Origin: Methylovirgula ligni
GTDB taxonomy: Bacteria; Pseudomonadota; Alphaproteobacteria; Rhizobiales; Beijerinckiaceae
Direction: 5' to 3'
NCBI RefSeq assembly: GCF_004135935.1
Contig: NZ_CP025086.1
Location: 2,480,001 to 2,544,000 of the forward strand
DNA length: 64,000 nt
The notes below the pieces were generated by a model, which had not been told where the DNA came from, did not search any database, and saw only the letters and a program-made list of their open reading frames with translations. This document shows, one piece after another, positions 1-64,000 of this stretch (the stretch's first letter is position 1; each line of letters opens with the position of its first letter). The position numbers and the translations under genes were made by a program.

Positions 1-36
1 TCGTTACAGGTTTTAAGACGTGGTGAGGTCGTTCTC

Positions 37-1179
37 ATGCGGATCGAGTGGCAGATCATTTTCTGGTTCGCGGCTCTGGCTTGCCTCGTCATGCTGCTCT
101 GGCTGTTCAACGGGGTGATCCTGCCCTTCGCCGCGGCTTTCGTCATCGCCTATCTGCTCGATCCGCTGGCTGTGCATTTGCAACGCCTGGGGCTCAACCG
201 GCTTGCGGCGACGCTCGTCATTCTTTTCGGCTTCGTTTTCGTCCTGGCGCTCATTCTGGTTCTCATCGTGCCGGCGTTGACGCACCAGTTCGCGGCCTTC
301 ATCCAGGCGCTGCCCGCGCTGCTCAACAAATTGCAGGGCCTGATCGCTGGCGCCGCTACCAAACTCAACACGGATTTTGCCACGCCGCTGCTGCGCAAGC
401 TGGGATTGCGCAGCACCAGCATGCCGGACATCAAGACGAGCCTCAACGACATCGCCGGTCAGGCGGCGGGTTGGTTCGGGGGGGCGCTCAACTCGGTCGT
501 CAGCCACGGAGCGGCGCTCATCAGCCTGGCGTCGCTACTGGTGGTGACGCCGGTCGTCGCTTTCTACATGCTGCTCGACTATCACCGCATGATCGCGGCG
601 GCCGACAGCCTCATCCCGCCGCGCTATCGCGGCGTCGTGCATCAGCTCGCGCATCAGATCGACACGACCATGTCGGGTTTTCTGCGCGGACAATCGCTGG
701 TCTGCCTTTTCCTGGGTCTCTGGTATGGTCTTGGCCTGACGATCGTCGGCGTCAATTTCGGCCTGCTGATCGGCATAACCGGCGGCTTCCTGAGTTTCAT
801 CCCCTATGTCGGCTCGATGACGGCATTGATCGCGGCGGCGATCATCTCGCTCGTGCAGGGCTGGCCGCACTGGACGTTATTCGCTTCGGCGGTGGGCGTG
901 GTTGTCGTCGGCCAGTTTCTCGAGGGCAATGTGATCTCCCCGAAGCTCGTCGGCGACAAGGTCGGTCTGCATCCCGTCTGGCTGATGTTCGCGCTGCTCG
1001 CCTTCGGCAGTTTGCTCGGCTTCACCGGCCTCATCATCGCGGTGCCGGTCGCCGCGGCGGTGGGCGTGCTTCTGCGTTTCGCGGTTCAGCAATATCGCGC
1101 CAGCGAGCTCTATACGAACTTTCCGGAATCGCACGCGCTGATCCTGCCCAAGGCTATAAAGGCGCCGGACGAGCGGTGA
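37..1179 (+). CDS. AI-2E/PerM-family membrane permease
   Basis: A 380-residue polytopic inner-membrane protein of the AI-2E transporter (PerM/UPF0118) family. Hydrophobic segments lie near residues 8-45 and 58-85. A long amphipathic stretch rich in Leu/Gln follows (about 85-150), and then a C-terminal block of membrane segments (155-345), which is the family layout. Members have been linked to autoinducer-2 export or Na+/H+ exchange, but the substrate here cannot be read from sequence. The stop is one base before the ATG of the hdaA-type gene, so the two are probably cotranscribed, a pairing common in alphaproteobacteria. The ATG at 37 gives a normal family length. Confidence 0.88.
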   Translation: MRIEWQIIFWFAALACLVMLLWLFNGVILPFAAAFVIAYLLDPLAVHLQRLGLNRLAATLVILFGFVFVLALILVLIVPALTHQFAAFIQALPALLNKLQGLIAGAATKLNTDFATPLLRKLGLRSTSMPDIKTSLNDIAGQAAGWFGGALNSVVSHGAALISLASLLVVTPVVAFYMLLDYHRMIAAADSLIPPRYRGVVHQLAHQIDTTMSGFLRGQSLVCLFLGLWYGLGLTIVGVNFGLLIGITGGFLSFIPYVGSMTALIAAAIISLVQGWPHWTLFASAVGVVVVGQFLEGNVISPKLVGDKVGLHPVWLMFALLAFGSLLGFTGLIIAVPVAAAVGVLLRFAVQQYRASELYTNFPESHALILPKAIKAPDER

Positions 1180-1180
1180 G

Positions 1181-1891
1181 ATGAAATTCGGACCGCGCGT
1201 TCCGCGCTGGCAGCAACTCGGCCTCGAATTGCCGATCGAGCCGCATTTCTCCCGCGCCGATTTCCTCGTCTCGCAGTCGAACGCCGCGGCATTGCAGATG
1301 ATCGAGGCATGGCCGCATTGGCCGGGCAACATATTGCTGCTTGTCGGGGGGCCGGGGAGCGGCAAGAGCCATCTGGCGGCGATCTGGGCGGCGCGGGCAG
1401 GGGCGGAGATTTTCTCCGGCGCGCGCCTTGCCGAGTCTGATGTGGCGAGCCTTGCGGCCCTGACCGCCAAGCCGGCATTGGTGGTCGATGATGCCGATGC
1501 CCTCGGCGGCGCCGAGGCGGCGCTGTTTCATCTTTTCAATCTCGCCCGGCAGGAAAAGCAAAGCGTGCTGTTGACGGCAAGGCGGCCGCCGGACCTTTGG
1601 GGCTTGGCCATACCCGACCTTGTCTCGCGCCTGCGGCTCGCGCCTGTCGCCGAACTCGGCGCGCCGGATGACGAGTTGCTGCGCGCGGTCCTGCAAAAGC
1701 TGTTTCGCGATCGCCAATTGCTCGTCGATGGGTCGGTCGTCGACTATATCGCTTTGCACATCGAACGCTCGCTCGGTGTCGCCCGGGCCGTTGTGGAGGC
1801 CCTCGACCGGATGGCTTTGGCGCGCGGCGGCGCCGTAACGCGGGCGCTCGCGCGGGAGCTGCTGGCCGACGCCGGCGACGAGGCGGATTAA
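1181..1891 (+). CDS. hdaA: DnaA-family replication regulator (Hda/HdaA type)
   Basis: A 236-residue protein matching the AAA+ part of DnaA without the C-terminal DNA-binding domain, as in Hda/HdaA. In this family the protein, with the DNA clamp, promotes hydrolysis of DnaA-bound ATP and limits re-initiation of replication. Visible features are a Walker A-like GGPGSGKSH near residue 58, a Walker B-like LVVDDAD near 104, and a sensor-type arginine in the C-terminal lid region. It starts one base after the permease stop, implying translational coupling. The closest alternative is another DnaA-like ATPase, but length and neighbour favour HdaA. Confidence 0.85.
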   Translation: MKFGPRVPRWQQLGLELPIEPHFSRADFLVSQSNAAALQMIEAWPHWPGNILLLVGGPGSGKSHLAAIWAARAGAEIFSGARLAESDVASLAALTAKPALVVDDADALGGAEAALFHLFNLARQEKQSVLLTARRPPDLWGLAIPDLVSRLRLAPVAELGAPDDELLRAVLQKLFRDRQLLVDGSVVDYIALHIERSLGVARAVVEALDRMALARGGAVTRALARELLADAGDEAD

Positions 1892-1985
1892 CTAACCGGG
1901 CGGCATGGCAAATATTCTCGCTGGGTCATGTTGACCCGGCGGGGGGCTGCGCCTAAAGCCATGCCATGAGTTGAGGAGTAGGATC

Positions 1986-2549
1986 GTGCGTCGCTTCGGA
2001 ACTTTCCTGATTTCTTTTGCACTTGTGCAATTCGTCGCGGGCGCCGGGTTCGCCCAGGACAAGAAGCCGCCGCCGGTCGGTTCGCAGCCGGAGACGACGA
2101 CGGCGACTTACGGGGCCTGGACCTTGCAATGCGAGCGCCGTGCCGACGTCGCCAAAGGCGAGAAGATCTGCGAGATCGAGGAATCGGTCATCCCGCAGAA
2201 TCAGCAAAGTCCGATCGCCCGCATCGGCATCGGTCATCCGATCGGCACCGACAAGAGGCAATATCGGATCACCGCGATCTTCCCGCCGAATGTCTACATT
2301 CCGGTTGCGCCCGCGATCAAAGCCAAGGACGGCGATCCGGCCATCGCGCTCGCCTGGAAGCGCTGCTTCCCCGGCGGCTGCTTTGCCGATACGAGCGTTG
2401 CGCCCGAGGCGCTGAAGAGCTGGCGCGCGATCGAAGCTGATACCGGCAGGCTGACCTTTACCGAGGCTGCCGGACGCAATCTCGCGATCCAGTTCTCGCT
2501 CCGTGGCTTCGCCCAGGCGCTCGAAGCGCTGGAAAAAGCGAAGTCGTAA
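1986..2549 (+). CDS. IalB-family invasion-associated locus B protein
   Basis: A 187-residue exported protein. The GTG at 1986 is chosen because GAGGAG lies 7-8 bases upstream and the product then begins with a clean signal peptide (MRRFGTF, a hydrophobic core, and cleavage after GFA). The mature part shows the IalB-family pattern, including the TYGAWTLQCE motif and conserved cysteines in RRADVAKGEKICE and RCFPGGCFAD. The family is named from Bartonella, but it is widespread in free-living Hyphomicrobiales and its biochemical role is unknown; the name does not imply virulence here. A rho-independent terminator follows. Confidence 0.85.
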   Translation: MRRFGTFLISFALVQFVAGAGFAQDKKPPPVGSQPETTTATYGAWTLQCERRADVAKGEKICEIEESVIPQNQQSPIARIGIGHPIGTDKRQYRITAIFPPNVYIPVAPAIKAKDGDPAIALAWKRCFPGGCFADTSVAPEALKSWRAIEADTGRLTFTEAAGRNLAIQFSLRGFAQALEALEKAKS

Positions 2550-2579
2550 GAGATCGGCTCAAGACAAGTACGGTTTTCA

Positions 2580-2606
2580 AGCGCGGTGGCAACGCCGCGC
2601 TTTTTT
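2580..2606 (+). terminator. Rho-independent terminator after ialB-family gene
   Basis: The 7-bp stem AGCGCGG (2580-2586) pairs with CCGCGCT (2595-2601) around an 8-base loop and runs directly into six T residues (2601-2606). It lies 31 bases after the stop of the IalB-family gene. Confidence 0.85.
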
Positions 2607-2658
2607 CATTGTGATCTCCAGGAGCAATGCGTGTCCCCCGATTGACAGTCTGCGCCGT

Positions 2659-2700
2659 AGAAATGTAATAATATAACATATACATTTCTGGGATCGGGGG
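2659..2700 (+). promoter_or_regulatory. Candidate operator of the TonB receptor (Zur-like, with outer inverted repeat)
   Basis: AGAAATGTA (2659-2667) and TACATTTCT (2681-2689) form a perfect 9-bp inverted repeat in an AT-rich patch. The overlapping segment 2660-2682 also fits a Zur-type box: GAAATGTAATA, one base, TATAACATATA against the known half-site GAAATGTTATA (four mismatches over the two half-sites). A GGGGG ribosome-binding run follows at 2696-2700, just before the GTG at 2705. The layout matches exactly that found before the ABC binding-protein gene at 20186. That a regulator binds here is inferred. Confidence 0.6.
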
Positions 2701-2704
2701 TCTC

Positions 2705-4855
2705 GTGCGTCTATCGTCTTTGTTTCGGGTCGCGGCCGGGGCTGCGGCCCTTATCGCCGCGAATGGGGTCAAGGCCCAGCAGGCTCTGCCGCAAGTCAAC
2801 GTGACAGCAGCGGGGGAAAACCAATCGCCGCTGGCGCCGAGCCATGAGGTGCTGGTCGAGACCCAGGCGCTCGACGCTGCACGGGCGAATATTTTCGCGC
2901 CTGTTGGCGCCAATGCCTATGAGATCGACGAGACGACGATCAACAACCTGCCGCAGGGGCAGGACACGCCACTCGAAAAAGTTCTGCTTCAGGCGCCGGG
3001 CGTCTCGCAGGATTCGGCGGCGAGCGGCGATCTGCACGTCCGCAACGAGCATGCAAATGTGCAATACCGGATCAATGACATTTTGCTGCCCGATGGTGTT
3101 TCCGGCTTCGGGCTGATGCTCGAGACACGTTTCATCAGTTCGCTGACGCTGCTCGATGGTGCGCTGCCTGCCCAGTATGGCCTGCACACCGCGGGCGTCG
3201 TCGATATCCAGACGCGCAGCGGCACGTATCAGCCGGGCGGCAGCCTGAGCGTTTATGGCGGCAGCCATGCGACGCTCACGCCGAGCTTTGATGATGGCGG
3301 CACGATCGGCAACACGCAATTCTATGTTGCCGGCCAATTGCTGACCGACAATGTCGGCATCGAAAATCCGACGCCCGATTACGACGCGATCCACGATTTG
3401 ACCGCACAGGGCAAGTTCTTCGGCTATGTATCGACCCTTCTCGGTGACGGCGGACGGTTCAGCATCATCAGTGGCACGTCGGTCAGCTCGTATGAAATTC
3501 CCAATTCGCCGGGGCAGGCACCGGTCAACACGGTCAATGGCATCAGTGATTTCAACTCATCGCTGCTCAATGAAAATCAGGTGGAACGGAATTTCTACAA
3601 TGTCGCCGCTTGGCAGAAGTCAGCCGGTCCGATCGACGCTCAGATCGCTTTTTTCTCGCGCTATTCGACGTTGCATTTCGTGCCCGATTCGCTCGGAGAC
3701 ATTATCTTCAACGGTGTCGCCTCGGATGTGCAGCGGAATAGCCTGCTCAACGGATTTCAGGGCGATGCGGGCTATCATCTCGGCCCGCACACCATCCGTT
3801 TCGGCTTCGAAGTGAGCGGCGAATCGACGGATTCGATCAATAATGATCTGGTTCTGCCGCTCGATACCGGCGGCAATCCGGAGAGCACGCTCGTCGGCAA
3901 ATATGATGCTAGCAGCAAGCTCGGCTGGCTCGGCTCAATCTACGCGCAGGACGAATGGCGCATCACCGACCAACTGACTCTCAACGCCGGCCTGCGCTTC
4001 GATCAGATGGCTGCTTATGTCACGACCAATCAGTTGAGCCCGCGCGTCAGCCTCACGTACAAGCCTTTTGCCGGGACGACGTTCCATGCCGGCTATGCGC
4101 GCTATTTCACGCCGCCCGAGCAGGCGCTCGCTGCGCCGACCAATCTGGCGCTCTATGCCAACACGTCAGCGGCGCCGGGCGTGAATGAATCGAGCCCGGT
4201 GCGGCCGGAGCGCTCGGATTATTTCGATGCGGGCGTCGATCAGAAGCTGCTGCCCGGTCTCAGCGCCGGAGTCGATGCTTATTACAAGCGCGCGACCAAT
4301 CTGCTCGACGACGGGCAGTTCGGCCAGGCTCTGGTGCTGACCGCCTTTAATTACGCGAAAGCCTACAATACCGGTGTCGAGTTGAAGGCGGATTACCAGA
4401 TGGGCGATCTCTCAGCCTATGCCAATTTCGCCTGGGCGCGGCAGCGCGCGACGCAGGTGTCGTCGAACCAATATCTGTTCGATCCTGACGAACTCGCCTA
4501 TATCTCGGATCACTACATCTATACGGATCACGCCCAGACGCTGACCGGCTCGGCCGGCATCTCCTACCTCTGGCAGGCGACAAAATTCAGCGCCGATCTC
4601 ATCTATGGCAGCGGCCTGCGCAACGGCTTCGCCAATACCGGGACGGTGGCGCCCTATACGCAGGTCAATCTCGGCATCTCGCATGAGTTCCGATTGCCGG
4701 GCAATTCAGGCTTGGGGCCGCTGGAACTGCGCTTCGATGTCGTCAATCTGCTCGACAACATCTACGAGATCAGGGACGGCTCCGGCATCGGCGTCTTCGC
4801 GCCTCAATATGGGCCGCGGCGCGGATTCTTCGGTGCCCTCACGCAAAAATTCTGA
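2705..4855 (+). CDS. TonB-dependent outer-membrane receptor
   Basis: A 716-residue TonB-dependent receptor starting at GTG 2705, with GGGGG four bases upstream. A signal peptide (about 1-24, ending VKAQ) is followed by a plug domain (about 70-180, with PLEKVLLQAPGVSQ and the LDGALPAQYGL segment). A long 22-stranded-type barrel follows, ending in an aromatic residue (LTQKF), as expected for outer-membrane insertion. The short N-terminus shows no extra signalling domain. The substrate is not evident: the Zur-like box suggests zinc or another scarce metal, but the loops are not strikingly His-rich as in ZnuD. The gene stands alone. Confidence 0.9.
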   Translation: MRLSSLFRVAAGAAALIAANGVKAQQALPQVNVTAAGENQSPLAPSHEVLVETQALDAARANIFAPVGANAYEIDETTINNLPQGQDTPLEKVLLQAPGVSQDSAASGDLHVRNEHANVQYRINDILLPDGVSGFGLMLETRFISSLTLLDGALPAQYGLHTAGVVDIQTRSGTYQPGGSLSVYGGSHATLTPSFDDGGTIGNTQFYVAGQLLTDNVGIENPTPDYDAIHDLTAQGKFFGYVSTLLGDGGRFSIISGTSVSSYEIPNSPGQAPVNTVNGISDFNSSLLNENQVERNFYNVAAWQKSAGPIDAQIAFFSRYSTLHFVPDSLGDIIFNGVASDVQRNSLLNGFQGDAGYHLGPHTIRFGFEVSGESTDSINNDLVLPLDTGGNPESTLVGKYDASSKLGWLGSIYAQDEWRITDQLTLNAGLRFDQMAAYVTTNQLSPRVSLTYKPFAGTTFHAGYARYFTPPEQALAAPTNLALYANTSAAPGVNESSPVRPERSDYFDAGVDQKLLPGLSAGVDAYYKRATNLLDDGQFGQALVLTAFNYAKAYNTGVELKADYQMGDLSAYANFAWARQRATQVSSNQYLFDPDELAYISDHYIYTDHAQTLTGSAGISYLWQATKFSADLIYGSGLRNGFANTGTVAPYTQVNLGISHEFRLPGNSGLGPLELRFDVVNLLDNIYEIRDGSGIGVFAPQYGPRRGFFGALTQKF

Positions 4856-4910
4856 CAAGAGCGGCGACACTGATTATAGGGTCGGGACGCAGTTCTGACC
4901 CAGGTCCAAC

Positions 4911-5384
4911 ATGCCGCTCTACTTCGCCTATGGCGCGAACATGGACAGCGCCGCCATGCGCCTGCGGGCGCCCAATTCGCGGGCGCTCGGCCGGGCGCGG
5001 CTGGCGCGGCACAAGTTCTTCATCATGAAGTCGGGCTACGCCTCGGTGCGGCGCGATCCGCATGCGAATGTCGAAGGCGTGCTCTTTGATCTCGCGCTCT
5101 CGGATGTGCCGGCGCTCGATCGCTTCGAGGAGGTTGGCCGCGGCCTTTATACCAAGGCCGTCCAGCCCGTCCTGCGTGAGGGTGCGCAGCCGGTGCGTGC
5201 GCTCGTCTATATCGGCGCCGAGGCGGCCGAGGGTAAGCCGACCGCCGCTTATCTTGAGAGCATTCTCGCGGGAGCAAAGGGCGAAGGTCTGCGCGAAGAT
5301 TATATTGCCTTTCTGGCGTCGTTCGGTGGCGCGGAGACGGGGCACGGCACGCGCTGGCGCGCCATTCGGGCCAAAGGTATCTGA
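4911..5384 (+). CDS. Gamma-glutamylcyclotransferase-like protein
   Basis: A 157-residue protein of the GGCT/AIG2-like fold. The N-terminal YFAYGANMD motif is the substrate-loop signature, and RFEEVGRG supplies the glutamate expected to act as general acid/base. The family forms 5-oxoproline from gamma-glutamyl amines, but many bacterial members have unknown substrates. The stop is 15 bases before panC on the same strand, so the pair is probably one transcript, although no pathway link is known. Confidence 0.82.
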   Translation: MPLYFAYGANMDSAAMRLRAPNSRALGRARLARHKFFIMKSGYASVRRDPHANVEGVLFDLALSDVPALDRFEEVGRGLYTKAVQPVLREGAQPVRALVYIGAEAAEGKPTAAYLESILAGAKGEGLREDYIAFLASFGGAETGHGTRWRAIRAKGI

Positions 5385-5398
5385 GAAGGGCATCTGAA

Positions 5399-6244
5399 TT
5401 GGGTATCGAGATCGCGCGCGATGTCGCGGCTTTGCGGAGAACCGTCGCGCGCTGGCGCGCGGAAGGCGCACGGATCGCTCTCGTGCCGACGATGGGCGCC
5501 CTGCACGAGGGCCATCTGTCGCTGGTGCAGGAGGCCGGGGCGCGCGCCGATCGCATCATCATGTCGATCTTCGTCAACCCGACGCAATTCGCGCCGACCG
5601 AGGACTTCGCCGCCTATCCGCGCAGCTTCGACAAGGATGTTGCGGCCTTCGCTGCGGCGGGAGGCGATCTGGTTTTCGCCCCGGAGGTTGCGGAGGTCTA
5701 TCCGCCGGGCTTCGTCACCAAGGTGAGCCTTGGCGGACCTGCGACAGCAGGGCTCGAAGATAAATTCCGGCCGGATCATTTTGCCGGCGTCGCGACGATC
5801 GTCGCCAAACTGCTCATCATGGCCGCGCCCGACGTCGCGATTTTCGGCGAGAAGGATTATCAGCAGCTCGCCGTGATCCGCCGGATGGCGCGCGATCTCA
5901 ACCTTGAAGCCGAGATTGTCGGCGCGCCGACCATCCGTGCCGCGGACGGCCTCGCGCTGTCTTCCCGGAATGTCTATCTCGGATTGAACGAGCGCGGCGC
6001 GGCGCCGCTGCTTCACGCTGCACTTGAGCGTTGCCGCGCGGCGATCCTGCGGGGTGTTCCGGTTGCGTCAGCCGTTGACAGTGCGCGGGACGCTCTGACC
6101 GAAGCCGGCTTTGCCGTGGATTATGTCGCGGCGCGGCACGCCGAGACGCTGGCGCCGGTCGCCGCGCGCGGCGAAAGCCCGATCCGTCTGCTTGTTGCAG
6201 CGCGGATCGGCACGACGCGGCTTATCGACAATATCGGCGTGTAG
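5399..6244 (+). CDS. panC: Pantoate--beta-alanine ligase
   Basis: A 281-residue pantothenate synthetase, which joins pantoate and beta-alanine with ATP in the last step of pantothenate synthesis, needed for coenzyme A. Family motifs are present: TMGALHEGHLSLV with the HxGH nucleotide site near residue 33, the FVNPTQF segment, the FGEKDYQQL motif near 155, and the LSSRNVYL loop near 190. The TTG at 5399 is the best start, preceded by GAGAAGGG; no nearer in-frame ATG fits the N-terminal family alignment. panB and panD are not in the window. Confidence 0.95.
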   Translation: MGIEIARDVAALRRTVARWRAEGARIALVPTMGALHEGHLSLVQEAGARADRIIMSIFVNPTQFAPTEDFAAYPRSFDKDVAAFAAAGGDLVFAPEVAEVYPPGFVTKVSLGGPATAGLEDKFRPDHFAGVATIVAKLLIMAAPDVAIFGEKDYQQLAVIRRMARDLNLEAEIVGAPTIRAADGLALSSRNVYLGLNERGAAPLLHAALERCRAAILRGVPVASAVDSARDALTEAGFAVDYVAARHAETLAPVAARGESPIRLLVAARIGTTRLIDNIGV

Positions 6245-6386
6245 CGTCAAAAGGCGCACAAGCGCGCAGTAATACGTCCCCGCAACGACGGCCAAGCTTG
6301 CCTCCGCGCGAAGGCCGCTTCACACTTTTCCGGACGTAGCTTAGCGCCATATAAAGCAAACAAAATTTGGAATTCAGGGAGGAAAA

Positions 6387-7289
6387 ATGCGGATCGGCGT
6401 CGATCTCGGCGGCACGAAAATCGAGGCGATCGCGCTCGCCGATGACGGCAGCGTTCGCGAACGCCGCCGCAAACCGACGCCTGCGGGCGATTATCAGGCG
6501 ATCCTCGCGGCGATCCGCGATCTCGTTCTCAGCGTCGAAGCGGACCTCGGCGAGACGGCGAGTCTCGGCATCGCGACGCCCGGCTCGATCTCTCCGAAGA
6601 CCGGCCTGTTGCGTAATTCCAATACGCTGGTGATGAACGGCAAGCCCTTCGTTGCCGACATCGGCAAGCTGCTCGGCCGGGAGATCCGCACGGAGAACGA
6701 CGCCAATTGCCTCGCGCTGTCGGAGGCCATCGATGGCGCGGCGGCGGGGGCTGCGAGCGTCTTCGCCGTGATCCTCGGCACCGGCGTCGGCGGCGGTCTC
6801 GTCATCGACCGCAAGCTCGTCTCGGGCCGCAATATGATCGCTGGCGAATGGGGCCATATCCCGCTGCCGCTCAACGAGATCGAGCGGCGGCTGCCGCCGC
6901 GCGCCTGCTTCTGCGGTCAGCAGGATTGCGTCGAGACCTATCTCTGCGGTGGCGCCTTTTCGGCGGAATATCGCCAGCGCACCGGGAAAGAATTGAACGC
7001 AACCGACATTGCCGAAGCCGCGGCGAGAGGCGATGCGGCCGCGCAGGCGACGCTCGACATTTATGTGGACCGGCTGGCGCGGGCGCTGGCGGTGGTCATC
7101 AACATTGTCGATCCGGAGGCGATCGTCTTCGGCGGCGGCCTCTCGAAAATCCCGCAGCTTTACGACATGCTGCCGCCGCTGCTCGGGCGCTATGCCTTCT
7201 CCGATGTGATGATGACGCGCGTGCTGCAAGCCAAACACGGCGATTCGAGCGGCGTGCGCGGCGCCGCGTGGCTCTGGCCGAAGGATTAG
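6387..7289 (+). CDS. ROK-family sugar kinase
   Basis: A 300-residue ROK-family kinase, probably cytosolic, acting on a hexose such as fructose, glucose or N-acetylglucosamine. The N-terminus has the phosphate-1 motif GVDLGGTKIEAIAL. A sugar-contact segment ENDANCLALSEA, the glycine-rich GTGVGGGLVID and AGEWGHIPL follow. The zinc motif CFCGQQDCVETY, with its three cysteines and one nearby His, is intact, so the protein is a kinase and not a repressor (there is no helix-turn-helix domain). The ATG at 6387 has GGGAGGAAAA upstream. Exact substrate is unresolved. Confidence 0.9.
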   Translation: MRIGVDLGGTKIEAIALADDGSVRERRRKPTPAGDYQAILAAIRDLVLSVEADLGETASLGIATPGSISPKTGLLRNSNTLVMNGKPFVADIGKLLGREIRTENDANCLALSEAIDGAAAGAASVFAVILGTGVGGGLVIDRKLVSGRNMIAGEWGHIPLPLNEIERRLPPRACFCGQQDCVETYLCGGAFSAEYRQRTGKELNATDIAEAAARGDAAAQATLDIYVDRLARALAVVINIVDPEAIVFGGGLSKIPQLYDMLPPLLGRYAFSDVMMTRVLQAKHGDSSGVRGAAWLWPKD

Positions 7290-7308
7290 TTCTTCAGGAT
7301 TAGTTCTT
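7282..7308. repeat. 13-bp tandem repeat at a convergent gene junction
   Basis: AGGATTAGTTCTT occurs twice (7282-7294 and 7296-7308), separated by one base. It spans the stop codons of the ROK kinase and of the convergent EcsC-family gene, so it looks like a small local duplication at a gene end. Confidence 0.8.
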
Positions 7309-8163
7309 GGCGTTCTTCTGCGCGAGGAGCCGGTCATATTCGGCGCGGACGAGCGTCTGGCCGTAGATCCGCTCGAGTCTGCGGACCGTGAAGTGGCCTT
7401 GTGCGACCGATTGGAAATGATCGATGAAGGCGAAGTTGATTGCGCCGCCGCCGGCCGCGCCGATCAGGGGCACCGCCTGCGCTGCGAGCTTGTCGGAGAC
7501 GACGACGCCGAACCGCGCGGCGATCTGCCCGATCAGCCGGGCGACGACCGGCGCGCCCTCGTCGGTGACGCCGCGGTTGATCACGAAGCGCGCCGCCTCG
7601 CTCACCGATTTGGCGAGTATGCTGCGAACCGAAAAATAGCTGCTCTCCATGGCGAGTTGATCGTCTCTGGCGGCGCCGAGGGCGAAGACCTGAAGGCAGG
7701 CGAGCGCCGCTTCCGGCTGTGAAAGGTCTTCGCCGGAGGCGCGGGCGATGGCGGCGATCGAGCGCAGCATCACCATGATCGAAAAAGGCAGTTCGACCGG
7801 CAGCGTCGCAATGCCGAAGGCGCCACCAAGCGTGCCTGAAAGGGTTACGGCGGCTTTGTGGAGGCCGCGCTGATCGGTCAGCGCAGAGGGCCGCAGGGTT
7901 CGCAAGGTCGCGGTAAAGGCCGTGCGGATCGCGCCCTCGACCGCCCTGTCCACGATGGTCGTGACATTATGCGGGAGCATTCTGCCAAACCGTTCAATCT
8001 CGCTGCCAAAGGCGTTGGCGATGCGCACGGCGAAGCTCTTGTGCTCGAGCTGGTCCACTGCACGGGCGAGGGCTGCGGCATCCTCCGGGGAAAGCGACCC
8101 GGTTACGATCACGGGCGGCAGCGGGTTCGCGGCCGGGTCTCTGGGGTGTTCGGACAGGGACAT
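7300..8163 (-). CDS. EcsC-family protein
   Basis: A 287-residue protein of the EcsC family, named from a Bacillus protein encoded beside an ABC transporter and here found alone. Visible family features are the N-terminal ALARAVDQLEHKSFAVRIANAFG region and alternating hydrophobic helices such as GTLGGAFGIATLPVELPFS near residues 108-128. A glycine-rich hydrophobic stretch (IGAAGGGAINFAFIDHFQ) sits near the C-terminus. These suggest membrane association, but there is no signal peptide. Function is unknown. It is convergent with the ROK kinase, the stops being separated by 10 bases. Confidence 0.8.
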   Translation of the reverse strand: MSLSEHPRDPAANPLPPVIVTGSLSPEDAAALARAVDQLEHKSFAVRIANAFGSEIERFGRMLPHNVTTIVDRAVEGAIRTAFTATLRTLRPSALTDQRGLHKAAVTLSGTLGGAFGIATLPVELPFSIMVMLRSIAAIARASGEDLSQPEAALACLQVFALGAARDDQLAMESSYFSVRSILAKSVSEAARFVINRGVTDEGAPVVARLIGQIAARFGVVVSDKLAAQAVPLIGAAGGGAINFAFIDHFQSVAQGHFTVRRLERIYGQTLVRAEYDRLLAQKNAKN

Positions 8164-8443
8164 GAATGATCCGGGAAGAGGGAGGCGCAGATTCAGCGCG
8201 CACGAAGCATGAAAGGAATATGAGGCCGGCAGCGGGGTCCGCCAAGGCCGGTGACCGCCCGCGTGTGTGTTTTCCCTCTCTCGAAATGATCGATAAAATT
8301 GAATGTAATTCTCTAACTAACTGGTTTCGCTAGATTTTATTAGAATACGAAAAAGCCGTTTCGATAAAATTCGAATGAATTGCTTACGCCGCCCGCAAAC
8401 GCCCGCGCTCATCGTTTCGTGACGAAAGGCGGGGGATTTCAGC
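8164..8443. other. AT-richer divergent intergenic region with imperfect direct repeats
   Basis: This 280-bp region separates the divergent EcsC and BTLCP genes. It is clearly richer in A/T than its surroundings (about 8285-8375). CGATAAAATT occurs at 8291-8300 and again at 8362-8371, each followed by a similar GAATG-AATT stretch. It probably holds both promoters; no known operator is recognised. Confidence 0.5.
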
Positions 8444-9067
8444 ATGTTCGGTGTTTTGGCGGGGCGCGCCGGCGCGCTGGCGCTTATGGTTCTGGCGGGC
8501 GTTTTCACCGCGCGGGCGGCCGAGGCGCCGGTGCTCAAGGCGAGCTATGCGGCCACCGGCGTTGTCAGCAGCGTGCCCTATGGCTGGGTCGATTTCTGCC
8601 GCCGGTATGCCGGCGAGTGCGACCACGGCCAATTGCCGCCGCGTGAGATCACGCTTTCGGCCGCGGCTTTCAAGGCGATCGATCGCATCAATAAATGGGT
8701 CAACAAGACGATTGTGCCGATCACCGACTGGGATCACTGGCAGGTCGTCGACCAATGGGATTATCCGCTGGACGGGAAGGGGGATTGCGAGGATTTCGCC
8801 CTGTTCAAGCGCCGGCTTCTGATCGAACTCGGCTTTCCCCGCCAGGCGCTGCTGATGACCGTGGTGAAGGATACGCGCGACGAAGGTCATGCGATCCTGA
8901 CGGTGAAGACCGACCACGGAGAATTCGTGCTCGACAATCTCAGCGATCAGATCAAGCCGTGGAACGCGACGCCCTATCATTTCGTCAAACGGCAGTCGCA
9001 GACGGACGAGAATGTCTGGCTGCAGATTGGTCCGCCGACCACCGAACCGGCTATCGTCTCGCGCTGA
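8444..9067 (+). CDS. Transglutaminase-like cysteine peptidase (BTLCP family)
   Basis: A 207-residue exported protein of the bacterial transglutaminase-like cysteine proteinase family (LapG-related). A signal peptide occupies about residues 1-26 (cleavage near ARAAEA). The catalytic triad is visible: Cys in KGDCEDFAL near residue 108, His in EGHAILTV and Asp in LDNLSDQI. LapG-type proteins cleave surface adhesins under c-di-GMP control, but no LapD or adhesin gene is in the window and many alphaproteobacterial members stand alone, so that role is only possible. Length is typical. Confidence 0.87.
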   Translation: MFGVLAGRAGALALMVLAGVFTARAAEAPVLKASYAATGVVSSVPYGWVDFCRRYAGECDHGQLPPREITLSAAAFKAIDRINKWVNKTIVPITDWDHWQVVDQWDYPLDGKGDCEDFALFKRRLLIELGFPRQALLMTVVKDTRDEGHAILTVKTDHGEFVLDNLSDQIKPWNATPYHFVKRQSQTDENVWLQIGPPTTEPAIVSR

Positions 9068-9085
9068 GCTTTTGAAGACCGGCGC

Positions 9086-9658
9086 TTAGATATACGCAAA
9101 GGCCGCGCTGAACGAGCCCAATACGCCGAGGCCGAGCGCCACATACCACGGCCAGCGCGCGCCCTGGCGGATGATCGAGAGTGTCGCGATCGCGATGGAA
9201 ATGTGGAGCAGGGTCACCGCGACCGTCAAGATCTTGTGGCGGCGTTCGTGCTTTTCGCTGGAGCGCAGGCTCTGCTCCGTCAGGTCTTCCTGCGTCTTGG
9301 CCGCCAGGCTGATCGATTCCTGGTCTTCTTCGTTGCGTTTGGCCTGCGCCTTGAAATTATCCGCATTGGCACCCGGACCGGCGAGAACCGCGGCGACGTC
9401 GTAGAGGTTCTTCTTGAGGCTTTTGGCCTGGTAAAAGCCCCAACTGTCCGTCGCCTTGTCCTGGAACAGCGTGGCCTGGCTCTTCGCGTCGATGGTGGCG
9501 GCGGTCTCGATAGTCTCAAGGCTGCCGATGAATGCGGCAATCACCGCCAAAATCGCGATTGTGACGGCGACGAGCGCCAAAAACGGGTTGCCCGAATGAG
9601 CGGCATGTTCGGCATGTTCGGCCTGCTCAAAATGTTCAGTCGGCTCAACGTCGGACAT
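9086..9658 (-). CDS. DUF4337-family membrane protein
   Basis: A 190-residue protein. The ATG at 9658 is chosen because GGTGGGGG lies just upstream, and a longer reading adds a low-quality N-terminus overlapping the pcm promoter. It has an acidic, His-rich start (HFEQAEHAEHAAHSG), one membrane helix (about 25-50) and a predicted extracytoplasmic helical region with many Lys/Glu/Gln. Two more helices sit near the C-terminus (about 145-190). The arrangement matches DUF4337 proteins of unknown function. It is divergent from pcm, with about 200 bases between the starts. Confidence 0.78.
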   Translation of the reverse strand: MSDVEPTEHFEQAEHAEHAAHSGNPFLALVAVTIAILAVIAAFIGSLETIETAATIDAKSQATLFQDKATDSWGFYQAKSLKKNLYDVAAVLAGPGANADNFKAQAKRNEEDQESISLAAKTQEDLTEQSLRSSEKHERRHKILTVAVTLLHISIAIATLSIIRQGARWPWYVALGLGVLGSFSAAFAYI

Positions 9659-9855
9659 TCGTCCCCCACCATAATTTGTTCGCCGGCGAAGCGGCGGTGC
9701 TGACGGAATCGTCAACGTGTTGCATCTTGGCCCTGGCTTTGCAACGCCCCGACCGGCCTCGCCGCGCCGTGCCGCAAGCAGCATGGACAAGGCGCGCAGG
9801 CGGTCCTATAAGCCGCGCCGATGCTGCGCGGCGGCAAAGCTCGGGATTGCGACAG

Positions 9856-10566
9856 ATGGCACTTGAAGCTGACGGGTCGGAGGCGGCTTTCACGGCCCTG
9901 CGCCTCACCATGGTGGAATGCCAGATCCGGACTTTCGCCGTCACCGACCGCGCCGTCATCGCTCAGTTTCTTGCCGTGCCGCGCGAAAAATTCGTCCCGG
10001 CGGCGGTTCGCGATCTTGCCTATTCGGATACCGCGCTCAAGATCGCCGACGACCACGCGGGCGAGCCCGAGCGCCGGCTGCTGCCGCCTTTGATCCTCGC
10101 CCGGCTCATCCAAGCGGCCGAAATCAAGCCGGGTGATCGTGTTCTCGATGTCGCGCCCGGCACCGGCTATTCCACGGCGATCCTGGCGGGTTTGGCGCAG
10201 AGCGTCACCGCGCTCGAATCCGATCCCGGCCTGCAAGCTGCCGCAAAAGCCAATCTCGCCGCCGCGGACCTCGGCGCAATTGCGGTGTTCGGCGGTCCGC
10301 TGCGCGAAGGGGTAGCGTCCGCCGCGCCTTTCGACATCATCTTCGTCAATGGCGCGGTCGAGGACCATCTCGACACATTGTTCGCGCAATTGAGCGATGG
10401 CGGCCGGCTCCTCACGCTTTCGCGAGTTGAGAATTCTGTGGACAGGCTCGCATGCCGCGCGACCGCCTTCGAGAAGAATTCCGGCGAGATCAGTACGCGC
10501 CCGCTGTTCGATGCTTCGGCGCCGCTTCTCCCAGACTTCCGCAAGGACCCGGCCTTCATTTTTTGA
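9856..10566 (+). CDS. pcm: Protein-L-isoaspartate O-methyltransferase family protein
   Basis: A 236-residue SAM-dependent methyltransferase of the PCMT family, which starts repair of isoaspartyl residues in damaged proteins. Motif I is VLDVAPGTGYSTAIL near residues 96-110, and the segment MVECQIRTFAVTD at the start is typical of the alphaproteobacterial members that precede tolC. The ATG at 9856 is preferred over upstream alternatives that lack similarity; a Met at 9910 is also possible. The following genes, tolC, popZ and valS, form a conserved order in Hyphomicrobiales. Confidence 0.85.
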   Translation: MALEADGSEAAFTALRLTMVECQIRTFAVTDRAVIAQFLAVPREKFVPAAVRDLAYSDTALKIADDHAGEPERRLLPPLILARLIQAAEIKPGDRVLDVAPGTGYSTAILAGLAQSVTALESDPGLQAAAKANLAAADLGAIAVFGGPLREGVASAAPFDIIFVNGAVEDHLDTLFAQLSDGGRLLTLSRVENSVDRLACRATAFEKNSGEISTRPLFDASAPLLPDFRKDPAFIF

Positions 10567-10814
10567 GGGCCGCGTTCCGCCTTCACTAACCGTACCCGAA
10601 TGTGTCGCATTTTTGCGGCACCCCCTCACTTTCTGCCGTCGCAGGCTTGGCGCTGGGCTGGGGAGGGGCTTAATACCAATACATTGCGGGCTTCGGACTT
10701 TGGAGTCGTGCGCGGTCTGACGCCAGTCACCAAACTGGCGCCACGCTGTTGCACCGATGCAATGTGGAGTTTCCAGGTTTGAACAATAGCGGGTGTCGGA
10801 TCGGCAGGCGTGTC

Positions 10815-12251
10815 TTGAATCTTCAAGCGCGCGGCCTCGCTCTTCGCGCGGGCGCGCTCGTGCCGGCGTTTGCGCTTGCTTCTGTCGCAATGACCGCCTT
10901 TCCGGGCTTCGACAGCGCGCGCGCCGAATCCATGTCGGGCGCGCTGGTGCGCGCCTATGGCGGCAATCCCGATCTCAATCAGCAGCGCGCCGGTGTGCGC
11001 GCGCAGGACGAGGGTGTTCCGCGTGCCGCCTCGGCTTATCGGCCGACCGTCTCGGCGACGGGTCAATATGGCTTCAGCTACCTCAATTCACGAGAGCCGG
11101 GCTCGGCGCTCGGTATCTCCGGCGGGTTCGGGTATAAAGCCGCGACCGATGAGGGCGTTCTCGGCATAACGGCGACCGAGACGATCTTCAACGGCAACCG
11201 CAACTTCAACAGCGTGCGTCAGGCCGAAACCAACGTGCTCGGGGCGCGCGAAACGCTGCGCAACACGGAACAGAACGTGCTGCAGAATGGTGCGACCGCC
11301 TATATGGACGTGCTGCGCGATACGGCCATTCTCGATCTGCGCAAGAACAACATCATCGTTCTCGAAGAGCAATTGCGCCAGACCCGCGACCGCTTCAATG
11401 TCGGCGAAGTGACTCGTACCGACGTCGCGCAGGCGGCTTCGAGCCTCGCCTCCGCGCGCTCGGACTATTTCACTGCGCAGGCCAATCTTGAAACGAGCAT
11501 CGCCAATTATCATCAGGTGATCGGTGTCGATCCGGCTCATCTTGAGCCGGCGCGTTCGGTCGAAAGCCTGCTGCCGTACACGCTGGGGCAGGCGATCAGT
11601 GTCGCGATTGCCCAGCATCCGGAAGTGCAGGCGGCGCTGCATCAGGTCGATGCCGCGGAATTGCAGGTGAAACTCGTCGAGGGCGAGTTGATGCCGACGG
11701 TGTCGGTCGTCGGCCAGGTCGCGCAGAATTACAATTATTCGGGCGAGACGGGCTTCAGGCTGTTCAATGGCACTATCCTCGGCGAGGTTTCGGTGCCGAT
11801 CTATACCGGTGGCGAAGTCGATGCCCACGTCCGCCAGGAAAAGGAATTGCTTGCGCAGGCGGAGCTGCAGGCCGATCTGCAGCGCACGGAGGTGCGCGCT
11901 TCGGTGGTCTCCAACTGGGGCCTGCTCGATACAGCGAAGGCGGTGATCGTCTCGGATCAGGCGGCGGTGAAAGCGGCCGAGATTGCGCTTGAAGGCGTGC
12001 GCGAGGAAGCGCGCGTCGGCCAGCGCACCACGCTCGACGTCCTCAACGCGCAGCAAACCTTGCTGAATGCGCGGGTGAGTCTCGTCTCGGCGCAGCGCGA
12101 TCGGGTCGTCGCCTCTTACGCGACCTTGGCGGCAGTCGGTGAATTGTCCGCCGACACGCTCGGGCTTGATGTCGTCCGTTACGATCCGACGGTTCACTTC
12201 GATCAGGTGAAAGACAAGTGGATCGGCTTGCGGACGCCGGACGGGCGCTGA
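10815..12251 (+). CDS. tolC: TolC-family outer-membrane efflux channel
   Basis: About 478 residues of the TolC outer-membrane factor family, the exit duct of tripartite efflux pumps and type I secretion. A signal-like N-terminus ends near ARAES, and two internally similar halves of long helices and strands follow, with motifs such as FNGNRNFNSVRQAE and the matching YTGGEVDAHVRQEKE. The GQRTTLDVLNAQQTLLNA segment near the C-terminus is a strong family signature. The start is uncertain: TTG 10815 gives a good signal peptide, while TTG 10749 would extend it by 22 residues. No pump genes adjoin. Confidence 0.9.
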   Translation: MNLQARGLALRAGALVPAFALASVAMTAFPGFDSARAESMSGALVRAYGGNPDLNQQRAGVRAQDEGVPRAASAYRPTVSATGQYGFSYLNSREPGSALGISGGFGYKAATDEGVLGITATETIFNGNRNFNSVRQAETNVLGARETLRNTEQNVLQNGATAYMDVLRDTAILDLRKNNIIVLEEQLRQTRDRFNVGEVTRTDVAQAASSLASARSDYFTAQANLETSIANYHQVIGVDPAHLEPARSVESLLPYTLGQAISVAIAQHPEVQAALHQVDAAELQVKLVEGELMPTVSVVGQVAQNYNYSGETGFRLFNGTILGEVSVPIYTGGEVDAHVRQEKELLAQAELQADLQRTEVRASVVSNWGLLDTAKAVIVSDQAAVKAAEIALEGVREEARVGQRTTLDVLNAQQTLLNARVSLVSAQRDRVVASYATLAAVGELSADTLGLDVVRYDPTVHFDQVKDKWIGLRTPDGR

Positions 12252-12422
12252 ATTCTGTGCGCCCGTGCCGCGGAATATGCGGCGCTCTCCAAATAGCCCC
12301 TATCGAAAATCAGCGACTTGCGGTCTAATTGAGTCGAAATTGATTTGGGGCGCAGCCCGCGCGTAAGGCATCGGCGATTGCCTTCGGGGCTTGCCCCATC
12401 CGGAGCAGAGAGCGTCACCCGA

Positions 12423-13163
12423 ATGAATGCGCCCAACGCCCTTTCGCAAGACAAGACCAGCGCCGAGCGAAAGGCCTACGAGCCATCGATGGAGGAAATT
12501 CTCGCTTCGATCCGGCGGATCATTGCGGACGATCAGGTTTTGCCGCATTCAGCGCCGGAACTGGCGCCTGCGGCCCCGGTCGTACCTGCGTCAGCCGTAG
12601 AACCGGCTGAGGCAATCGCCGAGCCGGTTGCCTTACAGTCGCCTGAAGGCGACGACGCTGAAGTCGACGGCTGGACAGACGTTCCGGCGGCCATTCCGCC
12701 ACGGCCGAGCCGGCTGGCGCAGGCGGAGCCTGTCGCCGCGCCGTCGCGCAGCGGCTTCGATTTCGTCCCCGGGCGAGATTTCCGGCCGCTGCCGCCACGC
12801 GCCCCGGCGCCGGAAAGACCGGCTTTTGTCCGTGAGCCCGCCGCGGCGCGTCCGGCGCAGGAACCGCCCGCCGATCTGCGGCGCGAGGCGGCGCGCCGGA
12901 TCACGACCGCGCCCCGTCCGCAACAGCCAGTCCCCGCCGCCGCGGAGGAGGCCCTCGTTTCGCCGGCGACGGATGCAATGGTTTCACATGCTTTCAACAC
13001 GTTGATCGCGAGCCGATTCCTCCAATCGAACGACGCGATGGGCGAAATGGTGCGCGACATGCTGCGGCCCATGCTCAAGGCTTGGCTGGATGACAATCTG
13101 CCGATCCTGGTCGAACGCCTCGTACGCGCCGAGATCGAGCGCGTCGCGCGCGGCGGCCGCTGA
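12423..13163 (+). CDS. popZ: PopZ/DUF2497 polar organizing protein
   Basis: A 246-residue PopZ-family protein. In Caulobacter and relatives PopZ self-assembles at cell poles and tethers the centromere-ParB complex and cell-cycle regulators. The N-terminal helix YEPSMEEILASIRRIIADD (about 20-38) is the conserved partner-binding region. A long Pro/Ala/Glu-rich disordered linker follows (about 40-180), and the C-terminal helical block with RDMLRPMLKAWLDDNLP and LVERLVRAEIERVAR drives oligomerisation. The ATG at 12423 aligns with the family start. It lies between tolC and valS as in many Hyphomicrobiales. Confidence 0.92.
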   Translation: MNAPNALSQDKTSAERKAYEPSMEEILASIRRIIADDQVLPHSAPELAPAAPVVPASAVEPAEAIAEPVALQSPEGDDAEVDGWTDVPAAIPPRPSRLAQAEPVAAPSRSGFDFVPGRDFRPLPPRAPAPERPAFVREPAAARPAQEPPADLRREAARRITTAPRPQQPVPAAAEEALVSPATDAMVSHAFNTLIASRFLQSNDAMGEMVRDMLRPMLKAWLDDNLPILVERLVRAEIERVARGGR

Positions 13164-13365
13164 GCCGAGGCTTTCTTCACCCGCGTTGACTTCACGGCGC
13201 CGCTTGGGCTTTTAGGCGACCGAGGCGCATGTTCCGGGAAAGCTGCACGGCTTTTCCGCGGAAAGTGCCCTAACTTATTGAATTGGAGCTTCTTACGTTC
13301 GGAGAATCGCCTCCGGGCGCAAGCGGCGCGTTTCGGCGTCTGGCGCCGAGAGATTTGGTTTGTGG

Positions 13366-16185
<2,820 letters not shown>

Positions 16186-16188
16186 GAG

Positions 16189-16959
16189 TTAAATCACCCA
16201 GTCTTCCCGCGCCACGGCGTCGGCGACGAGTTCGGCCTTCACCTTCCCGACATAGGCTTGCAGCGCCTGATCGGAACGGGAGCGCGGGCGCGGAATGTCG
16301 ATGACGAGCGATGCCTTGACTTCGCCGGGCTTGCCGCCGAGCGCGACGACGCGATCGGCGAGATAGACGGCTTCGTCGATATCGTGCGTGACGAACAGGA
16401 CCGTTTTGTCGAACTGCTGCCAGACGCGCACGAGTTCGTCCTGCAAGGCCTGGCGCGTCAGCGCGTCGAGCGCGGAAAAGGGCTCATCCATGAGCAGAAT
16501 GGCGGGTCGCACCGCGAGCGCGCGGGCGAGCGCGACGCGCTGGCGCTGGCCACCCGAGAGTTGCGAGGGGAAGCGCCGGGCGAGGCCGTCGAGGCCGACG
16601 CTGCGCAGCGCCGCCAGCGCGCGCTCCTGCCTCTCGCGCCGTTTGAGACCGAGCTTTTCGAGACCGAAGGCGACATTGGCGAGCACGCGCCTCCAAGGCA
16701 GCAGCCGCGCATCCTGAAAGACGAGCGCCATGGCGCGGTCCGCGGTCTTGTCGTCGGCCACTTTCACGACCCCGGAGGACGGCTTGGCGAGGCCCATGAG
16801 CACACGCAGCAGAGTCGATTTTCCGACGCCGGAAGGGCCGACGATGGCGACGAATTCGCCGTGCTCGACCGTCAGATCGAGCCGGTCGAGGATTTTGGTG
16901 ATGGCGCCGTCTTGCGCGTAGGCGAGCGAGAGACCGGAGATTTCAATCGCCGCGGTCAT
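16189..16959 (-). CDS. ABC transporter ATPase, nitrate/sulfonate/taurine type
   Basis: A 256-residue ABC ATPase of the SsuB/TauB/NrtD group. Walker A GPSGVGKST is near residue 40, the Q-loop LVFQDARLLPWR near 85, the signature [15 protein letters not shown] near 135, Walker B LLMDEPFSALD near 158 and the switch His in VTHDIDEAV. The start at 16959 is fixed by an ATGA overlap with the upstream permease stop. It energises import with the permease and, presumably, the binding protein at 20186. Substrate is not deducible: this group covers nitrate, sulfonates, taurine, bicarbonate and pyrimidine precursors. Confidence 0.93.
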   Translation of the reverse strand: MTAAIEISGLSLAYAQDGAITKILDRLDLTVEHGEFVAIVGPSGVGKSTLLRVLMGLAKPSSGVVKVADDKTADRAMALVFQDARLLPWRRVLANVAFGLEKLGLKRRERQERALAALRSVGLDGLARRFPSQLSGGQRQRVALARALAVRPAILLMDEPFSALDALTRQALQDELVRVWQQFDKTVLFVTHDIDEAVYLADRVVALGGKPGEVKASLVIDIPRPRSRSDQALQAYVGKVKAELVADAVAREDWVI

Positions 16960-17714
16960 TGCGCCTTCCACCCCAGGATGCGGTTCTGCGCCAGCAGGAA
17001 CAGCACATCCATAAGCCCGTAAAGCGCGGCGATGGTCAGCATGTAGACGACGACGATATCGGTCGCGAGCAGGCTCGAGGCCTCGTTCATGCGCTGGCCG
17101 AGCCCGGCGACGCCGAAGAGCTCAGCCGCGACGACCGCCATCCAGGCTTGGCCGAGCGCGGTGCGTACGCCGACGAATATGCCCGGCAGGCTCGCTGGAA
17201 ACAGGACCTTGACCAGTTTTTCGCGGTTCGAGGTGAAGCCGAAGGCGTCCGCCACTTCGATCAAATCGCGATCGACATTGCGGATCGCCGCATGAGCGGC
17301 AAAAAAGACGATCCAGAAGACACCGATGGCGATGATGAAGACGGCGGCCTTCTGCTCGACGCCGAACCAGAGGATGGCGAAGGGAATCCAGGCAAGCCCC
17401 GGAATCGGCCGCAGCACGCGCGTCACCCAGGCGAGCGTCCATTCGAGCCGGCGGAACATGCCGGTCGCGATGCCGACGACAACGCCGCAGAAGACACCAA
17501 TTGAAAGACCGATGACGTAATGCGAGAGGCTTTCCCCGACGCAGGTCAGCCAGACGCCACTTTGCACTTCGCTGACGAAGGCGCCGGGCAATTGGCTCGG
17601 CAGCGGCAGCAGCGCGCGCGCCTCGGGTGTCAGCGTCGGAACGAATTGCCAGATCAGCAGAAAGCCGATGAGGCCGGCGGCGGACAGGATGATGCGTTGC
17701 AAAGATGTGCTCAT
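16956..17714 (-). CDS. ABC transporter permease, nitrate/sulfonate/taurine type
   Basis: A 252-residue inner-membrane permease of the SsuC/TauC group with about six helices. The EAA loop contacting the ATPase is visible as EVADAFGFTSNREKLVKVLFPASLPGIF near residues 150-175, and FGVAGLGQRMNEASSL follows. Its start overlaps the stop of the upstream PHP-domain gene and its stop overlaps the ATPase start, so the three genes are translated as one unit. Confidence 0.93.
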   Translation of the reverse strand: MSTSLQRIILSAAGLIGFLLIWQFVPTLTPEARALLPLPSQLPGAFVSEVQSGVWLTCVGESLSHYVIGLSIGVFCGVVVGIATGMFRRLEWTLAWVTRVLRPIPGLAWIPFAILWFGVEQKAAVFIIAIGVFWIVFFAAHAAIRNVDRDLIEVADAFGFTSNREKLVKVLFPASLPGIFVGVRTALGQAWMAVVAAELFGVAGLGQRMNEASSLLATDIVVVYMLTIAALYGLMDVLFLLAQNRILGWKAQ

Positions 17715-20062
17715 GCGCCGGCCGTGAAGGTGATGAATTGCGCCGAGGACCAGACCTTCGAATCGTCGCGCTGGCGGCCGTAGAGATAGACGGGCCGGAA
17801 ACCGAAAGGCGCGTTCTGCGGCGCGAGCGTGAAACTGCCGGAAAGATCGCGCGGCAGCTCGGCTTCGGTTACACGCTCGAAGGCAAGGAAGAGTCCGACG
17901 CCGCCCAGCTCGCGGCGTAATTCGCCTTGCGCGATGAGTTCGGCCCCGCTCACCTCCCAGCGGAAGTCCGGTGCGTAGTCGCGTGGCTTGTGCGGCGGCG
18001 CGTTGGCGGATTTGGCGAAGGCGCCGATCGTGCCTTCGACGACGAAGCGCGCGTTTGCGAGATCATCGATCTCAAGCTCGATCGCATCGGCATCGCCATA
18101 GGTTTCGGAATGAAAGCCGATCGCGTCAGCACCGATGCGCCAGGCCGTCTCTTCGTTGTGCTCGAAGCCGCTGGCGGAGAAACGTCCCAGCGCCGCGCCG
18201 TCGAGGCGCAGTGTGCCGTTCCAGACGGCCCAGCGATAACGGTCCTTGATCCGCGCGCCGCCCCAGCGCAGGCGCAGGCGATTTTGAGAAAAACCCAATT
18301 CCTGATGCAGATTGCGCCGCCACAGCACCCCCGTGTGATCGAACGCGGCGATCTCCTCGAAGCCTTCATCGCCGAGAAAGCGATAAGAGATCGTCGCGGG
18401 TCCGTCGCTCATAAAAGCATCGCCCTGAATATAAGCGCCGCTGTGGACAAGGAGCGCGGTGCGTTCGCCGGTTGTCGCGAAGGTATGGCGGGCGCGCAGC
18501 GCGGCGCCGATCGTGGCGCGGTCGAGCCTTTCGGCCAATATGCCGGTGAGGCCGCCGCGCACGCCAAAGACATTGACGCCGGGCGCACCGCCACCGGGAC
18601 GGCCGCGATGTTCGTCGCCATTCGCGGTGACGCCGAGCTGATAGCCGCGCGCGATGACCTCCTGATAGAGCCAGGGGAAATGCCCCCAGGCGGAGACGAT
18701 CTCGACCAGCCGTTCAAGCTCGGGATGGTGCCAGTCGGCGATATAGCGGCGCCCGCCCACATGCGGGATGATGAGATGGCTCTCGAGCTTGGCGGCATAG
18801 GCGTCCCATAATTCCTCGATCGGCCAGCGACCGAGCGTCGCCGCCGTGCCGCGCATGTCCTCGTTCCAGACGAGCGTGCGATTGTGGTTGCCTTCGGCGT
18901 CATAAGGAAAGCCGGGCGGCTCGTCGCCGAGGAAGATGACCTTGTGATCGCCGCCAGCGGTCGAGCTGCCGCACCATTCCTGCACCGGATAGGCGACGAA
19001 GCTGCCGGGAGCGTTGATTGCATTCACCGCCGCGACGCCAGCTTGCCAATTGGCGTCGGTGATCTGGAAATCGTTGGCGGTGTAGCCGAAGACATCGACG
19101 CCCGCGATGTCGCGCGCATACGCGGCATTGTAAGCGGGGCTGTTGGTGCCGACCGTGTCATGCGCATGGACATGAAGATCGCCATAGAAGCCGCGTGGCG
19201 CCGGCGCATCTGGAATGATGGTGAGATCGGCATTGGCGGCGGACAGTCCGGGGAAGGCCGCGCTCACGCGCAGATCGCGGTCGGTTGGCACGTCGAAACG
19301 CGCCGCCGCCCAACCTTGCGCGGGCAGGGGAATGTCGCTTGCGAGAACGGTAGCGTCGTCAGCCTGCGCGGTGAGTGCGATCGCGCCGCCCGCATCGCTG
19401 ACGGCATTGCCCCAGCGGTCGTGCAAGGCGACGTGGAAGGGCGCCTCCGCGCCGGGGCGCGCGAAGCGAGGGCCGTTCAACGCGACATGCGCCGGTGGCC
19501 CAGCGAAGATCCGCAATGAAACATCGCCGGGCACCGCGACGAAGCGCGAGGTGCCGAGCGGATCGACATAGGCGCGGAAGCGAAAATCATCCTCGATAAA
19601 GGTCTGGACTCGCGTGCCCGGTCCGCCGAAGCGGCGGTCGCCGAGGCGGATCAGGATGCGGTCGCCGGCATTGAGATAGCCGTCGATGATGTCGATGATG
19701 ATCGCCTTCTGGAACGGCCGCTCGTGGCCCTTCTGCTCAAAGCGCACGGCGAGATGCTGCACCGTCGCCGCCGACTGGCCGTCCGCCAGCGGGCCGGCGA
19801 CATATTCGGCTGTCAGATAATTCGCGCCTTGTGGATCGTGGGTCTGGAACGGCGCCCAATCCGAATAGAATTTGAATGTCAGCTTGAAGGTCGCGCCGTC
19901 GGCGATGCCGCCCGAGCCGACCTCGTAATCGAGCAGAATTTCCTCGATAGCGCCGGCTTCGAGCGCGGAATGGCTGCAGACGAGCTGGCCGGCGAAGGGC
20001 AGGCGCTTCAGCCGCTCGTAGAGGCCAGCGGGCGCCACAGGGATGAGTTTTGGTTGGGACAC
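17711..20062 (-). CDS. PHP-like metallohydrolase (DUF3604-like) in an ABC transporter operon
   Basis: A 783-residue protein starting at GTG 20062. The N-terminal third is a beta-rich region of unknown role. The central part (about 290-560) looks like a PHP/DUF3604 metal-dependent hydrolase: GDLHVHAHDTVG supplies the HxH pair, LIIPHVGGRRY a further His, and ANGDEHRGRPGG the late metal ligands. A beta-sandwich-like C-terminal region follows. There is no signal peptide, so it should be cytosolic. The stop overlaps the permease start, so the enzyme probably acts on the imported compound, but the reaction is unknown. Confidence 0.72.
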   Translation of the reverse strand: MSQPKLIPVAPAGLYERLKRLPFAGQLVCSHSALEAGAIEEILLDYEVGSGGIADGATFKLTFKFYSDWAPFQTHDPQGANYLTAEYVAGPLADGQSAATVQHLAVRFEQKGHERPFQKAIIIDIIDGYLNAGDRILIRLGDRRFGGPGTRVQTFIEDDFRFRAYVDPLGTSRFVAVPGDVSLRIFAGPPAHVALNGPRFARPGAEAPFHVALHDRWGNAVSDAGGAIALTAQADDATVLASDIPLPAQGWAAARFDVPTDRDLRVSAAFPGLSAANADLTIIPDAPAPRGFYGDLHVHAHDTVGTNSPAYNAAYARDIAGVDVFGYTANDFQITDANWQAGVAAVNAINAPGSFVAYPVQEWCGSSTAGGDHKVIFLGDEPPGFPYDAEGNHNRTLVWNEDMRGTAATLGRWPIEELWDAYAAKLESHLIIPHVGGRRYIADWHHPELERLVEIVSAWGHFPWLYQEVIARGYQLGVTANGDEHRGRPGGGAPGVNVFGVRGGLTGILAERLDRATIGAALRARHTFATTGERTALLVHSGAYIQGDAFMSDGPATISYRFLGDEGFEEIAAFDHTGVLWRRNLHQELGFSQNRLRLRWGGARIKDRYRWAVWNGTLRLDGAALGRFSASGFEHNEETAWRIGADAIGFHSETYGDADAIELEIDDLANARFVVEGTIGAFAKSANAPPHKPRDYAPDFRWEVSGAELIAQGELRRELGGVGLFLAFERVTEAELPRDLSGSFTLAPQNAPFGFRPVYLYGRQRDDSKVWSSAQFITFTAGA

Positions 20063-20138
20063 GGATTCTTCGGAGACAAATTGCCGGGGTGACGCGGCCG
20101 GGACTATCGCATATAGCTTATCTAGTTTGTATGTTTAT

Positions 20139-20180
20139 GAAATACACACAGATAAACCGTGTATTTTCCCAATCGGGGGG
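20139..20180. promoter_or_regulatory. Inverted repeat in divergent ABC promoter, layout shared with the TonB receptor
   Basis: AAATACAC (20140-20147) and GTGTATTT (20159-20166) form a perfect 8-bp inverted repeat between the divergent PHP-like gene and binding-protein gene. Counting from the first G, GAAAT, ATTT and ATCGGGGG sit at positions 1, 25 and 34, exactly as in the segment starting at 2660 before the TonB receptor. The G-run is the ribosome-binding site of the gene at 20186. Unlike the TonB site it does not resemble a Zur box. Confidence 0.6.
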
Positions 20181-20185
20181 CATCG

Positions 20186-21199
20186 ATGTCTTTAAAGCGG
20201 ATTTTTGCGGCGGCGGCACTGGTTTTTCTCGGTGCGGGCGGCGCGGCCGAGGCTGACGGGCTGCAGGTGCGCGTCGGGGTCATTCCTGTCGTCGGCGCCG
20301 CGCCGCTCTTCGTCGCCGACAAGGAAGGCTGGCTGAAAAAGGCCGGCCTCGATCTCTCGATCAAGGTTTTCCAGTCCGGCCCCAATCTGGTGCAGGCGGC
20401 GGCGAGCGGCGACATCGATCTTTATGTCGCGGGCGTCGCACCGGTTGCTGTCGGCCGCGCCAAGAATATCGACCTGCGGGTGGTGACCGCTTCCGCCGTG
20501 GACGAGAACGTGCTCGTCGCCGGCGCCAATCTGAAATCCTATTTCAAGCCGGGTGTTTCGGCGGCCGCCGCCTTCGCGGCCTTCCATAAGGCGACCGGCC
20601 ATCCGGTAAAGATCGCGACGCAGCCGCCGGGCTCGGTGCCGCAGACCAATCTGCAATATTGGCTGCGCGAGACCGCCAAGGTTGATTTTGCCGATGTCGA
20701 GATCGTCGCCGTCGGTATCGACGCGACGCAGCAGGCTCTGCTTGCCAAGGCGGTCGACGCCGCGACGGTGCGCGAGCCGACGCTGACGGTGATCGAGGAG
20801 CGTGATCCGACGATCAGCATCCTCGCCAAGGGCGAGGACCTGTTCCCGGGTCAGCCGGGCACAATCGTCGCGGTCTCCGGGCCGTTCGCGAAAGCCCATC
20901 CCGAGGCCGTGCAGGCGATCGTCAACGGCATCGTCAAAGCCGTCGCCGAACTCAAGACGGACCCGGACCGCGCCGCGCCGGCAGTCGATGCGGCTTTGTC
21001 GAAGGGCATCATCCCCGCCGCGACGATCCGCAAATCGCTCGCTTCGCCGGCGGTGAATTTCGTCGCCGATCCGAAGGCGATCGAAAAGGCGACCGAGGCG
21101 TTCCTTGCCTATCAGGTCAAGCTCGGGGTTCTTAAATCCGCGCCGAGCCTCAGCGGCCTCTTCGACGAGCAATATTATGATAAGGCTGTCGCGCAATAG
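20186..21199 (+). CDS. ABC transporter substrate-binding protein (NMT1/SsuA-like)
   Basis: A 337-residue periplasmic binding protein. The signal peptide covers residues 1-25 (MSLKRIFAAA through GGAAEAD). The mature part has the family pattern VRVGVIPVVGAAPLFVADKEG, QSGPNLVQAAASGDIDL and VSGPFAKAHPEAV. The ATG at 20186 is chosen for the GGGGGG run five bases upstream. It is transcribed away from the PHP-permease-ATPase genes and is their obvious partner. Candidate ligands are small organic anions, sulfonates or nitrate; none is supported specifically. Confidence 0.9.
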   Translation: MSLKRIFAAAALVFLGAGGAAEADGLQVRVGVIPVVGAAPLFVADKEGWLKKAGLDLSIKVFQSGPNLVQAAASGDIDLYVAGVAPVAVGRAKNIDLRVVTASAVDENVLVAGANLKSYFKPGVSAAAAFAAFHKATGHPVKIATQPPGSVPQTNLQYWLRETAKVDFADVEIVAVGIDATQQALLAKAVDAATVREPTLTVIEERDPTISILAKGEDLFPGQPGTIVAVSGPFAKAHPEAVQAIVNGIVKAVAELKTDPDRAAPAVDAALSKGIIPAATIRKSLASPAVNFVADPKAIEKATEAFLAYQVKLGVLKSAPSLSGLFDEQYYDKAVAQ

Positions 21200-21270
21200 A
21201 GCCTGACGTTATTGATTGAACCTGCTATCCGCCGCATTAGATTGATGCCGAATGGCACGAGGGCGGAGCA

Positions 21271-22371
21271 ATGGTCAGCGAGCAGGATATTTACGCGGCA
21301 TTGCGCGCCGTCGCGGGGCCGGACGGCAAGACGCCGCTGCCGGAGACGGGCGCCGTCGCGGGTGTAACAATCCGCGGCGATAAGGTCTATCTCTCGCTTT
21401 CCGTTCCGCCGGAGCAGGCTGCTTCCCTCGAAGGCATGCGCCTTGCCGCCGAACAGGCCGTGCGGCGCGTGGCGGGCGTCGGCGCGGTGCTCGTCAGCCT
21501 CACGGCGCAGAAGCCAGCAGGCGGCGATAGACCACCGCCACAGCGGCCGGTGCCCTCAACCCCGCCGCGCAGCCTTGCGGTGCCGGGAATCGCCCGCATC
21601 ATCGCCGTCGCTTCCGGCAAGGGTGGCGTCGGCAAATCGACGACAGCCGTTAATCTCGCGCTTGGGCTCGCCGGGCTCGGCTGGCGCGTCGGTATTCTCG
21701 ATCTCGATATTTATGGGCCATCGCTGCCGCGGCTGCTGCACATCAAGGCGCAGCCCGAGGTGGTAGAGCGGCGCATCCAACCCCTCGAAGCCTTCGGCGT
21801 GAAGGCCATGTCGATCGGCTTCATGCTCGACGAGGAAGAGCCGGTCATCTGGCGCGGACCGATGGTGATGGGCGCCGTGCAACAGATGCTGCGCGATGTC
21901 GCCTGGGGCGAACTCGATTGCCTTGTCGTCGATATGCCGCCCGGCACCGGCGATGCGCAATTGACGCTGGCGCAGAATGTAGCGCTGGCCGGGGCGGTGA
22001 TCGTCTCGACGCCGCAGGATCTGGCACTGATCGACGCGCGGCGTGGCATCGCCATGTTCAACAAGGTCAAAGTGCCGGTGCTCGGCGTCGTCGAGAACAT
22101 GAGCTATTTCGTGTGCCCCCATTGCGGCGAGCGCTCGGATATTTTCGCGCATGGCGGGGCGCGCCACGAGGCGGAGAAACTCGGCGTGCCGTTTCTTGGC
22201 GAGGTGCCGCTGGCGCTGGCGATCCGTGAACACTCCGACGATGGCGAGCCGATTGTCGTGGCGGCGCCGGAGAGCGTCTATGCCGCGGCCTATCGCGACA
22301 TCGCCGCGAAGGTGCAGGCGCAGCTTGAAGGCACGCAGGCCCGCGCCGCGCCAAAGATCGTGATCGAGTGA
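21271..22371 (+). CDS. mrp: Mrp/ApbC iron-sulfur cluster carrier ATPase
   Basis: A 366-residue Mrp/NBP35-family P-loop ATPase that moves Fe-S clusters to apoproteins in the cytosol. It has an N-terminal DUF59/MIP18-like domain (about 1-80) and a deviant Walker A with the double-lysine signature ASGKGGVGKSTTAVNLAL near residue 115. VDMPPGTGDAQLT follows, and the cluster-binding CPHC motif sits in YFVCPHCGERSD near 275. It is single-copy here and near moaA, an Fe-S enzyme, and a DUF971 gene that often accompanies mrp. Confidence 0.95.
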   Translation: MVSEQDIYAALRAVAGPDGKTPLPETGAVAGVTIRGDKVYLSLSVPPEQAASLEGMRLAAEQAVRRVAGVGAVLVSLTAQKPAGGDRPPPQRPVPSTPPRSLAVPGIARIIAVASGKGGVGKSTTAVNLALGLAGLGWRVGILDLDIYGPSLPRLLHIKAQPEVVERRIQPLEAFGVKAMSIGFMLDEEEPVIWRGPMVMGAVQQMLRDVAWGELDCLVVDMPPGTGDAQLTLAQNVALAGAVIVSTPQDLALIDARRGIAMFNKVKVPVLGVVENMSYFVCPHCGERSDIFAHGGARHEAEKLGVPFLGEVPLALAIREHSDDGEPIVVAAPESVYAAAYRDIAAKVQAQLEGTQARAAPKIVIE

Positions 22372-22412
22372 GTCTTTGCGCGCCGAACGGCAGAGTATAG
22401 CGTCACTCCGGC

Positions 22413-23186
22413 ATGCTCCGCTCGATCATATCTACGTATATCCGCGCGGTTCCGCGGCATCCGGGCAAACGGAAAATCGTCTCGACGGCGCTCAGAATCC
22501 TTCCGAGTATGCCCATCCGCTCGCGTTATGGGGTGTGGCTCTATTCCGACGGCAAAGATGAGACGAACATCTACTCGCTTCTCGGCGATTATGACGACGT
22601 CTATGAGGTCGTCAAAAGCCTGCGGCCGGGAATGGCGTTCATCGATATCGGGGCCAACGCCGGCGTCTTTTCCATGATTGCCGGCCAGCGCATTGGCGCC
22701 GATGGCGTGATCGTCGCTTTCGAGCCCTCGCTCGCGGTCTTCAAAAAGCTGATCGCAAACGCATCGATCAATCAGCTTCGCAATTTCTTTCCATTCATGG
22801 GCGCCGTGGGACCTTCAACCGGCGTTGGACGGTTTCAAACGGACGAGAAACACACCGGCGGCGCCTACCTGGATGCGCACGGCGATACGCGCGTGGTCCA
22901 GCTCGGCGGCCCGCCTCTGTCTGCGTTGCTGGCAAGCCTCATCGAAGATCGCAAGACGATGATCAAGATCGACGTCGAAGGCGCGGAACTCGATGTCATC
23001 CGGTCAATCGGCGATCTGCTCGGCGCGAACCTGATCGAGACGGTGATCGTCGAAGTCAACGCCGGTCAACAGGCGCGCTTCAGCGCGACGCCGCAGGAGA
23101 TTTACGCTTTCATGCACGAAAAGGGCTACAAGCCGCGCCTCGGCCTCGGATTCGCCGGTCACTACAATGAGGCATTCACCCGATGA
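22413..23186 (+). CDS. FkbM-family methyltransferase
   Basis: A 257-residue SAM-dependent methyltransferase of the FkbM family. The SAM site is FIDIGANAGVFSMIAGQ near residue 75, and IKIDVEGAELDVI near 190 is the second family motif. Members methylate sugars, lipids or natural products; the substrate here is unknown. The N-terminal 60 residues are basic. It ends three bases before the convergent moaA stop. Confidence 0.85.
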   Translation: MLRSIISTYIRAVPRHPGKRKIVSTALRILPSMPIRSRYGVWLYSDGKDETNIYSLLGDYDDVYEVVKSLRPGMAFIDIGANAGVFSMIAGQRIGADGVIVAFEPSLAVFKKLIANASINQLRNFFPFMGAVGPSTGVGRFQTDEKHTGGAYLDAHGDTRVVQLGGPPLSALLASLIEDRKTMIKIDVEGAELDVIRSIGDLLGANLIETVIVEVNAGQQARFSATPQEIYAFMHEKGYKPRLGLGFAGHYNEAFTR

Positions 23187-23189
23187 ATA

Positions 23190-24248
23190 TCAGCCGCCCG
23201 TCACGCTCATGTGGCGCGGGACGGCGGGAGCTTTATGGGCGCGGTCGATCCTGAAATCGTGCCCCTTGGGCTTGCGGGTGATGGCTTCCTCGATCGCCGT
23301 GTTCAAAAGCGTGTTCTCTGACGAGGCACGCAATGGCGCGCGCAGGTCCGCCGCATCTTCCTGACCGAGGCACATATAGAGCGTGCCGGTGCAGGTGACG
23401 CGGACGCGGTTGCAGCTCTCGCAGAAATTATGCGTCAGCGGCGTAATGAAGCCCAGCCGTCCACCGGTTTCGGCAACTTCGACGTAGCGCGCCGGGCCTC
23501 CGGTGCCATAGGCAAGGTCACGCAAAGTATAGTGCTTGGCGATCTCGGCGCGCACCTGCGGCAGCGGCAGATACTGGTCGAGCCGGTCCGGCTCGACGGC
23601 GCCCATCGGCATGACCTCGATCAAGGTGAGATCCATGCCGCGCGCATGCGCCCAGCCGATCATCGGCACGATCTCGTCCTCGTTGACGCCCTTCAGTGCG
23701 ACCATGTTGATCTTGACGTCGAGGCCGGCCGCCTGCGCCGCATCGATACCGGCGAGAACCCGGCCGAGATCGCCGCGGCGGGTGATCGTGCGGAATTTCT
23801 CCGGGTCGCGGCTGTCGAGCGAGACATTGACGCGGCGCACGCCGCAGGCCGCCAGCTCCGGCGCGAAAAAGGCGAGGCGCGAACCATTGGTCGTCAGCGT
23901 CAACTCATCCAGCGCGCCGGAATCGAGATGCCGGGCGAGGCCCTCGAACAGCCGCATGATATTGCGCCGGACCAGCGGCTCGCCGCCGGTGAGCCGCAGC
24001 TTGCGCGTGCCGCGGGCGATGAAGGCGCTGCAGAGCCGGTCCAATTCCTCGAGTGTGAGCAGATCGCCTTTCGGCAGAAAGCTCATGTCTTCGGACATGC
24101 AATAGACACAGCGGAAGTCGCAGCGGTCGGTCACCGAAACCCGTAGATAGGAGATCGCGCGGCCGAAGGGATCGACGAGCGGCCAAGCTCGCGATTGGCG
24201 TTCCGTCGCCGGCTCGGATGGCCGTAAATCGCTGCAGGGCTGGTTCAT
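23190..24248 (-). CDS. moaA: GTP 3',8-cyclase (molybdenum cofactor synthesis)
   Basis: A 352-residue radical SAM enzyme that starts molybdopterin synthesis by rearranging GTP with MoaC. The N-terminal cluster motif is CDFRCVYC near residue 40, and the C-terminal second cluster uses [15 protein letters not shown] near 265. The TGGEP and SLDS segments are present. It ends in HMSVTGG, fitting the catalytic GG tail. The ATG at 24248 gives the family length; upstream in-frame Met codons add an unrelated N-terminus. No other moa genes are in the window. Confidence 0.95.
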
Positions 24249-24307
24249 CGACCTGATATAGTGCACGAAAGTAAAAGGCTGAATAGGACCAAAGAAAGCG
24301 CAGTGCA

Positions 24308-24706
24308 ATGACATACCCGCCTTGCCATACGCCAAAGGCACAGCAATGGCCGCGCGAGCTTCGCCTGGGCACCGGCGGCAAGCTGCTAAAAGTCGCGTTC
24401 GAGAGCGGCCGGAGCTTCGATCTGCCGGCTGAATATCTGCGGGTGATGAGCCCGAGTGCGGAAGTGCAGGGGCATGTCCCGCAGGAGCGCAAGACCTTGG
24501 GCGGCAAGCGGAATGTCGCCGTTACCCAGGTCGAGCCGGTGGGCAGCTATGCGGTGCGGCTGAGCTTCGACGATCTGCACACCACAGGCATCTACACCTG
24601 GGATTATCTCTATGAACTCGGCGCGCGGCAGACCGAAAAATGGTCGCAATATCTCGCCGAACTCAAGGCCAAGAGCCTCAACCGCGACCGGCCCGGCGAA
24701 AAATAA
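24308..24706 (+). CDS. DUF971 (GBBH-like N-terminal domain) protein
   Basis: A 132-residue protein consisting of one DUF971 domain, the fold seen at the N-terminus of gamma-butyrobetaine hydroxylase. Recognisable parts are the [20 protein letters not shown] start, the [18 protein letters not shown] stretch and the [15 protein letters not shown] end. It lacks the His/Cys set of the zinc-binding plant forms. Such small proteins often lie near mrp or moa genes, suggesting a link with Fe-S or cofactor assembly, which is inference. It is divergent from moaA. Confidence 0.85.
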
Positions 24707-24724
24707 AACAGCCGGAACAGTGAA

Positions 24725-24748
24725 AGCTATACATAGAACGATATAGCT
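24725..24748. repeat. 7-bp inverted repeat before the DUF1467 gene
   Basis: AGCTATA (24725-24731) and TATAGCT (24742-24748) are perfect inverted arms separated by ten bases. They lie 36 bases upstream of the DUF1467 start. It may be a weak operator or part of a promoter; there is no T-run to make it a good terminator for the DUF971 gene. Confidence 0.45.
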
Positions 24749-24783
24749 CTTTACTGTCGATATGGTTCCAGGGAGACAGCAAG

Positions 24784-25029
24784 ATGCCAATATCCGTATC
24801 GCTTGCCGTGCCGCTTTTTCTGACCATCTGGTTTATCGCGCTGTTTGCGATCCTGCCGATCGGCATACGCTCGCAGCGCGAATCGGGCGGCTATGTCGAG
24901 GGCACGGACCCTGGCGCGCCGGTCCATCCGCAGCTTTTGAAAAAGGCTGTGCTGACAACTCTTGTCTCGGCGGTCATCTTCGGCGTCCTCATGCTCGTGC
25001 TGCATTTTTACGGTTGGGGAGGCGCCTGA
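24784..25029 (+). CDS. DUF1467-family small membrane protein
   Basis: An 81-residue membrane protein with two helices (about 5-26 and 55-78) joined by a polar loop containing RSQRESGGYVEGTDPGAP, the DUF1467 signature. Its function is unknown; homologues are common in alphaproteobacteria, often near ribonuclease J, proS or tRNA genes. A GGGAGA run lies 8-13 bases upstream of the ATG. It is followed by tRNA-Lys on the same strand. Confidence 0.85.
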   Translation: MPISVSLAVPLFLTIWFIALFAILPIGIRSQRESGGYVEGTDPGAPVHPQLLKKAVLTTLVSAVIFGVLMLVLHFYGWGGA

Positions 25030-25102
25030 AGGCTCGGCAATGACGGCCGGCTCTATTGACCCGCCCGGCCGATACAGTTACGTGCAGCAACCTTCTTTGA
25101 GA

Positions 25103-25178
25103 GAGCGCGTAGCTCAGCTGGTAGAGCATCTGACTTTTAATCAGGAGGTCTCGGGTTCGATCCCCGACGCGCTCACCA
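25103..25178 (+). tRNA. tRNA-Lys (anticodon TTT)
   Basis: A 76-base cloverleaf. Acceptor arm GAGCGCG (25103-25109) pairs with CGCGCTC (25168-25174), the discriminator is A and CCA is encoded. The D arm contains AGCTCAGCTGGTAGAGC. The anticodon loop is CTTTTAA, giving anticodon TTT at 25136-25138. The T arm has GGTTCGATCC. tRNA-Lys genes are common integration sites, and accessory DNA starts immediately downstream. Confidence 0.97.
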
Positions 25179-25542
25179 ATAAAATCAACGGCTTATAAGT
25201 GACAATTCGCAGTTGTGGTGAATTGCTACGCCGGTCGGTAAGCGCTCGGTAAGCAGGATTAGAATTCCGGGTCGCTCAGATGGTCTGGCTTAGTGACAGA
25301 CGCCCCCAACAACCTTGGTCGCGTCGGGCCGCGCGCGCTGAGCGACGCGATTGGGCAGCCCCCATCCCCACACATTTCTTGGAAGCTAAAAACGTCGGTG
25401 GGGGCCAAAAACGGGCGGGCGGCGCCGCGCTCCACAATCCCGGGCGCGATTTTTCCGCTAAAATTTTTTGACGGCTGAATATTTCGATCGATTTGAGCTT
25501 GGGCGCTCTGGAGCCTCCTTTCGTCCGGAAGGAGGGATCGGA
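25179..25542. other. Non-coding stretch after tRNA-Lys
   Basis: I see no convincing gene here. CGGTAAGC occurs twice in quick succession near 25235-25255, and a G/C-rich run precedes the IS66 remnant. Such scrambled sequence is what one expects at the edge of an integration hot spot. No copy of the tRNA 3' end was spotted by eye elsewhere in the window. Confidence 0.4.
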
Positions 25543-25700
25543 GTGACCGAGATCGAGGTGATGCCGCGCGTCGAGCGGCGCCGGAAGTGGACGGAGGCTG
25601 AGCGCTTGGGCGTTGCTGGCCGAGGTCGATGCCACGGGCAGCGTTTCGGTAGAGCGACGGCACGCTCTGACGCGGTTCAGGGCGAAGCGCGCGGCTTCGT
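25543..25700 (+). pseudogene. Remnant of an IS66-type TnpA (orfA) gene
   Basis: From GTG 25543 the reading VTEIEVMPRVERRRKWTEAE matches the start of IS66-family TnpA proteins. The match then moves to another frame near 25605, giving LLAEVDATGSVSVERRHALTR, the expected helix-turn-helix region. After that the similarity is lost. The gene is therefore frameshifted and truncated, and no tnpB, tnpC or inverted-repeat ends were recognised. It marks past transposition next to tRNA-Lys. Confidence 0.7.
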
Positions 25701-25906
25701 TCGGTGGATTTGAGTGCACGGACTGCTCTGGCCATGCTGCGGCGCCCCATAAGGCGATCGTGAAGACGAGGGGCGCAATACTGGCGAAGCTGCAGAGGTG
25801 GCCGCGGATGGAAGATTACGCTTAGGGCGCACGGGCTTCGGCCCTAACGCCGGCGCGAATTCAGATCGGCCAGATTGGAGCGGCGATTCGCCGACGTAGG
25901 GCTGTT

Positions 25907-26065
25907 CTACAGCATCGGCGGCACGGGCAGTGGATCGATCAGCGGCCCCGGATCAGGGCGAGGCACCGGCGGATCGGGCCGCGGCGGAACCGGCTGCGGG
26001 GACGGTTCCTTTGGTCCCGGCTTCGGCGGGTCCGGCTCAATAGGCGATGGCTGTGGCTCCGACAT
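25907..26065 (-). CDS. Small proline-rich protein (52 residues)
   Basis: An ATG at 26065 opens a 52-residue frame beginning MSEPQPSPIEPDPPKPG and ending in PLPVPPML. Nearly half the residues are proline, with acidic and basic residues at regular spacing (PDPPVPRPDPGP). Similar short proline-rich proteins are annotated as hypothetical in many rhizobia, as far as I recall. The opposite strand reads as a glycine-rich frame, which is its mirror and less likely real. No signal peptide or membrane segment is present, so it should be an extended, unstructured chain. Role unknown. Confidence 0.6.
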   Translation of the reverse strand: MSEPQPSPIEPDPPKPGPKEPSPQPVPPRPDPPVPRPDPGPLIDPLPVPPML

Positions 26066-26182
26066 CGAGAGTCGTCCGTGTTGTCAATTGAAGGCGAATG
26101 TCTCGGAGTGGCGGAAGTTCCGCTTGGCCGCGCCGGGCGGCAACACTGATGCCCGCAGATCGAAGAAGCTGTTTAGCGGGAA

Positions 26183-26473
26183 TTAGTGCCACTGGTCCGC
26201 TCCTGCGCCATGTAGGGGATGGCTATGCGATCCCGAAGCATGTGCGCCGCTGCCCGTCTCGGCGTTTCCCGAACTCGCGCCAGATGGCGTTCCCGGCCTG
26301 ACCTTCGCGCCGTTCACCCTTGATGCTTCTTTTGCCCTATTCAGATGAGGCGTTTTGATTGGCGCGCGGTGGCCGTACGTACCGCCGGAGGTCCAGCCAT
26401 TGCTTTGGGCTACAGCATCATTCACGCCAAGCAATGATATTCCGACAGCGGCGACCGTCGCGATAAATCGCAT
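26183..26473 (-). CDS. Small exported protein, Gly/Ser/His-rich
   Basis: A 96-residue protein. The ATG at 26473 has GGAG seven bases upstream (within GAAGGAGCGG). A clear signal peptide (MRFIATVAAVGISLLGVNDAVAQ, 23 residues) precedes a mature region that is basic in its first half and rich in Gly/Ser/His in its second. No known domain is recognised. It is probably periplasmic and belongs to the accessory segment after tRNA-Lys. Confidence 0.6.
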   Translation of the reverse strand: MRFIATVAAVGISLLGVNDAVAQSNGWTSGGTYGHRAPIKTPHLNRAKEASRVNGAKVRPGTPSGASSGNAETGSGAHASGSHSHPLHGAGADQWH

Positions 26474-26897
26474 TTTCCGCTCCTTCAAATTGATGCGATG
26501 ATGCTGGCCGAGAACGGATTAGGCGTTAGCACGTACCAATACGTTGCTGTCGCAGCCTGAAACCGGCAAAATAGGCCGCGTCCGTCGTCTCCATTTCGGC
26601 CGGTTGTCACTCGGCCAGCTGCGCTCAACGCGCCAAACGATCATTGGTTCGCGGCCGGCCTGCGCTCAGCGCGAACCCAGATTAGCCTGATTGTCGCCAA
26701 CGATCATTCGGGCGAAGAAAGGCGCTGTTTAAGCTGTCTTTTGAGCCTCGAACCCGAGCGGCGCCCCCCAAGCGGCCCATCGCGAACCTTTGAAGTCACT
26801 CCTATGTAAAAATTAATGGACGGCATTTCGCTCCCGAGGCAGTCTACCTCATGCATGCCAGGAGCATGCACGCACCTAAGCCCGGAGGGATCTGGCA
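26474..26897. other. Intergenic region with short repeats
   Basis: No gene is supported in these 424 bases. AACGATCATT occurs twice (near 26636 and 26698) and CTGCGCTCA followed by CGCG also occurs twice, an imperfect duplicated unit of about 40 bases. The perfect inverted repeat TGCATGC (26852-26858) / GCATGCA (26864-26870) with a 5-base spacer lies 27 bases before the next gene and could be an operator or a hairpin in its leader. Confidence 0.45.
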
Positions 26898-27182
26898 GTG
26901 CCTATTCTAAGACTTTTGCGCGGTAGCCCTTACGGCCCCAAAGAAATTGAGATCATGACCGCAGCGCACGAAGAGGCGTTAGCTCTCGCTGGTGTTACGG
27001 ATCGAACCAGCGCTGTCGCCGAATTGATGGCCAGGCGCGTTATGGATCTCTTTTTCACTGGCGCAGATGAACCGAACGAAATCGGAAGGCGCGTTGCGGA
27101 AGAGTTCAGCAAATTAGATGTGGTCAAAGGCCAAAGTGCGCTCCAATCGGATTCTTCTCAGCAATCCTCGCTTTTGCCCTGA
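26898..27182 (+). CDS. Hypothetical protein, 94 residues
   Basis: Starts at GTG 26898 with GGAGGGA 8-14 bases upstream. The product is soluble and mostly helical, with an N-terminal basic part (PILRLLRGSPYGPKEIEIM) and a helix ending AELMARRVMDLFFTG. The C-terminal tail is polar and Ser/Gln-rich. Similar small proteins occur in rhizobia and Methylobacterium-like genomes as hypotheticals, from memory. No function is suggested by domain or neighbours. Confidence 0.6.
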   Translation: MPILRLLRGSPYGPKEIEIMTAAHEEALALAGVTDRTSAVAELMARRVMDLFFTGADEPNEIGRRVAEEFSKLDVVKGQSALQSDSSQQSSLLP

Positions 27183-27456
27183 TTTTTACATCGTCCGGTT
27201 TGCGATTTGTGCGGGCCGATTCTGAGGCATGTTCGCTCTAGCGTGTGGATTGTCAGAGTAATTCGGACCCGATCCGCTTCGACCGTGTTTGTCGTCCGTC
27301 TAAAGCAACCCGCTTTCTATCGGCCAATTGTCATCGGATCCTCGTCGCCCGCGTCGCTCGTGTTTATGCGCCGGTCGATTGGCCGCTCGCGCAACGCCCC
27401 TTCGGAGGCCGGATGTAATTCGTCTTTCGTCATGTCGCCTGATAGCCATATGCTAA

Positions 27457-27723
27457 TCATGCGTTGCCGGAGTCACCTTGATCGGCGAGTAATTCCTCTG
27501 GCACTGCGCCGAAGTATCGGATGACTGTCGCGTCGTTGAACTCACCTAGGCTCGGATCGCCAGTCCTGGAGAAGGCGATCGCCCCCGCGTTGAGGCGCGA
27601 TAGCCGCTCGGCTTCTCTCACGGCGCGTCCCGCGTCCGCACATTCGATTGCATCGCCCGGCACCAGTTCGCCGTCTTCCGTTCGATAGAACGGCAACGCC
27701 ACAAAATATGTGATCGTGTCCAT
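27457..27723 (-). CDS. Hypothetical small protein with VALPF motif
   Basis: An 88-residue soluble protein starting at ATG 27723 with GAGGGGAG upstream. The N-terminus reads MDTITYFVALPFYRTEDGE, followed by an alanine-rich helix containing REAERLSRLNAGAIAFSRTGDP. The pattern recurs as a broken copy at 28823-28920. Such proteins are common hypotheticals in Hyphomicrobiales. The role is unknown; the compact alpha/beta pattern suggests a small single domain. Confidence 0.7.
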   Translation of the reverse strand: MDTITYFVALPFYRTEDGELVPGDAIECADAGRAVREAERLSRLNAGAIAFSRTGDPSLGEFNDATVIRYFGAVPEELLADQGDSGNA

Positions 27724-27810
27724 GACACTCCCCTCAAAAAAGGACTCGACTCCACAGGACGGCCGGGCAATTTTCTGAGTAGAACGGACAGTGAACCTAC
27801 GAGAGGAAAT

Positions 27811-28014
27811 ATGCAAGCGCATCTGGCTAACCAGCCTCCTGCGAACGATGATGATTTGCTCGCTGCGGGCGTCGAAGAGATCATCGCCGAGCATGGCGGC
27901 GACGCGCGCGCGGCTATCCGGGCGCTGCTGGAGCAGATCTCGTATCTAAAATTGGCGCGCAACCGCGCGCTGGATTTGGTGTCGCGAGGATATGCGTGTG
28001 GGCAACTTGAATGA
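27811..28014 (+). CDS. Hypothetical small helical protein
   Basis: A 67-residue protein starting at ATG 27811, with GAGAGGAAAT just upstream. It is acidic at the start (NDDDLLAAGVEEIIAEHGGD) and then basic and helical (RALLEQISYLKLARNRALDLVSRGY). The pattern is that of a widespread rhizobial hypothetical protein. It is divergent from the VALPF-motif gene, with 87 bases between the starts. Confidence 0.65.
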   Translation: MQAHLANQPPANDDDLLAAGVEEIIAEHGGDARAAIRALLEQISYLKLARNRALDLVSRGYACGQLE

Positions 28015-28056
28015 CGCGCGCGATGCGAATGTCGGCTCAGGCCGCCGACTGCGCCG

Positions 28057-28707
28057 CTATTCTTTGGCCACTTCTCCGAGACCCTTGTGCACAACGCCCT
28101 CCATGCCTTGGTGGAAGACGAAGCTCGTACCTCCGCAAAACACACCTGCGTATGTCATCGGAAGCGCGTGGTCTGCTGGAATTACGATCGAGGTAAGGCC
28201 CGCTACGACGAAGACTAAAGCCAGCATGATAGATGCGAACACTGTCGTCGCGAACAACGAGGTAAAAACGATAATCACGAAACCGAAGACAGCAGTGTCG
28301 TCGAACAGTTTAGGCCATTTCTTCCTCAGCACGTACCAAGTCACAGCAACCCCGAATGCAAATTGAATCAGGTCAAGAACAGCAGCTGGCGGTGGCTCCG
28401 TGAACATTAGATGGAATGGAAAAAACACGAAGGCCAGAAAACCTAGGAACACATCCTTGATGAAGTTGCCATAATCGTTGGAATTGATCCAGGTGGCGGC
28501 ATATTGCAGATAATGCTCGGCAAAGCTTAAAGGTGTGAGCTTTTCGAGTCCCTGTTTCGCCTGCTCAAAAACTGTGTTGCTGGCTTCTTGCAGACCTAGA
28601 AGGGACAATACAAACAGGAAAGCCTCGACTATAGCCGCCGCGATCATGCCCATTAGCAGGTCGCGCAATAGCGAGTGCTTCTTTTCTGGTTGCTGATCGT
28701 CGGTCAC
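28057..28707 (-). CDS. Hypothetical membrane protein, 216 residues
   Basis: No family recognised. The N-terminal 15 residues are polar and charged (TDDQQPEKKHSLLRD). Hydrophobic helices follow near residues 16-40, 85-105, 110-130, 140-160 and 160-180, with a helical loop at about 45-80. It should sit in the inner membrane. Base composition is less G/C-rich than the core genes, fitting the accessory segment. It is not obviously in an operon. Confidence 0.65.
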   Translation of the reverse strand: MTDDQQPEKKHSLLRDLLMGMIAAAIVEAFLFVLSLLGLQEASNTVFEQAKQGLEKLTPLSFAEHYLQYAATWINSNDYGNFIKDVFLGFLAFVFFPFHLMFTEPPPAAVLDLIQFAFGVAVTWYVLRKKWPKLFDDTAVFGFVIIVFTSLFATTVFASIMLALVFVVAGLTSIVIPADHALPMTYAGVFCGGTSFVFHQGMEGVVHKGLGEVAKE

Positions 28708-28822
28708 GACTCGGACAACCTCACGACGGTTCTAGTGTTTGCAAATTAATGCACGGTCTGCCGCAGTTTGCTAGAGCGAGCTTCTCCGCAGCAAAGACAG
28801 TCAATGGCGCGTAATGTTCTCT

Positions 28823-28920
28823 CTAAAAAACAGCATCGCCGCACTCAAGGGCAATTCCCGCTATTAATGCGACATCGTCAGCGCGCTCGAAAGGTAGGGC
28901 CACATGGTATGTACGCCGAT
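28823..28920 (-). pseudogene. Broken copy of the VALPF-motif small protein
   Basis: The frame ending at TAG 28823-28825 reads TYHVALPFERADDVALIAG then ALECGDAVF. It parallels TYFVALPF, an acidic turn and AIECADAG in the protein at 27457-27723. No start codon with a ribosome-binding site precedes it, and the stop truncates it soon after the conserved part. It looks like a decayed paralogue lying just downstream of the Sel1 gene. Confidence 0.4.
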
Positions 28921-28980
28921 CAATAGCCTCTTCGACAGTACGACTATGCGGCTCTGAAAAACACCGCACAGCGACCTCAA

Positions 28981-30567
28981 TTAATGACCCAATCTTGCCA
29001 GGGCCGATTTGGAAAACGCATCTCCTGCTTCAGCCCCTTTTTGATACCATTGCCGCGCCTGTTCCGCGTCCCTTGGAACGCCCATCCCATTTTCATAGAG
29101 ATGGCCAAGAGCGCCCATCGCGGTTTCATTACCGGCATCCGCCGCCTTGCGATACCATTGCAGCGCCTGTGCCAAGTCTTTCGGAACGGTCAGCGCATTT
29201 TCATAAAAATAGCCAAGGCCGTCCATCGAGTTTGCGTCGCCGCCGGCGGCGCCCTTGCGATACCATTGCAGCGCCTGCCCGTTGTCTTCGGCCACTCCCC
29301 ATCCGTAAAAATAGAAATCGCCAAGATGGCCCATCGCAAGAGCATTGCCGCCGTCGGCGCCTTTTTGGTACCATTGCAGCGCTTGTTGATTGTCCTTGGG
29401 AACGCCGAGCCCGTACTGGTATAAATAGCCTATAGCGTTCATCGCTCCCGCGTTGCCTAGTTCTGCGGCCTTGCGATACCACTGCAGGGCCTGCCCGTAA
29501 TCGCGAGGAACGCTCCAGCCCTTCTCGTAGAAGACGCCGATATTGTTGATTGCTTTGACGTCGCCGGCGTCCGCCGCCCTGCGGAACCATTGCAATGCTT
29601 GGGCGTCGTCTTCCGCCACTCCCAGCCCATCTTTATAGAGGGCGCCGAGATGCTCCATCGCCTCCGCATCGCCGGCCTCCGCGGCCGCGCCACACGAGGC
29701 GATGGCGGCCGGATAATGGCTCACGTTCCAATCGGCCTCGCATTGCGAACCAACAGGATTTGGTTGTGAAGAAGAGAAATCCTGCGGCGGCGGATTTGGC
29801 GTGGTCTGAGGTTGCGCAGGCTGACCCTGCACCGACTGGCTCTTCACAAGCCGGTCCAACTCGTCGGCCGAGGAGACGTCGCCGCGCTGCGCCGCGTCGC
29901 GAAACCAATTCATCGCTTGTTGAAGATCTTGTTGAACGCCTAAACCATTCTCGTAAGCAACACCGAGATTGGCCATCGCCAGCACATTGCCGGCATCGGT
30001 GCCCATGTGAAACCACTGGAACGCCTGCGCATAGTCCTTGGGAACGCCCCAGCCATTATGATAAAGCCAGCCGATATTGTTCATCGCAGCCCCGTCCCCG
30101 GCGTCCGCGCCGTGGCGAAACAACTGCAGCGCCACTCGATAGTCTTGGGAAACTCCCAAGCCATTCTCGATCAGCCAACCGAGATTGTCCAAGGCTGCAA
30201 TGTCTCCGGCGCGCGCGGCCTTGCTATACCATTCGGCCGCGCGGTGGTAATTCTGGGAAACGCCCGACCCTTTCTCGTAGAAGACACCAAGATCGTCCAT
30301 CGCTTCCGCATTTCCCGCTTTGGCGGCGGCACGGCAAGTCACCGCCGCCGCCGCATAGTTTCCAGCGGTTGCCTCCAAGTGGCATTGCGAAGAGGCCGAG
30401 CCCGGTGAGGATTCGTCCTGCGCGAGCTCAATGAGCGCCGGCCGATCTCGCGGCCCGTTCCACGAAGTGTCGGTGTAGGATATCGAGGCGCCGCTCGCCG
30501 CTTCGGCAGCCGGCGTGAGCAACGCGATCGAAAGTATCCATCGAACCGTCAAGGACGAATTCTCCAT
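28981..30567 (-). CDS. Sel1-like repeat protein, exported
   Basis: About 528 residues from ATG 30567. An N-terminal signal-like segment (VRWILSIALLTPAAEAASG) precedes two blocks of Sel1-like repeats: four in the first half and six in the second, each near 36 residues with the pattern AM-LG-Y-GLGV-D--QA-QWY-KAA-AGD. A Pro/Gln/Ser linker separates the blocks, and each block is preceded by a similar Cys-containing CxAAA-AGxAEAM lead-in, so the halves look like an internal duplication. Sel1 repeats form superhelices for protein-protein contacts. The partner is unknown. Confidence 0.85.
   Translation of the reverse strand: MENSSLTVRWILSIALLTPAAEAASGASISYTDTSWNGPRDRPALIELAQDESSPGSASSQCHLEATAGNYAAAAVTCRAAAKAGNAEAMDDLGVFYEKGSGVSQNYHRAAEWYSKAARAGDIAALDNLGWLIENGLGVSQDYRVALQLFRHGADAGDGAAMNNIGWLYHNGWGVPKDYAQAFQWFHMGTDAGNVLAMANLGVAYENGLGVQQDLQQAMNWFRDAAQRGDVSSADELDRLVKSQSVQGQPAQPQTTPNPPPQDFSSSQPNPVGSQCEADWNVSHYPAAIASCGAAAEAGDAEAMEHLGALYKDGLGVAEDDAQALQWFRRAADAGDVKAINNIGVFYEKGWSVPRDYGQALQWYRKAAELGNAGAMNAIGYLYQYGLGVPKDNQQALQWYQKGADGGNALAMGHLGDFYFYGWGVAEDNGQALQWYRKGAAGGDANSMDGLGYFYENALTVPKDLAQALQWYRKAADAGNETAMGALGHLYENGMGVPRDAEQARQWYQKGAEAGDAFSKSALARLGH
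29040..30330 (-). repeat. Coding repeats of about 108 bp (Sel1 units)
   Basis: Ten diverged units of 36 codons in tandem inside the Sel1 gene, in a four-plus-six arrangement broken by a linker near 29750-29880. Successive units share stretches such as TACCATTGCAGCGC on the plus strand. Confidence 0.8.
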
Positions 30568-30949
30568 TGGCGTACTCGCGTTTTCCGGCAAGTTTGGACG
30601 AGGTCAACATTGGATGATGTTTCTGGAAAAGGATATGCGCCCCCCGCCTTGCGGTAAATAGCAGGAACCGAGCGGCGGGTGTGCAGCCCTCGGACCGCGC
30701 CACTGCAATCAGCCTCGCGTTGCGGGACCGGTGGCGATCCTGAAACATGCCGCTTTCCCGTCGCGTGATGCGAGTTCGGCCAAGGCGGGGCGTTGCGCAC
30801 GAGGCGATGGCTGGCGCTCGACCGCGTTTGGGCTGGTTTGGCATTGCGCGCCCGAATAGGCACGCTCGGCTCTCAGGGTTGGCCGAGACGTCATCTTGCT
30901 TGTTAACGGGATCGTGGACGCCGCTAGGCTGGAAGTGTAAGGTACATCG
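30568..30949. other. Intergenic region without clear gene
   Basis: Open frames cross this 382-bp stretch on both strands, but they have high-GC shadow composition (Arg/Ala-rich), no ribosome-binding site and no recognisable family. I see no supported gene, repeat or terminator. It presumably contains the promoter of the minus-strand Sel1 gene. Confidence 0.4.
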
Positions 30950-31115
30950 ATGGGCTACCGCTCTCAAAACAACCTAGATGCCGCCGAGCGCGGGGCCTCG
31001 AAGCGGCTGCCCTGGCGCGCGCTATGACTGGCGCCTGGTTGTTGCCGGCCTTCTTGTCGTTGCGGACTTTGCTGCCGGGCTGGCGGCGAAGATAGGTTTT
31101 AGTGGAATTGGCTGA
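30950..31115 (+). pseudogene. Possible frameshifted small membrane protein
   Basis: ATG 30950 starts MGYRSQNNLDAAERGASKR and stops at 31025-31027. Read in the next frame from the same point it continues YDWRLVVAGLLVVADFAAG then LAAKIG, a hydrophobic helix, to TGA at 31113-31115. A polar start and a membrane helix split by a one-base shift suggest a decayed small membrane protein. The evidence is composition and pattern only. Confidence 0.35.
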
Positions 31116-31177
31116 GCGCCTCCCTACATATAATGTCGAAGGGAAACGTCGTCCATTTTGGTTCAAGGAGAAAGAAA

Positions 31178-31618
31178 ATGACGAGGCGGCTGCAATCTTC
31201 AATGCAGTGCATACTCTGCGTGCTGATCGGGTTGGGGTTCAGTACTGCAGTTGCCAATGCGCAGAGCGTCAAACCGGACACACCGCCAGATGCTGAGGCG
31301 GATTCCAACGCTGCGATGAAGCTAACAACTAACGATCCTCGCATTGGGAATGCGCTATCCGGTCACCACGGAACGTGGAAATGGGTCGTTCCTCCGGTGA
31401 AAATGGCAGGCGGCTTCGATGACCACGATCCCATCGGGGTTATATCGGGAAAGCTAATTCCGGCCGATTGTTCTCTGAACTGGACTGACCCAGACAGTCA
31501 CAAACTGTACTGCTTCACCTCAGCGACCTCGCTGATTTACTTCATGGACGTGCCGCATACGTATTTGACGGCGGCTGAAAAGAAGTGGCAGTCATTGACT
31601 GGCAAGCCAGCAATATAG
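31178..31618 (+). CDS. Hypothetical exported protein, 146 residues
   Basis: The ATG at 31178 is preferred over 31133 because AAGGAG lies 7-12 bases upstream. Residues 1-29 form a signal peptide (MTRRLQSS, hydrophobic core, VANAQ). The mature part contains the stretch HHGTWKWVVPPVKMAGG, two conserved-looking cysteines (PADCSLNW and KLYCFTSATS) and an aromatic C-terminal half. No family recognised. It is probably periplasmic. It stands alone on the plus strand upstream of the DUF4239 gene. Confidence 0.7.
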   Translation: MTRRLQSSMQCILCVLIGLGFSTAVANAQSVKPDTPPDAEADSNAAMKLTTNDPRIGNALSGHHGTWKWVVPPVKMAGGFDDHDPIGVISGKLIPADCSLNWTDPDSHKLYCFTSATSLIYFMDVPHTYLTAAEKKWQSLTGKPAI

Positions 31619-31766
31619 CGCAGACATTTGGAGCGAATACCGTACTCGTTCGGTATTCGCCGCCTACCGTACTTTACATGCTCGCCGGCCGTCGACGTCA
31701 GCTAAACCGTTGTTAAGGAGTGTCGGGTACACACCACAACGCCGATTTATCTCAAATGATCGACCG

Positions 31767-32561
31767 ATGCTGCTTCTCACCCGCGAACCTCTTTGGCTTT
31801 TGGGCCTCTTGCTGGTCGGCTTGACGAGTCTCCTCGCTTGTTTTGGCCCGCGCCTTGTTCGGCGTTTCGTCGCGCTTGAGAAGTTGACGACGAACAATGA
31901 AGTCGCCGGCTTCAAGTTCGCAACGGTTGGCGTTCTTTATGCGGTGCTTCTTGCTTTCGCGATTATTCTCGTTTGGCAGAAATATTCGGACGCCGATGGA
32001 ACGGTCGAGAAGGAGGCGGGCGCCGCCGCTGCGATGTATCATCTTTCGTCGGGCCTAGACGAACCCCAAGCTTCCGCGCTTCACACCGCTTTGACAGCAT
32101 ATCTCCAATCAGCGATTTCCAACGAGTGGCCGGCCATGGAATCCGGCAAGGAAAGCAAGATCACGCATCAGTCTCTCGATGGTCTCTACAAAGCCGTTCT
32201 CGCGACGGCGAAGTCACAGAGTGGGACGCCCCTGATCTCGGAAATATTTAGTCAGCTTGACGCCGTCACGCAGGCGCGGCGCGCCAGGATCCTCGCCGCC
32301 GAGGGGACGGTGCCGGGAATACTCTGGGTGGTTCTTTTCGTGGGAGCGGTGGTGACCATCAGCTTCACATTCTTCTTCGGAACGAGAAATTTGAGAGCGC
32401 AGATGCTCATGACCGCGCTGCTCTCTGTGCTCATCTTCTCAGAGCTTCTGATTATTGTGGTTTTAGATCGGCCATTTTCCGGAACGGTGAAAGTAGGGCC
32501 GGATGCAATCGCGGATGTGATAGCGGATCACGCTAAGGTAGGCGCGACCACATCTCCGTAG
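31767..32561 (+). CDS. DUF4239 (bestrophin-like) membrane protein
   Basis: A 264-residue integral membrane protein. Helices near residues 8-28 and 48-70 are separated by RRFVALEKLTTNNEVAGFKFATVGVLYAVLLAF, the DUF4239 signature. A long soluble helical region (75-180) follows and two more helices lie near 188-210 and 218-238. The family is distantly bestrophin-like, but ion transport has not been shown for most members. ATG 31767 gives the usual length; a start at 31710 would add 19 unlikely residues. Confidence 0.82.
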   Translation: MLLLTREPLWLLGLLLVGLTSLLACFGPRLVRRFVALEKLTTNNEVAGFKFATVGVLYAVLLAFAIILVWQKYSDADGTVEKEAGAAAAMYHLSSGLDEPQASALHTALTAYLQSAISNEWPAMESGKESKITHQSLDGLYKAVLATAKSQSGTPLISEIFSQLDAVTQARRARILAAEGTVPGILWVVLFVGAVVTISFTFFFGTRNLRAQMLMTALLSVLIFSELLIIVVLDRPFSGTVKVGPDAIADVIADHAKVGATTSP

Positions 32562-32596
32562 CTGCGAAAGCCATAGCTAACGCAAAGTGGCAGCCA

Positions 32597-32758
32597 TCAT
32601 TTCATCAGCGCAGGCGGGAGATACCAAGCAGCCGCAATTGCCATCGCAATAACGATAACCACGGCGGTGGTAGCGAAATCATCGACGGCGAGATCGTCCG
32701 GCAGGAAGTGTTCGCGCAAACGGTGCCACGACGAACTCTGATGCGAAATCGCGGACAT
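32597..32758 (-). CDS. Small single-helix membrane protein (53 residues)
   Basis: ATG 32758 is preceded on the minus strand by a strong GGAGGA seven bases upstream. The 53-residue product has a polar first half (MSAISHQSSSWHRLREHF, then DDLAVDDF) and one membrane helix (about residues 29-46, TTAVVIVIAMAIAAAWYL), ending in PPALMK. The strong ribosome-binding site and neat membrane topology argue that it is real. Function unknown; no neighbour shares its strand closely. Confidence 0.65.
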   Translation of the reverse strand: MSAISHQSSSWHRLREHFLPDDLAVDDFATTAVVIVIAMAIAAAWYLPPALMK

Positions 32759-33022
32759 GGCGGTTCCTCCGGCCCATACCGATCAACTAAACGTGAAGGT
32801 GCCGTAAATGGTTGCAGCCTTCAAGGGGCCAGCGGAAAATATTCGCGGTTGCGGCGCAACCTCGCGCCAGGGCTGACGCCAACCTCACCGGTCCAGTTTC
32901 TTTTCCGCAGTCTCCGACGCCCAATGTCCGCTTCCTTGCGTGCTTGAAACGTATCGGAAAGCCAATGCCATTAATCGGAAAGCGCGACCGCGAAGTTCCG
33001 TTGCTCACGGGCGTGTTAGCTC

Positions 33023-33565
33023 TCACTTATCCAACGCTTGAGCCATCTGGAGATGATGCTGCAAGGTCGGAAGCGTCTTCCGCGCCCAATCTTTCAGCTT
33101 TTGGTCCTTGCCGCCCTTTGCATAGCGCTTGAAAAGGTCGACGGCGTCCTCGTGTCCCTGCGCCTGATCATCGTGATATTGCTTTGTGAAATCGCCGCCG
33201 TTCAGCGACTTCAGCTTGTCCAGCATCGATTGATGTGGACTGTCCAGAGCCGTCGGCAGATTGGCTTTGGTTGCACCGCTCGCGACGAGCGCTTCGAGTT
33301 CGGCTGATGTTTTGCCGTGATCCGCGATCATGGTCTGGGCGAAGTCCTTGGTGCCTTGATCGCCTGCCTTTTGCAGGGCGAGGCGGCTCGACTGGATTTC
33401 GAACATATCGCTGACGGCAGCCTCGGTGACGAAATCTTGCGTCGAGGGGCTGACGCCGATGAGCGAATTGACTCCCGTCTTTTCAGTCAAGGATTCGGCT
33501 ACGGCAGGGAGCGTTAAGGCCGGAACAAATAAGGCAAAGCAAATGGCGGCGGCGGTCGTTCGCAT
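33023..33565 (-). CDS. DUF4142 protein (ferritin-like fold, exported)
   Basis: A 180-residue protein with a signal peptide (about 1-23, ending PAVAES). The mature part has the four-helix DUF4142 pattern: DFVTEAAVSDMFEIQSSRLAL, GTKDFAQTMIADHGKTSAEL, a KLKSLNGGDFTKQYHDDQAQGHEDAV segment and a final WARKTLPTLQHHLQMAQ. The family is ferritin-like by fold and often stress-induced, but metal binding is unproven. GGAG lies seven to ten bases upstream of the ATG. Confidence 0.9.
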   Translation of the reverse strand: MRTTAAAICFALFVPALTLPAVAESLTEKTGVNSLIGVSPSTQDFVTEAAVSDMFEIQSSRLALQKAGDQGTKDFAQTMIADHGKTSAELEALVASGATKANLPTALDSPHQSMLDKLKSLNGGDFTKQYHDDQAQGHEDAVDLFKRYAKGGKDQKLKDWARKTLPTLQHHLQMAQALDK

Positions 33566-33713
33566 GAGAGGCTCCTCGCGTTAGGAGGACCGTGAACCTC
33601 GCTCTCATGAGAAAGTTCCGGTTTGGGATCGCGGCGTTTGCGGGCGATGTCTGCTTGCGCGTGAAACTTGAGTGATAGCACGTGTCCCAGGGGGAAATCC
33701 GACCAAGACCATA

Positions 33714-34625
33714 TTAGGGTTGGCCGCTTCCGCCCGCCGCGCCGTAGACTTGTCCTGTCGCGAAGCTGGCATCCTCGGCCGCGAGCTGCACGTAGATCGA
33801 AGCTAATTCTGCAGGCTGCCCGGCGCGGCCGAGCGGCGTTTTGGCGCCAAACTGCTGAAGACGATCCATCGTTGTGCCGCCCGATACCTGCAACGGGGTC
33901 CAGATAGGGCCTGGGGCGACACCGTTGACGCGAATGCCCTTCGGCCCAAGCTGCTTTGCTAGCGACTTCACATAATTCATTGTTGCTGCCTTGGTCTGAG
34001 CATAGTCGTAAAGCTGGGGGGAGGGATCATAGGCCTGTTCCGATGTCGTCGCGATGATCGCGGCGCCCGGTGGCAAGTGGGGCAGCACAGCCTTGATGAG
34101 CCAGAAAGGTGCATAGATATTCGTCTTCATTGTCGCGTCGAAATCCTCCGACGAAAGGTCGAGGATCGATTCGCGGGCCTGCTGACGACCAGCGTTGCTG
34201 ACAAGTATGTCTAGACCGCCAAGTTCACGCACCGCGTCTTCGACCAGCTTCCTGCAGAACGATTCATCACGTAAATCGCCAGGGAGAGCTACGCCTTTCC
34301 GTCCGGCCTGCTTGATGAGCTTTATGACGTCCTCTGCGTCTTTCTCCTCGTCTGGAAAATAATTAATTGCGACGTCCGCCCCCTCGCGGGCATAGGCAAT
34401 TGCCGCTGCGCGGCCCATGCCGGAATCGCCGCCGGTGATAAGGGCCCTGCGGCCGAGCAAACGTCCCGAGCCGCAATAACTTGTCTCGCCATGATCTGGC
34501 GGCGGATTCATTTCGCAGGCGAGCCCCGGCCAAGTTTGCGTCTGTTTCCGATAAGGTGGCCTTGGATATTTGCTGGTTGGATTACGCTGGGCCTGTATCA
34601 CGGCATTTTTTGAGTGTTCGTTCAT
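33714..34625 (-). CDS. SDR-family oxidoreductase (YdaD/YhdF-like)
   Basis: A 303-residue short-chain dehydrogenase. It has the N-terminal extension (KYPRPPYRKQTQTWPGL) typical of the general-stress YdaD/YhdF group. The cofactor site is ALITGGDSGMGRAAAIAYA, NAG appears in LVSNAGRQQ, and the catalytic Ser and YxxxK are in TTSEQAY and YDYAQTKAA. The tail ATGQVYGAAGG is a family hallmark. The substrate is unknown. ATG 34625 is used; the upstream frame has no family similarity. Such genes are often under general stress control. Confidence 0.9.
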   Translation of the reverse strand: MNEHSKNAVIQAQRNPTSKYPRPPYRKQTQTWPGLACEMNPPPDHGETSYCGSGRLLGRRALITGGDSGMGRAAAIAYAREGADVAINYFPDEEKDAEDVIKLIKQAGRKGVALPGDLRDESFCRKLVEDAVRELGGLDILVSNAGRQQARESILDLSSEDFDATMKTNIYAPFWLIKAVLPHLPPGAAIIATTSEQAYDPSPQLYDYAQTKAATMNYVKSLAKQLGPKGIRVNGVAPGPIWTPLQVSGGTTMDRLQQFGAKTPLGRAGQPAELASIYVQLAAEDASFATGQVYGAAGGSGQP

Positions 34626-34798
34626 GTCTGAGGTTCTCCGCGTTCGGACAAGGAACGCCGGCCCCCGGCATGGGTTGCAGGAACGGTCCTGGTTCGTCGC
34701 AGCGTGCAAGCCCCGCTCGCGTTGACCTCAAAGAGGGAATGGCCGTGGTTAGACGATAGTCGGCGGCAATAGGTGCGCTTTGCGCGGCTTAGAAAGGT

Positions 34799-34840
34799 CC
34801 TCGCTGACGCCTGACGCCCGTTGCTTCAGCGCCAGCGAGG
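34799..34840 (-). terminator. Inverted repeat after the oxidase operon
   Basis: CCTCGCTG (34799-34806) and CAGCGAGG (34833-34840) are perfect 8-bp arms just past the last gene of the PQQ dehydrogenase/oxidase operon. The loop is long (26 bases) and no T-run follows on the minus strand, so it may stabilise the mRNA end more than terminate transcription. Confidence 0.4.
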
Positions 34841-34864
34841 CTCCCCGACTGACCGACGTGGCGC

Positions 34865-35704
34865 CTAGCGAAGCTCATTTACGGAGAAATGCTCGCCGAC
34901 ATCCGTTCGCGGAACGTGATAGGCGGCAAGGATAGCATCTATCTTCGGCCGCTCGCTTTCCAGAATGGCCTCTATCCTCTCTTTGAAGTCCGGCTCGTGG
35001 CGGCGCATGCCCATCGAAATATCGAATTGCATCGGCCATTGAGCGCCGTCGACTGCCGGCTCGACGAGTGCAAGCACCAACGGCTTCGGCTCCTTCCTCG
35101 CGAAATAGCCGGCGAGCGGCCCCCAGACAACCGCGACATCGACATCGCCGTCGGCGACCGCATCCATGATGGCGGCCGGCGGATTGGGCTTCTGATAATC
35201 GCCGTAGAGCATATAGCCCCGAATATTATCGATGATGCCTCGTCGCGCCAGCGCGTGTGCAGGCGGCGTGTTCATCGCGTCATTGCCGACCATCTGAACG
35301 CCGATCTTCAATTTGCGAAGCTGCGGATCGTCGTAGGATGTGATCTTCAAATTCCGGTCGGCGCGGGTGACGAAGACGTAGCTCGACCGATAATAGGGCC
35401 GTGACGTCGCCAGCATATCGACCGCCGAGGCCACTCCGGGCCAGAGATCGCACAGACCGGCCTTCAACGTATTGCGCACATAGCCGCGGCGCTGCGCCCA
35501 CCACGTGTAGACCACTCTCTCGTTCATATCCTTGGCGACGAGAGTGACGATTTTGTTCTCGAAGCCTTCGCCTTTGTCGTTTGAGAAAGGCAGATTGTTG
35601 GGATCGGCGCAGACACGCAAATCCGTTGCCTGCGCCGCCGTTGTGGCGCCAAATATGAGGCCGAGAAAAATAAGCATGATGCGAAATCGCACGAAATCCC
35701 TCAT
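34865..35704 (-). CDS. MoxJ-type substrate-binding-like protein of quinoprotein dehydrogenase
   Basis: A 279-residue exported protein starting at ATG 35704, fixed by an ATGA overlap with the upstream cytochrome stop. A signal peptide (about 1-27, ending AAQA) is followed by the binding-protein fold with DLRVCADPNNLPFSNDKGEG, the hallmark of the quinoprotein-dehydrogenase-associated (MxaJ/XoxJ) family. YVRNTLKAGLCDLWPGVA and VVWGPLAGYFA are further matches. In methylotrophs MxaJ/XoxJ interacts with the dehydrogenase and may help mature it; it is not a true importer component. Last gene of the operon. Confidence 0.9.
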   Translation of the reverse strand: MRDFVRFRIMLIFLGLIFGATTAAQATDLRVCADPNNLPFSNDKGEGFENKIVTLVAKDMNERVVYTWWAQRRGYVRNTLKAGLCDLWPGVASAVDMLATSRPYYRSSYVFVTRADRNLKITSYDDPQLRKLKIGVQMVGNDAMNTPPAHALARRGIIDNIRGYMLYGDYQKPNPPAAIMDAVADGDVDVAVVWGPLAGYFARKEPKPLVLALVEPAVDGAQWPMQFDISMGMRRHEPDFKERIEAILESERPKIDAILAAYHVPRTDVGEHFSVNELR

Positions 35705-36261
35705 GGCGATGGGGCGCCTTCCTGCGGGTTCGTCTCGAGCGAGGCCGGTCCCGGCGCCGCCGCGACGGGCTTGGTCGGAATGGGCACTTTTGCGGCATTC
35801 GTCTCCAGCGATTTCACATAAGCGGCAAGCTGCCAGATCGCCGAACTCGGCAAAATACGGCCCCATGTGGGCATGCCATTCGGGCGCCCCTGATAGATCG
35901 AGGCGTAGATCTGGTCGATTTGGCCGCCGTAGAGCCAGACGGAATCATCGAAGGCTGGGCCGATGCCGCCAGCGCCATGAAAATGGCAACCGGAGCAATT
36001 GTACCAATCGAACAATTTTGCACCGATGGCGATCGCCTGCGGATTATTTTCGTATTGGTTGTCGAGTGGATCGGGCGGCGGTGCCTTCTGGCCATTGGCA
36101 AAAAGCCCCGTCACCGGCACATCCAGCACGCTGCCTTGCGGGCGCGCCTGCGCGGCCGGCTGGTTGGGATCGGCCGTTGCACTCTGGCAGACGGCGATGG
36201 GCGCAGCGAACACCACCGCCGCAGCGGCCGCGCCTTTAAGATGGCGGCAAGGCAAAGACAT
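35701..36261 (-). CDS. Periplasmic c-type cytochrome of the PQQ dehydrogenase operon
   Basis: A 186-residue monohaem cytochrome c. The signal peptide covers about residues 1-31. The haem motif is CSGCH near residue 90 in WYNCSGCHFHGAGGIGP, and a likely axial Met sits in RPNGMPTWG near 130. It is the natural first electron acceptor (a cytochrome cL/XoxG-like role) for the dehydrogenase whose stop overlaps its start by 26 bases. Sequence similarity to classical MxaG is not obvious by eye, so the role rests mainly on gene context. The tail is Pro/Ala-rich. Confidence 0.88.
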   Translation of the reverse strand: MSLPCRHLKGAAAAAVVFAAPIAVCQSATADPNQPAAQARPQGSVLDVPVTGLFANGQKAPPPDPLDNQYENNPQAIAIGAKLFDWYNCSGCHFHGAGGIGPAFDDSVWLYGGQIDQIYASIYQGRPNGMPTWGRILPSSAIWQLAAYVKSLETNAAKVPIPTKPVAAAPGPASLETNPQEGAPSP

Positions 36262-38110
36262 AGAGCGTTCCTCCTGCTGCGGTTTTCAGCTTCAGGTCAG
36301 CCATTGCGCCGACAAAGCCCAGCGCGCCGGTCGGATCGCGCGGGTCAAGAGCGCCAGGGACAATAGCGCCGGACCAGCCCCCGACACCGGAGAGGATGGC
36401 GATATATTCGCGCCCGTCCGGTCCGCGATAAGCGATCGGTTGGCCGATGATCCCCGAGCCTGTCTTGAACTGCCACTTAAGCGCGCCGGTCTTCGCATCG
36501 ACTGCTTTAAACCAGCCATCCATCGTTCCGTAGAAGACGAGATCCCCGGCGGTGGCGAGCGTGCCGCTCCAGGCCGGCAAGTCTTCCCTGATTTGCCAGA
36601 CCGGCTTGCCGGTTTCGACGTTCCAGGCGCTGACCTCGCCGCGGAAGCCGCCAGGGCCCGGCTTCATCACCACATTGGCGCCGACGTAAGGCGTGCCGGC
36701 GATATAATTCGCCTGCACATTCTCCCAATCCATGCAGAGATTTTCATGCGGGATGTAGAGATAGCCGGTACGCGGCGAAAAGGAGGAGGGTTCCCAGTCC
36801 TTCGCCCCGGATGCGGTCGGGCAGATATCATGCACGATCGTGCCAAGTTTGGTGTTCTTGTCGGGATTGACCACCGGGCGCCCGGTTTTCTTGTCGATCG
36901 TTTTGATCGAATTCACATAGCCGTAGGGATGCGCCGAGACGATCTCGCCCGTGGTGCGATCGAGCATGTAGAGATACCCGTTGCGATCCGGGTGCATCAG
37001 CACTTTGCGAATTTTGCCGTCGATCGGCACATCGAGCAGAATGATCTCGTTGATGCCGTCGTAATCGTGCTCGTCGTGCGGGTTATATTGATAATACCAT
37101 TTGGCCGCACCGGTATCCGGATCACGCGCGAAGATGCCGTCAGTCCAGAGATTGTCGCCGGGTCTTTGTTCGGCATTCCATGGGCCGGGATTAGCAGCTT
37201 CCTCGTAAAGCAGATTGAGGTCGGGATCGTAGGCCATCCAGCCCCAATTGGAGCCGCCGCCTATCTTCCAGGCTTCCGGCGGCCACGTGCTGACGCCGAG
37301 ATCCTTGCCGCGATCCTGCGTATAGAACGGATGAAAATCCGGGCCGATCAGCACATCCTTGTCAGGGCCGGTATGGAAAGCTTTCCAGACGATTTTCCCC
37401 GTATTGGCATCGAGCGCCGTCGTCCAGCCGCGCACGCCGAATTCGCCGCCCGAGACTCCAACCAATACCTTGTCCTTCACCAGGAAGGGCGCCATGGTGA
37501 TGCTCTCGCCCTTGCTGATATCGCCGAGCTGGGTGATCCAGACAGGTTTGCCCGTGTTCACGTCGAGCGCGATCGTGCGGCCATCGAGCGTATTGAAATA
37601 GAATTTGTTCTGCCAGAAGACGCCGCCGCGATTGACGGTGTCGCAACAGGCGACACCTTGCGAAGCCGCGATTGGCGGCGGTTCGTATTTCCACTTCATC
37701 GGCGCGCCAGGCTTGGTCAGATCGAGTGCATAGACCCAATTTGGCCACGGCGTGACGATGTACATTGTATTGTCCGCGACAATTGGCGCGGCTTCCTCGC
37801 CATGCGTCGTGCCAGTCGAGAAGGTGAACTCGACGCGCAGGTTTTTAGCGTTGTCGCCATTGATCTGGTTGAGGGCCGAGTAGCGCGTCGCCGCGTCGTT
37901 CTTGGCCGGCATTGTCCATTGGCCATCATCGGGGGGTGCGGCGGACGCCGGTGGCTTCGGCAGATCCGCCGCCGCCGGCGCCGGGCTCTGCGCGAAGGTT
38001 GCGCTCGAAAGGCTCAGCAAGACGGCGATGCCAAGGAGCGCCCTCGTACCGCTCAGGCGCGCGAGCTCAGCGCAGCGTATAGAGATAGGCTGTGATGTCT
38101 TTAGCCTCAT
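36236..38110 (-). CDS. PQQ-dependent alcohol dehydrogenase, lanthanide-type signature
   Basis: A 624-residue periplasmic quinoprotein of the methanol/ethanol dehydrogenase family with a signal peptide (about 1-40). It is an eight-blade propeller with repeated tryptophan-docking motifs such as GKPVWITQLG and GALKWQFKTG. The vicinal disulfide Cys155-Cys156 is in GVACCDTVN. Metal ligands are Glu223 (GGEFGVRG), Asn308 and catalytic Asp349. Asp351, two residues later (HDYDG), is the extra aspartate found in lanthanide-dependent XoxF/ExaF/PedH enzymes and missing in calcium MxaF. Arg376 lies in HPDRNG. Substrate could be methanol or a longer alcohol. No MxaI-like small subunit follows. Confidence 0.93.
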   Translation of the reverse strand: MRLKTSQPISIRCAELARLSGTRALLGIAVLLSLSSATFAQSPAPAAADLPKPPASAAPPDDGQWTMPAKNDAATRYSALNQINGDNAKNLRVEFTFSTGTTHGEEAAPIVADNTMYIVTPWPNWVYALDLTKPGAPMKWKYEPPPIAASQGVACCDTVNRGGVFWQNKFYFNTLDGRTIALDVNTGKPVWITQLGDISKGESITMAPFLVKDKVLVGVSGGEFGVRGWTTALDANTGKIVWKAFHTGPDKDVLIGPDFHPFYTQDRGKDLGVSTWPPEAWKIGGGSNWGWMAYDPDLNLLYEEAANPGPWNAEQRPGDNLWTDGIFARDPDTGAAKWYYQYNPHDEHDYDGINEIILLDVPIDGKIRKVLMHPDRNGYLYMLDRTTGEIVSAHPYGYVNSIKTIDKKTGRPVVNPDKNTKLGTIVHDICPTASGAKDWEPSSFSPRTGYLYIPHENLCMDWENVQANYIAGTPYVGANVVMKPGPGGFRGEVSAWNVETGKPVWQIREDLPAWSGTLATAGDLVFYGTMDGWFKAVDAKTGALKWQFKTGSGIIGQPIAYRGPDGREYIAILSGVGGWSGAIVPGALDPRDPTGALGFVGAMADLKLKTAAGGTLYVFALPPS

Positions 38111-38432
38111 CGTCCTTCAACTCCATATTCGGCATTGCGTTGCCCGGTACGATCGCTTGCGGGTTCTCGATCCACGCGCGCATATTGTCCGGGGTGTTCG
38201 GCAGAAAGCCCGCGATAATGGTACGCTCGGCCATGTGATCGAGCGGAGGCCCGACATGGCCATCGGCGCCGGAGATGCCCGGAATTTCGTGGCACGTTCC
38301 ACAGCCGGACTTGACGATCAGCTGCGCGCCCTGTTGCACGTCACCGGAGGGGCCGGGCGCGGCGGCGCTTTGCCAGACATCGCAGCCGGCGAGACAAGGC
38401 AACGCCGCCAAGACTATGAGAAAGAACCTCAT
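38067..38432 (-). CDS. Lipoprotein cytochrome c
   Basis: A 121-residue monohaem cytochrome. ATG 38432 overlaps the upstream stop (ATGA). The signal ends in the lipobox LAGC (Cys near residue 17), so it should be anchored to the membrane by lipid. Haem binds at CGTCH in IVKSGCGTCHEIPG near residue 46, and the axial Met is probably in AMPNMELKDDE. The C-terminal pattern ITAYLYTLR is shared with the cytochrome domain of oxidase subunit II. It may relay electrons from the soluble cytochrome to the oxidase. Confidence 0.9.
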   Translation of the reverse strand: MRFFLIVLAALPCLAGCDVWQSAAAPGPSGDVQQGAQLIVKSGCGTCHEIPGISGADGHVGPPLDHMAERTIIAGFLPNTPDNMRAWIENPQAIVPGNAMPNMELKDDEAKDITAYLYTLR

Positions 38433-38872
38433 CCTGCGCATTCCGGCACCATGAAAAGCGCGAGCGTGTTGAAAAGAATGGCGACGAAGAAACCGAGGCC
38501 GGTCATCACGCCCCAAAGCGCCAGAAAGCGTGTGCGGCCCTCCCCGGCTTCGATCGCGTGGCCCGCATCGCCCTGATGCTCCGTCCGCGTCACCTGCCAG
38601 TGCCGATAGGAGAGCGTTGCGGCGGCGAGTGCGAGAACGGCCGCCAAAAGGTTGAGCAGCAGAATGACGGCCCAAGCGGAATGCCACGCGGGCACGTTCA
38701 GCGGTGTCGCGCCGGGATAACAGGTGTGAGACGCGAGGGCGAAATTAACGACGAACTGAAGTCCCCAAACGACCGGGCCCGTGAAAAGCCCCAAAAAAAG
38801 CATCGTGGCCGACACATTGTCGCGATGCGGAGCCGGGTGCGCGATCGTTGAAGGTGGATTGCCGTCCTGCAT
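38429..38872 (-). CDS. Small membrane protein of the oxidase operon (CoxP-position)
   Basis: A 147-residue protein with three predicted helices (about 24-45, 65-90 and 115-140), starting at ATG 38872 five bases after the subunit III stop. No known domain is recognised. Its place, after subunits II, I and III, matches that of coxP in the coxMNOP operon of Bradyrhizobium, so it may be an accessory subunit or subunit IV analogue. That is inference from position; the sequence alone shows only a hydrophobic protein with paired cysteines near 50 and the C-terminus. Confidence 0.75.
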   Translation of the reverse strand: MQDGNPPSTIAHPAPHRDNVSATMLFLGLFTGPVVWGLQFVVNFALASHTCYPGATPLNVPAWHSAWAVILLLNLLAAVLALAAATLSYRHWQVTRTEHQGDAGHAIEAGEGRTRFLALWGVMTGLGFFVAILFNTLALFMVPECAG

Positions 38873-38877
38873 CGCGT

Positions 38878-39477
38878 TCACCTGAGGTATGGAGATATGT
38901 AGAACGTGACGAATACCGCGAGCCAGACCGCGGTCACAAAATGCCAGTAGGCGGCCATGATCACGGTCGGCGCATCGCGCCGCGCATCGACATAGCCGAG
39001 CAGTGACCACACTAGGACTGCCGCGACGCCCACGATGCCAAATCCAAGATGGAGCAGATCAAGGCCGGCGGCGGTGAAATAAATCGAACTGTAAAGACCA
39101 CTCGTGAGCGAAAACGGCTTGCTTTGCCATTCGAAAAGCTCAAGCGCGATGAAGGCGAGGCCTAGCCCGATGCCGATGGCGAGGCCGAGCCGATGCTGCA
39201 TCTCGATGCCCCGCTGGAGGCCTTGCTGCGCAAACCACAGCGCGCCGCTGCTGAGAAGCATGACGATCGTTGCCGGCAGCGCATAGGCAAAACTGGGATG
39301 CGGCTCGGGACTCCATGAGGCCGGAAGTTGCGCCGCATAGTAGAAATAGCTGAACAGCAGATAGCCGAAGAGCGCGCCTTCCGTCGCGATGACGCAGAGA
39401 ATGCCGTACCAGCCCGAGGCGCGGTGATCGACGCTACCGACGGGCAGCGCTTGTTCGACGCTTGCCGTCTCGCTCAT
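38878..39477 (-). CDS. ctaE: Cytochrome c oxidase subunit III
   Basis: A 199-residue, five-helix subunit III of the short bacterial type. Features are GWYGILCVIATEGALFGYLLFSYFY near residues 22-46, ELFEWQSKPFSL near 112, HLGFGIVGVAAVLVW and the C-terminal YWHFVTAVWLAVFVTFY. The conserved Glu and His that contact subunit I are seen. ATG 39477 overlaps the subunit I stop. It should stabilise proton uptake in subunit I. Confidence 0.92.
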   Translation of the reverse strand: MSETASVEQALPVGSVDHRASGWYGILCVIATEGALFGYLLFSYFYYAAQLPASWSPEPHPSFAYALPATIVMLLSSGALWFAQQGLQRGIEMQHRLGLAIGIGLGLAFIALELFEWQSKPFSLTSGLYSSIYFTAAGLDLLHLGFGIVGVAAVLVWSLLGYVDARRDAPTVIMAAYWHFVTAVWLAVFVTFYISPYLR

Positions 39478-41429
39478 GACGCAGGCTCCTCCGAGGGAGG
39501 CTGCACGGTTTGGCCGAGCCCGCGCTCGGGCCAAAGCCAGATGAGGATCGCAGCGACCGTCACAAGGCAGCCGACGGCCGTCAACGGCCACAGACGCGAC
39601 GGGATCAAAAGGCCCGCGAAGACCGCCGATATGCCGAGTGTGAGAACGAAGGGCGCCGGACTGTCGAAGGGCATTTTCAGGATGACATCCGGTTCGCTGT
39701 CGAGCGCGGTCGTGCCGATCGTTTCACGCGCGTGATCGAGGATGAGTCCCTCTTCGAGCGAGGACGTGCCATGGCCTTCCCCGAGACGCTGTTCCCACAG
39801 CGGATGCCGGCTCGCGACCGTCGGCAGGACAGCGAAATTATAGGGCGGCGGCGGCGACGGCACTGACCATTCGAGCGTCGGCGCATCCCATGGATTGGCT
39901 CCGGCCGCGCGGCCCTGACGCAGACTCACCAAGACATTGACGAAAGTCAGCAGCACGCCGATCGCCAAGACGAAGGCGCCGATGGTGGTGATCATGTTGA
40001 GCGTATCCCAGCCCATATGCGCCGGATAGGTGTAGACGCGGCGGGGCATCCCAAGCAGGCCGGTCAAGTGCATCGGCAGGAACGCCACGTTGAAGCCGAT
40101 GAACATCGTCCAGAAGCTCGCCATGCCGAGCTTTTCGCCCAGCATCTTTCCGGTGAATTTCGGAAACCAGAAATAGAGGGCGCCCATCACCGGAAAGAGA
40201 TTGATGCCGATCAGCACGTAATGAATATGCGCTACGACGAAATACGTGTCGGTCAGTTGCCAATCGACCGGAACGGACCCGGTCATGAAGCCGCTCACGC
40301 CACCGATGACGAACAGGACGATCATGCTCGCGAAGAACAGAAAGGCGGTGGTGATGACCGGCCGGCCAAGCCAGATCGTCAAGGTCCAGGCGAAAACCGC
40401 GACCGCACTCGGAATCGCAATGATGATCGAGACGCCGCTGAAGAACGAGAGCGCCAGCGTCGGGAGGCCCGTCGCGAACATATGATGCACCCAGACGCCG
40501 AAGCCGAGTGTCATCGTCGCGAGGGTCGAGAGCACGACCGCCGTATAGCCGACGAGCGGCCGGCGGCAAAAAACCGGCAGCGCGTCGGATACCATGCCCA
40601 TTGCCGGCAAGACGATTGCGTAGACCCAGGGATGCGCGAAAATCCAGAAGAGATGCTGCCAAAGCAACGGCTGGCCCCCGGCGGCGACGTCAAAGAAATG
40701 CGTACCGAAATTGCGGTCGAGCCAAAGCATGAAGAAGGCGAGGCTGACGCTCGGCACGACGAGGATGTTGGCAGCCGAGGCCGTGAGCGTTCCCCAGATC
40801 ATGATCGGCACGCGGTTGATCGACATGCCCGGCGCACGAAGCCGCAGAAAGGTGACGACGAAATTGATCGAGCCGACCGTTGTCGAAATGCCGAGAAAGA
40901 TCATTCCCAGCGCGTAGAAGTCCATATTGAGGCCGGGATTGAACTCCTTGTTCGCGTAGGGAACGTAGTTGAACCAGCCGTCGTTCGGTCCGGCGCCCAT
41001 CGCAAAGCCGGTGTACATAAAGATGCCGGCTGCAACATAGAGCCAATAGGATAGGGCATTGACGCGTGGAAACGCCATGTCGCGCGCGCCGAGCAGAAGC
41101 GGCCATAAATAATTGGAAAATCCCGACAGGATCGGCATGGCGTAGAGGAAGATCATCGTCATGCCATGCATCGAGAAGAGCTGGTCGTATTGCTCGGGCG
41201 TCAGCAGAGTCTCGTTCGGCCGCGCGAGCTGCGCGCGCATGATCAGCGCCTCGATGCCGCCGAGCACGAGGAACACGAAAGCCGTAACAATGTAGCGGAT
41301 GCCGATCTCTTTATGATCGACGCTCGAGAACCAGCCGAGAATGCCGGACTCAGTTTCCCATATCGTCGCGAGCCTCTGACGATAGTCTGGCGAGGCCGTG
41401 CCCGTAACAGGAATACGTTCAAAGGTCAT
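39474..41429 (-). CDS. ctaD: Cytochrome c oxidase subunit I, divergent proton-channel residues
   Basis: A 651-residue haem-copper oxidase subunit I. Haem and copper ligands are intact: His88 (SMHGMTMIF), His266 with cross-linking Tyr270 (AHPWVY), His315-His316 (VHHMF), and His401 and His403 (VVAHIHYV). The D-channel entry Asp117 (RDMAFPR) is kept. The usual Glu of HPEVY is Trp268, and the K-channel Lys of TGIK is Ala344 (SAVAVFAW). About 110 extra C-terminal residues add two helices (about 595-640). It resembles the alternative CoxN-type oxidases of rhizobia. The enzyme should reduce O2, but proton pumping is doubtful. Confidence 0.95.
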   Translation of the reverse strand: MTFERIPVTGTASPDYRQRLATIWETESGILGWFSSVDHKEIGIRYIVTAFVFLVLGGIEALIMRAQLARPNETLLTPEQYDQLFSMHGMTMIFLYAMPILSGFSNYLWPLLLGARDMAFPRVNALSYWLYVAAGIFMYTGFAMGAGPNDGWFNYVPYANKEFNPGLNMDFYALGMIFLGISTTVGSINFVVTFLRLRAPGMSINRVPIMIWGTLTASAANILVVPSVSLAFFMLWLDRNFGTHFFDVAAGGQPLLWQHLFWIFAHPWVYAIVLPAMGMVSDALPVFCRRPLVGYTAVVLSTLATMTLGFGVWVHHMFATGLPTLALSFFSGVSIIIAIPSAVAVFAWTLTIWLGRPVITTAFLFFASMIVLFVIGGVSGFMTGSVPVDWQLTDTYFVVAHIHYVLIGINLFPVMGALYFWFPKFTGKMLGEKLGMASFWTMFIGFNVAFLPMHLTGLLGMPRRVYTYPAHMGWDTLNMITTIGAFVLAIGVLLTFVNVLVSLRQGRAAGANPWDAPTLEWSVPSPPPPYNFAVLPTVASRHPLWEQRLGEGHGTSSLEEGLILDHARETIGTTALDSEPDVILKMPFDSPAPFVLTLGISAVFAGLLIPSRLWPLTAVGCLVTVAAILIWLWPERGLGQTVQPPSEEPAS

Positions 41430-41438
41430 GGCACAGCC

Positions 41439-42395
41439 TCATTGCAGCGTGCGCAGATAGGTAGTGACGGCGGTGAGTTCCGGGCCTGACAAGTAGAGAT
41501 CCGGCATGTTTGTTCCGGGTTTCTGCGCCTGTGGATCGGCGATCCATCCCGCGAGCGCGCCGGGTGTGTTCGGCAACGTGTCGGCGGCCAGGGTTTCGCG
41601 GCTCATGAGATGTGTGAGGTCCGGCGCGACCGATCCACCCGCCATGCTCCCACGCACCGTGTGACATTCACCGCAGCGCTGAACGAATATGTTCTGGTCG
41701 TTCACCAGAACCGGCGACGATGGTGTCGCGGCGGGTTTCAACTGCGCGTCCAGCCATCTCTGGAAGTCCGATGGCGGTTCGGCGATGACGAAGAAGGCCA
41801 TATGAGCGTGCTGCTGGCCGCAATATTCGGTGCATTGGCCGCGATAGCGCCCAGGCTTGTCGGCCTCGAGCCAGGTGACATTGGTTTGGCCGGGGATCGT
41901 TTCGGTCTTGCCGGTCAGCGCCGGGACCCAGAACGAATGAATGACGTCCGCGCCGATCAACTGGATTCGAACGGGTCGGCCGACAGGAATATGGAACTCG
42001 TCCGCGGTCGTGAGGATTTTGCTCGGGTCGCCGTTGAGATAGCGCGCCTTCCACCACCATTGCTGTCCGGTGATCTCGATTGCGAGCGGCATGGCACCGC
42101 TGGGCGGCGCGTTGATCTTCGCCAGAACCTCCATCGTCCAGATGGCGGAAATGACGAGCACGATGGTCGAGACGCCGACCCCGAATCCAAGCCAGCCCAA
42201 GCCCTCGCCACTGCGCTGCACCGCGACGGCGCGGACCGTTGCGTCTCGCGGCGCGCGGCGGACGAGAACACCGAAAAAAACAAGCGCGGTCACGATGACG
42301 ACGACCAAAATGGAGATGATCAGTAGCCCCCAGGTCAGCGCGGTGACAGGATAGGCTTTGGCGCCGAAGCCGCTGAGATAGGAGAGCGGCGTCAC
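41439..42395 (-). CDS. ctaC: Cytochrome c oxidase subunit II with fused cytochrome c
   Basis: A 318-residue subunit II starting at GTG 42395 (GTGA overlap with ctaG). Two N-terminal helices (about 18-45, 67-92) anchor the CuA cupredoxin domain, whose ligands are all present: His153, Cys188, Glu190, Cys192, His196, Met199 (IHSFWVP and CTEYCGQQHAHM). A C-terminal cytochrome c domain follows with CGECH at 241-245 and a likely axial Met in GTNMPDL. This is the caa3/CoxM-type fusion and allows direct electron entry from periplasmic cytochromes. The first nine residues lack a signal peptide; the first helix serves for insertion. Confidence 0.95.
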   Translation of the reverse strand: MTPLSYLSGFGAKAYPVTALTWGLLIISILVVVIVTALVFFGVLVRRAPRDATVRAVAVQRSGEGLGWLGFGVGVSTIVLVISAIWTMEVLAKINAPPSGAMPLAIEITGQQWWWKARYLNGDPSKILTTADEFHIPVGRPVRIQLIGADVIHSFWVPALTGKTETIPGQTNVTWLEADKPGRYRGQCTEYCGQQHAHMAFFVIAEPPSDFQRWLDAQLKPAATPSSPVLVNDQNIFVQRCGECHTVRGSMAGGSVAPDLTHLMSRETLAADTLPNTPGALAGWIADPQAQKPGTNMPDLYLSGPELTAVTTYLRTLQ

Positions 42396-43234
42396 CGTGT
42401 ACCGGCCCGCGCCGCCTGCGGCTCGATTGCGACCCGCACGATGTCATTCCAGAGAATGAGCGTGGAAATAACGAGAAAGACGATGCAGCCCGGCACCCAC
42501 ATAATGGCGCCGCCGAGTTGCTGATCCTGCAATGGCGTCAGGCCCCAGGCGGCTGTGGTCAAGAGGTGCGGCGCATAGAACGGCCGTGACGCGAAGGTGA
42601 TCAGCGCACCGAGGAAGCCCATTTGAATGGATGAGACAATACCCGCGAAGACAACCGATACGGCGGACTCCGGCGGTGAATCCAACAGACTCGACCAAAG
42701 CCAGACGGCGGCGCCAAAGATCGTCAGGTGCATGGTCCAATAAGCAAATGTGCTCCGGAACGTTTCGGCATAAGGCGCCGGCGAATGCCAGAACCAGATC
42801 GATATCGCGAACAGGCCCGCGGCGCAGAGCGGTGCCGCGGCGGAGTTCGGCTGAAAAGAGCGGCGCCATAAGAGGCCGATCAGCGCCAGTGGACGCCCGG
42901 CGGCGACGAGCGGGGCCGCAATCAGGGCGAGGACCATGTGCTGACTGACGCGAGCCGAAAATAGCGACACGGAGAGCGGACAGAGTGGCGAAATCAGCGC
43001 CGCGGCTGTAATCGTCCAACCGAGGTAGAAGAGCGCTTGCCGCCATCGCGGAACAGATGGCCCGGCGCGGTCGGAGCCGACTGCTAGCGCATACGCAACC
43101 GCACAGATGATAAGAAAAGCGATGAGTGCGGGATCCAAATTCCACCGCGACCAGAGGCCGTCTGGAGTAGGGGGAAGCCCGCAATAAGGGGCGGACGCCG
43201 CAGAGTAAGCGCCAAGGATACCCTCAGTGGCCAT
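42392..43234 (-). CDS. ctaG: Cytochrome c oxidase assembly factor, CtaG (caa3 type)
   Basis: A 280-residue polytopic membrane protein of the caa3_CtaG family, with about seven helices. Visible signatures are SPLCPLSVSLFSARVSQHMVLALIAAPL, the WFWHSPAPYAETF segment and GFLGALITFASRPFYAPH. His residues in these helices are thought to assist copper insertion at the CuB site. It is the first gene of the operon; GGGAG lies 8-12 bases before the ATG, and the operon promoter must be upstream, in the stretch now occupied by the decayed secretion genes. Confidence 0.9.
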   Translation of the reverse strand: MATEGILGAYSAASAPYCGLPPTPDGLWSRWNLDPALIAFLIICAVAYALAVGSDRAGPSVPRWRQALFYLGWTITAAALISPLCPLSVSLFSARVSQHMVLALIAAPLVAAGRPLALIGLLWRRSFQPNSAAAPLCAAGLFAISIWFWHSPAPYAETFRSTFAYWTMHLTIFGAAVWLWSSLLDSPPESAVSVVFAGIVSSIQMGFLGALITFASRPFYAPHLLTTAAWGLTPLQDQQLGGAIMWVPGCIVFLVISTLILWNDIVRVAIEPQAARAGTR

Positions 43235-43529
43235 GATTGACTCCCAACGCTCTGACCATGGACCAGCTTCCGGAACTCCAGACGAACTCCAGCGGGACCG
43301 GGAAGGTTTCGCTCTCTCACATGAAAAGTTTTCTCATTTTCGTGAGCGCGGCTGGCATGTCTCCGCAAAGCAAGAGCCCAGGCGAGGCCCCGGCTCTGGT
43401 TATTCTTCGCTTCAGCTTACGCCGCGCTGTTGATCTCGCTTTCAGTCCATGCCGTCAGCTTGTGATCTGTCTCGCGCCCTTCCTCAAAAGTTTCCTGCAA
43501 GATCGTCGCACATTCGGCGGCGCGGATGA
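43235..43529. other. Region between oxidase operon and decayed secretion genes
   Basis: No supported gene. It should contain the promoter of the minus-strand oxidase operon. A plus-strand frame runs through 43237-43500, but it matches no family until the ABC remnant begins near 43530. Confidence 0.4.
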
Positions 43530-43904
43530 GTTCATCAGTAAAATGCCGCTGGGCTACGATACGATGATAGAGGAGCGGGGGGCAATTTATCTGGGGGGCA
43601 GCGGCAGCGCATTGCGATTGCACGCGCCTTGGCGACGGACCCACCGATCCTGATCTTTGACGAAGCGACAAGCGCTCTCGATTATGAGAGCGAAAGGGTG
43701 ATCCAAGCCAATATGCGCCAAATCGTCAGAAACCGCACCGTCATCATCATCGCTCGTCGTCTGGCGGCCGTATGTCACTGCACATTCCTTATAGGAATGG
43801 TCGACGGCAGAATTGTAGAAGCCGGAACGCATGATTCGTTGCTTCAAAGGAAGGGCCTTTATGCGCGGCTTTGGGCGCTTCAAAACGAGCAGAGCTTAGT
43901 CTGA
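43530..43904 (+). pseudogene. Truncated, frameshifted type I secretion ABC ATPase (HlyB-like)
   Basis: Only the C-terminal part of the nucleotide-binding domain remains. [21 protein letters not shown] is read in one frame and, after a run of six G at about 43577-43582, [17 protein letters not shown] and [15 protein letters not shown] in another. One more G would restore the usual ERGGNLSGG order. The transmembrane part and Walker A are absent, so the gene is dead regardless of the G-run. Its TGA overlaps the ATG of the hlyD remnant (TGATG). The switch region reads [10 protein letters not shown], where the usual His is Arg. Confidence 0.85.
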
Positions 43905-45344
43905 TGTCTGGCGAAACAAACGCGATCAGCGAGCGTCAGGCCAAGCCCCGCATCCGGATCAGGAATTCCTCCCCGCTGCCCTCGAAATTCTCGAAACGCC
44001 CGCTTCACCGATCAATATGGCGCTTATAACCGTCATCTGCAGCTTCGTGGTGGTCGCTCTCGGCTGGAGCTACTTTGGGCGCATCGATATCTTAGCTGTA
44101 GCGCCGGGAAAGATCCGCCCGTCCAGTCTTGTGAAAGTCATTCAGCCTCTGGAGACAGGTAAGGTCATCATTCTCGAGGCGAAAAACGGTATGCACGTCA
44201 AAGCTGGCTCGATCCTCGTCGAAGTAGAGCCGGCCGAAGCAATTGCTGATGAAGCTGACATGGCATCGGCTTACGAAAGCTACAAAGCCGAGGCATTACG
44301 ACGGAACGCGGCCATCGGAGCAGCAAAATCAGCAGAACTCTCAAGCCCATCTGCAATTGTCTGGCCAGAGGATGTTTCGTCGTCGGTGCGCAGCCGCGAG
44401 CAGGAAGTGCTGAATGATGATTTAGCGCAACTCGCCGCGCAGCTGCGAAGCCTTGACGCGCAACTCGCGGAAAAGCAGGCAGAGAAAGTAGGACTTGAGG
44501 CAACAATTGAATCTCAGGCCGCGCTCGTTGCCACAATGCAAGAGCGCGTAAGCATGCGCCAAACCTTGCTGGATCGCGGCGCAGAGGCACGATCGTCGGT
44601 TATCGACGCGCTGGAGACAATGGAATACCACAGAACGAGTCTGATGACCTTGAAAGAGCAGCTTGCGGAGGCCGTCGCCAATATGCGTGTCCTCGTACTC
44701 GAGCGTCAGAAGACGATTAGCACGTTCATTTCTGACAACAGCCAGAGATATGCTCAAGCGGCGCAAGAAAGAGACGATTACGAACAAAAGCTCATCAAGA
44801 CTCGCATCAGGCGGCAGCACATGATTCTCGCGAGCCCGGTCTCCGGTACTATAACGGCCTTGTCGATAACCACGTTGGGCCAAGTGATCACGACCGGTCA
44901 GGAGGTCATGCGTATTGTACCCGATGACTCTCATCTTGAAATCGAGTGCTACCTTCAGAACAGAGATATAGGGTTTGTCCATGCTGGGCAGATAGCACAG
45001 GTCAAAGTCGAGTCTTTTCCGTTTACACGTTATGGGACCATCAGCGCTCGTGTCACGAATGTTGCGAGCGATACGATCCAGAGCCTGAAGCCCAAGCCGG
45101 TGAAGGCGACCCAATAAAGGGAGAAAGCCTCTTTGACAGCACGGGTGCTGAACACACGCAAAATCTTGTCTTTCCTGTTACTTTGTCGCCAAGGCAACTT
45201 TATGTATCCGCGGACGAAGGGGATATCCCTCTGTCCTCGGGGATGTCCGTAACCGTCGAAATTAAAACTGGTAGTCGGCGTATTCTCGAATATGTGTTTT
45301 CTCCACTGGTCGAACTCGCATCCAATGCAATGAAGGAAAGGTGA
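43904..45344 (+). pseudogene. Frameshifted HlyD-family membrane-fusion protein
   Basis: The gene is in three frames. From ATG 43904, RQAKPRIRIR is read in one frame. From about 43957, DQEFLPAALEILETPASPIN and a membrane helix run through the long helical hairpin and barrel to VASDTIQ. From about 45075, PEPEAQAGEGDPIKGE continues to LFDSTGAEHTQNLVFPVTLSP and the final VEIKTGSRRILEY. Together they make a near-complete HlyD adaptor with two shifts. The longest frame (44017-45117, 366 residues) could give a truncated protein lacking the last barrel strands. It was the partner of the ABC remnant. Confidence 0.85.
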
Positions 45345-45663
45345 TCAAAAGAGGATGAGCAGCTATTTTCTTTGTCGGCGTCGGCATGACCGGGCCGGAT
45401 GTACAGACAAACTAAAGCAGTTTCTCGCTTCTTATATTAGGCTCTTTGACGGATCAGCCTTCGATTGAGCTTTTCCGATTGAGCAAGAGCGAGCATCTCC
45501 ATCGCTATCCGATCAAAGCGTGATTCTTTCTGTTACGATGAGGCATCGTGCGGGAACTTTCGACACTGAGTGCATTTGTATGAATGTGCACTCTACGCAC
45601 TTCGATATCATCAGCACTATCAGCGCTGCGCCGCTGATCAGAATGTGAGGCACAGTTATTTGC
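45345..45663. other. Stretch without supported gene
   Basis: About 320 bases of mixed composition after the hlyD remnant. Short frames on both strands have no ribosome-binding site or recognisable family. It may be further decayed sequence of the secretion locus. Confidence 0.4.
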
Positions 45664-45873
45664 CTAGCGCGGGCTCTCAGATTGGTCGCTTGAGAGTTTC
45701 GGATCGGAACAGACGCCGCGGTCATACTTTTCGATCTGCAGGTTTACGGGGCCAAAGTATACGCTGACGTCTCTGAGATCGCTCGGTTCGATGTGCCAAG
45801 TCACGCCAAGCAGCCAAAGATTCAAATCGAGTTCAAGGTGAAAGCGCCAATCTCGAATCGCAAATAGACGCAT
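45664..45873 (-). CDS. Hypothetical small protein, 69 residues
   Basis: ATG 45873 has AAGGAG about 10-15 bases upstream. The product starts MRLFAIRDWRFHLELDLNLW, then LGVTWHIEPSDLRDVSVYFG and LQIEKYDRG: alternating hydrophobic and polar residues with many aromatics, suggesting a small beta-sheet protein. The tail is polar. Nothing similar is recognised with confidence; it lies beside the recombinase in the mobile segment. Confidence 0.55.
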   Translation of the reverse strand: MRLFAIRDWRFHLELDLNLWLLGVTWHIEPSDLRDVSVYFGPVNLQIEKYDRGVCSDPKLSSDQSESPR

Positions 45874-45950
45874 AAGAATGTCTCCTTCGTTGGGCAGCTC
45901 TCAAGGCGGCGCGAGCCATGTAGAATGCTTGATGATCAGTTCGCTCTCGT

Positions 45951-46526
45951 TCAGCTCAACGCTACGAGTCGGCGTTGCCCGTTTGTATGGCCATCGATAT
46001 AGGCCTGCGTCACTTCAATCGACTTGTGGCCGGCAAGAAGCTGAACATCTCGTAAGCTGCAGCCAGTGCGATGCGCGTTGCGTGCGGCATTCGTGATGAA
46101 CGTGCGGCGGCCAGAGTGGGACGAGCAGCCGCCGAACTCGAGCGCTTTGAACAGTGTGACGAACCAGTTGACGATACTGTTCGGCTGCATCGCGCCGCCG
46201 CGAGCCGAACGGATAACAGGGCCGATCGCGACGCGTCGGCCTTTCAGCTTGACGAGTGCACACTTCAAGTCGCTATGCATCGGAATGCGGCGGCCGCCGC
46301 GCTTTTTGGCAATTTCGTCTCTGACTTCGATAAAGCCGCTGAGCTGGCCGCGGGCATCGAGAACCATCGACCAGTCGAGACGGGCGATTTCGCAGGCGCG
46401 CAGGCCAGCTTTGACGGAAAGTAGAATGATGACGCGGTCACGGACGGTAAAATCCGTGCCGCCGACATAAGCCAGCATGCGGCGCAGCATGGCCGGCGTG
46501 ATCGCCTTCGCTTGACGTCCCGGCAT
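45951..46526 (-). CDS. Tyrosine recombinase, catalytic domain only
   Basis: A 191-residue site-specific recombinase (phage integrase family). Catalytic residues are visible: Arg43 (GLRACEIARLDW), a Lys in the KKRGGRR turn near 75, His137-x-x-Arg140 (SHSGRRTF), His167 (LAGHKSI) and nucleophile Tyr176 (QAYIDG). The N-terminal SAM-like DNA-binding domain of full integrases (usually about 100 residues) is missing, as in some plasmid and transposon-borne short recombinases. It may be active with a partner or be a domesticated or truncated integrase. It suggests the surrounding DNA was acquired. Confidence 0.88.
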   Translation of the reverse strand: MPGRQAKAITPAMLRRMLAYVGGTDFTVRDRVIILLSVKAGLRACEIARLDWSMVLDARGQLSGFIEVRDEIAKKRGGRRIPMHSDLKCALVKLKGRRVAIGPVIRSARGGAMQPNSIVNWFVTLFKALEFGGCSSHSGRRTFITNAARNAHRTGCSLRDVQLLAGHKSIEVTQAYIDGHTNGQRRLVALS

Positions 46527-46613
46527 AGTGAATTCCTGTAGGATTGGTTGAACGGAAGAGGTCTGTTGGTCGATAGGGCCGGCGGGCAGGGCCCATCGAA
46601 GCTCATTCGGAGC

Positions 46614-46961
46614 TCAATATTCGTCGGCGCGCATGATCGTCATGACGCGCCGCGTGCAGCTCGGGTCGGCCGGATCGGGCGAACCGGCTTCCATCACGAG
46701 GTCGTAGTAATCGATCTTGAAGAAGAACTTGCTGCCTTCGAAATCGACGGCGCCGAAGTCGTGCTCGCCATAGGGATCATCGCCGGCCGTGAAAGCCTCA
46801 AAGCTTCGGATCAGAGCGAGCAGGGCGGAGCGCTGGCTGATGGTTAGAGACTCGACACCGGGCGTTATGAGGATCGCGCCGCCGACAAAGGTCGTTCTCA
46901 GCTGGTCGTTCAGGCGGCGGATTTCGGCAGTGGCGTTTTGATGAGAGTCGGTATTCGTCAT
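46614..46961 (-). CDS. DUF3768-family protein
   Basis: A 115-residue soluble protein starting at ATG 46961. The family pattern includes IRRLNDQLRTTFVGGAILITPGV, a helix with RSALLALIRSFEAF, and GEHDFGAVDFEGSKFFFKIDYYD, ending with CTRRVMTIMRADEY. DUF3768 genes are typical of plasmids and integrative elements of alphaproteobacteria and have no known function. It sits just upstream of the recombinase in its transcription direction, supporting an element-borne origin. Confidence 0.88.
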   Translation of the reverse strand: MTNTDSHQNATAEIRRLNDQLRTTFVGGAILITPGVESLTISQRSALLALIRSFEAFTAGDDPYGEHDFGAVDFEGSKFFFKIDYYDLVMEAGSPDPADPSCTRRVMTIMRADEY

Positions 46962-47034
46962 GGCTGGGTTCCTTCGATTTGATAGGGCCAAGAATCGAAA
47001 GGGCGCCTCGTGGGCGCCCTTTCGAAGGATCCGG

Positions 47035-47631
47035 TCAGTTGTTGGCCGGAGGAAGGATTGCGATATGTCGTCGTGTTCGTAAGAGAAGGCCTTCGCGCGG
47101 GAAGTCGCGCCAGAGGAGCCGGATTTCTGGGCCTTCAAGGCTCATGATCTGCGCTTCATACCAGGCTTCCGGCTTGCCTTGACGATCGAGATCGGCCGCG
47201 AGCACGAGCATGCCGGGCTTGAGAGCTTCCCAGGCGTCCAGAACCGCTTCAGCCGGCGCAGCCTCACTGGCCGAACTGTCGCCGCCTTCAGGTGTGGCCT
47301 GGGTCATCTGAGTTGCCGCGGCCTCGGCTTCGATAGTTTGCGCTGCCAAAATCAGCGTATCGAGTTCATGCGCGAGCGCTTCATCGATTTGTGCGAGTTG
47401 AAGACTTCCACTTTCGATAGATCCTTCCGTGAGGCGCGCCGCAAGCTCTTGTGCTTCGGCTGTCTCGATCGTCACGACGTGGAACTGTGCGTCGTTGGCC
47501 GCCGTCTTTGCCGCTTTGACGCCTCTGCTTGTGAACCAGGCGGCATACCGGACCGGAAAATCGAGATTGTTGGCGACAATGAGCGCTGGCGTATTGGACT
47601 GACGTGAGGCTGTTTTTCGTCGTTCAGACAT
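47035..47631 (-). CDS. Hypothetical accessory protein, 198 residues
   Basis: The ATG at 47631 has a GGAG eight or so bases upstream and is favoured over an upstream alternative at 47772. The product has a polar basic start (SERRKTASRQSN), a segment FPVRYAAWFTSRGVKAAKTA, a long acidic, Ala/Glu/Thr-rich helical middle (about 60-130), and a C-terminal beta-like part with GMLVLAADLDRQGKPEAWYEAQIMSLEG. No domain recognised. It is in the same direction as DUF3768 and the recombinase. Confidence 0.65.
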   Translation of the reverse strand: MSERRKTASRQSNTPALIVANNLDFPVRYAAWFTSRGVKAAKTAANDAQFHVVTIETAEAQELAARLTEGSIESGSLQLAQIDEALAHELDTLILAAQTIEAEAAATQMTQATPEGGDSSASEAAPAEAVLDAWEALKPGMLVLAADLDRQGKPEAWYEAQIMSLEGPEIRLLWRDFPREGLLLRTRRHIAILPPANN

Positions 47632-47756
47632 AGAGAATCTCCATAGGCGGTGGCCCCGGCTCCGCGGATTGGTCATAAGTATATTTGGAGAAGAGAGAGG
47701 CGATGCCGGAGTATTGATCGCGTTGCGGCGAATGAAATAAGCTGATTTAGCCGCGT

Positions 47757-47880
47757 TCATAATATATAACAAAATAAACTGACTGTCAAATAGACATTAA
47801 TACATAACAATACAATATCTATTCAATCATTACAGTTAAATATACTTAATCTTTATTGCCTGTATTTCTCGACCCGCTGC
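47757..47880. promoter_or_regulatory. AT-rich patch in the mobile segment
   Basis: About 120 bases made mostly of A and T (for example AATATATAAC and ATACATAACAATAC). They lie in a G/C-rich chromosome, upstream of the minus-strand accessory genes and downstream of the XRE regulator. It is likely a promoter/operator region or a site for a nucleoid protein. No clear iteron repeats were found. Confidence 0.45.
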
Positions 47881-47927
47881 CTCAGCCTAAGGAAAAATAC
47901 GTGCGAAAACAGGGTCGATAAGGGCTT

Positions 47928-48305
47928 TCAGCGTTTCAATTGCGTCACGAAATCAACGAGCAACCTGATCTGCTTCTCGGCAGCTTCGGCCACTTCGGAG
48001 GGCTGGTTCTTTAATAGGGCTTCGATAGCCCGTAGATGCGTGCCACGGCGGTCCACATCAAATTCAAACAGTGTCGATATTTCCGTCTTCAGAGTAGCTG
48101 CGATTCTGCTCAGGGTTTCTAGAGACGCGAAGGTCTTGCCTCTCTCCATGCTCGAAACCGCGTCGACGCTCATTTCGATTTTCGAGGCAAAATCCTCCTG
48201 ATTCCATCCTTGAGCATGCCGTAATGTTTTCAATCGCCGCCCAAAAGCCAGCTGGATTTGATCTTTAGTTCTGAGCCCGGTCGACCGTGAGCGAGAAGAG
48301 GTCAT
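47928..48305 (-). CDS. XRE-family helix-turn-helix regulator
   Basis: A 125-residue regulator. The HTH_3 domain spans about residues 14-75: FGRRLKTLRHAQGWNQEDFA, KIEMSVDAVSSMERGKTFAS, then LETLSRIAATLKTEISTLF. A helical C-terminal part (QPSEVAEAAEKQIRLLVDF) may mediate dimer formation. ATG 48305 is used; a start at 48350 is possible. It faces away from the J-domain cluster across a 230-bp gap that includes AT-rich sequence, so it may repress that cluster or the accessory genes downstream. Confidence 0.85.
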   Translation of the reverse strand: MTSSRSRSTGLRTKDQIQLAFGRRLKTLRHAQGWNQEDFASKIEMSVDAVSSMERGKTFASLETLSRIAATLKTEISTLFEFDVDRRGTHLRAIEALLKNQPSEVAEAAEKQIRLLVDFVTQLKR

Positions 48306-48535
48306 GTGCCCGACTTTGGCCGCCGCACAAAAAGTCTTCCATCGCGTCAAAATACGATATTTGCCATTTATTTGGCTTATTTAACGTATTATAACTACGA
48401 CTGCATGCTATCTATGCAGCAACACGGCGACTCAGTTCGCTAAGTCGCGCGATGCGGGGGTGCGGCCTGTAAGGATTAGAAAGCTGGCAACCAAGAGGCA
48501 TCTACGCAAAGTCGAGACGAAGACGGGGACATGAC

Positions 48536-48679
48536 ATGGCAATCATCAAGTTCAAGAAAATCCTCTCGCATACACGGGCATCATCTCGGAAAGTCACGAG
48601 CAAGAAGACCGGCTTAACCAAACGCGTCTCTGTCAAAGCGCACACCAACAGAATCAACCGAAAGCCGCGCAAGAAGTGA
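48536..48679 (+). CDS. Very basic 47-residue protein
   Basis: ATG 48536 follows CGGGGAC at a plausible spacing. The 47-residue product (MAIIKFKKILSHTRASSRK at its start, NRKPRKK at its end) contains about 15 Lys/Arg and almost no acidic residues. It should bind nucleic acid or membrane lipids; no family is recognised. It is the first of four same-strand genes packed with gaps of 2-11 bases. Confidence 0.55.
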   Translation: MAIIKFKKILSHTRASSRKVTSKKTGLTKRVSVKAHTNRINRKPRKK

Positions 48680-48686
48680 GGAAGAG

Positions 48687-48842
48687 ATGCTCAGGCTCTT
48701 CCTCTTCGCGGGAGGCTTTTGGGTCGCGTTCGTCGGCTATGGCGTGATCGCCAAACACGAAAGCTTTCATCAAGCACTGACCGCGGCCAACACGATAGCG
48801 CTGTTGGTCTTGCTGGTTCCCTTCATCGCCACACGAGGCTGA
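48687..48842 (+). CDS. Small two-helix membrane protein (51 residues)
   Basis: ATG 48687 is preceded by GAGGAAGAG. The 51-residue product has hydrophobic helices at about residues 2-20 (LRLFLFAGGFWVAFVGYGV) and 32-47 (TAANTIALLVLLVPFIA), with a short charged loop between (AKHESFHQ). It should be a small inner-membrane protein. The gap to the previous stop is seven bases and two bases separate it from the next start, so the genes are coupled. Confidence 0.6.
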   Translation: MLRLFLFAGGFWVAFVGYGVIAKHESFHQALTAANTIALLVLLVPFIATRG

Positions 48843-48844
48843 TC

Positions 48845-49114
48845 GTGTGGCGCGTTCCCTATCGAAATCAGTATGAAGGCTCGAACGATCCCTGGCCGAA
48901 GACCTTCTTCGGCTGGGTGGTTTGGCTTGTCTTCTACATGCCCGGCTCAATAGCGCTCTGGATCAACTACATGTACCCGCAGCGCGGCCAAGTCTGGATG
49001 AGCGGCCGACAGGCACAAAATAAGATTGTCACCGTCATCACCACACTCAGCATCTATTTTTCTATCGCGATGATAGTGTGGCTATTCGTGATGATGGGAA
49101 TGAGCCACCACTGA
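48845..49114 (+). CDS. Small membrane protein, 89 residues
   Basis: GTG 48845, two bases after the preceding stop, starts an 89-residue protein. The first part is polar (WRVPYRNQYEGSNDPWPK), followed by helices at about 22-45 (FFGWVVWLVFYMPGSIALWI) and 62-85 (VTVITTLSIYFSIAMIVWL) joined by a polar loop with QRGQVWMSGRQAQN. No family recognised. The packing with its neighbours suggests a joint membrane role with the J-domain protein that follows 11 bases later. Confidence 0.65.
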   Translation: MWRVPYRNQYEGSNDPWPKTFFGWVVWLVFYMPGSIALWINYMYPQRGQVWMSGRQAQNKIVTVITTLSIYFSIAMIVWLFVMMGMSHH

Positions 49115-49125
49115 AGTGCAATGAC

Positions 49126-49911
49126 ATGTCATATTATCCCATCTTGTTATTTGCGGCGTTTATCCATTTTGTAGTTCAATGCGCCTATAAACCCAAGAAG
49201 CTCTCCCAAGCCTACCTTTTTCGCGGCGAGAAACTCCAACAAATGGAGGAAATGCTTTCTGCTATCGCGCAGGCAAGAAGCGACATCGCCGAAATTAAGG
49301 AAGAGGGAGCCAAACTGGAATTGCGCGCCGACGGATTGTATGACGCACGAAGCCGTCTCGGGCGTCGGCTAAATAAGCAACTTGAAGAAGCCAACGAATT
49401 GCTTGAGCTCGCTCTCGGGGGCGAGCAAGAGATCAAGGAGTTTGCACAGAAGCGCTTGAATTCTTGGAACGCCAATCGAACGGGGCGAATGACATTCTTA
49501 GCCTCGCTTATTGGCTACCTCGTCATGTTGGTGATTGAGCCTACATACGCGGTGCTAGTATCGCTTCTGGCACTCGCGATAAGTTGGGTGGTGATGAGAG
49601 TGAAGGCGGAAGAACTGGGCAGCTACATGCCGACAATCACCAAGAAGGCATCTGATCGGACTGAGGATACATGCTCAAAGACGGAGGAGGACGAAGAGAA
49701 AAGCCCGACCTCTCATGATTGCTTCCAAATTCTCGGATTGCAACAAGGCGCGTCTCATGACGAGATTAAAGCCGCCTATCGAAATGCGATCAAGCAATAC
49801 CACCCTGACTATGTGACTCGCCTCGGTCCCGAACTGAGAGAGCTTGCCGAGCGGAAAACCAAAGAACTAAATGCCGCCTATCAACAAGCGCTGACCGGCA
49901 ACGGCGATTAG
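49126..49911 (+). CDS. Membrane-anchored protein with C-terminal J-domain
   Basis: A 261-residue protein. It has a hydrophobic start (about 1-19), a charged coiled-coil region (about 35-112: EKLQQMEEMLSAIAQARSD to QLEEANELLELAL) and two membrane helices (about 122-157). A polar acidic linker follows and then a C-terminal J-domain (about 196-261) with the diagnostic HPD at 226-228 (QYHPDY) and CFQILGLQQGASHDEIKAAYR. J-domains stimulate Hsp70 ATPase; the placement suggests a membrane-tethered DnaK recruiter. The target is unknown. ATG 49126 is chosen as the family-like short start. Confidence 0.8.
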   Translation: MSYYPILLFAAFIHFVVQCAYKPKKLSQAYLFRGEKLQQMEEMLSAIAQARSDIAEIKEEGAKLELRADGLYDARSRLGRRLNKQLEEANELLELALGGEQEIKEFAQKRLNSWNANRTGRMTFLASLIGYLVMLVIEPTYAVLVSLLALAISWVVMRVKAEELGSYMPTITKKASDRTEDTCSKTEEDEEKSPTSHDCFQILGLQQGASHDEIKAAYRNAIKQYHPDYVTRLGPELRELAERKTKELNAAYQQALTGNGD

Positions 49912-50108
49912 CACCCAACACCATGAAACTCACCCCTGGTCAGCAACTCTCCTAAAGGTATCCTGGAGCCAAAGGCGGCTTTAGGCCTTCAATTTCCTTC
50001 GGCTCGAATAGTCTAATTTTAAGCTACAATGCCTTGTCGTAGAGGAACGTGATCCGTCGTAGCGAAGAGGGCAGATATTTGCCTCAGCGGTAACGAGGAT
50101 CGTCAGGC

Positions 50109-51017
50109 TCAAATTGCCCCGAGCCGCTTCAACAATTCCCGCTCCTTTCGATAGGAATCGGGAATATTGCCGTATTTCAGGGAAGCCGTGCAGTCGGCCA
50201 GAGCTTCGCGCAATTTGTCCAATTGCATGAGGGCATAGCAGCGATTGTTATAGGCAACCGCAACATCGCTTTTGATCGTGAAGTTCGGGTCGTAAAGGTA
50301 TTTGTATTCGTTCAAGATACTCAGCGCGCCGCGGTTGTCACCACGGCCAAAATAGATCATCGACATTTCAATGGCGGCAGAAGCACGGAAACTGTCTTCG
50401 GAGTTGGCCACCATCTCGAAATCCTTCAGCGCGGCTCCTTTGTCACCCGCGTCCTGATGGGCGCGGGCGCGCCAATACCGCGCCTTCAGGTTGGCCGGCT
50501 GGTCCTGTAGCGCCTCCGTACACTCCCGGATCGCGCTGCCAAAATCCTTGAGCTGATAATAGCCATAGCAGACGTAGTATTGGTCCGGCGTGCGACGGCG
50601 CAGGGCGATGGCGGCCTTTTCATAGGCCGCGAGATCGGCATATTGGTTCAGCCGCTCATAAACCTGCGCCGTCGCTTCATAGATATTCGCCAGCGCAACG
50701 TCTTTCTCTTCCTCGTTTGGAAAACGCGCTGAAGCGGAATCTGTCAGCGCTTCCTGATATTTTTTGAGCGCGTTGTCATAGAAGCCCTTCATATACCAGG
50801 ATTGCCCGACAAGCGCGTCAATGACGTAATTGATGTTGTGCGGCTTGTCCTCGCTCAGCTGGGTGTCGCTGTGCATGGCGTCGGCGGCGGCTTGCAGCAT
50901 TATTGCCGAAAAGAGATCGGCGCCGTTCGTCCACAGCATCTGCTCGAGCATTTCTTGGATGAACACGCCAAACTGATATTTGTCCGTGTGATCAAGGGTA
51001 GCATCATGTGTCATCAT
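50109..51017 (-). CDS. TPR-repeat protein
   Basis: A 302-residue protein made mostly of tetratricopeptide repeats (about 65-290), for example NYVIDALVGQSWYMKGFYDNALKKYQEAL, ANIYEATAQVYERLNQYADLAAYEKAA and KARYWRARAHQDAGDKGAALKDFE. The first 60 residues are His/Asp-rich (MMTHDATLDHTDKY) with no obvious signal peptide. TPRs mediate protein contacts. Its start overlaps the CDF transporter stop by 14 bases, so the two are co-translated and it may be metal-regulated. The role is unknown. Confidence 0.82.
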   Translation of the reverse strand: MMTHDATLDHTDKYQFGVFIQEMLEQMLWTNGADLFSAIMLQAAADAMHSDTQLSEDKPHNINYVIDALVGQSWYMKGFYDNALKKYQEALTDSASARFPNEEEKDVALANIYEATAQVYERLNQYADLAAYEKAAIALRRRTPDQYYVCYGYYQLKDFGSAIRECTEALQDQPANLKARYWRARAHQDAGDKGAALKDFEMVANSEDSFRASAAIEMSMIYFGRGDNRGALSILNEYKYLYDPNFTIKSDVAVAYNNRCYALMQLDKLREALADCTASLKYGNIPDSYRKERELLKRLGAI

Positions 51018-51639
51018 GGGCAGTTGTCAGAAGTTCTGATCGCGCTTGCCGCACGATCTGCCATCCGCCTCTGACGCCAAGCGTAGCCATTATCGTGGCG
51101 ACGATCAGGTCTGGCCATGCAGCTCCACTGCCGAAGACGCCGGCTGCCGCTGCAAGCACGGCAAGATTGCCGATCGCATCATTGCGCGAACAAATCCACA
51201 CCGAGCGCATGTTCGCTTCGCTGGCGCGGAAGCGATAGAGCATCAGCGCGATACCGCCATTGGCGAGAAGCGCCAAGACGCCGACCACGCCCATCGTCTC
51301 GGCCTTGGGCAAGGTACCGGCATAGGCATGCCATGCCGTCGAAAGGAGTACAGCGGCGCCTAGAAGGCCAAGCGACCAACCTTTCACCAGCGCGGCCCAT
51401 GCGCGCCAGCTCACCGCCATGCCGGCGACGCCGAGGCTAATCGTATAATTGGCGGCGTCGCCCAGGAAGTCGATCGCATCCGCCTGAAGAGACGCTGAAA
51501 CTGCTGCGATACCGAGGGCGATCTCGGCCAGGAACATGGCAGTGTTGACGGCCAGCGCGATCCAAAGGGCCCGGCGCCATTGCCGGCTATTGGGCAGCGT
51601 CTCGGAATGGCAATGATCGTCGTGGCAGCACCCAGCCAT
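51004..51639 (-). CDS. CDF-type cation efflux protein
   Basis: A 211-residue transporter with a His/Cys-rich start (MAGCCHDDHCHSE) likely to bind metal, then about six helices (about 22-195). The CDF metal site in helix 2 is LQADAIDFLGDAANY. In helix 5 the position of the usual HxxxD reads SRNDAIGN, so the second half of the site is altered. The C-terminal cytoplasmic domain of CDF proteins is absent, which makes it shorter than usual, as in DmeF-like short forms. It is controlled by the divergent MerR gene. Confidence 0.82.
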   Translation of the reverse strand: MAGCCHDDHCHSETLPNSRQWRRALWIALAVNTAMFLAEIALGIAAVSASLQADAIDFLGDAANYTISLGVAGMAVSWRAWAALVKGWSLGLLGAAVLLSTAWHAYAGTLPKAETMGVVGVLALLANGGIALMLYRFRASEANMRSVWICSRNDAIGNLAVLAAAAGVFGSGAAWPDLIVATIMATLGVRGGWQIVRQARSELLTTAHDDT

Positions 51640-51676
51640 GCGTGACCTCGTAGAATGCGGTACGCACCCCATATGC

Positions 51677-51697
51677 ACCCTGTAGTCACTACAGGGT
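51677..51697. promoter_or_regulatory. MerR-type operator between CDF and merR genes
   Basis: A perfect palindrome of 21 bases: ACCCTGTAGT, a central C, then its exact complement. On the minus strand it lies between a -35 TTGACC and a -10-like CATATG with a spacer of about 19 bases, the stretched spacing that MerR-family activators correct by twisting DNA. It fits control of the CDF gene and autoregulation of the merR gene. Confidence 0.88.
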
Positions 51698-51704
51698 CAA
51701 GGGC

Positions 51705-52121
51705 ATGGCACGGCTGACAATCGGCAATCTTGCGAAGCGGACGACGACGAAGGTGGAGACCATCCGGTACTACGAGCGGATCGGCCTTTTACCCATTCCG
51801 GGACGTACCGAAGGCAACTACCGTTCCTACGCTGAAGCGCACCTTAGCCGCCTCAGCTTCATTCGACGCGCTCGTGATCTGGGCTTTTCCCTAGATCAGG
51901 TGCGCGAGTTGCTGGGCCTGGCGGACAAACGGGATCGTTCCTGCGAGGCCGTGGACCTCATCGCGCGGCAACATCTGGTGGAGGTCGAACGAAAGATCGC
52001 GGATCTGGCCTCGCTTCGGGACGAACTCACCGATCTTATCGGCCGGTGTCGTCGCGGCACGATCGCCGAATGCCGCATTATCGAAACCCTGGCGCCAGCC
52101 TCTGCGCAGGGCACAGCCTGA
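51705..52121 (+). CDS. MerR-family metal-responsive regulator
   Basis: A 138-residue regulator with an N-terminal winged helix (LTIGNLAKRTTTKVETIRYYERIGLL, about 3-28), a second DNA-binding motif (YRSYAEAHLSRLSFIRRARDLGFSLDQVREL) and a dimer helix (about 80-115). The metal loop has Cys in RDRSCEAVD and in RRGTIAECRII, giving a Cys pair plus nearby residues, similar to Cd/Pb/Zn sensors (CadR/ZntR type). Divergent from the CDF transporter, with the operator in between. The cognate ion cannot be assigned. Confidence 0.9.
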   Translation: MARLTIGNLAKRTTTKVETIRYYERIGLLPIPGRTEGNYRSYAEAHLSRLSFIRRARDLGFSLDQVRELLGLADKRDRSCEAVDLIARQHLVEVERKIADLASLRDELTDLIGRCRRGTIAECRIIETLAPASAQGTA

Positions 52122-52218
52122 GACGGTGGCGCATGCCTTTCCGGCGCTATGCGTCGCCCCGTCGCTCATACAAATTTTCTGGCAGCGATGTCGCCTCAAG
52201 CTGAATTATCTGCTGGAC

Positions 52219-52237
52219 AATGATATATTATATCATT
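52219..52237. promoter_or_regulatory. Zur-type operator before the metal ABC importer
   Basis: A perfect palindrome: AATGATATA (52219-52227), a central T, and TATATCATT (52229-52237). It matches the known Zur half-site GAAATGTTATA in most positions and lies about 155 bases before the binding-protein start. It suggests repression by Zur (or a related Fur-family protein) when zinc is sufficient. Binding itself is inferred. Confidence 0.72.
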
Positions 52238-52392
52238 ACGTCTCTCTTTCGCTGAGGGACTGTCGGCCCAGTGAACAGACGCGTCTGTCGTCCGTGCCTG
52301 CGCTACCCATTGCTATGCGCAGCCCACGTGGTGAAGGCGAGCATCAGGCGAGCAGCATTAGTTTTTGGCTGCAACTTTCGGGTGGGAAACAC

Positions 52393-53307
52393 GTGAGGAA
52401 GCTCTCTATTTCGGTGGTTTTTGCGGCAATGCTTACCGCCGGGCCTGTCACAACTGCCTTTGCCGCATCATCGGTGCCGATCAATGCAATCGGTGTCGAA
52501 AACGAATACGCTGATGTGATTTCGCAAGTCGGCGGACAATACGTACGCGTTCAGGCCGTCGAGACGGATCCGAATACTGACCCGCACACCTTCGAGGCCA
52601 GTCCGAAGGTCGCAAGGGAGATCGCCGCAGCTCAACTGATCGTCGAAAACGGCGTGGGTTATGATGCGTGGGCAGACAAGATCATGTCTGCTTCGGCCAG
52701 GCCCAATCGCAAGGTGATCAACGTCCAGACTTTGCTGGGATTGCCAGACAACACGGCGAACCCGCATCTCTGGTATGACCCGAAGACGATGCCGGCTGTC
52801 GCCAAGGCGATCGCCGCCGATCTCGCCGCATTGCAGCCAGCGCAGGCAGCCTATTTCCACGCCAATGCAGATAAATTTATCGCGTCGCTCGAACCCTGGA
52901 ACGCGGCAATCGCCGCCTTCAAGGTGAAATACGGCCAGACCCCGATTGCCGTCACTGAACCGGTTGCCGATTACATGCTGGAAGCCATGGGTTTTAACAT
53001 ATTGACGCCCTTCAGCCTACAAAAAGCAATCATGGATGGCACTGACCCGGCTCCGCAGGACGTCACGACCCAGAACGACCTATTTGCTACCAACAGAGTG
53101 AAGGTTTTCGCCTACAACCAGCAGGTGACGGATACCTTGACCAAATCCTTCTTGGATGAATCGCGGAAGGCGGGTATTCCGGTGGTCGGCGTCTACGAAA
53201 CCATGCCGACACCGGGCTACACTTATCAATCGTGGATGCTGGCTGAGGTCGCTGCACTTGAGAAAGCGCTCACGAACAAGGTGTCGACCGAGACGCTGCA
53301 AAAGTGA
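52393..53307 (+). CDS. Metal ABC transporter substrate-binding protein (ZnuA/SitA-like)
   Basis: A 304-residue cluster A-I binding protein. GTG 52393 is chosen because the reading then begins with a signal peptide (MRKLSISVV to TTAFAAS); an upstream in-frame start would add 89 residues of unrelated sequence crossing the operator. Metal-ligand histidines are in DPHTFEASPK near residue 70 and NPHLWYDPKT near 130, plus a Glu and Asp later in the sequence (VTEPVADY, YETMPTPGYT). It lacks the long His-rich loop of many ZnuA proteins, so Mn or Zn are both possible; the Zur box favours Zn. Confidence 0.88.
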   Translation: MRKLSISVVFAAMLTAGPVTTAFAASSVPINAIGVENEYADVISQVGGQYVRVQAVETDPNTDPHTFEASPKVAREIAAAQLIVENGVGYDAWADKIMSASARPNRKVINVQTLLGLPDNTANPHLWYDPKTMPAVAKAIAADLAALQPAQAAYFHANADKFIASLEPWNAAIAAFKVKYGQTPIAVTEPVADYMLEAMGFNILTPFSLQKAIMDGTDPAPQDVTTQNDLFATNRVKVFAYNQQVTDTLTKSFLDESRKAGIPVVGVYETMPTPGYTYQSWMLAEVAALEKALTNKVSTETLQK

Positions 53308-54137
53308 CGCTGAGCGCCGTGCTGGCAAGGGGCGAAGTTCTCGCGGTCCGTCAGGCGAGCGTCTCGCTCTCTGGCTGCTGCATCCTCAAGAATATCGACT
53401 TCACACTGGAGGCGGGCGAGCTCTGCGGCCTGATCGGCGCAAACGGGTCGGGGAAAACGACGTTGCTGCGCACCATTCTCGGCTTCCTCGCACCCCAAAG
53501 CGGCAACATCAGCATTGAAGGCGGAGGACGAACCTCGGTCGGCTACGTACCGCAAAAATTCATGCTCGATCCTTTCATGCCGATGTGCGCGCGAGATCTC
53601 GTGGCGCTCGGTCTCGATGGTAACAGGTGGGGCATACCGTTGCCGTCGAAGGAGCGCCGTCAGAAGGTCGACGAGATGCTCGAAGCATTGGAGGCGACGC
53701 CATTCGCCGATCAACGGATCGGCAGTCTTTCTGGAGGCCAGCAGCAGCGGATCCTGATCGCGCACGCCATGATCCGGCGCCCGCGCCTCCTGCTGCTCGA
53801 CGAACCACTCGCCAATCTGGACATACGCAGCGTTGCCGGTATCGTTGCCCTACTGCGCCGCATGTCGCGGGAGTTCCAGACCGCGGTGCTGCTGTCGGCA
53901 CATGATATGAACCCGCTGCTGTCGGCAATGGACCGTATCGTTTATCTCGCCAATGGTCGGGCGGCGAGCGGCAGCACCGGCGCCGTCGTGCGGACCGAGG
54001 TGCTGAGCCAACTCTACGGTTATCATATTGACGTCATCCGCGTTCATGGCCGTGTCATCGTGGTCGCGGCTGACGCCGAAGATGACGCTCAGGCCGCGAT
54101 CGCGCGTGAGCCGGTTCACGTGGCTCAGGTTCCGTGA
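53304..54137 (+). CDS. Metal ABC transporter ATPase
   Basis: A 277-residue ATPase of the ZnuC/SitB group. Walker A is GANGSGKTTLL near residue 48, the signature LSGGQQQRILIAHAM near 145, Walker B RLLLLDEPLANLD near 165, and the switch His in LSAHDMNPL. GTG 53304 overlaps the binding-protein stop. A C-terminal extension of about 60 residues (beyond 220) has no obvious domain. It powers import together with the two permeases downstream. Confidence 0.92.
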   Translation: MTLSAVLARGEVLAVRQASVSLSGCCILKNIDFTLEAGELCGLIGANGSGKTTLLRTILGFLAPQSGNISIEGGGRTSVGYVPQKFMLDPFMPMCARDLVALGLDGNRWGIPLPSKERRQKVDEMLEALEATPFADQRIGSLSGGQQQRILIAHAMIRRPRLLLLDEPLANLDIRSVAGIVALLRRMSREFQTAVLLSAHDMNPLLSAMDRIVYLANGRAASGSTGAVVRTEVLSQLYGYHIDVIRVHGRVIVVAADAEDDAQAAIAREPVHVAQVP

Positions 54138-55048
54138 CCTTTATGCCGACATTGTTCTCCATCATAGTCGAGCCGGGGTTCTTCACCAGCGAGCCGGTGC
54201 GCACGGCGGCGGTGATCGGCGCCGCCGCCGCAATTGTCTCCGGGGTGGTCGGCGTATTCACCGTGATTCGCGGACAGTCCTTCGCCGGTCATTCCTTGGC
54301 GGATGTCAGCAGTGCTGGTGGTTCCGCCGCGTTCCTGTTCGGGATTAACCCGCTCCTTGGTTTCCTCGGCATGGGTGTCCTCGCGGCGATGAGCATGGAA
54401 CTTGTGCGCGCAGATCACGCGAGCGAGCGTGACCTGGTAACGGGTGTCGTCACCGGCGCGGGGCTCGGCGTTGCCGCGCTATTCCTTTATCTGGATATGA
54501 CGACCAGCAGCACCACGGGGGCCGCGGTCACCATCATGTTCGGATCGATGTTCGCCATTCCGGCTTCGATCGTCCCGCTTGCCCTGACGGTAGGGATCAG
54601 TGCCCTTCTCGCGGTCGGTCTGCTCTATCGGCCGTTGCTGCTGTCCTCGCTCGATCCGGACCTTGCGGCAGTGCGCGGCGTGCCCGTGCGTCTCATAGGA
54701 CTATTGCATCTCATCGTCGTGGCGATGGCCGTTGCACTCTCGGCCATAACAGTAGGCGCCATCTTGTCCACGGGGCTGCTCATCGGTCCTGCGGCGATTG
54801 CGCTGCACCTCGCCAAGCGGCCTGGACTGGCGATCCTGTTGGCTGCTGCAATCGGCATCGCCGCCACCTGGGGTGGAATCCTCATCGCCTACGACAGCTA
54901 CGAATGGACCGGCGGGCACGGCTGGCCCGTCAGCTTCTGCATCGTGGCTCTCATCTTCCTGGCATATGTCGTTGTTGCGCAAACAGGGCTTCGCCACTGG
55001 CGCCTGCTACCACGCGTGGTCTCGGCCCGCACACAGCGCGCAGGGTGA
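54134..55048 (+). CDS. Metal ABC transporter permease 1
   Basis: A 304-residue permease of the ZnuB/SitC family with about nine helices. GTG 54134 overlaps the ATPase stop. Family pattern: GVVGVFTVIRGQSFAGHSLADVS, DPDLAAVRGVPVRLIG and the late TVGAILSTGLLIGPAAIA, which marks the conserved TM8 region. It pairs with the next permease nine bases downstream. Confidence 0.9.
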   Translation: MTFMPTLFSIIVEPGFFTSEPVRTAAVIGAAAAIVSGVVGVFTVIRGQSFAGHSLADVSSAGGSAAFLFGINPLLGFLGMGVLAAMSMELVRADHASERDLVTGVVTGAGLGVAALFLYLDMTTSSTTGAAVTIMFGSMFAIPASIVPLALTVGISALLAVGLLYRPLLLSSLDPDLAAVRGVPVRLIGLLHLIVVAMAVALSAITVGAILSTGLLIGPAAIALHLAKRPGLAILLAAAIGIAATWGGILIAYDSYEWTGGHGWPVSFCIVALIFLAYVVVAQTGLRHWRLLPRVVSARTQRAG

Positions 55049-55057
55049 GGCTGGGCG

Positions 55058-55852
55058 ATGTTTGATGACTTCATGATCAACACCTGGATCGCCGCCACCC
55101 TCGTCGCCAGCGTCGCGGGGGTCATCGGGTTCTTTGTTGTAATCCGGGGCGCGTCCTTCGCCGCCCACGCGCTGCCGCTCAGCGCGTTTCCCGGTGCTGC
55201 CGCGGCCAATCTGCTCGGTATCAACCCGCTCATTGGGTTGCTCGCTTTCTCCGGACTCGGCGTGCTCGGCATCAGCCAGCTTGCGCGACGCGGACCGCGC
55301 GATGTGGCGACTGCCCTGTCACTCGTCATGCTGCTGGGGCTTGGCGCCTTGTTCTTGAGCCGAACCACTGAGTATTTCCAGGCCGTCTACGCGCTGCTCT
55401 TCGGCGAGGTGCTTGGCGTCGGCTCTGCCGACCTCGAGCCCGTCGTCGCACTTAGCGCGGTCTCGGTCGCCCTCATCGCGGTATTGTTCCGGCCGCTGCT
55501 CCTGAACTCGGTCTCGCCTGAATTGGGTCAAGCGCGAGGCGTGTCGGCTCGCGTGATGGAGGTCATGTTCCTGGCGGTCGTGGCGCTGGCCACGGCGACG
55601 GCGCTGCCAGTCGTCGGCGCGTTGCTGGTATTCAGTCTGATGGTGGGGCCTGCCTCCGCTGCTCGCACACTGACGGATCAGCCACTGACGGCGATCCTGC
55701 TTTCGGCCGCTTTATCTGTCGTGACGGTTTGGATGTCGATTGCTCTCTCCTTCGCATTCGATTGGCCGATCGGATTCTTCGTCGGTGGTCTGAGTGCATG
55801 CGCCTATGCTTCCGGGCGGACATGGACGCGGGCGAAGCGATCGCGGTATTGA
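55058..55852 (+). CDS. Metal ABC transporter permease 2
   Basis: A 264-residue second permease of the same family: GVIGFFVVIRGASFAAHALPLSAFPG, NSVSPELGQARGVSARVMEV and VGALLVFSLMVGPASAA. Two non-identical permeases with one ATPase resemble SitABCD/MntABCD-type importers and suggest a heterodimeric channel, in contrast to the usual ZnuB homodimer. ATG 55058 has GGGCG upstream. It is the last gene of the Zur-boxed operon. Confidence 0.9.
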   Translation: MFDDFMINTWIAATLVASVAGVIGFFVVIRGASFAAHALPLSAFPGAAAANLLGINPLIGLLAFSGLGVLGISQLARRGPRDVATALSLVMLLGLGALFLSRTTEYFQAVYALLFGEVLGVGSADLEPVVALSAVSVALIAVLFRPLLLNSVSPELGQARGVSARVMEVMFLAVVALATATALPVVGALLVFSLMVGPASAARTLTDQPLTAILLSAALSVVTVWMSIALSFAFDWPIGFFVGGLSACAYASGRTWTRAKRSRY

Positions 55853-56090
55853 ATATGACGATGGTATGGGAATGGATCGGCGTTGCGTCCGGACATTCTA
55901 TGTTACCAAGAGCTGACCTACGACCAAGCATTCCGGGGCGACCTAAGCTAACCGGAAGCGGAATAGCAGGTCTCGGATACGCGGCACGTTAAAGTTGACA
56001 TGGCGTCGACGGGGCGCGCTTCGACTGCCGCGGCCCTTTTCAGCCGTTCCAAATGTCGGTGCTCGACGCCACAGCTGTCCAAGAACCCCT

Positions 56091-56960
56091 TTAGAACTGC
56101 CAGGTGACCTTTAGCTCGGTCTTGAAGTCATAGACGGGATAGTCTCTGATGATCGGCACGCTGCCCTCTAGCGAGACGACAAGATTATTGAGAATCTTCT
56201 TACCGACAGCAACGTCGAGCGGTAGGAAAAGCCGCCCCGTCTGTCCAGAAATCGGCGTCCCGTAATTGATGCGAATGTCGTTGCTCGGATAGAAGGTCAC
56301 AAACCAACGTCCGGGCAAGCCAATGTTGAGCGTCGGCGCGATCTGGGGTTCGCGGATGATACGTGCGAAAGGATTGCCACCAAAACTGATCGCATAACGG
56401 ACGACCGGCACGAAATAGGTGTCGGGGGCGATCCCCAGAAACGAATAGCGAATGCCGATCGCCGGCATAATTTGCCACGGATCAGTGCCGAGAGATGCAT
56501 CCGCCGTCGGTGCAACAAGGCGTGCGCCAAAGCCATACGCCCAGCGCGTATCGATGGTGTGGATGAGGGCCGTTTGGAATACAGCGTTGGCGAGACCAGC
56601 TCCACTTTCCGAATTAGCCTGACCAAAGGTCGTCGTGGCCTTCTCGACAAATGGAATCTGGATTTGTGTTCCGAGTTTCCAACCGGAGCCGAGATCAAGT
56701 TTTGAATTATATTGGAGAATCTCTCTTTCGCGTTTCGTGGAACTCGACGAGCTCGATGAGCTTCTGAATTCGAATCGCGTCGTGACGCTTGTTTCCGGAC
56801 GCGTGAAGTCGCCGTCATTGTAGCTGGCGCTATCCGCTGTACCCGTTTGGCTCACGACTCCCATAGGATCCGAGCGCGCCGGAAACGCGGAACAAGCGAG
56901 GCTCATCACCGCTGCGACGGGCGAGCCTATGAACGTTCGAATCCATATCCCACGACACAT
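56091..56960 (-). CDS. Predicted outer-membrane beta-barrel protein 1
   Basis: About 289 residues from ATG 56960; a longer reading from GTG 57056 is possible. A signal-like N-terminus ends near AFPARSDP. A serine-rich low-complexity stretch (RSSSSSSSST) follows, then many alternating strands with aromatic girdles (LGSGWKLGTQIQIPFV, RWAYGFGARLVAPTAD, RWFVTFYPSNDIRINYG) and a terminal Phe (LKVTWQF). No named family is certain; the shape matches COG4313/transporter-like barrels. It follows two related-looking barrel genes. Confidence 0.7.
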   Translation of the reverse strand: MCRGIWIRTFIGSPVAAVMSLACSAFPARSDPMGVVSQTGTADSASYNDGDFTRPETSVTTRFEFRSSSSSSSSTKREREILQYNSKLDLGSGWKLGTQIQIPFVEKATTTFGQANSESGAGLANAVFQTALIHTIDTRWAYGFGARLVAPTADASLGTDPWQIMPAIGIRYSFLGIAPDTYFVPVVRYAISFGGNPFARIIREPQIAPTLNIGLPGRWFVTFYPSNDIRINYGTPISGQTGRLFLPLDVAVGKKILNNLVVSLEGSVPIIRDYPVYDFKTELKVTWQF

Positions 56961-56988
56961 TGGGGGACTCAGGGATAATCGCCGCGTG

Positions 56989-57771
56989 TTAGTGCATAGC
57001 GAACTGAAAATTGACGCCACCGAAAATCTGCCAACGCGGCGCACCCGTGCCTTCACGCGCCACGGAATATTGCGGCTCGATGAAATAATTCATCGTGGTC
57101 TTGCCGAACTGCACGACTTGTCCCAGCCCCAACCCGATCGGGACATAAGAGAGATTGTGGACGAGGTCGAAGGTCCAGATGCCGGATGAGCGAATGTAGA
57201 AGCCTTGGGCCAAATTATAGGTGACGATGGGCTGGAACGTCAGCAGGCTTACGTCATCATGCCCGAGGGCAGCGGCGAAGGAATGCTGGTATATGGCCAG
57301 CGCGCCGAGCACACCCCAGGATTGCGGCGCGACGGCGGCACCGGCCGCGCCAGTCTGCCAGCGACCTTGACTCAAAGCGGTGCCGCTTGGCAGCACAAGC
57401 AAAGGGCCGCCGGCGAAGGTGACTTTGCCGGGTAGCACAAAGAAATCCGTCAGCGTCACATCCCCGACGGCGGTCTCGCTGCCCGTCGGCAAGGGTGGCG
57501 CCGTGGCGACGGGGACGGTGAAGCGAAGCAGCTGGGGAACGCCGCCGATTTTCTCCGGCACGAGCCCGCGTAGAAGAAACTGATTTGACGAACCTCGAAT
57601 CCCAGACATTGTCGGAACAAAATAGTCCTGCAGATTAAGCGTGACTTCCGGCGTCAGCGGATTGTTCGCCGTGTTCGCGCCGTTATCGGCCGAGGTTGCC
57701 TCTTGAGCGCGAACCGACGTCGCGCCTAGGCTGACGATGAAGAAGATAGAGATCAAACCTCGATGGATCAT
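56989..57771 (-). CDS. Predicted outer-membrane beta-barrel protein 2
   Basis: A 260-residue exported protein. AAGGA lies upstream of ATG 57771. The signal peptide is residues 1-22 (ending VRAQ). Mature segments alternate as strands, such as FAGGPLLVLPSGTALSQGRWQTG, YNLAQGFYIRSSGIWTFD and PRWQIFGGVNFQFAMH. The fold looks like the neutral-lipid/MetA-pathway type barrels of unknown substrate. It lies 40 bases after the next upstream barrel gene and 28 bases before the following one, so the three are probably one operon. Confidence 0.75.
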   Translation of the reverse strand: MIHRGLISIFFIVSLGATSVRAQEATSADNGANTANNPLTPEVTLNLQDYFVPTMSGIRGSSNQFLLRGLVPEKIGGVPQLLRFTVPVATAPPLPTGSETAVGDVTLTDFFVLPGKVTFAGGPLLVLPSGTALSQGRWQTGAAGAAVAPQSWGVLGALAIYQHSFAAALGHDDVSLLTFQPIVTYNLAQGFYIRSSGIWTFDLVHNLSYVPIGLGLGQVVQFGKTTMNYFIEPQYSVAREGTGAPRWQIFGGVNFQFAMH

Positions 57772-57810
57772 GGCAGTCCTTCTTGAAACGATGATGCCAA
57801 AATCGTCTTT

Positions 57811-58896
57811 TCACTGTGCCGCCGGCAGCGGTGCCGGCGCGGCCTGCGAGATCGCAAATGTCAGCCAGGCGTTCCAACCGTAAGGGCGGTTTTCGCCATC
57901 GAATTCCTTGTAGGCTTTCACATTCAGATAACCCTGCAGCTTCCTCATCGGGATGATGTAGCCCACTTGGCCGCCTGCGCCGAAGACGCGAGATTCAAAA
58001 CATCCAACTCGGTCGCCGGCACCGCTGTCGCAGGAAAGTTCTTGATAGGCATAGCCGACGGCGCCGATCTGCCATTGCTTCGTCAGGAAGTGTGACGCGC
58101 CCCAGTCAAAATGCATGTCGACGCCGTTTTGATATTGCGTCTGCGGGTTCTTATAATTGTAAGTGAAGCCGAGGGTGCCGGACAATTCATTGCCCGTCTG
58201 TGGATTGAAATAAGTGTAGCCACCGCCAGCATCGGTCGCAGCGTGGCCAATGCCGAGATTCACGAGATTGTTGGGATTGTAGACGCCGATCGGAATATTG
58301 GTCGTCACGTAAGCCATGTAATTGTTTACACCGGCATTCCAACGCAGCGAGAACATGGGCAAGAAGTCACCAAACCCCAGAACATTATCGCTCGTGCCTC
58401 GCGAGACGGTAAATTCCCTGGGACCAACGACGCCATTCAATGTTGCGTTGACGCCCGCGAAACTGCCGCCGTAGGGAATGGCCATCGCGATGACGGCCTG
58501 GGCGCCTAAAACGGGGGTCGAGAACGTGTAACTCGGTATTGCGAGATAGAGGTCCGCACGACCGTCGAGCCTAGCGTTGAGATTGCCGTTGAAGTTGGCT
58601 GTGATATCGCCCCGCGTCACCTGCCGCGCAAAGACGACGCTTCCGCCCGCGCCGACTGATGGCGCATAGAAGATATTCGCGAAGGCGAACCCGGGCGTTT
58701 GCGGCGTGGCAGAAAGGCTTCCAAAGAAGCCCGGAACCCACATGCTGATCCCGGTCTCGTCGGCATGCGCGAGATTTGGCGCGAACAGCGTAAGCGTGAG
58801 CATAAATGTAAATGCGAATGACTTTTCATATGCGCCACGAAAGATGCCGCGGCGTTCCCCGTCGATCGCAATTGGCCTGCATTGGGCGGATCGCAT
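57811..58896 (-). CDS. SphA/MetA-pathway-type outer-membrane protein
   Basis: A 361-residue protein. ATG 58896 is chosen for GGAGGGGG immediately upstream. A long N-terminus ends with a hydrophobic stretch (FAFTFMLTLTLFAPNLAHADE), the signal cleavage being after LAHA. The mature part has the COG4313 (MetA-pathway of phenol degradation) / SphA pattern: WVPGFFGSLSATPQTPGFAF, GDFLPMFSLRWNAGVNNYM, and GTLGFTYNYKNPQTQYQNG then DMHFDWGASHFLT. The family probably moves hydrophobic compounds across the outer membrane. First gene of the barrel triplet. Confidence 0.82.
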   Translation of the reverse strand: MRSAQCRPIAIDGERRGIFRGAYEKSFAFTFMLTLTLFAPNLAHADETGISMWVPGFFGSLSATPQTPGFAFANIFYAPSVGAGGSVVFARQVTRGDITANFNGNLNARLDGRADLYLAIPSYTFSTPVLGAQAVIAMAIPYGGSFAGVNATLNGVVGPREFTVSRGTSDNVLGFGDFLPMFSLRWNAGVNNYMAYVTTNIPIGVYNPNNLVNLGIGHAATDAGGGYTYFNPQTGNELSGTLGFTYNYKNPQTQYQNGVDMHFDWGASHFLTKQWQIGAVGYAYQELSCDSGAGDRVGCFESRVFGAGGQVGYIIPMRKLQGYLNVKAYKEFDGENRPYGWNAWLTFAISQAAPAPLPAAQ

Positions 58897-59309
58897 GCCC
58901 CCTCCGAGCCCTGCCCACTGCATGATCGGGAAGAAATCAATACGATGGTTTTGCAAGAGCTCCTATCGTCGCGCCGCCGATTCCAATGAAGTTCCTCATT
59001 TTGTCGACGCGCGTGCCGCGCGTGTCACACATGCGTCATCGGTAGGCGCTCTGAATTGTCGTGCCGTGCAAAGCGCCAAGAGTTATGGATTTAGCAGACA
59101 GGAATCGCGCGGGACGATTTGGCCGACCCCGCTCGTTCACTACAGCGAATAGGTTTGGCAAATTTAGCTGAAATAGTTCGCGTCTTGGGTAGGAACGATT
59201 TCAGCGCAACTGAGAAGCGGAATGAAACATCTGCCGCGCAATGCTGAGCCGGGCTACGCTTCGTGCGGCCATTGAATGTTGACGCCTCGATTTTTCGGAG
59301 GAGCTTAAC
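58897..59309. other. Intergenic region upstream of barrel triplet
   Basis: About 410 bases without a supported gene. It should hold the promoter for the minus-strand barrel operon and for the plus-strand Gly/His-rich gene. No repeat or known operator was spotted; GGAGGAGC at its right end is the ribosome-binding site of the gene at 59310. Confidence 0.45.
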
Positions 59310-59654
59310 ATGAAACCCAATGCTATCGCAGTATCTCTCGGGTTATGCGCCGCTTCAATGCTGATCGTTCCCGATACCGCTCAAGCATTCCGTGGCGGAT
59401 TCCACGGTGGCGGACGGCATTTTGCGGGCGGCGGTCATTGGCATGGTGGTAGCCATTGGCACGGCGGCGGTAGTCGTTGGTATGGCGGATATTGGCGCGG
59501 CGGTCGCTGGTATGGAGGCGGTTGGGGCGTAGGAGCGGCCGCAGCCGGTGCAGCAGCGGTCGGCGCTGCCGCGGCATATGGCGATACCTGCTATCAGCAA
59601 CAGAACGTCTGGAACGGCTATCAATACGTCGTGCAGTGGGTGCGGGTTTGCTGA
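59310..59654 (+). CDS. Gly/His/Trp-rich exported protein
   Basis: A 114-residue protein with GGAGGAGC just upstream. The signal peptide ends near AQAF (about residue 27). The mature region is a low-complexity repeat of Gly, His, Trp, Arg and Tyr (for example FHGGGRHFAGGGHWHGG and WYGGYWRGGRWYGGG). It is followed by an alanine-rich helix (about 75-90) and a terminal CYQQQNVWNGYQYVVQWVRVC with two cysteines that could form a disulfide. The His clusters could bind metal. Similar proteins are common in Hyphomicrobiales, function unknown. Confidence 0.85.
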   Translation: MKPNAIAVSLGLCAASMLIVPDTAQAFRGGFHGGGRHFAGGGHWHGGSHWHGGGSRWYGGYWRGGRWYGGGWGVGAAAAGAAAVGAAAAYGDTCYQQQNVWNGYQYVVQWVRVC

Positions 59655-60122
59655 GGCGCGCTTTGCACACGGTAATATAGCGATTTAAAAGAAGAACAAG
59701 TAGCCCCTTGTCAGTTGATCTACGAAGATCACCGCGGGCGGACGTATGCATGCCTCGCCCTTGTTGAGGATACTGCAAAACCCGAGGCTGACAAAGTCGA
59801 GCTGATCAACAAATGCATCGATGACTCGCACACGGGCTTCTGTCACAACATAGTCAGTGTCGCAGGCATCAGCGACCAGCGACGCTTGCTGCCGTCACCT
59901 GTCGCGTACCGCGTTATCGAGATTCCAACTTTGTCGTGCGTATGCTGAGAACGCACGAATAATATCAGCAATCTAAACTAAATTCTCTAGGTCATCATGA
60001 GTAATTGACGAATGTCGTTTTCTTGTTGGTCGAATTGTCTAAGTGTCCGAGGCTGCCTATGTTGGATGTGACGTGGTGTATAGACAGGACAGGCGCTGAG
60101 ACTGAAGTCAGAGGGGTGCGTG
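59655..60122. other. Region without confident gene
   Basis: A plus-strand frame at 59715-59948 opens with TTG, lacks a ribosome-binding site and has no recognised family; it could be the end of a decayed gene (ACLALVEDTAKPEADKVELI). The rest has no feature I can support. The promoter of the DUF1254 genes probably lies near 60000-60100. Confidence 0.4.
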
Positions 60123-61550
60123 ATGAGTATGAGCCCGAGAAAAATCGGCTTTGCCTTGCTGGTGGTTGCCGCAACGCTGGGCGTGATAATCCTTGGGAGC
60201 TCGCATCCAGCCGCGGCGCAGACAGCGTCTCCGAGCGAGGCCCGCGCGATCGCCAAGGAAGCGTATATCTATGCCTTCCCGATGGTGGAGGGCTATAAAA
60301 CGCTGTACGCGCAGGCGGTGGATAAGGGCGGCCCGAATTACAAGGCGCCGTTCAACAGCATCGGCAACACGGCGCAGGCGTTCACGCCGAAGGACACGGC
60401 GATCGTCACGCCGAATTCCGATACGCCCTATTCTTTCGTCTGGATGGATTTACGCGCCGAGCCGATTGTGCTGACGCTTCCCGAGATCGATTCGAAGCGG
60501 TTTTATCATGTGCAGTTGATCGACCTTTACACGCATAATTTCGCTTATCTCGGCAAGCGGACGACCGGCAGCAAGGGCGGCAGCTTCCTGATCGCCGGGC
60601 CGAGCTGGAAAGGCGAAAAACCGGCCGGCATCGATCAGGTCGTGCGCAGCGAGACCGAGATCGCATATGCAATCTATCGCACCCAGCTTTTCGGTCCCGA
60701 CGACATCGCCAATGTCAAGGCCATCCAGGCTGGCTACAAGGTGCAGCCCCTGAGCGCTTTCGAGGGCCGGACCGCACCGCCGCCGGCTTCCGCCGTGGAC
60801 TGGCCGGTACCCGACCTCAAGACCATGACGACGACCCCGGAAATCTTCCGCTATCTGAATTTCCTGCTGACCTTCGCCCCCACCCATCCGAGTGAGACCG
60901 ATCTGATGGCGCGCTTCGCCAGGATCGGCCTCGGCGCGGGCAAGCCGTTCGACGTGAGCGCCCTGTCGCCCGAGATGCGCAAGGCGCTGGAAGATGGGAT
61001 CGCTGACGGAGTCGCGGAGTTCGCGGCGTTCAAGCGCGACGAGGTCGATACGCGCAAGGTCAGCACGGCCGACATGTTCGGTACCCGCGAGCATTTGAAG
61101 AACAATTATCTCTATCGCTACGCTGCCGCCAAGCTCGGTATCTATGGCAACTCGGGCGAGGAAGCTATCTATCACGGCTATTTCGTCGATAGCCGCGGCG
61201 CGCCGCTGAACGCCGCGCAGAAGCGCTATGTGCTGAAGTTCGAGAAGGACAAGCTGCCCCCGGCCGAGGCCTTCTGGTCGATGACCATGTACGACGGCAA
61301 GACGCAGCTTCTCGTCGACAATCCGCTGAATCGCTACCTTATCAATTCGCCGATGCTGCCGCAGTTGAAGACCGATGCGGATGGCGGCCTGACGCTCTAC
61401 ATCCAGCACGACAAGCCGGCTGCGGCCGAGGAAAGCAACTGGCTGCCTGCGCCGGCCGGGCCATTCTTCCTTGTGCTAAGACTCTACCAGCCCAAGCCGG
61501 AGGGCATATCGGGAGCGTGGCATGTGCCCCCACTCAATCCGATCCAGTAA
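60123..61550 (+). CDS. DUF1254/DUF1214 protein 1, exported
   Basis: A 475-residue protein starting at ATG 60123. The signal peptide covers about residues 1-32 (ending AAAQ). The DUF1254 domain (about 55-190) includes KAPFNSIGNTAQAFTPKD and TPNSDTPYSFVWMDLRAEP. The C-terminal DUF1214 domain (about 345-465) includes FWSMTMYDGKTQLLVDNPLNRY and ESNWLPAPAGPFFLVLRLY. The function of the family is unknown; the domains often occur together in secreted proteins of proteobacteria. It is the first of three tandem copies and belongs to a different subgroup from the next two. Confidence 0.92.
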   Translation: MSMSPRKIGFALLVVAATLGVIILGSSHPAAAQTASPSEARAIAKEAYIYAFPMVEGYKTLYAQAVDKGGPNYKAPFNSIGNTAQAFTPKDTAIVTPNSDTPYSFVWMDLRAEPIVLTLPEIDSKRFYHVQLIDLYTHNFAYLGKRTTGSKGGSFLIAGPSWKGEKPAGIDQVVRSETEIAYAIYRTQLFGPDDIANVKAIQAGYKVQPLSAFEGRTAPPPASAVDWPVPDLKTMTTTPEIFRYLNFLLTFAPTHPSETDLMARFARIGLGAGKPFDVSALSPEMRKALEDGIADGVAEFAAFKRDEVDTRKVSTADMFGTREHLKNNYLYRYAAAKLGIYGNSGEEAIYHGYFVDSRGAPLNAAQKRYVLKFEKDKLPPAEAFWSMTMYDGKTQLLVDNPLNRYLINSPMLPQLKTDADGGLTLYIQHDKPAAAEESNWLPAPAGPFFLVLRLYQPKPEGISGAWHVPPLNPIQ

Positions 61551-61582
61551 GCGAGGCAGGTGATACGCCCGAAGGATGTCCG

Positions 61583-63115
61583 ATGACCCACGTTCATAGA
61601 CGAACGATCGCTCTCGCAGCGCTGATGTTTGGCCTTGCGGCGCCGATTCACGCACAAACGTCAACGGCACCGCTGGATGGCCCGACGTCTGTCCCGACCG
61701 TCACCGCCCCGGCTCCGCCGCCGCCCAATGTGGACTCGCGCTTTCTCGGTGGACTTTCCTTCAAGGATGGCTATCCGACGACCGAGACGGTACAGCGTCT
61801 TTATGACGAACTCGACTTCCAGCGTGGCACACAGGTCTTCCTGAGGAACCTGCCTGCGCTCAGCATGTACGGGCTTCGCCTTGGTCTAGCGCGCGATCTC
61901 GGCGTGGACAGTGTATCCAAGTTCGCGATCTTCCGGGCTGACGCCAACTCGCTCATGCTGACGCCCAATTCGGAGACTTTGTACGGCACGACATTCCTCG
62001 CCCTCGACACCGACGGACCGACTATCGTCGAGGCGCCGCCCAGTGTGCTTGGCCTCGTCAACGACATGTGGATGCGGCCGGTCGGGGACATCGGAGCAGG
62101 CGGACCGGATCAGGGTAAGGGCGGCAAGTACCTCTTCGTCCCGCCCGGCTATGCCGGCATCCTGCCGAAGACAGGCTATTTCATCGTCCGCATGCAGACT
62201 TATGGCGGGTGGGTCTTCATCCGCGCACTGCTCGATCCGAGCGGCAACGCTGCTCCCGCCGAGGCGCTGCTGAAGCAGATGCGCATCTATCCGCTTTCCA
62301 AGAAAGACGCGTCGCCGCAGATGACGTTCGTCGAGGCAAGCGGCAAACCATTCGACTCCATGCCGCCAAACGACATCCGCTATTTCGAGATGCTGGCCGA
62401 TTTGATCGCGCGCGAGGACGCGCATGCGGTCGATCCGGAAGTCGCCGGGATGATGCGCGCCATCGGCATCGAGAAGGGCAAGCCCTTCGTACCGGACAGC
62501 CGCTTGAGGTCTATCCTTGCGGAGGCTGCTCGGGTCGGAAGCTTCATGGCACAGGCCATCAGTTATGCCCCGCGTGAGCCCGAACGCGTCCGCCCCGGCT
62601 CGCACTGGATGGCAGGGATTGCCGGCTACCCCACTTTCGCCGACGGGCGCAGCACACTCCTCGACGAAATGATCTACATGTCATGGTTCGCGACCGGCGC
62701 GGCCAAGGCGATGGGAGCGCCCAAGCCAGGAACCGGTTCGCAATATGCCTGGACCTATTATGACGCGGCAGGAGAGTGGCTGCTCGGCGAGAAGAGCTAC
62801 CGATTCCACATCTCGCCGCATCCGCCCGCCAAGGATTTCTGGTCGGTACTGGCCTACGACAACTGGACCCGCTCGATCCTGGCGAACGGCCAGAAGGTCG
62901 CTGGCAAGAACTCCTACGACACGGCCATTCAAACCAATGCCGACAGCTCCATCGATATCTATTTCGGTCCGAACCCGCCGCCGGGCAAGGAAAGCAACTG
63001 GATCAGGACGATCCCCGGCAAGGGCTGGTTCGCGATGTTCCGCCTCTATGGGCCACTGCAGCCATGGTTCGACCGCACATGGACACCCGACGATATCACT
63101 GCCACAGCCCAATGA
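61583..63115 (+). CDS. DUF1254/DUF1214 protein 2, exported
   Basis: A 510-residue protein from ATG 61583; an upstream in-frame start overlaps the first gene's end. The signal peptide ends near PIHAQ (about residue 22). A short Pro/Thr linker precedes the DUF1254 part, with LYDELDFQRGTQVFLRNLPALS and TPNSETLYGTTFLALDTDG, and PVGDIGAGGPDQGKGGKYL. The DUF1214 end has FWSVLAYDNWTRSILANGQ and GKESNWIRTIPGKGWFAMFRLYGP. It follows the first copy by 32 bases. Confidence 0.93.
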   Translation: MTHVHRRTIALAALMFGLAAPIHAQTSTAPLDGPTSVPTVTAPAPPPPNVDSRFLGGLSFKDGYPTTETVQRLYDELDFQRGTQVFLRNLPALSMYGLRLGLARDLGVDSVSKFAIFRADANSLMLTPNSETLYGTTFLALDTDGPTIVEAPPSVLGLVNDMWMRPVGDIGAGGPDQGKGGKYLFVPPGYAGILPKTGYFIVRMQTYGGWVFIRALLDPSGNAAPAEALLKQMRIYPLSKKDASPQMTFVEASGKPFDSMPPNDIRYFEMLADLIAREDAHAVDPEVAGMMRAIGIEKGKPFVPDSRLRSILAEAARVGSFMAQAISYAPREPERVRPGSHWMAGIAGYPTFADGRSTLLDEMIYMSWFATGAAKAMGAPKPGTGSQYAWTYYDAAGEWLLGEKSYRFHISPHPPAKDFWSVLAYDNWTRSILANGQKVAGKNSYDTAIQTNADSSIDIYFGPNPPPGKESNWIRTIPGKGWFAMFRLYGPLQPWFDRTWTPDDITATAQ

Positions 63116-63165
63116 GACAGAGGTCGGCGGGGACGGCCGCAGGACAGGAAACGGAGAAGGACACG

Positions 63166-64000
63166 ATGATACTCAGCCTTTGCAGAGCCGTTTCGATCGC
63201 AGCGCTCGTCGCGGCGCTCGGCGCCGCCATGCCGGCGCGTGCTCAAGCCCCGACCGTAGATACGCGGATTGGCTCTATTCCGCTGAAGTTCGGTCTGCCC
63301 GCCGATGCCGCAACCGTCGGCAGGCTCTATGACGAGATGGATTTCCAGCGGGCGAGCCAGGCTTATCTCTGGGCGCTCCCCATCGTCGGCTTCGCAGGCT
63401 GGCAGGATGCCCAGCGAAGTGTTTTCGGTGCGCGCGACATCGACATGGTTGTCTACGAGAGCGTCAAGGATAAGCTCGGCATCCTCACGGCCAACGCGAC
63501 GACGCCCTACATCGTCGGGATGCCGGATCTCTCGAGGACCGGCCCTCTCGTGATTGACTACCCCGCTGGTGCGACGGCCGGTGGCGTCGGCGATTTCTGG
63601 CAACGCCCCGTGACCGATATGGGCGAGACCGGCCCGGATAAGGGTAAGGGCGGCAAGTATCTGATTGTCGGGCCGGGACAGACCGAACCGAAGGATAAGA
63701 ACTACCGCATCGTCCGATCGCCGACGGTCAACATTTTCTTCGCCTTCCGTGTGCTTGATCCCGATCCGGGCAAGGCCAAGGACCTGATCTCCCGCGTGCG
63801 CATCTATCCCTATGCCGAGCGGGCGACGCCTAGCCAGACCCGCATTTTACGTCCCGAGGGCCGGGCTTGGACGCAGGTCCCGCCGAAGGGCATCACATTC
63901 TGGGAGCGTCTGAACGACATTCTCCAGCGCGAGCCGGTGATGGAGCGGGATCGCTTCTACATGGCGATGCTAAAGCCGCTCGGTATCGAGAAAGGCAAGG
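63166..64000 (+). CDS. DUF1254 protein 3, cut by the window end
   Basis: ATG 63166 opens a frame that runs to the window end without a stop (278 residues visible). The signal peptide ends near PARAQ (about residue 26). LYDEMDFQRASQAYLWALP, TANATTPYIVGMPDLSRTG and PVTDMGETGPDKGKGGKYL correspond closely to the second protein, so these two are closer to each other than to the first. GGAGAAGGACACG lies just upstream. The C-terminal DUF1214 domain should lie outside the window. Confidence 0.9.
   Translation, partial: MILSLCRAVSIAALVAALGAAMPARAQAPTVDTRIGSIPLKFGLPADAATVGRLYDEMDFQRASQAYLWALPIVGFAGWQDAQRSVFGARDIDMVVYESVKDKLGILTANATTPYIVGMPDLSRTGPLVIDYPAGATAGGVGDFWQRPVTDMGETGPDKGKGGKYLIVGPGQTEPKDKNYRIVRSPTVNIFFAFRVLDPDPGKAKDLISRVRIYPYAERATPSQTRILRPEGRAWTQVPPKGITFWERLNDILQREPVMERDRFYMAMLKPLGIEKGK

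Follow-up and report, generated by a model that had tools for sequence, protein, structure and literature searches.

XoxF3 dehydrogenases are widespread in soil and were still without biochemical data at the time of the review in which their gene clusters were described from Acidobacteria, Gemmatimonadetes and Verrucomicrobia (PMC10875860). Those clusters contain CoxI-III, CtaG, a cytochrome c, XoxG, XoxJ and a small hypothetical protein (PMC10875860). The window analyzed here, a 64,000-nucleotide stretch of the genome of Methylovirgula ligni, holds every part of such a XoxF3-Cox cluster within 8.4 kb, and its XoxF3-oxidase pairing is thus of a known kind that has already been published (PMC10875860). 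Beyond the known pairing, sequence comparison places beside XoxF3 a subunit I lineage that has Trp in place of a proton-channel glutamate and lacks the canonical channel lysine.

The initial annotation had proposed nine minus-strand genes between positions 34865 and 43234, in the order ctaG, coxB, coxA, coxC, orf5, cytL, xoxF3, a cytochrome c gene in the xoxG position and xoxJ. All nine reading frames were found where it had placed them, and profile matches and motifs bear out each identity:

ctaG, 42392..43234, minus strand: first gene, caa3-type oxidase assembly factor (CuB insertion); PF09678 at 138 bits (cut-off 27.7); 4-base overlap with coxB
coxB, 41439..42395, minus strand: oxidase subunit II; CuA motif intact (CTEYCGQQHAHM), haem-c domain fused at the C-terminus (CGECH); TIGR02866 above cut-off, PF00116 and PF00034
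coxA, 39474..41429, minus strand: oxidase subunit I; TIGR02891 at 681 bits (cut-off 671)
TGG codon for Trp268 of coxA (HPWVY), 40626..40628, minus strand: site of Glu286 (R. sphaeroides) or Glu278 (P. denitrificans) in the alignment to solved oxidases (HPEVY)
coxC, 38878..39477, minus strand: oxidase subunit III, 199 amino acids; PF00510
orf5, 38429..38872, minus strand: three-helix membrane protein without an assigned family
cytL, 38067..38441, minus strand: lipoprotein cytochrome c; lipobox LAGC with Asp at +2; CGTCH; PF00034
xoxF3, 36236..38110, minus strand: PQQ alcohol dehydrogenase with the lanthanide-type Asp-Tyr-Asp motif; TIGR03075 at 625 bits
xoxG-position cytochrome c, 35701..36261, minus strand: CSGCH; PF13442
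xoxJ, 34865..35704, minus strand: periplasmic quinoprotein-associated binding protein, MoxJ_2 type; TIGR03871

The tight packing described earlier (six overlaps and two gaps of at most 9 bases) is reproduced exactly: in transcription order, and assuming ATG starts wherever one exists, the eight junctions measure -4, +9, -4, +5, -13, -44, -26 and -4 bases, i.e., six overlaps of 4, 4, 13, 44, 26 and 4 bases and two spacings of 9 and 5 bases. With a GTG start for orf5, the coxC-orf5 junction would also become a 4-base overlap. The three proposed haem-c relays are matched by one haem-c motif in each of three proteins: CGECH (C-terminus of subunit II), CGTCH (lipoprotein) and CSGCH (XoxG-position cytochrome). 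Promoter-like and terminator-like sites at the locus occur in numbers no different from shuffled expectation. The upstream side of ctaG carries remnants of a decayed secretion locus, and a short-chain dehydrogenase gene lies on the downstream side of xoxJ.

The final XoxF tree, which excludes one relative with a very long branch (L011) and includes structurally solved XoxF1, XoxF2, XoxF5 and MxaF proteins as references, places the window dehydrogenase apart from these four types in a XoxF3 clade with 100% support. This clade includes Methylobacterium oxalidis, whose sole XoxF has been called XoxF3 (PMC8561711). When aligned to the XoxF2 structure 4mae, the metal site consists of Glu, Asn, the catalytic Asp and the extra lanthanide-type Asp (E, N, D, D). 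The latter is found in the window and in the loci of all 80 relatives, and is replaced by Ala in MxaF from the same genome; the window XoxF3 is probably a lanthanide-dependent enzyme. The XoxG-position cytochrome scores 36 bits against the MoxG profile TIGR03872 (cut-off 148) and is therefore not a classical MoxG. The J protein passes TIGR03871 (MoxJ_2; 294.8 bits, cut-off 212) and fails the MoxJ equivalog TIGR03870 (164.9 bits, cut-off 258.1). The genome also encodes PqqE and a total of six PQQ dehydrogenases of the XoxF/MxaF family, namely the window XoxF3, one MxaF, a divergent member and three enzymes grouping with XoxF1. Among methane-oxidizer genomes, three xoxF1 copies, two of them clustered, have been reported only for Methylovirgula ligni BW863 (PMC12482762).

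The loci of 80 relatives of the dehydrogenase were fetched, and linkage was counted on the 56 with flanks of 7 kb or more on each side, which span four phyla, Pseudomonadota, Acidobacteriota, Gemmatimonadota and Verrucomicrobiota. Subunit I lies no more than 9.5 kb from xoxF3 in 55 of these 56 loci, and 47 carry the full set of ctaG, coxB, coxA, coxC, orf5, xoxG and xoxJ. The sole exception, in Phenylobacterium deserti (L019), has xoxF3 and xoxJ without an oxidase, and a locus outside the 56 with one short flank of 5.7 kb (L040) has xoxFGJ without an oxidase. Of the 21 linked subunit II genes that were checked, a CuA motif was detected in 20 and haem c in every one. Among 149 genomes of the family to which the window belongs, nearly all XoxF3 loci have a subunit I gene alongside and, reciprocally, each subunit I that shares 67% identity or more with that of the window adjoins a XoxF3-type gene. 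No oxidase adjoins the three XoxF1-like loci or the MxaF locus of the same genome. The earlier statement that methylotroph clusters usually lack an oxidase thus holds for other dehydrogenase clades and fails for XoxF3, given these 55 loci and the published clusters (PMC10875860). The idea of a unique pairing is likewise ruled out, the association being both published and near-universal in XoxF3.

The search for the same gene order in other genomes that the initial annotation had called for was successful in Beijerinckiaceae, Caulobacteraceae, Sphingomonadaceae and gammaproteobacteria. Because the same gene set recurs in four phyla, the order of the nine-gene cluster is far beyond chance. That two operons were simply pushed together in the window genome has a negligible probability; nothing speaks for it beyond the alternative gene orders found elsewhere, and it is contradicted by the interleaved overlaps and refuted by the conservation of order and linkage. 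A conserved splitting of the oxidase and dehydrogenase parts in relatives, which had been named as evidence against a common unit, was not seen. Conservation of linkage in 55 of 56 full-flank loci is strong support for a functional tie between the dehydrogenase and the oxidase.

The reading that we favor, and regard as likely, is that the nine genes would be co-transcribed and would encode a route from alcohol through XoxF3 and cytochromes c to CuA and an atypical A-type oxidase, bypassing the bc1 complex. First, the periplasmic and probably lanthanide-dependent PQQ enzyme XoxF3 would oxidize an alcohol, most likely methanol, and pass the electrons to the XoxG-position cytochrome c. Second, this cytochrome would deliver them to the cytochrome domain and CuA center of subunit II, either directly or via the membrane-anchored lipoprotein cytochrome. 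Finally, CuA would feed the haem-copper center at which oxygen is reduced, without passage through bc1. CtaG would insert copper into the oxidase, XoxJ would act in the maturation or binding of the dehydrogenase, and orf5 would serve the oxidase as an accessory or in its assembly. Because a bc1 Rieske protein and three more haem-copper oxidases are also encoded in the genome, the window oxidase would constitute an additional branch. Expression of XoxF3 rises with cerium in Methylosinus trichosporium (PMC12482762). Counted against our reading are the Phenylobacterium locus with xoxF3 and xoxJ and no oxidase, the occurrence of the oxidase lineage without XoxF (see below), and xoxF3 of Methylocella silvestris, which is barely expressed and shows no lanthanide response (PMC9291206).

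Phylogenetic analysis of subunit I resolves the oxidases of XoxF3 loci into two well-supported clades, A, which includes the window, and B, parted by oxidases that are mostly unlinked to XoxF. Clade A loci follow the order ctaG-coxBAC-orf5-(cytL)-xoxF-xoxG-xoxJ, with some relatives having xoxF first or the two halves facing each other, and clade B loci mostly follow xoxF-xoxJ-xoxG-coxBAC-orf5-ctaG-cytL. Clade A forms a single branch on the subunit I tree, and its label maps onto the XoxF tree with seven changes, at least four of which are forced by well-supported branches. One locus (L013) has a dehydrogenase 75% identical to that of the window facing an oxidase whose subunit I, kept outside the tree owing to a split reading frame, is only 48% identical, as seen for clade B. 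The conflicting trees rule out a strict co-evolution of the two modules; dehydrogenase and oxidase halves have been re-paired repeatedly, with the pairing retained each time, a pattern that supports a functional link rather than strict co-evolution.

The disagreement between the trees, together with the Rieske protein and the three other oxidases, would also suit an account in which the genes are co-transcribed as a shared regulatory unit without being dedicated to one another, XoxF3 feeding the general cytochrome c pool and any oxidase, and the window oxidase also taking electrons from bc1. This account leaves unexplained why linkage is kept in 55 of 56 loci despite the exchanges, and we consider it unlikely. 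Sampling of 398 genomes across the phylum yielded five more with a clade A oxidase, three of them beside XoxF; the remaining two have no XoxF match, and their clade A oxidase adjoins a multihaem (triple-haem) cytochrome c. The exclusive association of clade A with XoxF3 therefore holds in the family sample and fails in two of five further genomes. The common factor of clade A loci may be a periplasmic dehydrogenase as the electron source. "Dedicated" is too strict a word for the window oxidase: from the chain proposed initially we retain the functional link and its conserved linkage, and give up both the claim that such a pairing is unusual, which it is not for XoxF3, and the notion that the dehydrogenase has an oxidase of its own, given two oxidase lineages, their exchanges and two genomes with the lineage and no XoxF.

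The small membrane protein orf5 has three long predicted helices (AlphaFold pLDDT 87) and two cysteines, C51 and C145, that are invariant in an alignment of 34 sequences. It matched no Pfam or NCBIfam family, and naming it by fold failed, no PDB match being found at E < 1. Because orf5 follows coxC in both oxidase lineages, and also in oxidase loci devoid of XoxF, it probably serves the oxidase, as an accessory or in its assembly, and not the dehydrogenase. C51 comes after helix 1 and C145 after the last helix, so both cysteines would lie on the same side of the membrane, and this side is probably the periplasm in the predicted model. Its probable counterpart in the published clusters is the small hypothetical protein.

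A profile match above cut-off (TIGR02891), the subunit I fold, six His ligands and the helix VI cross-link Tyr identify the window enzyme as an A-type oxidase. Across a residue table of 94 subunit I sequences, the site of the glutamate that ends the D-channel is occupied by Trp in all 21 aligned members of clade A (the window and 20 of 20 relatives), HPEVY becoming HPWVY, and the two XoxF-less clade A oxidases also have Trp there. Misalignment as the source of the missing glutamate is ruled out: no gap falls in the motif from the CuB His to the cross-link Tyr, and Glu occupies this position in the aligned mycobacterial structures. The K-channel lysine is absent from all 21, with Ala, Thr or Ser instead; in the window, Lys354 is replaced by Ala (Ala344) and Thr351 by Ser. 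The CuB and haem histidines and the cross-link Tyr are retained in 21 of 21; the D-channel entrance Asp, Asn139, Ser201 and Asn207 are kept too, and polar residues conserved only in this lineage are present. Clade B is the reverse: the terminal glutamate is found in 53 of 53, the entrance Asp is lost in 52 of 53 (Asn or Ser instead), and helix IV carries extra glutamates. Both carboxylates occur in 16 fused or XoxF-unlinked relatives, one of which (L104) does adjoin a XoxF3-type gene, divergently. The canonical K-channel lysine is missing throughout clades A and B and the unlinked relatives. The window coxA also encodes a C-terminal extension with two hydrophobic stretches.

A2 oxidases have a helix VI motif of the YSHPxVY type, and B-type oxidases lack the D-channel residues and have an alternative K-channel (Thr, Ser, Tyr). 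The window reads FAHPWVY, and its lineage F or W, then G or A, then HPWVY, without YS; the D-channel Asp and Asn are kept, and the Ser291 position is Ser, not Tyr. The D-channel of A1 enzymes ends in Glu278 (P. denitrificans numbering), and A2 enzymes have Tyr in place of the glutamate (PMC3084760); the window has Trp at the Glu278 site, and Lys354 and Thr351 of the A-type K-channel are both replaced. By these published criteria, the window oxidase fits none of A1, A2 and B (PMC3084760), and it is A-type by overall similarity.

Because the D-channel carries all pumped protons in A-family enzymes (PMC8079940), it is reasonable to infer that the window oxidase pumps by another route, with a lower yield, or not at all, an inference that draws on two lineage-level events. 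The conserved Trp is not in itself proof of lost pumping, since the polar residues specific to clade A might form an alternative proton route. More broadly, and only tentatively, oxidases fed directly by periplasmic lanthanide dehydrogenases may have twice lost a different D-channel carboxylate (the gating Glu replaced by Trp in clade A, the entrance Asp by Asn or Ser in clade B), and each may represent a naturally occurring A-family oxidase whose proton pumping is reduced, rerouted or absent. A literature search for oxidases without the D-channel glutamate or without a D-channel returned no description, a weak result given that most subscription journals lay outside its scope.

The loss of glutamate and lysine in clade A with all metal ligands kept, as well as the near-complete loss of the entrance Asp in clade B, could also be expected if the oxidase were an oxygen scavenger or an electron safety valve, which would protect the dehydrogenase or dump excess electrons without energy conservation and whose missing channel residues would reflect that role. 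However, the conserved entrance and polar lining of the D-channel in the Trp lineage would be unexpected for a useless channel, and the extra helix IV glutamates might compensate in clade B, which makes this explanation an improbable one. The near-constant oxidase partner points to the probable destination of XoxF3 electrons and defines the gene set for expression. With Trp in place of Glu, the oxidase represents a naturally conserved counterpart of the mutations made to study proton pumping by cytochrome oxidase, and its H+/e ratio would bear directly on the need for that glutamate in a working enzyme.

Altogether, the locus shares with the published XoxF3-Cox clusters (PMC10875860) the dehydrogenase clade, the kinds of parts and their linkage, and differs from them in having the oxidase genes before xoxF. 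Its subunit I is of a different lineage, about 43-51% identical to the subunit I of the other order, and has Trp at the site of the D-channel glutamate. In the published account the small protein sits between CoxIII and CtaG, an arrangement shared with the other order. A PQQ dehydrogenase, a cytochrome c and a J protein are common to the window and to XoxF5 xoxFGJ operons and MxaFI clusters, whereas the XoxF1-like and MxaF loci of the window genome stand without an adjoining oxidase. Finally, the subunit I fold and ligands, CuA with a fused haem c, and CtaG are shared with caa3-type A-family oxidases (Thermus 2yev; mycobacterial 7rh5 and 6adq), but the window enzyme carries Trp at the channel-glutamate site and lacks the K-channel lysine, whereas the aligned mycobacterial structures keep glutamate and lysine alike.

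Linkage of subunit I to xoxF3 has a sole exception among the loci with full flanks, that of Phenylobacterium deserti (L019), where both the oxidase and xoxG are absent within 10 kb either side of xoxF3 and xoxJ. The lineage in which Trp replaces the D-channel glutamate also occurs in two genomes that yielded zero matches to XoxF:

L146:6572-12216, Trp-type oxidase lineage with an adjoining cytochrome c of several haem domains
L147:5780-11673, the same arrangement

In every subunit I sequence of clade B, and in every fused or unlinked one, the K-channel lysine is replaced by Gln and helix IV contains an additional glutamate; the canonical K-channel is therefore missing throughout this group. 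The source genome itself encodes a second subunit I, likewise devoid of the lysine (PLAILFFCW), and a sixth PQQ dehydrogenase, which is accompanied by its own cytochrome and J-type genes:

G000:C1:71000-80000 (L133), second oxidase subunit I, HPEVY kept
G000 C1:888811-890334 (L011/L138), sixth PQQ dehydrogenase, 577 aa, very divergent

Directly upstream of the operon lie remnants, including ABC transporter ATPase fragments, judged by eye, and a frame-shifted HlyD-type protein identified with Pfam:

window 43237-45344 (+) and 45951-46526 (-), decayed type I secretion locus and phage-type integrase

Clade B oxidases in three loci (L113, L114 and L116) adjoin XoxF-like proteins that are 42-44% identical. 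Those of L113 and L114 have lost the Asp-x-Asp metal motif (HGVSG, ARGG), which suggests a propeller without metal chemistry.
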